Below the pieces are notes generated by a model. That model ran no database searches. It saw only the letters and a program-made list of their open reading frames with translations, and was not told the DNA's origin. Below, one piece after another: positions 1-37,612 of a DNA stretch of 37,612 nt. Both the position numbers and the translations under genes were made by a program. Within the stretch, counting starts at the first letter, position 1. Each line of letters begins with the position of its first letter. Location of the stretch: the NCBI GenBank assembly GCA_016208465.1, contig JACQXZ010000029.1, positions 1-37,612 on the forward strand, read 5' to 3'. This DNA is from Actinomycetota bacterium (lineage in GTDB: Bacteria; Actinomycetota; Aquicultoria; JACQXZ01).

Positions 1-162
1 AGAGAAATTTATTCTCTAAATTAAATCTTATAATATTTTATTGTTATTTAAATTGTCAATAGGACTGAGTCCCTATTTTTAATCGGGACTTGACTAGGAC
101 TGTCCTAGGACTTCAAGCTTATTTGCAACTGAGTACCTTGTAGCTCGTGATTTGATGAGTTG

Positions 163-325
163 TCATTCTGCATCCCCGATCAGGTCGAGGACATGCTTGA
201 TATGCAGCCTGCCCCGTATTTGATACGGAGGATTCAGTCTTTATGAATCCCCGCTTTTGTGGGGACGACGTCTAGATTCCCGCTGGAGTTTATCCCGTAC
301 TTGATACGGGGCAGGAATGACATCC
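163..325. repeat. Intergenic palindromic repeat cluster (CCCGTAcTTGATACGGG motifs, 'ATTCCCGC...GGCAGGAATGACA')
   Basis: CCCCGTATTTGATACGG (~210) and CCCGTACTTGATACGGGGCAGGAATGACA (~294-323) are self-complementary and resemble intergenic GTCATTCC...GGAATGAC repeats; no convincing ORF. Confidence 0.55.
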
Positions 326-363
326 ATTGATTTATGCTTAACAAAGCACTAGAAATCAAAATA

Positions 364-1875
364 TTAATTTTTCTGATATATATTAGCAGTCTTCAAAATA
401 GCCAGTTCGCCGGGATGCAATTTAGAAAATCCCTTTTCTTCTGCCGTGTTTTCTATTTCTTTATACATCTTTCGGATAACTTTTGTGTCATAAATATTTC
501 TTATTTCAACTTCATAGCCGCTCATCGGCCATAAAAATACGTAATCTATCTTGTTTTTCTTAATAAAACCTGTTAATTCATCCGCTCTTGAGGGCAATAA
601 ATAAACCTGTTCCTCTTTTATTTCTGAATAATATAAGAAAACAGGCGGTTTAAAAGGCATCGCTATCCTTTTTCCCTTTCCAACAACTCTATCCACAAAA
701 TCACTTAAATTTTTCAACTGGGCCTGATATTCCGAACCAAGAGGCACAATCTTCTCATAACGATAAGCATCAAATTTGCCCATATTAAAAACACTCAAAA
801 TTAAAATAATTGAAATGAAAGTTGAACCAGCTATTTGTGATTTTTCTTTAAATTTCTGATAAATAAAATTCCAACCAAAAGCGCCTATTATAGCAATAGA
901 CGGCACACCCTGATAAACAAACCAAGACAGTTTGCGGGAAGAAAATGTAGCGACCAGATAAACTATTAAAAACCAAAGCAACGGGAAAACAAGAGGATGC
1001 TGGTATCTGGCAGAATCATCCCGATTATCACGTAAAGAAGCATGTAGATAATAAATAATTCCTATAATAAAACCACTCAAAATAACATAACCAAGTTCAA
1101 CTGGCATAAATTCAAAATAATAACTAAAGAATTTAATTCCTTTAAAATAGGTTTTTACAAGCCACGGATCAAATATAACCCTTAAAATTCCTTTGTTCAT
1201 ATTGTTGCCCTGACTGACAGAAGAAGCATAAAAAAGAAACCACCAAAACGACAACCCAAAACCAACTATGCTTTGAATAAACAAATCTTTTAATTTAAAA
1301 AGTTTGCGGGTAAAAACAAGATAAAAAAATAAAATAGGAGTAACAAGCGCCGTTGACTCTTTTGTTAAAATTCCAAGACCGTAAAAAACACCGCTTGTAA
1401 CATTCCTGTTCTTTAAGAAAAAGTAAAAAGACAGAACCATAAACAAAGTCATCAATGTATCTTGCTTAATCCAAACACTATAAAAAACATAATATGGCAT
1501 CACGGCTAAAAAGAAACTGGAAAGAAGAGCAACTTTTTCATCAAAAAATTCTCTGGACAAAAAATAGAAAGCTATTATTAAAATTAAAGCAAGAACAATG
1601 GTCGAAGCAAAAAAAACAGATTCCTTGTAACCAAAAATCTTAGCAATTAATGCGAGAAAGAAAATATAAAGAGGCGGATGCTTGAATCCAATCGTATTAA
1701 AACTATAATTTGCCAGCAATCTCCTGACTTGAATCAAATTATCAACTTCATCAGCATTAATCATAGCAGGAAAATGAATGAAGCGAAAAAGAATGGCAAA
1801 ATATCCGCCAATTATTAAAATAGCAAGAAGAATTATAAAATTCCTCTTGCTCTCATCGTATTTTTCTTCCAGCAC
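364..1875 (-). CDS. Multi-pass membrane glycosyltransferase, GT39/PMT (ArnT-like) family
   Basis: 503 aa with many TM segments, N-terminal 'MINADEVDNLIQVRRLL' and 'KHPPLYIFF' motif typical of GT39 proteins. Confidence 0.75.
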   Translation of the reverse strand: MLEEKYDESKRNFIILLAILIIGGYFAILFRFIHFPAMINADEVDNLIQVRRLLANYSFNTIGFKHPPLYIFFLALIAKIFGYKESVFFASTIVLALILIIAFYFLSREFFDEKVALLSSFFLAVMPYYVFYSVWIKQDTLMTLFMVLSFYFFLKNRNVTSGVFYGLGILTKESTALVTPILFFYLVFTRKLFKLKDLFIQSIVGFGLSFWWFLFYASSVSQGNNMNKGILRVIFDPWLVKTYFKGIKFFSYYFEFMPVELGYVILSGFIIGIIYYLHASLRDNRDDSARYQHPLVFPLLWFLIVYLVATFSSRKLSWFVYQGVPSIAIIGAFGWNFIYQKFKEKSQIAGSTFISIILILSVFNMGKFDAYRYEKIVPLGSEYQAQLKNLSDFVDRVVGKGKRIAMPFKPPVFLYYSEIKEEQVYLLPSRADELTGFIKKNKIDYVFLWPMSGYEVEIRNIYDTKVIRKMYKEIENTAEEKGFSKLHPGELAILKTANIYQKN

Positions 1876-1935
1876 ATTTTCACCTAATGATTTACCTTAA
1901 TCATAATAGCCTACTATTATCTCTTTAACTGAATC

Positions 1936-1962
1936 TTTGACAGGCGAGACGCCTGCCCTACT
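1936..1962. repeat. Short palindromic repeat (GACAGGCGAGACGCCTGCCCTAC family)
   Basis: Self-complementary GGCGAGACGCC core; related copy at 28187-28245. Confidence 0.5.
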
Positions 1963-1969
1963 TAATACC

Positions 1970-2539
1970 TTAACATAATGGCTTACATATTATTTCTTTA
2001 ATCTTTAAATCAAAAAATCTTTGGGTATTAGCCGGCTTTATCACTAAGGCAGTATCAGCGCCCCGGCCCGTGCCGGCAATCGCAACAACATCTTCAGTAG
2101 TATGAATCAAACCCGCATCGGTTGCCATCATTGTAATTTCTATAGCCACTTTTGTCCCTTCGCCAAAAACTCTAAGTGTGTTGGCGATTATATCTTCCAG
2201 TTCATAGGTGTTGAACTTCATCCTTACTGCTCTTCCTATCCCGCCAAATGAATGAAGAGAAGTTAAAATTTTTCCACCGTTTTCTTCTATGGTTTTCCTC
2301 TTGGACCCTTCTAGCTCCTGAATATTAATATGAGCAAATCCAGTTGAGTGAGTTACCGCCACCAGATTATAACCTTTAAAAACTTCCGAGGCTTTAACTG
2401 CTGAATCTCCTTTGGTGGTCGCTATAAGAATAGATTTAATCCCTAACTCATCTGCCCGTTTTTTAGCCAGAGAAATTGTTTTGTCAGTGTTCTCGGGACC
2501 TTTTTTCTCAAAGTAAACCGTTGAAGTTGTAGCGTCCAT
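1970..2539 (-). CDS. Stand-alone pyruvate kinase alpha/beta (C-terminal) domain protein
   Basis: 189 aa: 'TISLAKKRADELGIKSILIATTKGDSAVKASEVF', 'GRGADTALVIKPANTQRFFDLKIKEIICKP'; matches PK_C-like stand-alone proteins. Confidence 0.8.
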   Translation of the reverse strand: MDATTSTVYFEKKGPENTDKTISLAKKRADELGIKSILIATTKGDSAVKASEVFKGYNLVAVTHSTGFAHINIQELEGSKRKTIEENGGKILTSLHSFGGIGRAVRMKFNTYELEDIIANTLRVFGEGTKVAIEITMMATDAGLIHTTEDVVAIAGTGRGADTALVIKPANTQRFFDLKIKEIICKPLC

Positions 2540-2542
2540 ATT

Positions 2543-3850
2543 TCACCCTATTACTTTAAACAAAGGAGCTGCTATCTGTTTTTTTCGGGAAATCACTCCC
2601 GGTAAAAACACACTATTATCAACCAGCTCGCAATTAAATGCTTTCTCCGCCAGCTTTGTCTTGCCGACTGCCAATAACTCTGTTCCTTCCCTGATTATAT
2701 CTGTAATCATTAGAACAATTAATTCAAAATCTTTATCTTTTAATTCTTTGTTCATTTCGTCAAAAATCTCATTTTTCCTTCTAAGAATCCCTTTTGAATT
2801 TGTGGTTTCAATCTGCCCTATTCCAATTTTAACATCTGAAAAATTGTAAACTTTAAAATCAGAATTTAAAAGATCCGTGGCTGATAAAGAAGAAACATCA
2901 GAACACTCGTCATACATTCTGGCGCCAAATTCAAACCAGTCAATTCCCGCAATCTTGCTTAAGCGTTCAACTATTTCTTTATCTTTTTGCGTTGCAGTTG
3001 GTGATTTTAGCAGAACGGTATCGGAAAGAACTGCCCCTAACAATATTCCCGCAATATCTCTTGGAATATCAACCCTAAGTTCATTAAATCTTTCCGTAAT
3101 TATAGTTGAAGTTGACCCCACCGGTTTGCTGATTACTAATATTGGTTCAGGCGTCTGAAGGTCTCCTAAATGATGGTGGTCTATAATTTCAATAATAGAA
3201 GCCTCTTTTATTCCGTCTGCTGATTGGGAAATTTCACTATGATCTAAAATAATAACTCTTCTCTTTTCAGGATTAACCAAATTGGTTCTGGTAACAATTC
3301 CAACCAAACGATTACTTTTATCCACTACCAGCGCTTCTTTGTGAGGAGATTTTAAAATATCTTCAATTGTTTCGCTTAAAATCTCTTCTTCATCAACAAT
3401 AAAGATATTATTTTCCATAATCACAGATGCTTCCTGTGAAGCAACTGTTTTGAAGTCTTCAAGATTTAAATTTTTGATATAGTTATACGCGATTTCCCGC
3501 TCTGTTACTACACCTAAAGCAATATTGTGCTCATCAACAACCGGGACAGATCTGATATTATGCTCATACATCAATATACCAATATCACGCACAAGAGTAT
3601 CCGGCTTAACACTTATAACTCCCGGTGTCATTATATCTTTAATTCTAATTTTAACATGATCAATTTTTCTAGGCGCCGGAAGATTAAACATATCGAGAAC
3701 AAACTGGGTTTCCTGATTTAGATCCCCTAAGCAAACTGCCTCGTATTCAAGTTTATCCAATTTGTTTTTTAAATAAGCGTAAGCAATTGATGAACAAATT
3801 GAATCTGTGTCCGGATTTTTGTGACCCAGAATATAAGTTTTTTTAAGCAT
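2543..3850 (-). CDS. ppaC: Manganese-dependent inorganic pyrophosphatase with CBS domain pair (family II, DHH/DHHA2)
   Basis: 'ILGHKNPDTDSICSSIAYAYLKN' N-terminus, CBS pair, 'IIDHHHLGD' DHH motif, C-terminal 'LLAVGKTKLAEKAF...LPGVISRKKQIAAPL'. Confidence 0.92.
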   Translation of the reverse strand: MLKKTYILGHKNPDTDSICSSIAYAYLKNKLDKLEYEAVCLGDLNQETQFVLDMFNLPAPRKIDHVKIRIKDIMTPGVISVKPDTLVRDIGILMYEHNIRSVPVVDEHNIALGVVTEREIAYNYIKNLNLEDFKTVASQEASVIMENNIFIVDEEEILSETIEDILKSPHKEALVVDKSNRLVGIVTRTNLVNPEKRRVIILDHSEISQSADGIKEASIIEIIDHHHLGDLQTPEPILVISKPVGSTSTIITERFNELRVDIPRDIAGILLGAVLSDTVLLKSPTATQKDKEIVERLSKIAGIDWFEFGARMYDECSDVSSLSATDLLNSDFKVYNFSDVKIGIGQIETTNSKGILRRKNEIFDEMNKELKDKDFELIVLMITDIIREGTELLAVGKTKLAEKAFNCELVDNSVFLPGVISRKKQIAAPLFKVIG

Positions 3851-3901
3851 CTTAACCTCATTATTATTGACTCATCTAGATTAGATAATTCTTTCCCTAT
3901 T

Positions 3902-4324
3902 CTCTCCCCTCCCTTGATGGGAGGGGATTAAGGGGAGGGTGTGTTAAAAATAATTAGTTCTTATCGCCTCTAAAACACCCTCTGTATTAGTTAAGACTTC
4001 ATTATTCCAAAACCTTAGAACTTTGAACCCCTGAATTTTAAACCATTCATCTCTTTCATTATCTTTCTCTGTCTCTTCTGAATGTTGACCACCATCCACC
4101 TCGATAATTACTTTCTTTTCAAAACAAACAAAATCAACAATATATTTTCCGATAGGCTCCTGTCTTCTGAATTTCATCCCTTCTAATTGCTTAGCTCTTA
4201 GATGTCTCCATAACAATCTTTCTGCATCAGTCAAATTCTTTCTTAATTGCTTTGTTATGTTCTTGATTTTGACATTCACATCTTAACACCCTCACCCTAA
4301 CCCTCCCCCATCAAGGGGGAGGGA
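3902..4324 (-). mobile_element. Putative DUF559-nuclease element A (about 423 bp) with terminal inverted repeats
   Basis: End 1: CTCCCCTCCCTTGATGGGAGGGGATTAAGGGGAGGGTGTGTTAAAA (3902-3947). End 2, reverse complement: CCCTCCCCCTTGATGGGGGAGGGTTAGGGTGAGGGTGTTAAGA (4282-4324). The ends are inverted and similar, and flank a DUF559 ORF. Confidence 0.6.
3944..4279 (-). CDS. DUF559 (Vsr-like/PD-(D/E)XK) endonuclease-domain protein
   Basis: 111 aa: 'LRKNLTDAERLLWRHLRAKQLEGMKFRRQEPIGKYIVDFVCFEKKVIIEVDGGQHSEETEKDNERDEWFKIQGFKVLRFWNNEVL' is a canonical DUF559 pattern. Confidence 0.88.
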   Translation of the reverse strand: MNVKIKNITKQLRKNLTDAERLLWRHLRAKQLEGMKFRRQEPIGKYIVDFVCFEKKVIIEVDGGQHSEETEKDNERDEWFKIQGFKVLRFWNNEVLTNTEGVLEAIRTNYF

Positions 4325-4341
4325 AATATATCCAATAATTA

Positions 4342-6474
4342 TTATCCTTCAACTTTTTGAAGCGGAGCATAGTTTAAGAGCAGTTTTTTCTTACCTTCGG
4401 ATACAAACAAAACTGTTACTTCGTTTTCACTTTTTACTTCAACAATCTTACCCTTGCCCCATTTTTTATGAACAACCTCATCGCCAAGTGAAAACTCAAA
4501 AGATGCATTCTCTTCTTTTGAATCATCCTTGTCATCTGCAATGCCAGCTAAATCAACAGGATTAACTAATTCTTCAGGAATCTCCTTTAAAAACCGGGAG
4601 ACTGGATTATAATTAGTGTTTCCATAAAGATCGCGGCTCCAGCTATGAGTTAAATATAACCTTTCTCTAGCTCTGGTTATTCCAACATAACATAAACGCC
4701 GTTCCTCCTCCAGTTCGATCGGGTTGCCTAACGATCTGATATGAGGAAATACACCATCTTCCATCCCAACCATAAAAACAACCGGAAATTCCAATCCTTT
4801 TGCATTATGAAAAGTCATTAGTGTTACCGCGTCGGAAGCTTCACTATAATTATCTATATCTGCAATTAACGAAATGCCTTCCAAGAATTCATCAAGAGTT
4901 TTTTCAGGAAAAACAAGTTGAAACTCTTTTACTACAGCAATAAATTCTTTTAAGTTTTCAATTCTCCCAAGAGCTTCAATCGTTTGTTCTTTTTCATATT
5001 GAGCCAGATACTTTGTTTCTTCAAGAATTTTATTTGTTAATTCTTCAATCGAACAGCTATTTTTAACCGCAATATAATTATCAATCATATTAACAAAATT
5101 CTTAATATTCTTTTTTGCCCGATCAGAAAGCTGAAAAATTTCATCAGATCGTTTTAAAGCCTCAAAAAAAGCTATTCTGTTAAGCAGTGCAAATTTATCA
5201 ATCTGGGCAATTGTGGTATCGCCGATTTCTCGCCTTGGTTTATTTATTATTCTTTTCAAACTAACTGAATCAAGCGGATTTGAAACTACTCTCAAATAGG
5301 CAAGAATATCCTTGATTTCCTGCCGTTCATAAAACCTGACTCCTCCTACAATTTTGTAGGGCAGATCTCTTCTGATAAAAATTTCTTCAAAAACCCTCGA
5401 CTGAGCGTTAGTTCGATAAAAAACAGCAAAATCATTATATTTTCTGCCTTCGGTATCTTTTAAACGCTTAATTTCAGATTGGACAAACAAAGCTTCGTCA
5501 TGTTCATTTTCAGCCTGATAAACAGTAACCGACTCGCCTTTCGCGTTAGCTGTCCAAAGCGTTTTGGGTTTACGCCCGACGTTGTTTTTAACCACATAAT
5601 TCGCGGCTTCTAAGATCGTATTGGTTGAGCGATAATTCTGCTCGAGTTTTATAATAACAGCTTCGGGGTAGTCGCTTTCAAATTCCAAAATATTCCGAAT
5701 ATCAGCTCCGCGAAACCGATAAATACTCTGATCGTCATCGCCAACAACACACAAATTACGATACTTAGCCGAAAGAAGATTTACTAAAACATATTGAGCA
5801 TAATTAGTATCCTGATATTCATCAACTAAAATATACTTAAATCTGTTCTGGTATTTTTCCAAAACATCAGGAAAAATATTAAATATATTTACTGTCAACA
5901 TAATCATATCATCAAAATCAACAGCATTATTCTGATAAAGTTTTTCCTGATAAAGCTTGTAAACTTCAGACGCAATCTGTTCAATATAACTAACTGCTTT
6001 TAAGGCATAGGTGTCTGCGTCTATCAATTCATTTTTCGCGTTGCTTATAATTGATCTTATAGCAACCGGCGAATACTTTTTGGTGTCATAATTTAAATCG
6101 CGGAGACAATTTCTGATTAATCTTGTCTGGTCATCCTGATCGTAAATAGTGAAATTGCTTTTATAGCCTAATTTTTCAATTTCGCGGCGCAGGATTCGGC
6201 CGCAGGCTGAATGAAAGGTGCAGATCCACATATTTTCGCTTATTCTGCCAACTAAAGATTCTATTCTTTCTTTCATTTCACCGGCAGCCTTGTTGGTAAA
6301 TGTTATCGCAAGAATGTTATAAGGATTTACTCCTTGGGATTGAATAAGATAAGCAATCCGGTGGGTTAAAACTCTGGTTTTTCCTGAACCCGCGCCTGCA
6401 AGAATTAAAAGAGGACCTTCCGTTGAAGTAACGGCATCTTTTTGAACTGGATTTAAGTTTTCTAGTAATTTCAT
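4342..6474 (-). CDS. pcrA: UvrD/PcrA-type ATP-dependent DNA helicase (SF1)
   Basis: 'LNPVQKDAV', 'ILAGAGSGKTRVLTHRIAYLI', 'VDEYQDTN', 'VVGDDDQSIYRFRGADIRNIL', 'LEQNYRS', 'TMHNAKGLEFP'-like motif, 'YVGITRARERLYLTH'; C-terminal PcrA-like tail. Confidence 0.95.
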   Translation of the reverse strand: MKLLENLNPVQKDAVTSTEGPLLILAGAGSGKTRVLTHRIAYLIQSQGVNPYNILAITFTNKAAGEMKERIESLVGRISENMWICTFHSACGRILRREIEKLGYKSNFTIYDQDDQTRLIRNCLRDLNYDTKKYSPVAIRSIISNAKNELIDADTYALKAVSYIEQIASEVYKLYQEKLYQNNAVDFDDMIMLTVNIFNIFPDVLEKYQNRFKYILVDEYQDTNYAQYVLVNLLSAKYRNLCVVGDDDQSIYRFRGADIRNILEFESDYPEAVIIKLEQNYRSTNTILEAANYVVKNNVGRKPKTLWTANAKGESVTVYQAENEHDEALFVQSEIKRLKDTEGRKYNDFAVFYRTNAQSRVFEEIFIRRDLPYKIVGGVRFYERQEIKDILAYLRVVSNPLDSVSLKRIINKPRREIGDTTIAQIDKFALLNRIAFFEALKRSDEIFQLSDRAKKNIKNFVNMIDNYIAVKNSCSIEELTNKILEETKYLAQYEKEQTIEALGRIENLKEFIAVVKEFQLVFPEKTLDEFLEGISLIADIDNYSEASDAVTLMTFHNAKGLEFPVVFMVGMEDGVFPHIRSLGNPIELEEERRLCYVGITRARERLYLTHSWSRDLYGNTNYNPVSRFLKEIPEELVNPVDLAGIADDKDDSKEENASFEFSLGDEVVHKKWGKGKIVEVKSENEVTVLFVSEGKKKLLLNYAPLQKVEG

Positions 6475-6541
6475 AAAGTGTATTATAGGATTTGAAAGGC
6501 AAAAAGTAAACGGAGGATTTTAAATCGGAGTTTTTCCTTAC

Positions 6542-6859
6542 CTACAAGCAAAAAGAAATTTCTAAATCACCAATCTGCAACAACCTATGTCCTTCAAATA
6601 CGGTGAGAATTTCAACATTATTTTCATTAAGCCTGTAGACGATTCTATAATTCTTGAATATCAACTCTCTTATGTCGGGATTGGCAATTTCAGGTACGGT
6701 CCTGCCCGCCCTCGGTTTGTCAGACAACACTGCTTCTGCGCGTCCAATAAGTTGATCGATGAATTTTGCTGCCCGCTCCGGGCTGGCTTTCGAAATGTAG
6801 TCTTCAATTTCCGTCAATTGCACAAGGGCTTCATGTGTCCAGATTATCTTCTGCAACAT
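6542..6859 (-). CDS. RelE/ParE family toxin
   Basis: 105 aa: 'IIWTHEALVQLTEIEDYISKASPERAAKFIDQLIGRAEAVLSDKPRAGRTVPEIANPDIRELIFKNYRIVYRLNENNVEILTVFEGHRLL' is typical RelE/ParE. Confidence 0.92.
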   Translation of the reverse strand: MLQKIIWTHEALVQLTEIEDYISKASPERAAKFIDQLIGRAEAVLSDKPRAGRTVPEIANPDIRELIFKNYRIVYRLNENNVEILTVFEGHRLLQIGDLEISFCL

Positions 6860-7143
6860 TATTCCTTGCTTCTTCTGGCTGCTAATGCCGCTCTGATCTC
6901 CTCAGTACCGTAAGTCCTTCCGTTTTCGGCATCTGATATTCCTCTGCCAACAGAATCAAGGAAAGATTTTCTATATACCAATTCATCGTAGTCGCTTGGT
7001 GACAATAGCACTCCGGCCGGTTTGCCATTCTGCGTAATAATTAGAGGATGTCCCGTATTCTTGAGACCTTTGAACCACTTGGAGATACTTCTCTTAAACT
7101 CAGCAATTGGAACAATATCACGTGTGATTGAAATAGGTTTCAT
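6859..7143 (-). CDS. Phd/YefM family antitoxin
   Basis: 94 aa: 'DIVPIAEFKRSISKWFKGLKNTGHPLIITQNGKPAGVLLSPSDYDEL'; 1-nt overlap with the toxin ORF. Confidence 0.9.
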   Translation of the reverse strand: MKPISITRDIVPIAEFKRSISKWFKGLKNTGHPLIITQNGKPAGVLLSPSDYDELVYRKSFLDSVGRGISDAENGRTYGTEEIRAALAARRSKE

Positions 7144-7312
7144 AATAGCTCCTTATTATGACTCATATAGTAATCTTATTATAGATCAAAATAAAATCCA
7201 TATCAAGTTCTTATTTTTTTCAAATTTTCTCAAAAATGTAATGATTATAGTAATTATTTAATAAAGTAACTTGCCGCAGAAACCAGAGAGTTTAAGATTA
7301 AGACTCCTTGAT

Positions 7313-10100
7313 TTAATCATTCACGTTAAAATATATACTCTTCTCACTTCCATAATAAGATTCATATACATGCTGATATATCAAACCACATTTTTGATGG
7401 TATATCTTATCAGTGAATACCGGTGGCAATCCCTCAAGCATCTCCTCAATGCACAATTTTACAGCCGCGCGAGATTGTTGTTTCTTGCGCCAATCTAAAA
7501 CCAGTTTTCCTGATTTAAGTTTTTCGAGTAAATTATGAGCTATCTTTTTAATAGATATAATATCTTTTTGCGTCATTTTAAGCGGTGGATTAACCAATAA
7601 GTCAAATATAGCAAGCTCTTCTTCAGTTAAGTTCTCTGTAAGCGCCCGTTTTTCTTCTTCATTTAAGCCTTCAACAAATTCAAGTAATCGTCTGTAATAC
7701 TCTTCCACATTCATTGAACCGGCATTGTATTCGTCAATTAATTGCTGGAATTTTTCCATATAATCAATCCGTGTTTTATTAAGCATATATAAAGCATGTA
7801 ATCTAATCTCGGCTACTTTTCTTAACTGTTCAGCCGATATTCGTTTGCGTCCTTTGTTAAATTGTTCTTGCAATTTCTCAAGATCAATTTTGCTCAGATC
7901 AAGTATTCTTCTTGTCTTGTATGGTTCTCCTCGCCCCTCCAAAGAAATATGCCTTGCCTCAACTCTTACCGATTTATCCAGTAATTCCGAAATCTTTTTA
8001 AGCACATCAGAGACATCAATCATTGGAGAAATTGACCCCAATTTATCTGCCAAAACCTGCAATAACTTTACAACTGGCTGGAACTCGCTCGCAGATGTAT
8101 CAGGCAATATTGCCTTATAGATTTTCTGAATAATTGCATTTTTTTCTTTAAATACAGATTGTCGTTCTTCATTTTCCAATATACACTCAACTGCATCATC
8201 TATTAAACCAATGCATTCTAATCCTTCTGCAATGATTATTTCTGACAATAATGTTCCCCAATCATCTAGCAACTCCATCATTTCCTGAATATTCTGTCGT
8301 AAATGTTCTATTAATTCAGATTTTTCAATAATTGGCGTATCAACTCCGCCTTCTCCCGTGGAAGCCGCATAAATTGCCAATGCTTTATTCAGGTTATGAA
8401 GCACTCCAATATAATCAACTATCAATCCTACAACTTTGTGTTCGCCAAATACCCGGTTAACCCGGGCAATGGTCTGCATAAGAGTATGATTTTTCATTGG
8501 CTTATCGAGATAAATTGTAGAGCACGAGGGGACATCAAATCCCGTCATCCACATTGCACAGACAAAAACAATCCTTAAAGGATCATCTGGATCTTTGAAC
8601 TTTTCATCAAGAGATTCATTATTCATTCGCCTGCGATGCGGTGCAATATCCACTCCTTTTGTTTTTAAGTCTTCGACTTCATTCTGAGATTGCGATACCA
8701 CAACATACTGTCGCTTTATCATCAATTGCCTGTTTAAAATTATAAATACTTACATAATCGCCAAAGACTTCTTTGGTTTTCTCTTCGCCTACAATAAGTG
8801 GTGTTCCGGTAAATGCAATAAACCCTGCCTTTGGCAAGGCATTGCGCATATTCATAGCAAATATGTCATATTGGGTTCTGTGGGCTTCGTCAGTTATAAC
8901 GACAATATCGAAACGTTCAGAAATCACCGGGTGTACTGTCTCCTTTTCTGTTCTGAATTTTTGAATAGTTGTAAAGACATAACGATGGTCTTCTTTTAGC
9001 AATCGCCTTAAATCCTCGCTTGTTTCAGCCCATTCTTGTTTTCCTTGAATAACGCCTGAACGCACAAATCGTTTATAGGTCTGCTTGTCCAGCTCGTTTC
9101 TATCGGTTACAACTACAAATGTCCAGTTACCCGGTATTTTTCTTAAAATCTTCTGTGAAAAGAAAATCATTGATTCTGTTTTCCCTGAACCCTGAGTGTG
9201 CCAGAAAACTCCGAGTCGTCCCTTATTCTTGTTCATCTGGAGAAATGCTTTTATCGCATTTTCGACTCCTAAATACTGGTGGTTTTTAGCAATAATTTTA
9301 ATGGGACCGTTTTTCTCTTCCTTAAATAAAGTGTAGTTTTCGAGAATATCCATAAACCGGGCTTTTTCACAAACGCCTCTGATAACTGTATCAAGTGAAA
9401 CAACACCTTTTTCGCCTTCATTATTAATTCGTTTCCATTCGCTGAAATAGTCCCATTCTGCAGAGATTGTCCCAACCCGGCTTTGACTGCCATTGGAAAG
9501 GATAATCACTCCGTTAAACCAGAATACCTGTGGAATGGTTGATTTATAATCCCTTAAATTCTCATCGTATGCTTTCTTAAGATTCCGATGAGATGCCTTT
9601 AACTCCATAAAAAGAAGCGGGATACCATTAATAAATCCAAGAAGGTCAATCCTTCGGGTATACATTTCCCCTGAAACCCAGAATTGTGAAGCTAAAAAGA
9701 AATCATTGTTTTCTATATTTACCCAGTCAATAACTTTTATTCGTTCTGAAACCTGTTCGTTTTTATTATTTAGGTAAGAGACAAGCGCTCCATTTTTAAG
9801 AAGGTCAAATACTTCACGGTTTGCCGAAACCATTCCCATCAAACTTCTATCAGCAGTTAGTATCTTTATTGCTTCATCAAGGACAGTTTCAGAGATGTCT
9901 GGGTTGATTTTTTTCAGTGAAGGTTTAAGTTTTGAAACCAAAACAACATCTGCTTTTGTCTCCCTGCCAAGAGAACTTTTTCCATTTTCATCAAACTCAT
10001 AAAAACAGTTCTGGACAGACCAATCAAGTTGACTGAATAATTCAATTGCCGGTTTTTCCACTAACGCAGATTCTGAATAGTCGCTATTTTTGGGCGTCAT
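7313..10100 (-). pseudogene. hsdR: Type I restriction enzyme R subunit (HsdR), disrupted by internal deletion and frameshift
   Basis: N-part ORF 8679-10100 has nuclease and RecA1 motifs ('FMELKA', 'VFWHTQGSGKTESMIFF', 'TDEAHRTQYDIFAMNMRNALPKAGFIAFTGTPL') and ends '...FKQAIDDKATV'. C-part ORF 7313-8725 resumes in another frame at '...VVVSQSQNEVEDLKTKGVDIAPHRRRM...CAMWMTGFDVPS...LMQTIARVNRVFGEHK'. The intervening RecA2 start expected in HsdR is absent. Confidence 0.85.
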
Positions 10101-10687
10101 ACTTCCTGCTCCCTTATAGCAATCTCTAAATCGGACACATCAAGTTCACCTGAGATGAGTTTGGGAAGTAAAAGGTCTCGGGTTCTGCGGAGGTTATCGT
10201 TCTTTTTTCTCAATAAACTCATTTGATTCAATAATAATCCTACCAATTGATTGAAATGCTTTAAAGTCTGGCTTGTAGGAATAATGACTTTTTGCTCTTT
10301 TAGAAACTTAAAATGCCGCGCATATGCAAAATCCGACAGATCGATATTTTTAATAGCATAGTAAAAATAGGCGGGCATTAAATCCTCATTACTTGGATAT
10401 AATAATTGTGTTCCATCAGCCCCGCTTGCAAATGGAAAATCAACATATTTGATAATTCGAGTATGGTCCCCAAAAACGATAATTGGTAATGGATCTGAAT
10501 GTAAAGCATCAGATTCATTTGTATAACCACCTATAAATGTTGAGCTTTGATCAATAGATGGTATTGAACCTTGCTCAAGATAGTCCTCTTTCTTAATTTT
10601 TAGCTTTCGCTTTATCTTGCACAGGAGTTCTCCAACTTTTTTAACTTCCCATCCCTCGGGAATCTTGCCCAATTCTGAATTTATCAT
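10097..10687 (-). CDS. hsdS: Type I restriction specificity subunit HsdS, C-terminal half (TRD2)
   Basis: 'NSELGKIPEGWEVKKVGELL' is the usual TRD2 start in HsdS; C-terminal coiled coil and 'RRTRDLLLPKLISGELDVSDLEI'. Confidence 0.85.
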   Translation of the reverse strand: MINSELGKIPEGWEVKKVGELLCKIKRKLKIKKEDYLEQGSIPSIDQSSTFIGGYTNESDALHSDPLPIIVFGDHTRIIKYVDFPFASGADGTQLLYPSNEDLMPAYFYYAIKNIDLSDFAYARHFKFLKEQKVIIPTSQTLKHFNQLVGLLLNQMSLLRKKNDNLRRTRDLLLPKLISGELDVSDLEIAIREQEV

Positions 10688-10703
10688 CTTTCCGCCAGAA
10701 GAC

Positions 10704-11645
10704 TTATATCCCCTCCCTGATAAGGGAGGGGATAGGGTGGGTTCTCTTTTTACTCTTAACCCTCTCTGCTAAATCCAAATAAACACCTTCTGTGTTAGAT
10801 AAAACTTCACTATTTTGATAACGAATAATTTCTATACCATATTTCTTTTGCAAGATATCTGCACGCAATTCATCATATTTTTCCTGAAAGGCATGTGTGT
10901 CACCGTCAATTTCTATTCCAAGCAATAGCTCAGAACAATAAAAATCGACAATAAAATTTTCTAATGGTTTCTGACGGGTAAATTTTAATCCACCGAACTG
11001 TTTCCTTGAAAAAATTTCCCACATCTTTTTTTCTGCAACAGTTGGATTCTTGCGATTTTGACGGGCATATTCTTTCAATTTTGTGTTATAGGGAATATAT
11101 TTAACCCCCTCTAACTCCCCCTTATCAGGGGGAGAAACTGGAAATTCAAAATTGACAAACCACTCCTGATAAATTCTCTGTGCCATTTCTTCAAGGACTT
11201 TAATCCGACGGGTATTGTTTTCAATGAGGTCGTCGTAAGCGGAGAGGATGGAAGAAACTCTGCGCTGATCTGGTAAATCATGAATATTGACATCCAAATT
11301 GTCCAAATGATTACGGTTTAAAGTAGGCACTCCTGCACCAGCGTTGTAATTCGCTAACGGCAAAGTCCTGAGCAAATAATAAACATACCGAGGAAGATTG
11401 TCTTTGAAATCTTTAACCCACAATGATGTATTATGCGGCCAATATTTTCGAGTAATATATTGAACTGTTCCTAATGATCCACTGCGACCTGTGACTACAC
11501 CGGGAGGATTTTGTTTATACTCGTTGTGAAACCCGATGATAGACGTAGAACCCACAACAGGAAACTCACCCTCGACCATTTCTGATTTGGGTAAATCGTA
11601 TCCTCTTTGAAGAGTTACAAATTCTTTAAACTTAATTCGATTCAT
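10704..11645 (-). CDS. HsdS N-terminal half (TRD1 plus central coil) fused in frame to a DUF559 endonuclease domain
   Basis: N-terminal HsdS: '[35 protein letters not shown]...[47 protein letters not shown]'; then '[11 protein letters not shown]' (translated repeat) and '[54 protein letters not shown]...[13 protein letters not shown]' (DUF559). Confidence 0.88.
10710..11134 (-). mobile_element. Putative DUF559-nuclease element B (about 425 bp) inserted in hsdS, with terminal inverted repeats
   Basis: Ends: CCCCTCCCTGATAAGGGAGGGGATAGGGTGGGTT (10710-10742) and, reverse complement, TCCCCCTGATAAGGGGGAGTTAGAGGGGGTT (~11101-11134); same architecture and nearly the same length as element A. Confidence 0.65.
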
Positions 11646-11651
11646 TATTGT

Positions 11652-13235
11652 TTACCTATTTAATATCTTTTGAATGTTATCAGCAATCGTACTTTCAAGT
11701 TCCTTAGATTCACTGTTAAGCACTTCCAGTTCTTCATTCAGTTCTTCAAGACGTTCTTTAAAATCAAATCCATCGCCTTCTTCATTAACTACACCCACAT
11801 ATCGTCCAGGATTTAAACTCCAGCCTTGTTCTTCAATTTCCTTCAAGGTTGCAACTTTACACAAACCAGCAATATCTTGATATTTATCTTTCGGGAATGT
11901 TTCTTTAGTAAGTTTTTCACTGCCATGTGTAATTTCAATATTCTCACCTCTATACAAACGAACAATATTGGTAATGAATTCTATTTGTTCCGGTAAAAAT
12001 TCACGATGTGCCCGGTCAGTCTGGGTGTAAATCTTACGGGCATCTATGAAAAGAACTTTATCTTTTCTGTCTGTTTCTTTCTTGCCTTTATCCAGAAACC
12101 ACAATGTGCAGGGCAGTGTAACCGTATAAAAGAAATTAGAACCAACAGCAATCATTACATCAACGGCTCTGTCTTCAATCAATTTTTTTCGCAATTCCAA
12201 TTCACTTGCCCGGGCATCGCTGGCTGAATTAGCCATAACAAATCCAGCCCGTCCTTTTTCATTTAAAGCGCTATAGAAAAGCTGAATCCAGAGATAATTA
12301 CCGTTATCCACTGAAGGCATACTAAATGGAAAACGCCTTCTGTCATTTTTAATACGCTCTTTATCAATCCTGTTTACATTAAATGGAGGATTAGCCATTA
12401 CAAAATCAAAATTGCCAACCATATCGTGCAGGTCTTCATAGTAGGAATTGCCCTGTAAAACATCACCGGAAAGACCATGAACAGCAAGGTTCATTTTGCA
12501 GAGATTAACTGTTTCTCTGGTCTTCTCCTGTCCATAAATGCTGATTTCATCAATTGCCCGTTTTTTGTGTTCTTCAACGAATTCAGCGCTCTGAACAAAC
12601 ATACCGCCTGAACCGCAAGCAGGGTCAAATATTTTTCCGTGAAACGGTTGAATCACAGAGACAATCAACTTAACAACAGAGGTGGGAGTAAAGAATTCGC
12701 CTCCCTGTGAACCCTCATTCATAGCAAATTTACCTAAGAAATATTCATAAATCTTACCAAACGCATCTCCTTCAATATCTTCAGAGATTGATGACATAAG
12801 TTTTATCAATTCAACCAAGAGGCTGTTCTTAAATCTGTTATATGTCTTTGGAAGCACACCTTTAAGGTCTTCGTTTTCACGTTCAATTGCCTTCATTGCT
12901 TCATTTATTGCTCTTCCAATGTCAGCGCCTTCAGGAAGGTTTAAAAGTTGTGAAAATCTTGCTTCATCGGGAAGATACATAACCCCGGCAGCCTGATAAT
13001 CTGTTTTACCAATCTTACGACGAGTGCTTGATTTTCCTGCCTTCGCTGAAGCTTCGGCAGACAAGTCAGAAAATATTCTCTGCTGTTTGCTAAAACGATA
13101 ATCTGCATATCTTAAAAAGATGAGACCTAAAACTGGCGGAGAGTATTCCGATGATTTTAAATCAGAATTTGCCCGTAATTCATCTGCTACGTTCCACAAT
13201 CGTTTTTCCAATTCAGCAATATGATTTTTTGCCAT
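11652..13235 (-). CDS. hsdM: Type I restriction-modification DNA methyltransferase subunit HsdM
   Basis: 527 aa: '[50 protein letters not shown]', '[13 protein letters not shown]'. Confidence 0.95.
13037..13064. repeat. Small imperfect palindrome embedded in the hsdM reading frame
   Basis: CTGCCTTCGCTGAAGCTTCGGCAGACAAG translates on the minus strand as [11 protein letters not shown], interrupting an otherwise HsdM-like stretch. Confidence 0.5.
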
Positions 13236-13414
13236 ATAAAACTCCCTATTTGTTTTCTTCCTTTAATCATCTATTAATTTTAACACACTCAAAAATACTT
13301 ATAAATGAATGCCGAACGGGCAAATGGACGCGGACATTATAGCTTATTCTCTCTAAAAAAGATCACCGCGCCCTGAGCGCAGTTGAAGGGGTCGCTTACG
13401 ATGACAAAATACAC

Positions 13415-14137
13415 TCAGCCAATTTCTCCATTTATAAACGCTTTTGTTCTTTGGTCTCTTGGGAATTTGAATATTTCTTTATTCCCCGTCTCCACTATCT
13501 CGCCGTCAAACAGAAAAATAACTTTTTCGGCAAACCTTTCTGCCTGAAACATATTATGCGTCGTAAGAACTACGGTTTTTCCTTCGTTCTTTATTTTTTC
13601 AATAACCTTTTCAAAAACAGCTACATTTTTTGGATCAAGATTAGAAGTTGGCTCGTCAAAAAGCCACACCTCGGGCTCAATTACAAGAAGTCTCGCGATG
13701 GCTAACAATTGTTTTTCTCCGCCTGAGAGTTTTGACGAACTATCTCTGGTATTCAGTCCAACCAGATCTGCCGCACGCTTTACTTTCTCTTCAACATTAT
13801 TTCTAATTCCTCTTATTCTTAAACCATAGGCAATATTTTCATAGACAGATTCGTTGAAAACTATACTTCTCTGAAAAACCACACCGATTCTTCTTCTTAT
13901 TTCTACTTTTTTATCCTCCGGCAGTTTAAATACGTCTTCTCCTTCAAAAAGAACTTTTCCGCTTGTTGGTTTTTCCAGTAAATCCAGAATTCTCATAAGA
14001 GTTGTTTTCCCAGCGCCGTTCGTTCCTATAATAACCAGAACTTTTCCTTTTTCAACTATAAAGTTTATGTTTTTCAAAACCTGTTTGTCTTTATAATTTT
14101 TACACAGATTTCTAACCTCTATTCCATTCTCTTTCAT
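13415..14137 (-). CDS. tupC: Tungstate (molybdate-type) ABC transporter ATP-binding protein
   Basis: Walker A 'IGTNGAGKTTLMRIL', 'KLSGGEKQLLAIARLL', 'WLFDEPTSNLDP'; operon with TupB/TupA-like proteins. Confidence 0.88.
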   Translation of the reverse strand: MKENGIEVRNLCKNYKDKQVLKNINFIVEKGKVLVIIGTNGAGKTTLMRILDLLEKPTSGKVLFEGEDVFKLPEDKKVEIRRRIGVVFQRSIVFNESVYENIAYGLRIRGIRNNVEEKVKRAADLVGLNTRDSSSKLSGGEKQLLAIARLLVIEPEVWLFDEPTSNLDPKNVAVFEKVIEKIKNEGKTVVLTTHNMFQAERFAEKVIFLFDGEIVETGNKEIFKFPRDQRTKAFINGEIG

Positions 14138-14784
14138 TTTTCCTCGCTTGCACTAAAAACGGTTAAGGCATAGTTAACAAAAAATGAAATTAAAATTAAG
14201 ATTACGCCCAACGTCAACGCAAACTTAAATTCTCCTTTGCTTGTCTCGCTGACAATTGCAGTTGTCAAAGTTCTGGTGTGAAATTTTATGTTTCCCCCAA
14301 CAATTATTATGGCGCCTACTTCAGAAATTGTTCTTCCAAATCCGGTAACTATCGCAATCATAATTCCGTGCCTCGCTTCTTTTATTATCTTTATATAACC
14401 TTGAAGCGTTGTCGCGCCTAAAGAAATAATCGTTTCTTTTATTGCCTTCTCTACTCTCTCTATAACGTTTATGCTAATACCTGTTATTATTGGTAAAGCT
14501 AATATTACCTGAGCAATAATCATTGCTGTTGGGGTATAAAGTAAATCGAGACCGCCAAGAAAACCGTTCCTCGACAGGATTAGATACAGTACTAATCCCA
14601 CCACCACAGGAGGCAGTCCCATAAAAGTATGGATTAAATTTACAATTAATTTCTTTCCGTAAAAATTTTTAAAAGAAATAATGGAGGCAAGGAAAATAGA
14701 CATAATAGAGGCAATAAAAACAGCGGTTAAAGAAATTTTTAATGATAAAAAAGTTATGAATAAAATTTCACTATTCATATTCAA
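14134..14784 (-). CDS. tupB: Tungstate ABC transporter permease
   Basis: 216 aa: 'TFMGLPPVVVGLVLYLILSRNGFLGGLDLLYTPTAMIIAQVILALPIITG', 'GFGRTISEVGAIIIVGGNI'. Confidence 0.92.
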   Translation of the reverse strand: MNMNSEILFITFLSLKISLTAVFIASIMSIFLASIISFKNFYGKKLIVNLIHTFMGLPPVVVGLVLYLILSRNGFLGGLDLLYTPTAMIIAQVILALPIITGISINVIERVEKAIKETIISLGATTLQGYIKIIKEARHGIMIAIVTGFGRTISEVGAIIIVGGNIKFHTRTLTTAIVSETSKGEFKFALTLGVILILISFFVNYALTVFSASEEK

Positions 14785-15617
14785 TCTCTTATAGATTTTC
14801 CGTAGAGCGGTTTAAAAAGTTGTTCTCCGCTTTTTTTAAAATTTGCTATAAGAGTTTGTCCTTCTTTGCTCATTATCCAGTCTATAAATTTTGCTGCTGC
14901 CGAATAATTTATTTTTGGATTTTTATCAGGATTTACAGCTATAACTCCATAAGGATTTAAAAGAATTTTATCTCCCTCTACAAGTATTTCCAAATCTAAT
15001 TTACTTTTAAGGGAAACAAAAGTTCCTCTGTCAGCCAAAGTGTAACCTTTTTTTTCGCTTGCAATCATTAAAGTATCTCCCATCCCTTTACCAGCCTCTA
15101 TATACCATGCGTCGTTCCTTGAAATATCTTTCCAGATAGAAAGCTCTTTTTTGTGAGTTCCGGAATCATCTCCTCTTGAAATAAAAAGCGTTTGTTTTTC
15201 TGAGATTTTTTTAAAAGCATTCTTTGCGCCGTCTCCTCTTATTCCAGCAGGATCATTCTTTGGACCAACAATAATAAAATCATTATACATAACCCATCTT
15301 CTTTTAATCCCATGTTTCTCTTTCATAAATTTTTCTTCATCCTTGGGAGAATGAACTAAAAGAACATCTCCATCTCCATTTTTTCCCATTTCTAAAGCCT
15401 GCCCAGTGCCAACTGAAATTACCTGAACCTTTATTTTAAATTTTTTCTCAAAATCGGGTAAAAGGTAATCTAAAAGTCCTGAATCATAAGTGCTTGTTGT
15501 AGTTAAGAGAATAAGTTTCTCTTTTGGTTTTTGGGATACACATCCTGAAAACCAAAATATTAACAACGTAAATACTGCTGTTAATTTTAAAAATTTAATT
15601 CCTTTTTTAAAATTCAA
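14781..15617 (-). CDS. tupA: Tungstate-binding lipoprotein (substrate-binding protein); likely TTG start
   Basis: Signal peptide with lipobox 'LLIFWFSGC'; 'LLTTTSTYDSGLLDYLLPDFEKKFKIKVQVISVGTGQALEMGKNGDGDVLLVHSP' is a TupA hallmark. Confidence 0.93.
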   Translation of the reverse strand: MNFKKGIKFLKLTAVFTLLIFWFSGCVSQKPKEKLILLTTTSTYDSGLLDYLLPDFEKKFKIKVQVISVGTGQALEMGKNGDGDVLLVHSPKDEEKFMKEKHGIKRRWVMYNDFIIVGPKNDPAGIRGDGAKNAFKKISEKQTLFISRGDDSGTHKKELSIWKDISRNDAWYIEAGKGMGDTLMIASEKKGYTLADRGTFVSLKSKLDLEILVEGDKILLNPYGVIAVNPDKNPKINYSAAAKFIDWIMSKEGQTLIANFKKSGEQLFKPLYGKSIRD

Positions 15618-15620
15618 ATT

Positions 15621-15660
15621 TTACCCCTCACCCTTCCCTCTCCCGCAAGGGGAGAGGGTT
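15621..15660. repeat. Solo palindromic repeat related to the DUF559-element ends
   Basis: TTACCCCTCACCCTTCCCTCTCCCGCAAGGGGAGAGGG; palindrome CCCTCTCCCGCAAGGGGAGAGGG plus flank, matching the layout of the element A end. Confidence 0.6.
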
Positions 15661-15678
15661 AGAATAGAAAAATAAATT

Positions 15679-16719
15679 TTATCCAAAAAATATTTTTGCT
15701 ATTTCATATATTTCTTTATCCACTTTTTTATTTTTAGAAACAGCTTCACGCAATGGAACTGCATCAATTCTATTGCATCTTAAAGCGGCAATGTTTCCAA
15801 ATTTTTCTTCGTAAACCAAATCAATTGCTTTTATTCCATAACGGGTTGCCAGAATTCTGTCATAAGCAGTCGGAGTGCCGCCTCGCTGAACATGACCTAA
15901 AATAGTCGTCCTTGTGTCCCAGCCCATCATCTCTTTAATCTTTTTGGCCACATACTCACTGATGCCGCCCAAAGTCACATGACCAAAATCATCAACTTTA
16001 TCATCTTTGGTAAAAAATGTATCTTTATCTTTTGGCATTGCGCCTTCAGCCACCACAATAATGCTGAAATGACGATCTCTTTGTCTTCTTTTTTCTAAAA
16101 GAGCGCAAATTTCATTAATATCAAATGGTTCTTCAGGAATAAGAATTATATCAGCTCCGCCGGCAATACCAGCGTAAGTAGCAATCCATCCAGCCTCCCG
16201 ACCCATCACTTCAACCACCATAACCCGATCGTGCGACTCTGCCGTGCTGTGCAGTCTGTCGATTGCTTCAGTCGCAATTGAAACTGCGGTATCAAATCCA
16301 AAAGTCTGGTCTGTTCCGGAAAGATCGTTATCAATAGTTTTTGGTACGCCAACAACATTCAAACCTGTATCAAAAAGTTTACTGGCAACTCCTAAAGTAT
16401 CATCCCCGCCTATTGCTATTAACGCATAGAGCCCTAATTCCTTAAAATTATTGATCGCTTTGTTCATTAGCTCTGGACTTTTGGTTGGATTAGTTCTTGA
16501 TGTGCCTATAATAGTCCCGCCTCTAATCAAAATTCCCGAAACAGAATCTGCCTCAAGCGGAATAATATTCTTTTCCAAAAGACCAGCCCATCCATTTTTA
16601 ATACCGACAAATTCATAACCATAAGAATTCATTCCTTTTCTGACAATTGCCCTGATAGCGGCATTTAATCCCGGACAATCTCCTCCACCGGTCAAAATTC
16701 CTATTAATTTTTTATCCAT
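15679..16719 (-). CDS. pfkA: 6-phosphofructokinase, probably PPi-dependent (GGDD signature)
   Basis: 346 aa: 'GILTGGGDCPGLNAAIRA', 'GTSRTNP', 'AIGGDDTLGVA', 'GVPKTIDNDLSGTDQTFGFDTA', 'LGHVQRGGTPTAYDR'. Confidence 0.92.
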   Translation of the reverse strand: MDKKLIGILTGGGDCPGLNAAIRAIVRKGMNSYGYEFVGIKNGWAGLLEKNIIPLEADSVSGILIRGGTIIGTSRTNPTKSPELMNKAINNFKELGLYALIAIGGDDTLGVASKLFDTGLNVVGVPKTIDNDLSGTDQTFGFDTAVSIATEAIDRLHSTAESHDRVMVVEVMGREAGWIATYAGIAGGADIILIPEEPFDINEICALLEKRRQRDRHFSIIVVAEGAMPKDKDTFFTKDDKVDDFGHVTLGGISEYVAKKIKEMMGWDTRTTILGHVQRGGTPTAYDRILATRYGIKAIDLVYEEKFGNIAALRCNRIDAVPLREAVSKNKKVDKEIYEIAKIFFG

Positions 16720-17653
16720 TTAATAATCCTCCGTTGAATACGTGAGACGTAAAAATATCTATTTTATCCATCACAACCTGCTTCATTGCTTTTCTGCCAG
16801 CCCCGATTATTTTTCTGGGATCAAAAACTTCCGGATTAAGGCTTAAGAATTCCCTGACGCCGGCGGTAAAAGCAAGTCTTAAATCAGTATCAATGTTTAT
16901 CTTTGTTACGCCTAATGAAATTGCTTTTTTTATATCTTCAAGCGGGACACCTTTAGCCGCGCCAAGTTGAGCGCCATATTTATTTGCTTTTTCGACAATT
17001 TCAGGAATTACGCTTGACGCGCCGTGAAGAACTATTGGAATAGAAATTCTTTTCCTGATTTCTTCGAGCCTTTCAAATGCCAGTTTTGCTTCGCCCTTAA
17101 ATTTATAAGCTCCATGAGAAGTGCCTATAGCAATCGCGAGTGTATCACAACCGGTCTCCTCAACAAATTTCTCCGCTTCATCAGGATCCGTCAGAATCGC
17201 GTCTCTCTCAGCGACTGAAATATTGTCTTCAATTCCGCTTAACCGTCCTAACTCAGCCTCAACTGAAACTCCCTTAGCATGAGCTATCTCGACTATTTCT
17301 TTTGTAATTGTTATATTCTCTTCAAGCGGCGCATGAGAACCATCAATCATTACCGAAGTCCACCCATTGTTCAGACAATCAATAACTATATTTTTGTCTT
17401 GACCATGATCTAAATGGAGTGAAACCGGAATATCCGCGTTTTCTGCCATAATTCTAACGATAGCAGATAACTCTTTTATTCCGGCATATTTTATCGCGCT
17501 TTCAGAGGTAGCAATAATTACCGGAGATTTTTTCTCTTCAGCCGCCTGAATAATTGCCTGAGTTATTTCTAAATTGCTTGTATTGAATGCTCCTACGCAA
17601 TAACCACCCTTTTGTGCTCCTTTCTGGATTTTTTTATTGTCCGCTAAGCTCAT
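16712..17653 (-). CDS. fba: Class II fructose-bisphosphate aldolase
   Basis: 'YCVGAFNTSNLEITQAII', 'VSLHLDHGQD', 'SVMIDGSHAPLEENI', 'VSVEAELGRLSGIED', 'VLHGASSV', 'KINIDTDLRLAFTAGVREFL'. Confidence 0.95.
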   Translation of the reverse strand: MSLADNKKIQKGAQKGGYCVGAFNTSNLEITQAIIQAAEEKKSPVIIATSESAIKYAGIKELSAIVRIMAENADIPVSLHLDHGQDKNIVIDCLNNGWTSVMIDGSHAPLEENITITKEIVEIAHAKGVSVEAELGRLSGIEDNISVAERDAILTDPDEAEKFVEETGCDTLAIAIGTSHGAYKFKGEAKLAFERLEEIRKRISIPIVLHGASSVIPEIVEKANKYGAQLGAAKGVPLEDIKKAISLGVTKINIDTDLRLAFTAGVREFLSLNPEVFDPRKIIGAGRKAMKQVVMDKIDIFTSHVFNGGLLNG

Positions 17654-17662
17654 TTTTCCTCC

Positions 17663-17796
17663 CTAACCCGAACAAGTCGGAACTAAAAGTCACAAGTTGC
17701 AAGTCACAGGTCACAAGCTAAAAATTTCTTCACTTGTGACTTGTGTCCTTGTGACTTTGTGACCCGTCTTATGTGTTCTGCCAAAAATTACACGTT
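17663..17796. repeat. Dispersed GTCACAAG palindromic repeat, copy 1
   Basis: CCTAACCCGAACAAGTCGGAACTAAAAGTCACAAGTTGCAAGTCACAGGTCACAAG...CTTGTGACTTGTGTCCTTGTGACTTTGTGACCC...TTCTGCCAAAAATTACACG; copies at 21436-21540 and 33756-34065. Confidence 0.85.
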
Positions 17797-17841
17797 TTAT
17801 AACTAATGGACTAACTTCTAAACTCCCTAACCTCCCAATTT

Positions 17842-19197
17842 TCACTCCCACTCTATCGTGCTCGGTGGCTAAAGTAAAATAGCAAATGACTGCCAAAGCG
17901 CTTTATAAAGACCTGCTCTTTTTATCTCTTCTGTCACAATTGAATCCGCTTCTCTTAAGATTTCAAGTCTTTCTTTGGTTACATCTCCGATAATTCTTAT
18001 TGCCAGACCCGGTCCGGGAAACGGCTGGCGCCAGACTATTTCTTCAGGAAGACCTAATTCTTCTCCAACAATCCTGACTTCATCCTTAAAAAGCTGACGC
18101 AAAGGTTCGATTAGTTTAAAATCATGTTTAAGAGGTATTCCGCCAACATTATGATGTGTTTTTATTTTGACCGCTTCAGAGGTTCCGCTTTCGATTACAT
18201 CCGGATAAAGTGTTCCCTGAACTAAAAATTTTGTATCTTTTTCTTTCCTTGCAAATTTCTCAAAAGTGCGAATAAACTCTTCTCCAATAATTATCCTTTT
18301 CTGCTCAGGATCTGTTATGTTTTTTAATTTATTTAAAAAATGATCCTCGGCTTTAATATGAACCAGATTAATATGAAAATGCTCTTTAAAAGTGCTTTCA
18401 ACCTGCTCGGCTTCACCTTTGCGCAATAATCCATGATCAACAAAAACACAAGTTAGTTTATCTCCAACCGCTTTATGGACTAAAACTGCCGCTACCGCTG
18501 AATCAACCCCGCCGCTTAAACCGCAAATAATTTTATTGTCACCAACAACTTTTCTAACATAGTCAACAGACTGTTCAACAATTGAAACTGTTGTCCACGA
18601 AGGAATACACTCACAGGCTTCGTAAAAAAAATTCTTTAAAATATCCATTCCTGCCGGCGTATGAATTACTTCAGGATGAAACTGGACACCGTAGAGTTTA
18701 CTTTCATTATCTTCCATTGCTGCAATTGATATATTGTGCGTATGGGCAACTGGCTTAAAGCCGGCGGGAACTTTTTTAACAGAATCGCGATGACTCATCC
18801 AGACTGTTTGGGTTAGAGGAATTTCTTTAAATAACAGTGTATCGGGATAAGCTGTTAACTCAGTTTTACCGTATTCACTTTTGCCGGTATGAACAACTTC
18901 TCCGCCTAACTGAACAGCCATAAGCTGCATACCATAACAAATTCCCAAAATCGGTATCCCTAAATTGAAAATTTCAGGATCGCAAAAAAGAGCATTTTCA
19001 GAGTAAACACTCGAAGGACCGCCGGAAAGAATTAATCCTTTGGGTTTACGCGCTTTTATTTCTTCAATAGAGGTGTTGTAAGGAATAATTTCAGAATAAA
19101 TTTTACATTCTCTTACACGCCGCGCGATTAACTGACTGTATTGAGCGCCAAAATCTAAAACTAATATAATTTGCTGATGATTACTCATATATCTCAC
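17842..19197 (-). pseudogene. guaA: GMP synthase (glutamine-hydrolysing) with an internal deletion near the C-terminus (ORF 17869-19197 plus residual tail 17842-17868)
   Basis: Full GATase and ATP-PPase domains ('GGPSSVY', '[10 protein letters not shown]', '[19 protein letters not shown]', '[18 protein letters not shown]'), then '...[13 protein letters not shown]' + TAG + in-frame 'PPSTIEWE' + TGA. PPgTIEWE is the GuaA C-terminus; the ~65-70 residues normally between are missing. Confidence 0.85.
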
Positions 19198-19267
19198 GCC
19201 TAGTTTGTTGTTAAGTAAATTTTTTCTTTTTACTTATATCTCAGATTAATCCCTTGTCTTGTTTGTA

Positions 19268-19475
19268 AACTTAAAATTCAAAACGCAAAAGGTAAAACCA
19301 CAATTCAAAAGTCAAAATTAGTCGGGAGTCTATTAGTTAATAGTAATACTGTCAATACTTTACTCTTCACTATCGACTTCAACAGTTTTAAATTTTTACT
19401 TGTAGTTTTGATTTTTGAGATTTGACTTTTGACTTCTCTCACGCCTTACGTTTCACATCTTACGCCTTACGTATT
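19268..19475. repeat. AT-rich inverted repeat (AATTCAAAAGTCAAAATTA / TTTTGATTTTTGAGATTTGACTTTTGACTT) plus CTTACGTTTCACATCTTACGCCTTACG unit
   Basis: Complementary words on both sides of the guaA-guaB3 intergenic region; similar units at 28862-29118 and 22632-22665. Confidence 0.55.
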
Positions 19476-19476
19476 T

Positions 19477-20634
19477 CTATCCCATCCCAACACCTTGTGC
19501 CTGTTGTAAAAGTTTTCCTTCTGTTTTAAGAGCAGGCGCTACCATTACTTCCGCTTTTTGAAAAGCTTTAATGTTTTCATAACCACAAGTAGCCATTGAC
19601 ATCTTTAATGCTACAAAAAGATTTAATGTTCCATCATTTTCATAAGCAGGACCTGCCAATATCTCTTTAAGTGTGCCAATAATCTCTGTTTTCACTCTTG
19701 TTCCACGGGGAAGCTCCGGATGAAATGTCGCCATTCCCCAATGATAACCTAATCCCGGCGCTTCTTTTGCTCTTGCAATCGGAGATCCAATCATTACTCC
19801 GTCTGCTCCACAAGCAATTGCTTTAGCGATATCTCCGCCTGTCCTCATCCCGCCGTCTGCAATCACACTTACATATTTACCTGTTTCATCTAGATGTGTC
19901 GTCCTTGCCGCTGCCGCGTCAGCGATTGCCGTTGCCTGAGGAACTCCTATGCCAAGAACTCCCCGAGTAGTACAAGCCGCTCCCGGTCCAACTCCCACTA
20001 ATACTCCAACTGCCCCTGTTCGCATCAAATGAAGCGCTGTTGAATAAGAAGCGCATCCACCTGCTACTACAGGAATTGGAATCTCCGCGATAAATTCATT
20101 TAAATCAAGCGGCTTAACTCGAGAACTAACATGTTCCGCGCTTATTACTGTTCCCTGAACAACCAAGATATCTAATCCGGCATCTAAAGCATATTTATAG
20201 TATTTCTCTACGTGTTGAGGAGTAAGCGAAGCTGCCGCTAAAACTCCTTTTTCCTTTATCTCTTTAATTCTTTTGGTGATCAACTCTGGTTTAATTGATT
20301 CTCCGTAAATCTTTTGTAAACCACGAGTTGCTTCTTCTCTTGAAAAAGAAGCAATCTTTTTAAAAACAGGAGCAGGCTCTTCATAACGAGTTTGCAATCC
20401 TTCCAAATTTAAAACTGCTAATCCGCCTGTTTTTCCAATTTCAACCGCTGATTTAACATCAACAACGCCATCCATTGCCGAAGCCAGCATTGGAAGTTCT
20501 AATTTAATCGGACCAAGCTCCCAGCTTATATCAACGTCCTCGGGATCGCGAGTTCTTCTGCTTGGAACAATAGCTATATCATCAAAGCCATAAGCACGTC
20601 TTCCTTCCTTCCCTTTCCCAATTTCAATATTCAT
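19477..20634 (-). CDS. guaB3: GuaB3 family IMP dehydrogenase-related protein
   Basis: 385 aa: 'KEGRRAYGFDDIAIVPSRRTRDPEDVDISWELGPIKLELPMLASAMDGVVD', 'GPGAACTTRGVLGIGVPQATAIADAAAAR', 'VIADGGMRTGGDIAKAIACGADGVMIG'. Confidence 0.93.
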   Translation of the reverse strand: MNIEIGKGKEGRRAYGFDDIAIVPSRRTRDPEDVDISWELGPIKLELPMLASAMDGVVDVKSAVEIGKTGGLAVLNLEGLQTRYEEPAPVFKKIASFSREEATRGLQKIYGESIKPELITKRIKEIKEKGVLAAASLTPQHVEKYYKYALDAGLDILVVQGTVISAEHVSSRVKPLDLNEFIAEIPIPVVAGGCASYSTALHLMRTGAVGVLVGVGPGAACTTRGVLGIGVPQATAIADAAAARTTHLDETGKYVSVIADGGMRTGGDIAKAIACGADGVMIGSPIARAKEAPGLGYHWGMATFHPELPRGTRVKTEIIGTLKEILAGPAYENDGTLNLFVALKMSMATCGYENIKAFQKAEVMVAPALKTEGKLLQQAQGVGMG

Positions 20635-20675
20635 AATAAGATTCCTCCTCGAAAATTTCTTTATAAACCTTTATA

Positions 20676-20735
20676 AAAAAATAAGCCCAAGTTAACCCTT
20701 ACCACTTGTTTAAGTGGAACCATTAACCGGGCTTT
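20676..20735 (-). terminator. Rho-independent terminator in the guaB3 5' leader (possible attenuator)
   Basis: Minus strand: AAGCCCGGTTAATGGTTCCACTTAAACAAGTGGTAAGGGTTAACTTGGGCTTATTTTTTT; nested stems CCACTT/AAGTGG, GGTTAA/TTAACT, AAGCCC/GGGCTT, then a T-run. Confidence 0.75.
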
Positions 20736-20799
20736 CAATTTCTGTAAATCCTAACAATTAATCTCTCCTGCCAATAAAAAGCTAATTTTAAATTAACTT

Positions 20800-20829
20800 A
20801 TAGTAACACCGCAAGCAAAGATGTGTCAA
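20800..20829 (-). promoter_or_regulatory. Predicted sigma70-type promoter for guaB3
   Basis: Minus strand TTGACA-18 nt-TACTAT, ~165 nt upstream of the guaB3 start. Confidence 0.6.
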
Positions 20830-20842
20830 TAAAAATATGTTA

Positions 20843-20910
20843 TTCCCCCTTTTGCAAGGAGCAGCGCTCTTTACTCCCCTCCTTTGCAAGGAGGGGCAGG
20901 GGAGGTTCTT
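20843..20910. repeat. Solo palindromic repeat related to the DUF559-element ends, between divergent promoters
   Basis: CCCCTCCTTTGCAAGGAGGGGCAGGGGAGGTT, preceded by a partial unit CCCCCTTTTGCAAGGAG. Confidence 0.55.
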
Positions 20911-20947
20911 TAAGAATAAAAAAATACTATTAATAAGACTATATTTA

Positions 20948-20976
20948 TTGACAATGCATACGCCCGAATTTATAAT
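20948..20976 (+). promoter_or_regulatory. Consensus sigma70-type promoter
   Basis: TTGACA-17 nt-TATAAT, upstream of the ORF at 21011. Confidence 0.8.
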
Positions 20977-21010
20977 GATTTTAAAATCACCGAGACAAAA
21001 GGGGAACTTA

Positions 21011-21403
21011 ATGTCAAATATCTCCAGCAACTTTCAAAAAACAGTCTCTGAATCTCTCGTCAGACACCGAAGCATTTTAGACGCAATGTCAAAATTCCAG
21101 GAAGCAAGCGCACATGTAAACAGAGCAATCGCTAAAACAGTAACCAACTGTGGGTGTTTAAAAATTCAAGCTGACAAACAGCCCTTCCCTCCCGAAGCAA
21201 GCCTTTCTGAAATCGCTAAATATATGCAAACTCACATCGAAGGATCTCTTTGTCCAAATTGCCGGGAAGCGATGGAGGCAGAACTGGGAAATTTATTATT
21301 TTATCTGACAGCTATATGCATCCTTTTAGATTTAGACTTAGATAAAATAATCACAAAAGAAAATGAGAGAATTTCAATGCTGGGTGTTTATAGTTTAACT
21401 TAG
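21011..21403 (+). CDS. Conserved hypothetical protein (MazG-like or DUF1573-annotated type; uncertain)
   Basis: Likely true start at ATG 21011 ('MSNISSNFQKTVSESLVRHRSILDAMSKFQEASAHVNRAIAKTVTNCGCLKI...LCPNCREAMEAELGNLLFYLTAICILLDLDLDKIITKENERISMLGVYSLT'); RBS ggggaa and a consensus promoter upstream. Confidence 0.7.
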   Translation: MSNISSNFQKTVSESLVRHRSILDAMSKFQEASAHVNRAIAKTVTNCGCLKIQADKQPFPPEASLSEIAKYMQTHIEGSLCPNCREAMEAELGNLLFYLTAICILLDLDLDKIITKENERISMLGVYSLT

Positions 21404-21435
21404 CGAAGTTCAGTTAGTTTTTTATTCATCAGATT

Positions 21436-21540
21436 CTTGCTTTTTGGCAGAACATATAAAACGGGTCACAAGTCACAAGGACACATGTCACAAGTGAAGA
21501 AATTTTTAACTTGTGACCTGTGACTTGCAACTTGTGACTT
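21436..21540. repeat. Dispersed GTCACAAG palindromic repeat, copy 2 (inverted orientation)
   Basis: Reverse complement reads AAAAGTCACAAGTTGCAAGTCACAGGTCACAAGTTAAAAATTTCTTCACTTGTGAC...GTGACCCGTTTTATATGTTCTGCCAAAAA. Confidence 0.85.
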
Positions 21541-22614
21541 TTACACATATCTTTCAAGCAGATTGTATTCTTTCAATCGTTTAAGTCCATCTTGAATTGC
21601 TTTTGCGCGCACTTCTCCAATTCCATCAACATCATCAAGCTCTTCTATGTTCGCCTGCAAAACATGCTGTAACGTTCCAAATCTTTCAACTATTTTATCA
21701 ACAACCGACGCAGGAAGACGAGGTATTTTTCTCAACAAACGGCATCCACCGGGATGCGCTGGTGAATCAAGTATATCTACGGTGCCCTCATAACCAAGAA
21801 TGCGGGCAATTTCCATAAAATCAAGCAGATTCTCAGAAGAAAGATCGCTAAGCTGTCTTTTTACTTCTTCAGCGCTAACTTCCTGAATATGATAATCTTT
21901 AATCACCAAAAGGCTATCTTCGACAACATTACCCATCAATTCATCCAACTGCATTCTTATCAGTCTTCCATCCACTCCAAGCTCACTTATATAAACTCCA
22001 ATCTCATTTGCAATCCGTTCAACCATCTCAGAACGTTGAATCACTGTTATTACATCAATAAGAGTAACCAAATCTTCAAATTCAAGAGCATTTAGATTTG
22101 AAGACACCTGGTCCAGTCGAAGTTTGTATTTTTCTAAGGTCTGAAGGGCCTGATTTGCCTTGGTTAGAATTATTCTTATATCTTCAAGTGAATACTTAAT
22201 ATCATCTATGTATAAAGAAACAACATCTCTTTTCTGGGAAATTGAAATAACTAAAGCTTTGGTTTGTTTTGCCACGCGTTCAGCAGTTCTATGCCTCATT
22301 CCGGTCTCATCTGTTGGAAGTAAGGAGTCGGGGACCAGATGCACATTAGCATACAATATCCTTCTAACATCCCTGTCTAATATAATCGCGCCGTCCATTT
22401 TTGCTAGTTCAAACAATTTCTGAGAAGAGAACTCGCAGTCTAAATGAAAACCTCCATTCGCTATGCTCATAATACTTTCAGTATCACCGACCACAATCAA
22501 AGCTCCTGTTTTAGCGCTGATTATATGCTCCAATCCCAATCTTAGCTTTGTTCCCGGCGCAACAGTTTCTAAAACCTTTATTAAAATCTGTTCTTTTCTT
22601 TTATCAGCGAACAT
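21541..22614 (-). CDS. disA: DNA integrity scanning diadenylate cyclase DisA
   Basis: 357 aa: 'GALIVVGDTESIMSIANGGFHLDCEFSSQKLFELAKMDGAIILDRDVRRILYANVHLVPDSLLPTDETGMRHRTAERVAKQT' (DGA/RHR motifs) and C-terminal HhH region. Confidence 0.96.
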   Translation of the reverse strand: MFADKRKEQILIKVLETVAPGTKLRLGLEHIISAKTGALIVVGDTESIMSIANGGFHLDCEFSSQKLFELAKMDGAIILDRDVRRILYANVHLVPDSLLPTDETGMRHRTAERVAKQTKALVISISQKRDVVSLYIDDIKYSLEDIRIILTKANQALQTLEKYKLRLDQVSSNLNALEFEDLVTLIDVITVIQRSEMVERIANEIGVYISELGVDGRLIRMQLDELMGNVVEDSLLVIKDYHIQEVSAEEVKRQLSDLSSENLLDFMEIARILGYEGTVDILDSPAHPGGCRLLRKIPRLPASVVDKIVERFGTLQHVLQANIEELDDVDGIGEVRAKAIQDGLKRLKEYNLLERYV

Positions 22615-22640
22615 AGATGCCTCACATCAATAACGGTTTT

Positions 22641-24020
22641 TCACGTTTCACATTTCACGTTTTCCATCAACACACCAATTACATCATCAAGTGTATTAAC
22701 CGGAAAAACCTGAATATCTTCTGATTGATCAAGTTTATCACAATTTTGAGCTGGAATGATTGCTTTTTTAAAACCAAGCCTTGCCGCTTCTTTTAAACGT
22801 CTCTCAATATGACTGACAAATCTAACTTCGCCGCTTAAACTTATTTCGCCAAAACTAATCATATCACAAGGTATGTTTATATCCCGATGAGCGGATATAA
22901 CTGCCGCCGCGATTCCAAGATCTCCCGCCGGCTCAGTGATTCTTATTCCACCCACCGCATTAACAAAAACATCCTCTCTTTCCAGGTGCAAACCTGCCCG
23001 GCGTTCCAAAACTGCCAATGTTAGCAAAAATCTATTAAAGTCAACACCTGAAACAAGACGACGGGGGACTGTTAAATATGATGGTGTTACCAACGACTGC
23101 AATTCAACCAAAATCGGTCTTGTCCCTTCCATTGTAACAACAACCATAGAGCCGGCAACTTCAAAAGATTTTTTGCCAATAAAAAAGATTGATGGATTAT
23201 CTACTTCCACTAATCCATTTGAATGCATTTCAAAAATACCGATTTCGTTTGTTGAACCATAACGATTTTTTACTGCTCTTATTATACGATAAGACTGATG
23301 TCTTTCTCCCTCGAAATATAAAACTGTATCTACCATGTGTTCCAAAACACGCGGTCCCGCGATTGCTCCTTCTTTAGTTACATGACCGGTAATTAGCGTA
23401 ATCAGATTTTTATTTTTGGCAATCCTCATAAGCTGAGCGGTGCATTCACGAACCTGGCTCACGCTTCCCGGAGCTGAAGCAACCAGCGGATAATACATTG
23501 TCTGAATAGAATCAATCACCAGTAAAAATGGATTTATTTCTTCAATTTGCGCTTCGATGTTTTCCAGATTAGTTTCTGATAAGACATATAATTCTTTCGA
23601 AAGAGCGCCCAAACGAACTGCTCTCATCTTTATCTGGGATGCTGATTCTTCCCCTGAAACTAATAGTACAGAACCATTTGAATCAGCAATGTTGTTTGAA
23701 ATTTGTAAAAGCAGAGTAGATTTTCCAATTCCCGGTTCGCCTCCAAAAAGAATAAAGGCGCCGGGAACTAATCCTCCTCCCAGAACCCTGTCTAATTCTT
23801 TTATATTTGTTGAAATTCTTTCATTACCAGCAGAAGGAACTGAAAAAATCTGCTGAGGTAAATCAAATGGTGTCTTGATTGCTTTAGGAAAAGTTGAAGT
23901 GTCTGGCGCTGCTTCTTCTACCATTGTGTTCCATTCTCCGCAGTCCGGACACCTGCCCATCCATTTATGAGACTGATAACCACATTCCTGACATCTGACA
24001 ATATATTTAACTTTACTCAT
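22641..24020 (-). CDS. radA: DNA repair protein RadA (Sms)
   Basis: Zinc finger 'CQECGYQSHKWMGRCPDCGEW', 'GGEPGIGKSTLLLQ', 'KNRYGSTNEIGIFEM'. Confidence 0.96.
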   Translation of the reverse strand: MSKVKYIVRCQECGYQSHKWMGRCPDCGEWNTMVEEAAPDTSTFPKAIKTPFDLPQQIFSVPSAGNERISTNIKELDRVLGGGLVPGAFILFGGEPGIGKSTLLLQISNNIADSNGSVLLVSGEESASQIKMRAVRLGALSKELYVLSETNLENIEAQIEEINPFLLVIDSIQTMYYPLVASAPGSVSQVRECTAQLMRIAKNKNLITLITGHVTKEGAIAGPRVLEHMVDTVLYFEGERHQSYRIIRAVKNRYGSTNEIGIFEMHSNGLVEVDNPSIFFIGKKSFEVAGSMVVVTMEGTRPILVELQSLVTPSYLTVPRRLVSGVDFNRFLLTLAVLERRAGLHLEREDVFVNAVGGIRITEPAGDLGIAAAVISAHRDINIPCDMISFGEISLSGEVRFVSHIERRLKEAARLGFKKAIIPAQNCDKLDQSEDIQVFPVNTLDDVIGVLMENVKCET

Positions 24021-26484
24021 AAACTGTACTCTTTTTGATTGAAGAAGAATGGATTTTTTTGCCTCCAGCCTTGAATATTATCCCTCCATCCTTTTCATCA
24101 ACAATAATTGTCTGACCCTCTTTAAATTGACCGTTTAGGAGAGCTTCGGAAACAGGATCCTCAATTAAATGCTGAATAGCTCTTCTTAAAGGACGCGCTC
24201 CCTGAGCTGGTTTATATCCTTCATCTGCCAGAATATTTTTAGCTGCTTCAGTAAGTTTAATTTCAATATTCTGACCACGCAGTTGTGAATAAACCCTGTC
24301 GAACATCAAATCAATAATTTCTTTAATCTGATCTTTGGTTAAATCATGGAATACAATTACGTCGTCTATCCTGTTTAAAAATTCAGGCCTGAATGTTTTC
24401 TTTAATTCGTCAATAACCTTTTCCTTCATCTGTTGGTAATTCAAACCCTCATCGGCTCTTTTAGAAAAACCAAGCGGAGTTGCTTTATGAATTAATCTGG
24501 CTCCAATATTAGAGGTCATAATCAGGATAACATTTCTGAAATCAATAACTCTTCCGTGAGCATCAGTCAAATGACCATCTTCGAGTATCTGAAGCAAAAT
24601 ATTAAAAACATCCGGATGAGCTTTTTCGATTTCGTCCAATAAAACAACCGAATAAGGTTTGCGTCTGATTCTCTCGGTTAACTGACCGCCTTCATCATAG
24701 CCTACATATCCCGGAGGAGAACCAACTAGTCGTGACACATTATGTTTTTCCATATATTCAGACATGTCAACCTGAATAAGTGTCTCTTCGCTCCCGAAGA
24801 GGTGTTCTGCCAAGGCTCTTGCAAGTTCAGTTTTGCCAACCCCTGAAGGACCAAGAAAAACAAAGGAACCGCTTGGTCTTTTAGGATCTTTAAGTCCAGC
24901 GCGGGTGCGACGGATTGCCTGACAGACTGAACGAATGGCTTCATCCTGTCCAACAACTCTTTTGTGAAGAGCTTCTTCCATTCTAAGCAATTTGCTTGAT
25001 TCTTCTTCAGTTAATTTAGCCACAGGAATTCCTGTCCAGCTTGAAACAATTTCCGCTATTTCCTCTTCGGTCACAGAAGCCAGACATCTTTCTTCAGGAA
25101 TTTCCCAATTGCTTTCAAGCGCCATTTTTTCCGCCTGCAAATCTCTTTCTTTATCCCGCAGTTCGGCGGCTTTTTCAAATTCCTGCATATCAATAAGTTT
25201 TTCTTTTTCTCTTCGGACACTCTGAATTTTTTCTTCTATCTCTTTAAAGTACGGGGAAGACGCGACTGTCCTGATTCTGACCCGTGATGCCGCTTCATCA
25301 ATCAGATCGATTGCCTTATCAGGCAAAAATCTGTCTGATATATACCGGTTTGCTAAATCTGCCGCCGCCGCCAATGCGGCATCGGTAATACTGACTCTGT
25401 GATGAGCTTCATATCGGTCGCGTAACCCTCTTAATATATTCAACGTTTCCACAACCGTAGGCTCACCTACTAAAATAGGCTGAAATCTTCTTTCAAGAGC
25501 GCTGTCTTTTTCAACATATCTTCGATATTCATCAAGAGTAGTTGCTCCAATTGTCTGAAGTTCACCGCGCGCAAGAGCAGGTTTTAAAATACTTGCGGCA
25601 TCAATTGCTCCTTCTGCCGCCCCGGCGCCAACCAACGTGTGTAATTCATCAATAAATAAAATAATATCTCCACGTTCTCTTATCTCTTTCATTAATTTTT
25701 TAAGCCGCTCTTCAAATTCTCCACGGTATTTAGAGCCTGCAACCAAAGATCCTAAATCCAGGGTAAATATTTGTTTTCCTTTCAAAGTATCAGGAACATC
25801 GTTAGCTGAAATCGCACGGGCGAGCCCTTCCACCACCGCGGTTTTGCCGACACCGGGTTCGCCGATTAATACTGGATTGTTCTTAGTCCTTCGGTTTAAA
25901 ATCTGCATAACTCTTTCAATTTCTTTTTCGCGGCCAATAACCGGATCCAGCTTGTTTTCCCTTGCTAATTTTGTTAAGTTACGGCCAAAATCTTCAAGAA
26001 ATGAAGGTTGGGCTTTATTTTGTTCACTGCCTGCTGGTTTGCCAATATAGTAACCGCTTAAAAGCTGAACAACCTGATTCCTTACTTTTGAGAGATCCAA
26101 CCCAAGTTCATTTAAAACTTTTGCCGCTACTCCCTCTCCCTCTCGTATCAAACCAAGCAGTATATGTTCAGTTCCAATATAACTATGACCAAGCTGAAGA
26201 GCTTCTCTTAAAGCAAGCTCAAGAACTTTTTTGGCACGAGGGGTAAACGGAATATGTCCAGCCATCATAGCGTCGCCTTTGCCGATAGCCTGTTCGATTT
26301 TCGCCCTTAAGTCTGGAAGTTTAATTCCCAGCTCGCGAAGCGCTCTGGCTGCTACTCCTTCTTCTTCTCTGATTAAACCAAGCAAAAGATGTTCCGTTCC
26401 GATATAATTTTGGTTAAGCTGACGGGCTTCTTCCTGCGCGTAAACAACCACCCGTCGGGCTCTTTCTGTAAAACGCTCAAACAC
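24013..26484 (-). CDS. clpC: ATP-dependent Clp protease ATP-binding subunit ClpC
   Basis: 823 aa: 'MFERFTERARRVVVYAQEEARQLNQNYIGTEHLLLGLIREEEGVAARAL', two AAA+ modules, UVR region, 'GSPPGYVGYDEGGQLTE'. Confidence 0.97.
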   Translation of the reverse strand: MFERFTERARRVVVYAQEEARQLNQNYIGTEHLLLGLIREEEGVAARALRELGIKLPDLRAKIEQAIGKGDAMMAGHIPFTPRAKKVLELALREALQLGHSYIGTEHILLGLIREGEGVAAKVLNELGLDLSKVRNQVVQLLSGYYIGKPAGSEQNKAQPSFLEDFGRNLTKLARENKLDPVIGREKEIERVMQILNRRTKNNPVLIGEPGVGKTAVVEGLARAISANDVPDTLKGKQIFTLDLGSLVAGSKYRGEFEERLKKLMKEIRERGDIILFIDELHTLVGAGAAEGAIDAASILKPALARGELQTIGATTLDEYRRYVEKDSALERRFQPILVGEPTVVETLNILRGLRDRYEAHHRVSITDAALAAAADLANRYISDRFLPDKAIDLIDEAASRVRIRTVASSPYFKEIEEKIQSVRREKEKLIDMQEFEKAAELRDKERDLQAEKMALESNWEIPEERCLASVTEEEIAEIVSSWTGIPVAKLTEEESSKLLRMEEALHKRVVGQDEAIRSVCQAIRRTRAGLKDPKRPSGSFVFLGPSGVGKTELARALAEHLFGSEETLIQVDMSEYMEKHNVSRLVGSPPGYVGYDEGGQLTERIRRKPYSVVLLDEIEKAHPDVFNILLQILEDGHLTDAHGRVIDFRNVILIMTSNIGARLIHKATPLGFSKRADEGLNYQQMKEKVIDELKKTFRPEFLNRIDDVIVFHDLTKDQIKEIIDLMFDRVYSQLRGQNIEIKLTEAAKNILADEGYKPAQGARPLRRAIQHLIEDPVSEALLNGQFKEGQTIIVDEKDGGIIFKAGGKKIHSSSIKKSTVYE

Positions 26485-26579
26485 TTATTGTTTCCTCCCT
26501 CTGTTCGCTCTTAATGTCTTAAAATTTTAACCTCTAACTATAAATTTTACCATCAGAGGTAAATTTCCTTTTTTAATTT

Positions 26580-28088
26580 TTATTCTTCTTTTTCAGAACG
26601 CATCTGCGGGAAAAATATAACATCACGAATCGAGTGTGAACCTGTAAGCATCATCACTAACCTGTCAATGCCAATTCCTAAACCGCCTGCGGGCGGCATT
26701 CCATACTCTAAAGCTCTAATGAAGTCCTCATCCAACGCCTGAACTTCCGTGTCTCCTAATTCTTTCTTTTCAAGCTGGTGCTCGAATCTCTTTTTTTGAT
26801 CAACCGGGTCTGTTAATTCAGAAAACGCGTTTGCAACTTCGCATCTTCCAATATAAAGTTCAAATCTCTCAACTAAATTCTCATCCTTGCTGTGTTTTCT
26901 CGCCAGCGGTGTTAAATCAAGCGGGTAATCAAGGATAAATGTGGGATTGATTAAATTTGGTTCAACTATTTTCTCAAAGATCTCATTTATAATTTCACCC
27001 TTACCGTAATAAGGTTTAACTTCAATATCCAAATCATAAGCTATTTTTTTTAGTTCATCAATCTCATAGTCAAAGGAAAGGGCCGGACCGCCATATTTTT
27101 CAATTGATTCCATCATAGTCAAACGCGGCCATGGCCTTGTAAAATTTATCTCCTCACCCTGATAACTGACACTTGATGAACCAACTGTTTCGTTAACAAC
27201 ATTTTCAACCAGTTCCTCTGTTAATTCCATCATATCATTATAATCCGCATATGCCTGATATATTTCAAGCATAGTAAATTCAGGATTATGCTTAATAGAA
27301 ATTCCTTCATTTCTAAAGCTCCGATTAAGCTCGTATACTTTTTCCATTCCGCCTACGATTAATCGTTTAAGATAAAGTTCAGGAGCAATTCTAAGGTATA
27401 AATCCATCCCTAACGCATTGTGATGAGTTATAAAGGGCCGCGCGGCGGCTCCGCCGGGAATTGACTGCAGCATTGGTGTATCCACTTCTATAAAACCCCG
27501 ACTATCCAAAAAGCTTCGAATTGACTTTACAACTCTATTTCTTGCCAAAAATGTTTCTTTAACATCTTGATTCATTATTAAATCAACGTATCGCTGACGA
27601 TAGCGAGTCTCTATATCTTTTAAACCATGCCATTTTTCCGGAAGAGGCCGAAGTGATTTGGATAAAAGTTCAAAATCTTCAACAAGAATGGAAAGTTCAC
27701 CCCGTCGTGTTCTAAATATCTTCCCGTTTACACCAATTATATCTCCTATATCCAAATCAAGAAAAAATTTATATTTATCTTCTCCAAGACGGCCTACGTT
27801 AAAATAAAGCTGAAGTTTGGCTGAAAAATCCTGAATTACCGCAAAGCTGGCTTTTCCATGCTCGCGCACAGCCATAATTCTGCCGGCAACCGCTGTTTTT
27901 TCATCCAGTTCCTGTCCTGCTTCAATGTGGTTGTAACTTTCAATAATAGAAGAAAGAAGATGAGTTCTTTTAAAGCTGGATTTAAAAGGAACTTCGCCGG
28001 AAGAAATAAGTTTGGAAAGTTTTTCCCGGCGGCTCAGCATTATCTCATTTAAGTCTTCTTCAGAATTAAAATCCTGCTCTTTTTCCAA
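26580..28088 (-). CDS. lysS: Lysyl-tRNA synthetase, class II
   Basis: 502 aa: 'RYRQRYVDLIMNQDVKETFLARNRVVKSIRSFLDSRGFIEVDTPMLQSIPGGAAARPFITHHNAL', 'GIGIDRLVMMLTGSHSIRDVIFFPQMR'. Confidence 0.97.
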   Translation of the reverse strand: MEKEQDFNSEEDLNEIMLSRREKLSKLISSGEVPFKSSFKRTHLLSSIIESYNHIEAGQELDEKTAVAGRIMAVREHGKASFAVIQDFSAKLQLYFNVGRLGEDKYKFFLDLDIGDIIGVNGKIFRTRRGELSILVEDFELLSKSLRPLPEKWHGLKDIETRYRQRYVDLIMNQDVKETFLARNRVVKSIRSFLDSRGFIEVDTPMLQSIPGGAAARPFITHHNALGMDLYLRIAPELYLKRLIVGGMEKVYELNRSFRNEGISIKHNPEFTMLEIYQAYADYNDMMELTEELVENVVNETVGSSSVSYQGEEINFTRPWPRLTMMESIEKYGGPALSFDYEIDELKKIAYDLDIEVKPYYGKGEIINEIFEKIVEPNLINPTFILDYPLDLTPLARKHSKDENLVERFELYIGRCEVANAFSELTDPVDQKKRFEHQLEKKELGDTEVQALDEDFIRALEYGMPPAGGLGIGIDRLVMMLTGSHSIRDVIFFPQMRSEKEE

Positions 28089-28186
28089 TAGCTATAGCTC
28101 CTTCTTTTAGATTCTTTCTCCACCTTTAATGGGTAAAACTATCTTATACCAGACAGCGTTCAAAATGTAACGACACTTTCTTCACT

Positions 28187-28245
28187 GGTAGGACAGGCGT
28201 CCCGCCTGTCTTTCGTTCTTTGACAGCCGAGACGGCTGTCCTACC
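28187..28245. repeat. Inverted repeat GGTAGGACAGGCGTCCCGCCTGTC ... GACAGCCGAGACGGCTGTCCTACC
   Basis: ~24-bp imperfect arms between greA and lysS; related to 1936-1962. Confidence 0.7.
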
Positions 28246-28265
28246 GAAGGTGAGAATAGTAATTT

Positions 28266-28781
28266 CTACTCACTATTTTTGGGAGAAGAACTATTTCTAA
28301 TATCAATAATTTTATATTTTAATTCTCCCCGAGGAACATCAACCGTTACAATCTGACCAACCTTTTTACCTAATATAGCTTTACCTACAGGTGATTCATT
28401 TGAAATTTTATTAGAGCCGGGATCTGCTTCCACTGATCCAACAATCATATAATCTTCTTGCTCATTATGTATTAAATCTAAAAGAGTAACCACTGAACAA
28501 AGCGCTACTTTATTTGTGTCTATGTTATTTTCCTCGATGATTCTCGCCTTGGAAAGCAGTTTATTTATATAAATTATACGTCCTTCAACAAAAGCCTGCT
28601 CGTTCTTGGCATCCTCGTATTCAGAATTTTCACTTATATCTCCAAAACTTATTGCTTCCTTTATTCTTGCGGCTACTTCTTTCCTTTTACAATTGATTAG
28701 ATTATCTAATTCCGCCAATAATTTCTGATGACCATCTGTCGTTAAAAAAATTTCTTCTTCAGACAATAACTTATCCTCCAA
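28266..28781 (-). CDS. greA: Transcription elongation factor GreA
   Basis: 171 aa: 'IFLTTDGHQKLLAELDNL', 'GDISENSEYEDAKNEQAFVEGRI', 'SNESPVGKAILGKKVGQIVTVDVPRGELKYKIIDI'. Confidence 0.93.
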   Translation of the reverse strand: MEDKLLSEEEIFLTTDGHQKLLAELDNLINCKRKEVAARIKEAISFGDISENSEYEDAKNEQAFVEGRIIYINKLLSKARIIEENNIDTNKVALCSVVTLLDLIHNEQEDYMIVGSVEADPGSNKISNESPVGKAILGKKVGQIVTVDVPRGELKYKIIDIRNSSSPKNSE

Positions 28782-28861
28782 CTTAAAATTTTTGGTTCTT
28801 CCGTGTTTAAAATCGAAACTTAGAAATATAAATATACCCTTTATTATATAAATTAAAAATT

Positions 28862-29118
28862 AAAGATAAAAAATCAAAAATACATATTAAAAGTCAAAAA
28901 TTATTTTCTGCCTTTCAAAATAAATATGCAGGAAGCTAATACAATTAATTAAATCCAAATATCAAAACCCAAATACCAAATGAATGTCAAAGTTCAAAAT
29001 CTAAATGTCAAAAGTTTTAGTCATTTGAGTTTTGAACTTTATTTGAACTTTGAGCTTTGTCATTTGAACTTTGTTTCTGAGCTTATTTTTGAATTTTGAT
29101 TTTTTATTTTTAATTTAG
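28862..29118. repeat. Large AT-rich inverted repeat (CAAAG/CTTTG word family)
   Basis: AAATCCAAATATCAAAACCCAAATACCAAATGAATGTCAAAGTTCAAAATCTAAATGTCAAA followed by CATTTGAGTTTTGAACTTTATTTGAACTTTGAGCTTTGTCATTTGAACTTTG...TTTTGATTTTTTATTTTTAATTT. Confidence 0.65.
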
Positions 29119-29302
29119 TTATAAACCAACTAACTTTTTACGAAAGAGTCTTCATTTTTACTCATCTTTCAAAAGTAAATGTTATTATAAGATAGGCTAA
29201 TAATAAAGTCAAAATTACCTTCCAATTTTTACCATAAAAAGGAAAAACGAAAACAATCCAGAAGTAATAAAAGTTTAACCCTTCACGAAAAAAGGAATTT
29301 TT

Positions 29303-30253
29303 ATGGACTATGGTTACATAATAAAACGATCATGGAGAATCACATGGAAATATAAATTTCTATGGCTGTTTGGATTATTCGCAGCTTCCTATTCATTTAA
29401 TTACAACATTGGTAATCCATTCCCTGAAAACAAAACCAAGATAAATCCTCCTAAAGATTTAATAAAAACTATGGAAAATATAATAAAATGGGCGGATAGT
29501 CATTTAAACATTCTGATTATAATAGGTCTCACTATTCTTATTTTAACAATATTAATGATTATCCTCTCAATTATCTGTGAAGGCGCGCTTATCGGATTAA
29601 CAGAAAAAATTGAGGCTGGCTCAGAAGAAATAAACCTTTCAGCTGGATGGAAAATCGGAAAAAGATGCTTTTTTAGAATCTTTAAATTATACCTAATAAC
29701 ATTTCTTCTTGTAATTTTGGTTATAGTTATTCCCGCAATATTAATAACTTTTTTTATTGCAACAAACAGACTTGGTGAAATTAACAATAACGCCTTTATT
29801 CCTATTATTATTGCTCTCTTCACAATCGGCCTATTTGCAATTCTTATTCCTCTTGGAATTTTAATTGGAATTATCTTTAATTACGCGTCCAGATTTATTG
29901 TAATAAAAGATTATAAATCAATTGATTCAGTTAGACATGGATGGAAGTTACTGCGTTCTAATTTTGTCAAAAGCATCCTTTTGATTTTAATAAATATCGC
30001 GCTTGGCATTATGGCAATCATTGGATTTCTTATTCCATTTGGGATTATCGGGGCAACAGGAATCGTCCTGTTTATGATACTTGGTAAAAGCGCTCTTGCG
30101 GTTAAAATATTTTTTGTTTTATTTATGGTTGCTATCCTGTTTGTCTTAAGCGCATTTATAAAATCGATTACAGCAACTTTCTTTTCTTCTTATTGGACAC
30201 TGGCATTTATGGAGCTAACGAAGGAACCTTCATCCTCTGTTTTTAGTGATTAA
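29303..30253 (+). CDS. Polytopic membrane protein, uncharacterized
   Basis: 316 aa, about 6 hydrophobic segments; 'MDYGYIIKRSWRITWKYKFLWLFGLFA...' and 'YKSIDSVRHGWKLLRSNFVKSILLILINIALG' pattern of uncharacterized multi-TM proteins. Confidence 0.75.
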   Translation: MDYGYIIKRSWRITWKYKFLWLFGLFAASYSFNYNIGNPFPENKTKINPPKDLIKTMENIIKWADSHLNILIIIGLTILILTILMIILSIICEGALIGLTEKIEAGSEEINLSAGWKIGKRCFFRIFKLYLITFLLVILVIVIPAILITFFIATNRLGEINNNAFIPIIIALFTIGLFAILIPLGILIGIIFNYASRFIVIKDYKSIDSVRHGWKLLRSNFVKSILLILINIALGIMAIIGFLIPFGIIGATGIVLFMILGKSALAVKIFFVLFMVAILFVLSAFIKSITATFFSSYWTLAFMELTKEPSSSVFSD

Positions 30254-30265
30254 TTATTATATTGT

Positions 30266-30290
30266 ATGATATGATATGATATGATATGAT
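30266..30290. repeat. Tandem pentamer (ATGAT)x5
   Basis: Perfect ATGATATGATATGATATGATATGAT between the convergent genes. Confidence 0.9.
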
Positions 30291-30307
30291 TTAGTTAGAA
30301 TCACGAT

Positions 30308-30356
30308 GAGAGGCTATCCAAAGGGTTTCGTCCCGCGGCAATGCCTCTCTCTTTTA
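30308..30356 (+). terminator. Hairpin GAGAGGC...GCCTCTC followed by a T-rich stretch; likely terminator
   Basis: Outer stem 30308-30314/30343-30349, inner GGG-tttcgt-CCC, then TCTTTTATTTG; sits just downstream of the + strand membrane protein. Confidence 0.5.
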
Positions 30357-30851
30357 TTTGTCCTGTTTATTGTACTCTAATTTTCCTTTTAGATCATTCA
30401 TGAAAACAATATGAGGCCTAAGATTTTTGAATAATGAAGAAAATTTATTTTCGTTTGGTATCATTAATTTTAAGAGTTTGTCCTGCTTTATTAAATAATC
30501 TATTAAACAATAAAAATCGCCATCGCCTGTAACAATAAGCGCCTTGTCATATCTTTGATACTCTACCATGGTATGTAAAACTAATTCAGCATCAACGTTT
30601 CCTTTTACTTTTCCATTCGGTAATATGAGTGTTGGCTTAAAAATGATAATATAACCATATTCCTGCAAAAAAGTATACATGTCTTGGTTCTGTGGAACAT
30701 ATCCTATAAATAGGTATGCCTTTGTAATACTATATTTATCTTCAAGATATTTTCTGAATTTTCTATAATCAAGAACCCATCCCTGAGCACGGATCGACAA
30801 ATTAAGGTTTTGACTATCAATAAAAGCATAGTTGTTTTGCTTTCTTTGCAT
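30354..30851 (-). CDS. NYN/LabA-like (PIN-fold) domain protein
   Basis: 'NYAFIDSQNLNLSIRAQGWVLDYRKFRKYLEDKYSITKAYLFIGYVP', 'GNVDAELVLHTMVEYQRYDKALIVTGDGDFYCLIDYLI'. Confidence 0.88.
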   Translation of the reverse strand: MQRKQNNYAFIDSQNLNLSIRAQGWVLDYRKFRKYLEDKYSITKAYLFIGYVPQNQDMYTFLQEYGYIIIFKPTLILPNGKVKGNVDAELVLHTMVEYQRYDKALIVTGDGDFYCLIDYLIKQDKLLKLMIPNENKFSSLFKNLRPHIVFMNDLKGKLEYNKQDK

Positions 30852-30908
30852 AAACTAATCACCAATTAAATATTTTAATAGCTTTATTAAGCTCCAATTG
30901 TCAAAAAT

Positions 30909-31991
30909 TTATACAGTCTTATGACAAACCACATTTTTCTTGATTTCTTCAATCTGTTCATCAGAAATAGCTGTTTCATAGCGTCTTAAAGCCGCTACTT
31001 CAAATCCATGTTTTTCTGCCAACTGAGCCATTTCTTCAACCATCTCAATTGTAATATCTTTACCCAGCGTATAATCCTCAAAACGTTCTTCTAGGGCTAA
31101 GATTATAGTTTCTGCCACACATCCTTCTGACATTCCCGGCGGCGGACCAAAATTATAATTAAAATTAACTTTCTCTCCCGGAACCCTTACTATTCCTCCA
31201 TCAATCACCAGAACATCATTGCGCAATTCTCCAACCAGCTTGGAAACATCACGCGGCCTCGCAACATCGCAAACAACTGCTCCTGATTTAATGTCTTCGG
31301 GATTAATCACACAATCTATTGCTCCGGTAACAGTAATAATAACATCCGCGCTGACAACTGACTTTGAAATATCAGTAGATACAACTGGTTTAAAAGAAGT
31401 TTGCTTTTCAATTTTGCTGCTAATCGTCTTCAACTCACTTTCGTTCCTTCCAACCAACTCCAGCCTTCCAACTTCAGGCGCCATAACCTGAGCGCAAGCG
31501 CTCCCGATTGAACCGGTTGCTCCTATTACAGCGAGTGTCGCTTTGTTCAATTCAATCTCCATTAGTTCAACCGCTTTTTTGGTTGCCTGAATCGCAGTTG
31601 TTGTAGTGTAAGTATTTCCTGTTGTAACCGCTGTGTTTATTTTTTCCGCTATATCTTTTCCGCCATTTCCAACCATTGCGGTAAACGCGCCGAGACCAAT
31701 GATTTTAGCTTCCAGCTTTTCTGCCAATTCGCAGCTCTTGACAACTTTATTAACCACAAAATCCTGACTTAATGTTTTAAATTGAGCAGGCATTAAAGGA
31801 CAAGCAACAAAAAATCCTTCTACTTCTTTGCCTGTCTTTGATTTAATTCCGGTAATATTGGAAATTTTAAAAGGAGGAGTCCATTCAAGAATTTTTTCAA
31901 CTAGTTCCTTAGGACGTCCCACAGCTCCTTTTTCAAAATTTTCTACATTTTTTAAACTTAGAGGATGAATGATAAAAGCAAATTTTTCCAA
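30909..31991 (-). CDS. Long-chain acyl-[ACP] reductase (AAR)-like / shikimate-dehydrogenase-fold oxidoreductase
   Basis: 360 aa: 'FAFIIHPLSLKNV', 'TTGNTYTTTTAIQ', 'LAVIGATGSIGSACAQ', 'MSEGCVAETIILALE', 'KHGF', in the same order as cyanobacterial AAR motifs as remembered. Confidence 0.75.
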   Translation of the reverse strand: MEKFAFIIHPLSLKNVENFEKGAVGRPKELVEKILEWTPPFKISNITGIKSKTGKEVEGFFVACPLMPAQFKTLSQDFVVNKVVKSCELAEKLEAKIIGLGAFTAMVGNGGKDIAEKINTAVTTGNTYTTTTAIQATKKAVELMEIELNKATLAVIGATGSIGSACAQVMAPEVGRLELVGRNESELKTISSKIEKQTSFKPVVSTDISKSVVSADVIITVTGAIDCVINPEDIKSGAVVCDVARPRDVSKLVGELRNDVLVIDGGIVRVPGEKVNFNYNFGPPPGMSEGCVAETIILALEERFEDYTLGKDITIEMVEEMAQLAEKHGFEVAALRRYETAISDEQIEEIKKNVVCHKTV

Positions 31992-32007
31992 GACATAACT
32001 CCTTTAC

Positions 32008-32451
32008 TTAAGCCTCTAAGCCTTCTATCTTATTTTTCATTGAATTTAACATCATCATAGAATTCTCTCTGACTTTCTCGGTAAGAATTGGTCCAAGCAA
32101 TTCCGCAAGAGTAGGCATTCCAAAATCAAAATCAACCGTTAATTCAACTTTTGTTCCCTCGCTGTTTTGAGTAAAAATCCATTCTCCTTCAAACTTATCC
32201 AGATCGCCTTCAATTAAGCAGTATTTTATATTTTTATTTTCATCATCAAAAACATCTACCTCTGTCCAGCAAATTGGTGTTCCCTCAACGCTGGTTATCC
32301 ATTTAGTGGTTGTCTGGTTTTCTTCTCTTGCCACCACTTTGACACTCTTTACATCAGGCATAAACTCAGGATATTTTTCCATATCCTTTGCTATTTTATA
32401 AATCTCATCAATGTTTCCATTTATTATGATACTGCTTTCAACAAATGGCAT
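32008..32451 (-). CDS. SRPBCC / START-like (polyketide cyclase, COQ10-type) protein
   Basis: 147 aa: 'VESSIIINGNIDEIYKIAKDMEKYPEFMPDVKSVKVV...KWITSVEGTPICWTEVDVFDDENKNIKYCLIEGDLDKFEGEWIF'. Confidence 0.85.
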   Translation of the reverse strand: MPFVESSIIINGNIDEIYKIAKDMEKYPEFMPDVKSVKVVAREENQTTTKWITSVEGTPICWTEVDVFDDENKNIKYCLIEGDLDKFEGEWIFTQNSEGTKVELTVDFDFGMPTLAELLGPILTEKVRENSMMMLNSMKNKIEGLEA

Positions 32452-32466
32452 AATTTTTTTCCTCCT

Positions 32467-33744
32467 TTATTTAAACAAATGGCTATACTTTGTTTTCACT
32501 TCGTCCAATGCTTTTTTAAAACTATCAACAACCCTGTCCAACTGTTCTTTGCTTATTACCAAGGGCGGTTCAAACCTGATTACTTTAGGATTATTAAGCG
32601 TATAAATCGCGGTTACTCCATCTTTAACCATAGAAGGAATAACAATCCCTCCAATGCCTTCACTGGCAAATTCGACTCCAATCATTAAACCTATTCCTCT
32701 TACATCTGCAATATATTCAGGATATTTCAACTTAATATCAGATAATTTTCCAATTAAATAATCCCCCAACTCCTTTGACTTTACTGCTAAATCTTCTTCG
32801 ATAAGAACCTCGAGCGCTGCTTTAGCCGCGACACAGGCAAGCGGATTTCCGCCAAAAGTTGATGTATGAATAAGAGGATTGGGGGCAAAAGCTTCCCAGA
32901 CTTTCTGTGTGCCAATAAAAGCGCCGATCGGCATTACTCCTCCACCCAATGCTTTTGCCAATGTCATAATATCAGGAACCACGCCAAAATGTTCGCAGGC
33001 AAAATTTTTTCCTGTCCTGCCCATCCCGGTCTGAATCTCATCCAAAATCAAAAGCGCGTTATTCTCATCACAAATACGACGCACTTCCGGCAAATAATCA
33101 TCCGGTGGGATAATTATTCCTCCTTCTCCCTGAATCGGCTCAAGTAAAACCGCGGCTGTTTTCTGAGTAATTGCATTTCTAATTGCGTCAACATCCCCGA
33201 AAGGAACGTGTTTTACATCACCAACCAAAGGTTCAAATGGAGTTTTATAAATATCTCTGCCGGAAAAAGACAAAGAACCTAAAGTTTTTCCGTGAAACGC
33301 GTTTATAGCCGCAATTATTTCAGTTTTTTTGGTGGAAAGACGGGCTAGCTTTATCGCGCCTTCAACTGCTTCTGTTCCACTGTTACAAAAAAATGAATAT
33401 TTTAAATCTCCGGGAGTTATCCGGGCCAATAATTCCGCTAAGTCTGCTAAAGGTTTAGATAAAAACACACGTGGTGAAAGCGGCATTAAATCCAGTTGGT
33501 CTTTGACTGCCTGAATAATTTTGGGGTGGGAATGTCCCATATTAAAAACACCATACCCGCCGCCGCAATCAATAAATTTCTTGCCGCTTAAATCCGTAAC
33601 TACAGATCCGCGGGCTTTCCATTCAACTCTGTCATAGCTGGAAAATTTAAGCAGTCTTGCCAGCATCGGATTATAATAATCTTTGTATTTATTAAATACA
33701 TCTTTTGTAATTTCTTCAGTTTCATCTTTAGAAATAATATTCAT
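32467..33744 (-). CDS. Class III PLP-dependent aminotransferase (putrescine/ornithine aminotransferase-like)
   Basis: 'FCNSGTEAVEGAIKLAR', 'AFHGKTLGSLSFSG', 'LLILDEIQTGMGRTGKNFACEHFGVVPDIMTLAKALGGGVMPIGAFIG', 'HTSTFGGNPLACVAA'. Confidence 0.93.
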   Translation of the reverse strand: MNIISKDETEEITKDVFNKYKDYYNPMLARLLKFSSYDRVEWKARGSVVTDLSGKKFIDCGGGYGVFNMGHSHPKIIQAVKDQLDLMPLSPRVFLSKPLADLAELLARITPGDLKYSFFCNSGTEAVEGAIKLARLSTKKTEIIAAINAFHGKTLGSLSFSGRDIYKTPFEPLVGDVKHVPFGDVDAIRNAITQKTAAVLLEPIQGEGGIIIPPDDYLPEVRRICDENNALLILDEIQTGMGRTGKNFACEHFGVVPDIMTLAKALGGGVMPIGAFIGTQKVWEAFAPNPLIHTSTFGGNPLACVAAKAALEVLIEEDLAVKSKELGDYLIGKLSDIKLKYPEYIADVRGIGLMIGVEFASEGIGGIVIPSMVKDGVTAIYTLNNPKVIRFEPPLVISKEQLDRVVDSFKKALDEVKTKYSHLFK

Positions 33745-33755
33745 CTAACTTCCCC

Positions 33756-34065
33756 TAACCAGAATAAGTCGGGACTGAAAGTCACAAGTTGCAAGTCACA
33801 AGTCATAAATTAAAGGTTATAAGTCACAAAGTCACAGGTCACAAGAAATGACACCTACTAGCCCCACTTATAGGTCAAACATTCTGCCTGACATCCGAGG
33901 CTGGAAGCCTCGGCTATTATTTATCTTTACTAACCATAACTGCCTGAAACCGCATAGAAAAAATGAAAATTCCTATACTATCAAGTTAAAAATTTCTTCA
34001 CTTGTGACTTGTGTTCTTGTGACTTTGTGACCCATCTTATATATTCTGCCAAAAATTACACGAAT
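33756..34065. repeat. Dispersed GTCACAAG palindromic repeat, copy 3, split by a ~140-bp internal insertion
   Basis: Left arm AAGTCGGGACTGAAAGTCACAAGTTGCAAGTCACA...GTCACAGGTCACAAG; insertion ~33846-33985; right arm TTAAAAATTTCTTCACTTGTGACTTGTG...TTCTGCCAAAAATTACACG. Confidence 0.85.
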
Positions 34066-34080
34066 TTGAATTGTAAGGTA

Positions 34081-35004
34081 CTAATTTGTTTTAACTTTTT
34101 GACTAAATTTCTCAATCCGTGGCTTTAAATTCAATTCTTTAATCAAATGGCTATAATCATCCGCGTTTACTTCCTGCCACGGCTTGTCTATCAATGTAAC
34201 TAAAGCCGCTTCAAGCACATTTGTTCCAAACGAACGGCCTTCGTATTCGGGCGTTGTTGTAATCAAATAAGAAACACCGCGTTTTTTCAATTCTTCCACA
34301 TCGCTGGTGGTTACAGTATTGGTTAAAATGATTTTTCCCTCCAGTTTTGGCGGCATATATTTTCTTATCAGGTGAAAATCTCCCGCGATTATATCTGCCT
34401 GATTATAAAATTCAGCATATTTTGGATCCGGCTCTTTTTCCTGCTCTTTACCCGTTGGATAAAGCAAACGAAAAGGTGTTTTACAAATTTTTGGCAGCAG
34501 CTCATCGGCTAATTTTTCAATCATATGTAAATCGTAAACAGGTTTTGGGATGTTTAAAGCAAAAATCAAATCACCAAAAATCATTTTGCATCCGGCTTCT
34601 GTTAAAGCCTGAGCCATTCCGAAACGATCTACCGCGCTTACCATTAAAACTGTTTTATTTTTTAGATCAAAATCTGAATTTTTGTCCAGATACTCAACAG
34701 TGTCTCTTTCTAACGTATTTTTTAAACCGCTTCCATCAACTACTGGCGTTTTTTTAACCGCGTCTCTTAATTTAACACCATCAACCAGTTCATATCTTTT
34801 TGTTCCGGAATACAGATAAATATCAATTCCGCCTAATCCAATTGCGTCTACTTTTCCATCGAGTTCTTCTAAGAGTTCAATCGCTTTATCAAAATCACCG
34901 TCTGTTCCAATTCTTCTAATCCTGAAATCTTCATTTAGCAGTTTTACTTTTACTTCGTGGTCTCTTTTTGAAGATCCAAGACTTACGCCTACGATGTCCT
35001 TCAC
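34081..35004 (-). CDS. 'Quinate 5-dehydrogenase'-annotated family protein (function unproven)
   Basis: 'GVSLGSSKRDHEVKVKLLNEDFRIRRIGTDGDFDKAIELLEELDGKVDAIGLGGIDIYLYSGTKRYELVDG...VDGSGLKNTLERDTVEYL' matches this family as remembered. Confidence 0.72.
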   Translation of the reverse strand: MKDIVGVSLGSSKRDHEVKVKLLNEDFRIRRIGTDGDFDKAIELLEELDGKVDAIGLGGIDIYLYSGTKRYELVDGVKLRDAVKKTPVVDGSGLKNTLERDTVEYLDKNSDFDLKNKTVLMVSAVDRFGMAQALTEAGCKMIFGDLIFALNIPKPVYDLHMIEKLADELLPKICKTPFRLLYPTGKEQEKEPDPKYAEFYNQADIIAGDFHLIRKYMPPKLEGKIILTNTVTTSDVEELKKRGVSYLITTTPEYEGRSFGTNVLEAALVTLIDKPWQEVNADDYSHLIKELNLKPRIEKFSQKVKTN

Positions 35005-35548
35005 TCTCTTTACCCCCTTTATCTTTCACCACAAGATAACTTAAAGTTTCTTTCAGGTTGCCGGGATCAATATGCTGATCTTCTTTTAGCGGGGAAGGTC
35101 CTATGGGAATCGCGTATACTCTGGTACTTAAAACTTTTTCAACCATCGAACTTCGTTTATCCGAACCCATAAATATAACTAAATCATATTCTTTTAATTG
35201 AGCCAGAAGTTCAAGAATTTCATTAAACATTTCTAACTTGCTTCTCTGTTTAACAAATCCCATTCTTTCTTTCTGATTTAAAATATAAACAAAATCTATC
35301 CCGCAGTTTTTTGCTACTTCTTCTACTTCTTCTTTGTTTCCAATTGGAAAACCAACCAGCGCTACTTTTTTACCAACTCTGACTTCTCCTAAAGATTCAA
35401 GATTTGAAATGAAAGGACGCTCGATGTTGAGTGTGTTAGCTACATCCTGTTGAGTTGCTCCGTTGGAACGCAGAAGAAGAATCTTATCAACTAACTTAAG
35501 AAGACGCTCACGATTTATAATTTTTTCGCCAATCCTTACAAGCTCCAT
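34931..35548 (-). CDS. HTH transcriptional regulator linked to the quinate-dehydrogenase-like gene
   Basis: Start trimmed to MELVRIGEKIINRERLLKLVDKILLLRSNGATQQDVANTLNIERPFISNLESLGEVRVGKKVALVGFPIGNKEE; HTH in the N-terminal region. Confidence 0.75.
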   Translation of the reverse strand: MELVRIGEKIINRERLLKLVDKILLLRSNGATQQDVANTLNIERPFISNLESLGEVRVGKKVALVGFPIGNKEEVEEVAKNCGIDFVYILNQKERMGFVKQRSKLEMFNEILELLAQLKEYDLVIFMGSDKRSSMVEKVLSTRVYAIPIGPSPLKEDQHIDPGNLKETLSYLVVKDKGGKESEGHRRRKSWIFKKRPRSKSKTAK

Positions 35549-35634
35549 TGATTCTCCAAAGTTTTTGAATACATATTTGTATACATTGTAGGAGAACCAA
35601 CAAAAAAATGCAAGTTTCAAGACAAATTATTTTA

Positions 35635-35662
35635 TTGGAAACAGAAACAGACATGGTATAAT
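35635..35662 (+). promoter_or_regulatory. Predicted promoter for the MNT/HEPN module
   Basis: TTGGAA-16 nt-TATAAT upstream of ATG 35690 with an AGAGGAT RBS. Confidence 0.55.
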
Positions 35663-35689
35663 TAGATAAATTGATACGAGAGGATTGGA

Positions 35690-36112
35690 ATGCTTAATTT
35701 AGAAAGATTAGGAGTTATATTCAAGGATTATTCCTATATAGCTGCGGCATATCTCTTTGGTTCGTATACAACCGGCAAAGAAGGGCCAATGAGTGATGTG
35801 GATATTGCCTTATTGCTCAAAGAACCGTTCCTGAAGGGAAGAGAATTGATTCATGAGGAAGATTATCTGGCATACAGGATTGCTGATGCCTTGCAGGTTA
35901 AAGAGGTAGATTTAATAAACCTTAACAGACAGGGACTCATTTTTGTGCATAATGTCCTGAAGACCGGAAAGCTGATTTATGACACGGACACTGATTTCAG
36001 AGTAAAATTTGTCGCGAAAGTCATTTCTGATTACTGTGACTTTGAACCAACACTCAGGTTTATGAATAAGTATTATTTTGATGGCTATAGGAGGAGACTT
36101 GCGAGATTATGA
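35690..36112 (+). CDS. mntA: MNT-type minimal nucleotidyltransferase (MntA-like antitoxin)
   Basis: 'AAYLFGSYTTGKEGPMSDVDIALLLKEPF' (GSxxxG...DxD). Confidence 0.93.
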   Translation: MLNLERLGVIFKDYSYIAAAYLFGSYTTGKEGPMSDVDIALLLKEPFLKGRELIHEEDYLAYRIADALQVKEVDLINLNRQGLIFVHNVLKTGKLIYDTDTDFRVKFVAKVISDYCDFEPTLRFMNKYYFDGYRRRLARL

Positions 36113-36531
36113 AAAAAGAGGATATTCTAGCAAAAATTGATATTATATTTGATAACCTTGAAAAACTGAAATTTTTCTCATCAATGAATTATGAGGAATT
36201 TATTGGTGATTTCAGAAATATAGATGCAAGCCTCCATATACTGCAAACATCCATACAGGCGCTACTTGATATCGGCAGCTATATTATTGCATCCCTCGGG
36301 TTAAAGACACCAAATACAAACGCAGAAATTATAGATATATTAAGCGAGGCAGAATATATTCCAAAGAGCCAGGCAGGAAAATACAAGAAGATGAGTCAGT
36401 TTAGAAATAGGATCGTACATCTTTACAATCACATAGACACAGAAGTACTTTACGATATTCTTGTAAATGAGCATACTGACATAAAAGATTTCTATACAAA
36501 CCTTCTTGAGATCATTGAACCTCCAAAATAA
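36109..36531 (+). CDS. hepT: HEPN-domain RNase-like toxin (HepT-like, DUF86)
   Basis: 'AKIDIIFDNLEKLKFFSSMNYEEFIGDFRNIDASLHILQTSIQALLDIGSYIIASLGLKTP...MSQFRNRIVHLYNHIDTEVLYDIL' (RX4-6H motif RNRIVHLY); 4-nt overlap with mntA. Confidence 0.93.
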   Translation: MKKEDILAKIDIIFDNLEKLKFFSSMNYEEFIGDFRNIDASLHILQTSIQALLDIGSYIIASLGLKTPNTNAEIIDILSEAEYIPKSQAGKYKKMSQFRNRIVHLYNHIDTEVLYDILVNEHTDIKDFYTNLLEIIEPPK

Positions 36532-36594
36532 TCACCCTCTACTGTTTGAACTTTATATCCCGCATGGTTCAGATAAAACGTATTGGTCCATTCT

Positions 36595-37062
36595 TTAAAC
36601 AACCTTTAAATCTTTAAAATATGTTCTGTAAAATCCACGATCTCTTGAAATAATCAGTTCAGCATGGTGAAAAGCATGAGCGCCTATGATAAAATTGCTA
36701 AGAATATGCTGCCTGACTGTAATAACAGAATGGCACTTGTGGCAGGTAATAGTCATATATGTTCCGCATTGCCGGCATTGAAAGGCTCGTTTTTTATTTT
36801 TTACATAAACTTTCCACCGCTCTCCAGCTTTGCACAGTGCTTCTACGGCAGAATACACAAGTCTAATACCAGTGTCTGAAAGAAAATCTTTTAATTCTTT
36901 TTCGGATAAAAATTGTGAGGCAAGTTCAGCATACACAATCTCGCATATAATCAGTTGTCCTTTCTGCACATATTCGTCAAGTAGCCTCTTGGACTTTTGA
37001 AAATGATTTTCATCAGGGATAAGTATATCAAGCAAAATATTGGTATCTAACGCAGTTATCAT
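36595..37062 (-). CDS. PIN-domain (VapC-like) toxin with a CxxC-CxxC zinc-ribbon-like insertion
   Basis: 'ALDTNILLDILIPDENHFQKSKRLLDEY', 'AFQCRQCGTYMTITCHKCHSVITVRQHILSNFIIGAHAFHHAELIISRDRGFYRTYFKDLKVV'. Confidence 0.88.
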   Translation of the reverse strand: MITALDTNILLDILIPDENHFQKSKRLLDEYVQKGQLIICEIVYAELASQFLSEKELKDFLSDTGIRLVYSAVEALCKAGERWKVYVKNKKRAFQCRQCGTYMTITCHKCHSVITVRQHILSNFIIGAHAFHHAELIISRDRGFYRTYFKDLKVV

Positions 37063-37286
37063 TTTCCCCTCAGGCTTTCAATTATTTCATCTGTTTTGTG
37101 ACCTTTGCGGACTTTAAGCCTGCCAACCCATCTATCAAATGGTGATTTCTTCAAAGTCTTCTTGATATAAAATACATCTCCTTTCCTCTCGAAACCGATA
37201 TTTTCTCCGGACTGAATCCCAAGTTTATCCCTCACCTCTTTGGGAATAGTTATCTGTCCTTTAGATGTAACCTTTGCCGTTAACAT
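37059..37286 (-). CDS. AbrB/MazE/SpoVT-family antitoxin
   Basis: Start trimmed to MLTAKVTSKGQITIPKEVRDKLGIQSGENIGFERKGDVFYIKK; RBS AAGGAGG at the expected spacing; 4-nt overlap with the PIN gene. Confidence 0.93.
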   Translation of the reverse strand: MLTAKVTSKGQITIPKEVRDKLGIQSGENIGFERKGDVFYIKKTLKKSPFDRWVGRLKVRKGHKTDEIIESLRGK

Positions 37287-37298
37287 AAATACCTCCTT

Positions 37299-37337
37299 GT
37301 AAGGAATTATTTCCTTACCTTTACAGTAAGGAAATAA
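37299..37337 (-). promoter_or_regulatory. Candidate operator of the AbrB/PIN module (three alternating half-sites)
   Basis: GTAAGGAA-4-TTCCTTAC-7-GTAAGGAA (299-306, 311-318, 326-333); TTATTTCCTTAC/GTAAGGAAATAA is a perfect 12-bp inverted pair. Confidence 0.6.
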
Positions 37338-37357
37338 TATGAATTTGTCAATAAGCA

Positions 37358-37612
37358 GTTTCAATCCACGCCTCCGCGCGGGAGGCGACTGGGGAGGAGG
37401 TGTTAAAAATGTCTTGGTACAATATCGTTTCAATCCACGCCTCCGCGCGGGAGGCGACCGTCAAGTTTTACCGTCCACGTATCAGGGGACGCGTTTCAAT
37501 CCACGCCTCCGCGCGGGAGGCGACGCCGCTTTTGAGTACATATTATCCATACATATATAAGTTTCAATCCACGCCTCCGCGCGGGAGGCGACTCATGGCG
37601 TAGTCCCTATTC
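37358..37612 (-). CRISPR. CRISPR array edge: four 32-nt repeats, three complete spacers (37, 34, 36 nt), one truncated at the window end; I-C-like repeat
   Basis: GTTTCAATCCACGCCTCCGCGCGGGAGGCGAC at 37358-37389, 37427-37458, 37493-37524, 37561-37592, identical. Reverse complement GTCGCCTCCCGCGCGGAGGCGTGGATTGAAAC is the I-C-like orientation; leader probably lies to the right. Confidence 0.98.

Follow-up and report, generated by a model that had tools for sequence, protein, structure and literature searches.

DUF559 nuclease genes between inverted triplex motifs of the boxC/PIT type: a candidate minimal selfish element in bacteria

The boxC/PIT triplex repeats of Escherichia coli have been known for decades. 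Motifs of the TMECO type were recorded in more than 260 prokaryotes, and their published consensus is CCCTCNCCC-N3-6-GGGNGAGGG-N3-GGGNGAGGG (Holder et al. 2015, PMC4666352). Isolated E. coli oligonucleotides form a triplex in vitro, and a stable triplex was not detected by footprinting in cells (PMC4666352). In the same survey the origin of the motif was considered unclear and mobility genes were never found nearby; no word in its text begins with "nuclease" or "DUF". The earlier boxC/PIT literature includes Hoyne et al. 2000, as cited in PMC4666352.

As regards the DUF559 proteins, YcjD was placed in PD-(D/E)XK earlier (PMC1189080), and VsrA of Caulobacter, another member, is read as a mismatch-repair enzyme which acts with a cytosine methyltransferase (PMC12907096). 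Among the open-access papers of PubMed Central, no relevant one was found that links DUF559 to a palindrome, an inverted repeat or mobility, and a description in a subscription journal is possible.

The window, that is, the whole stretch of 37,612 nucleotides analysed here, is contig 56 of an Actinomycetota genome of 1.75 Mb in 105 contigs. It contains two copies (A and B) of a unit in which a DUF559 sequence is placed between two inverted motifs of the above type, as well as solo motifs with no nuclease (table 1).

A DUF559 unit bounded by triplex motifs

In the preliminary description of this DNA, copy A was a 111-aa DUF559 ORF between inverted, palindrome-bearing ends at 3902-4324. The ORF, its near-full-length Pfam match (DUF559, PF04480, 6.9e-45), the pairing of the 37-nt ends (81%, 3906-3942 with 4286-4322) and a DNA hairpin of 9 bp at each end (z -3.3 at the right and -3.2 at the left vs shuffles) all agree with this, and only the bounds had to be narrowed, the repeat ends spanning 3905-4323. 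The covariance-model scores of the right and left ends are 56.5 and 59.9 bits, respectively, for sequences that were among the training set of the model. PADLOC returned nothing for copy A beyond a weak, partial match to DpdF, and Rfam gave zero matches over 3800-11300 at E 0.1. No intein domain is included in the Pfam matches of the ORFs of copies A and B, from a general and not intein-specific search.

The second unit, for which nearly the same length had been claimed at 10710-11134, is present with both hairpins, but its DUF559 sequence is fused to hsdS and is not a stand-alone ORF. Copy B has the same plan as copy A but other stem and loop sequence, and it splits hsdS between its two target-recognition domains. 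The hsdR gene is found in two overlapping frames, at 7313-8725 of the window (N-terminal, HSDR_N/SNF2) and 8679-10100 (C-terminal), and the type I system therefore seems decayed beyond the interruption of hsdS. Between uvrD and hsdR (6542-7143), a pair of ParE-like toxin and Phd-YefM-like antitoxin genes is located.

Table 1. Location of the DUF559 sequences, triplex motifs and interrupted hsdS halves in the window
Feature	Position	Strand	Remarks
Triplex motif, right end, copy A	3905..3941	+	S TCCCCTCCC, loop TTGAT, S' GGGAGGGGA, linker TTA, T AGGGGAGGG
Compact DUF559 nuclease ORF, copy A	3944..4279	-	PD-(D/E)XK, Vsr-like; 111 aa; GTG start
Triplex motif, left end, copy A	4287..4323	-	CCCTCCCCC TTGAT GGGGGAGGG TTA GGGTGAGGG
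Interrupted hsdS, second half (TRD2)	10097..10687	-	Specificity-profile match resumes at 204-205
Interrupted hsdS, first half (TRD1) + DUF559	10704..11645	-	Stop codon within right end of copy B; specificity-profile match up to position 197-198
Copy B unit	10709-11134		DUF559 domain flanked by 12-bp and 8-bp hairpins
Triplex motif, right end, copy B	10709..10739	+	CCCCTCCC(T) GATA (A)GGGAGGGG ATA GGGTG; model E 0.0027; hairpin z -5.1
DUF559 domain, copy B	10764..11081	-	In-frame fusion to N-terminal half of HsdS
Triplex motif, left end, copy B	11105..11134	-	CTCCCCCT GATA AGGGGGAG TTA GAGGGGG; model E 0.023; hairpin z -2.5
Solo triplex motif, no nuclease	15623..15658	-	Model E 6e-7; sequence read directly
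Solo triplex motif	20876..20906	+	CCCCTCCTT-TGC-AAGGAGGGG-CA-GGGGAGGT; model E 0.08 (weak); direct reading shows S, S' and mirror T

Each triplex motif (TM) is composed of a pyrimidine segment S, a loop, a purine segment S', a linker of 2-3 nt and a purine segment T, which faces the gene in most loci. S and S' covary, with 99.2% of cells paired and changes on both sides in six of the nine pairs (0/500 shuffles). T mirrors S' as purine-motif, reverse-Hoogsteen pairing requires: G is placed over G, and either A or T over A. Over 121 ends, the position facing an A of S' is A/T in 121 cases and G in 52, and that facing a G of S' is G in 763 and A/T in 69. The mirror register has an odds ratio (OR) of 25.7 (p=4e-64, 121 ends) and a z of 14 in the shuffle test, vs 5.6 for the direct one. 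For instance, at the right end of copy A, T is the exact mirror of S' (GGGAGGGGA / AGGGGAGGG), and a mirror is also seen at the right end of another copy of the same genome, L005 (AAGGAGGGG / GGGGTGGTT). T as a plain direct repeat of S', that is, as an alternative Watson-Crick partner of S, was rejected, with direct or shifted registers at OR of only 0.4-2.3.

Pyrimidine tract, complementary purine tract, mirror purine third strand and A/T over A, which define the class II intrastrand triplex motif, are all found in the ends. Judged from their sequence, the ends of the DUF559 unit are boxC/PIT/TMECO motifs, with a predicted class II intrastrand triplex, and the third-strand covariation would make them one of the few cases of selection visibly maintaining a DNA triplex. 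Within a unit, the two ends are more alike than ends taken from different units (z=12; rank 3 of 720 in the source genome). Left and right linker types were also compared with the type A + B pairs of E. coli, and no clear pattern emerged among the DUF559 units.

All seven DUF559 places of the source genome are bounded by such ends, one of them being a 46-codon remnant. The sample of relatives comprises 80 loci from many phyla with 51-77% identity to the window protein; these loci are not independent and were picked by similarity to that protein, so the generality claimed here is that of the compact DUF559 subfamily. A pyrimidine-rich GC hairpin is located at most 200 bp away on both sides in 66 of 77 relatives, vs none in the controls (0/68 at 600 bp, 0/63 at 1200 bp and 0/54 at 1700 bp). 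Among large proteins merely containing a DUF559 domain, paired hairpin ends were found in one of 19. The length of the unit has a median of 423 bp (IQR 415-435, 53 loci). TM-DUF559-TM is almost certainly a real conserved unit, with a patchy distribution of the compact DUF559 in 7/36 genomes of the class. In one locus (L012), the left end, upstream of the ORF, is expanded to a tandem array of three ~51-bp units.

The nuclease and the solo motifs

The residues E20, D49, E60, D62 and H66 are invariant across 25 compact proteins, and dN/dS between near relatives ranges from 0.03 to 0.2. Substitution patterns of this kind indicate that the compact DUF559 nuclease is under purifying selection. The AlphaFold model of the window protein (pLDDT 87) was matched by Foldseek to NGO0050 (3hrl), to the homing endonuclease I-Bth0305I (3r3p, 3.9e-5) and more weakly to Vsr (1vsr); the profile search also recovers 3hrl and 3r3p. 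Profile, fold and conserved acidic and His residues all place the protein in DUF559 and among the Vsr-like PD-(D/E)XK enzymes. The Vsr-like nuclease of the preliminary description is therefore retained, its nearest characterised fold being that of I-Bth0305I and the next that of Vsr. PDB matches to toxin B chains (E 0.19 and above) were discarded as chance.

Known motifs are also found next to DUF559 genes. In E. coli, TMECO no. 9 (1351204-1351239) is positioned 168 bp downstream of ycjD, the DUF559 gene of this species, and half a motif is found at the end of ycjD itself. Similarly, a degenerate motif is located upstream of a gonococcal DUF559 gene.

The source genome and 60 relatives were searched with a covariance model of the motif. 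In the genomes with a compact DUF559, the counts are 24 (source genome), 6, 7, 43, 22, 6, 16 and 12; they include two motifs per intact element, and solos still outnumber element-borne motifs in most of these genomes. At least six motifs are found in 8/8 genomes with the compact DUF559, vs at least four in 8/53 of the others (p=4e-6, uncorrected for phylogeny), and within the class only the association is 7/7 vs 6/29 (p=2e-4, likewise uncorrected). The solo motifs of the source genome are intergenic or at gene edges and have the exact motif length. As evidence against a partnership with DUF559, genomes G033 and G037 have 87 and 81 motifs, respectively, and the compact DUF559 is absent from both; another partner gene may exist for these motifs. 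Several motifs of G033 (L151-L155) and G037 (L156-L158) are found at the ends of contigs or as tandem arrays of hairpins, and in L157 of G037 a gene pair looking like an antitoxin and a PIN toxin is placed between two direct motifs. From co-conservation, fold and selection, recognition and cutting of the motif can be inferred, and the nuclease is probably cognate to it.

Proposed spread of the unit and rival explanations

Apart from hsdS, units are inserted in frame in several other genes, the names of which were read off the protein sequences and not obtained by profile search. In hrpA, one site is occupied in five Gallionellaceae genomes and another site in a sixth; further cases are priA (three Gastranaerophilales), mfd and an AstE-like gene. 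The motif is nearly free of stop codons, which explains how inserted units are tolerated in frame. The hrpA of L075 is uninterrupted where that of L077 is filled. Extra in-frame inserts from nuclease-less motif pairs, with PSPGGRG-type stretches, occur in the hrpA of the Gallionellaceae loci L072, L077 and L082.

Presence and absence were compared between relatives. A unit is found in genomes G003 and G020, and a solo motif at the matching site of G015. The rnr-smpB locus has four states, namely full, decayed, solo motif and none. At yjdP-phnP of E. coli, three alleles occur side by side: two motifs in inverted orientation, a single motif left by collapse, and an empty site. Solo motifs may therefore arise by loss as well as serve as targets, and solo-TM alleles at the sites of elements can equally be losses. 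A clean insertion of a bare element at strain resolution, into a site with or without a TM, was found in none of the loci compared.

Three candidates for empty sites were rejected. About 2000 E. coli genomes without ycjD carry the eef efflux operon at its place (PMC12817139), the Klebsiella cysP-yfeX site (DUF559 remnant vs none) has a decayed left end, and the "gap" of Azospirillum is really an IS inserted in a TM. This IS, in p1 of Azospirillum argentinense (L131, ~1360-2533), has an IS110/IS1111-like transposase and lies in the triplex motif adjoining the DUF559 gene.

Target duplication at the bare ends is not above that of shuffled pairs (1.95 vs 1.66, 23/300), and copies A and B have the inverted ends of a DDE insertion sequence or MITE without its target-site duplication. 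A single bare unit (L071) is located between 16-bp direct repeats (ATTATAGGTTTTCGAA), possibly a long duplication of the target or a piece of some larger repeat. Of the compact selfish element and its predicted signs, the preliminary description was right about conserved end boundaries at other DUF559 ORFs, constant length, several copies and presence/absence alleles between relatives; the action of the nuclease at the ends, also proposed there, is a hypothesis, as is movement of the unit through it.

Some units are nested in longer inverted repeats (GGTTCTTTCTCA..TGAGAAAGAACC). The carriers of L004 and L005, both in the source genome, are flanked by exact 8-bp duplications (AAAGAAAA and ATAAATTT), and those of L007 and G015 by duplications matching at 6/8 positions. 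The carrier of G015 holds a TM pair with DUF559 deleted, and G003 and G020 have clean empty sites. GGNTCTT ends with an 8-bp AT-rich duplication were seen only in L004, L005, L007 and G015:C120. By the rule of this family, we take such carriers to be ISL3-type MITEs, and an ISL3 transposase is encoded in the source genome. The ISL3-like carriers provide an additional way of dispersal and, at the same time, the chief competing explanation.

On balance we incline, if slightly, to the view that TM-DUF559-TM is a minimal selfish element of ~420 bp, with one nuclease, two inverted TMs and a homing-like spread. The nuclease would recognise a TM once it has been extruded, whether into a hairpin or a triplex (single-stranded DNA at the replication fork is one possible setting), and would nick or cut the folded motif. 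Repair of the break from a copy of the element would then spread the unit into TM-bearing sites in a homing-like manner, recombination between the TM arms would remove the gene and leave solo TMs in the host genomes, and some copies would additionally be dispersed as cargo of ISL3-like MITEs. Against this view count the missing target duplication at bare ends, the motif-rich genomes G033 and G037, the footprinting in cells that gave no stable triplex (PMC4666352) and the mismatch-repair role assigned to Caulobacter VsrA (PMC12907096). For the inferred homing-like spread by itself, the chances appear evenly balanced.

Were the unit not self-moving at all, it would be a passenger of other transposons, notably of ISL3-like MITEs, and would outlast the decay of its carriers. 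The nested copies with exact 8-bp duplications, the MITE-borne TM pair of G015 with its empty sites in G003 and G020, and the ISL3 transposase of the genome speak for such transport. Nevertheless, outer repeats are missing from copies A and B and from most of the 80 relatives, the TM pair, the unit length and the nuclease are conserved without the MITE, and matched, co-varying triplex ends are needless for a pure passenger, which is thus unlikely. Quite unlikely, too, is that DUF559 replaces the HUH enzyme in a hairpin transposition of single strands, as in IS200/IS605 or REP/RAYT, with both end hairpins cut and joined to excise and insert the element. Such a mode would fit the subterminal hairpins at both ends, the bare ends without target duplication, and the REP- and BIME-like occurrence of solo motifs and of inverted pairs, but the unit has no HUH/Y1 transposase, and a PD-(D/E)XK enzyme implies hydrolytic cutting with no covalent DNA intermediate. 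Moreover, the ends are mutually inverted, unlike the asymmetric ends of IS200, and a fixed tetranucleotide beside the hairpin was not seen.

The near-constant unit length and the matched ends across phyla, the several copies per genome at unrelated sites, among them within hsdS, hrpA, priA and mfd, and the patchy distribution (7/36 genomes of the class) all make it improbable that the Vsr-like DUF559 is a repair or genome-maintenance gene kept by the cell. TMs would in that case accumulate beside the gene via breaks which the protein makes or tolerates, or as recombination hot spots; the fixation of ycjD in several E. coli phylogroups (PMC12817139), its presence with both flanks in 3334/5426 genomes and the joint action of Caulobacter VsrA with a cytosine methyltransferase (PMC12907096) favour a host gene. 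That the TMs merely terminate transcription, or act in some other way at the RNA level, on either side of a small gene is most improbable: G+C-rich hairpins do flank the ORF on both sides, but they have no following T-run, the mirror covariation of the third strand has no RNA role, and solo copies are scattered without a gene. PIT elements, too, are without terminator activity according to work cited in PMC4666352.

Comparison with described systems

A selfish unit of this kind supplies the boxC/PIT repeats, which have long been orphans in E. coli and other bacteria, with a candidate gene as partner; it also offers a mechanism open to testing, and its distribution is wide. As a mobile element it would get by with a single gene of ~110 residues, and it accounts for the "PSPxGRGxGEG"-type stretches inserted in essential proteins, HrpA, PriA and Mfd among them. 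More tentatively, and with somewhat less than even confidence, boxC/PIT repeats throughout bacteria could owe their mobilisation to DUF559/COG2852 nucleases as coding partners. Such elements, with ends recognised as DNA triplexes, would form a new class of selfish DNA and would have given rise to the orphan motifs that number tens to hundreds per genome.

By analogy, the DUF559 unit works like the REP/nuclease partnership or like a free-standing homing gene. As far as the searches reach, it belongs to neither class: there is no HUH enzyme, no intron or intein was found with Rfam or in the general Pfam search, and the bare ends show no target duplication. The homing endonuclease I-Bth0305I and the other EDxHD (Vsr-like) enzymes have the closest characterised fold, and homing-like spread is the mechanism favoured here; in contrast to them, the DUF559 unit has a stand-alone catalytic domain with repeats at both ends, and those searches gave no intron or intein. 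In REP/RAYT systems, with their BIMEs and REPINs, short palindromes are likewise dispersed, also as inverted pairs, and the likely partner is one small nuclease gene. The unit differs from them in its PD-(D/E)XK enzyme, which replaces HUH/Y1, and in its triplex-forming pyrimidine/purine repeats; DUF559 is its only gene, with neither an HUH/Y1 transposase nor the TnpA of IS200/IS605.

Rickettsia palindromic elements are selfish palindromes that have entered protein genes in frame, as some DUF559 units have; they differ from these units in sequence and are not known to encode a nuclease. As for the ISL3-family MITEs, some DUF559 copies are nested in one, with GGNTCTT ends and 8-bp duplications, whereas copies A and B and most relatives are without such ends.

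The stand-alone DUF559 proteins, that is, YcjD of E. coli, NGO0050 (3hrl) of Neisseria gonorrhoeae and VsrA of Caulobacter, belong to the same family, and triplex motifs are found near ycjD and near a gonococcal DUF559 gene. They have been treated as ordinary or repair genes, and a repeat-bounded unit is not described in the literature searched. The boxC/PIT/TMECO repeats share with the ends of the unit the purine-motif Y-R-R organisation, the lengths, the loops and the TTA or CNG linker, and both occur as scattered solos and inverted pairs. The difference is that those repeats were described as orphan and intergenic, whereas here a nuclease gene is placed between two motifs, also within coding genes.
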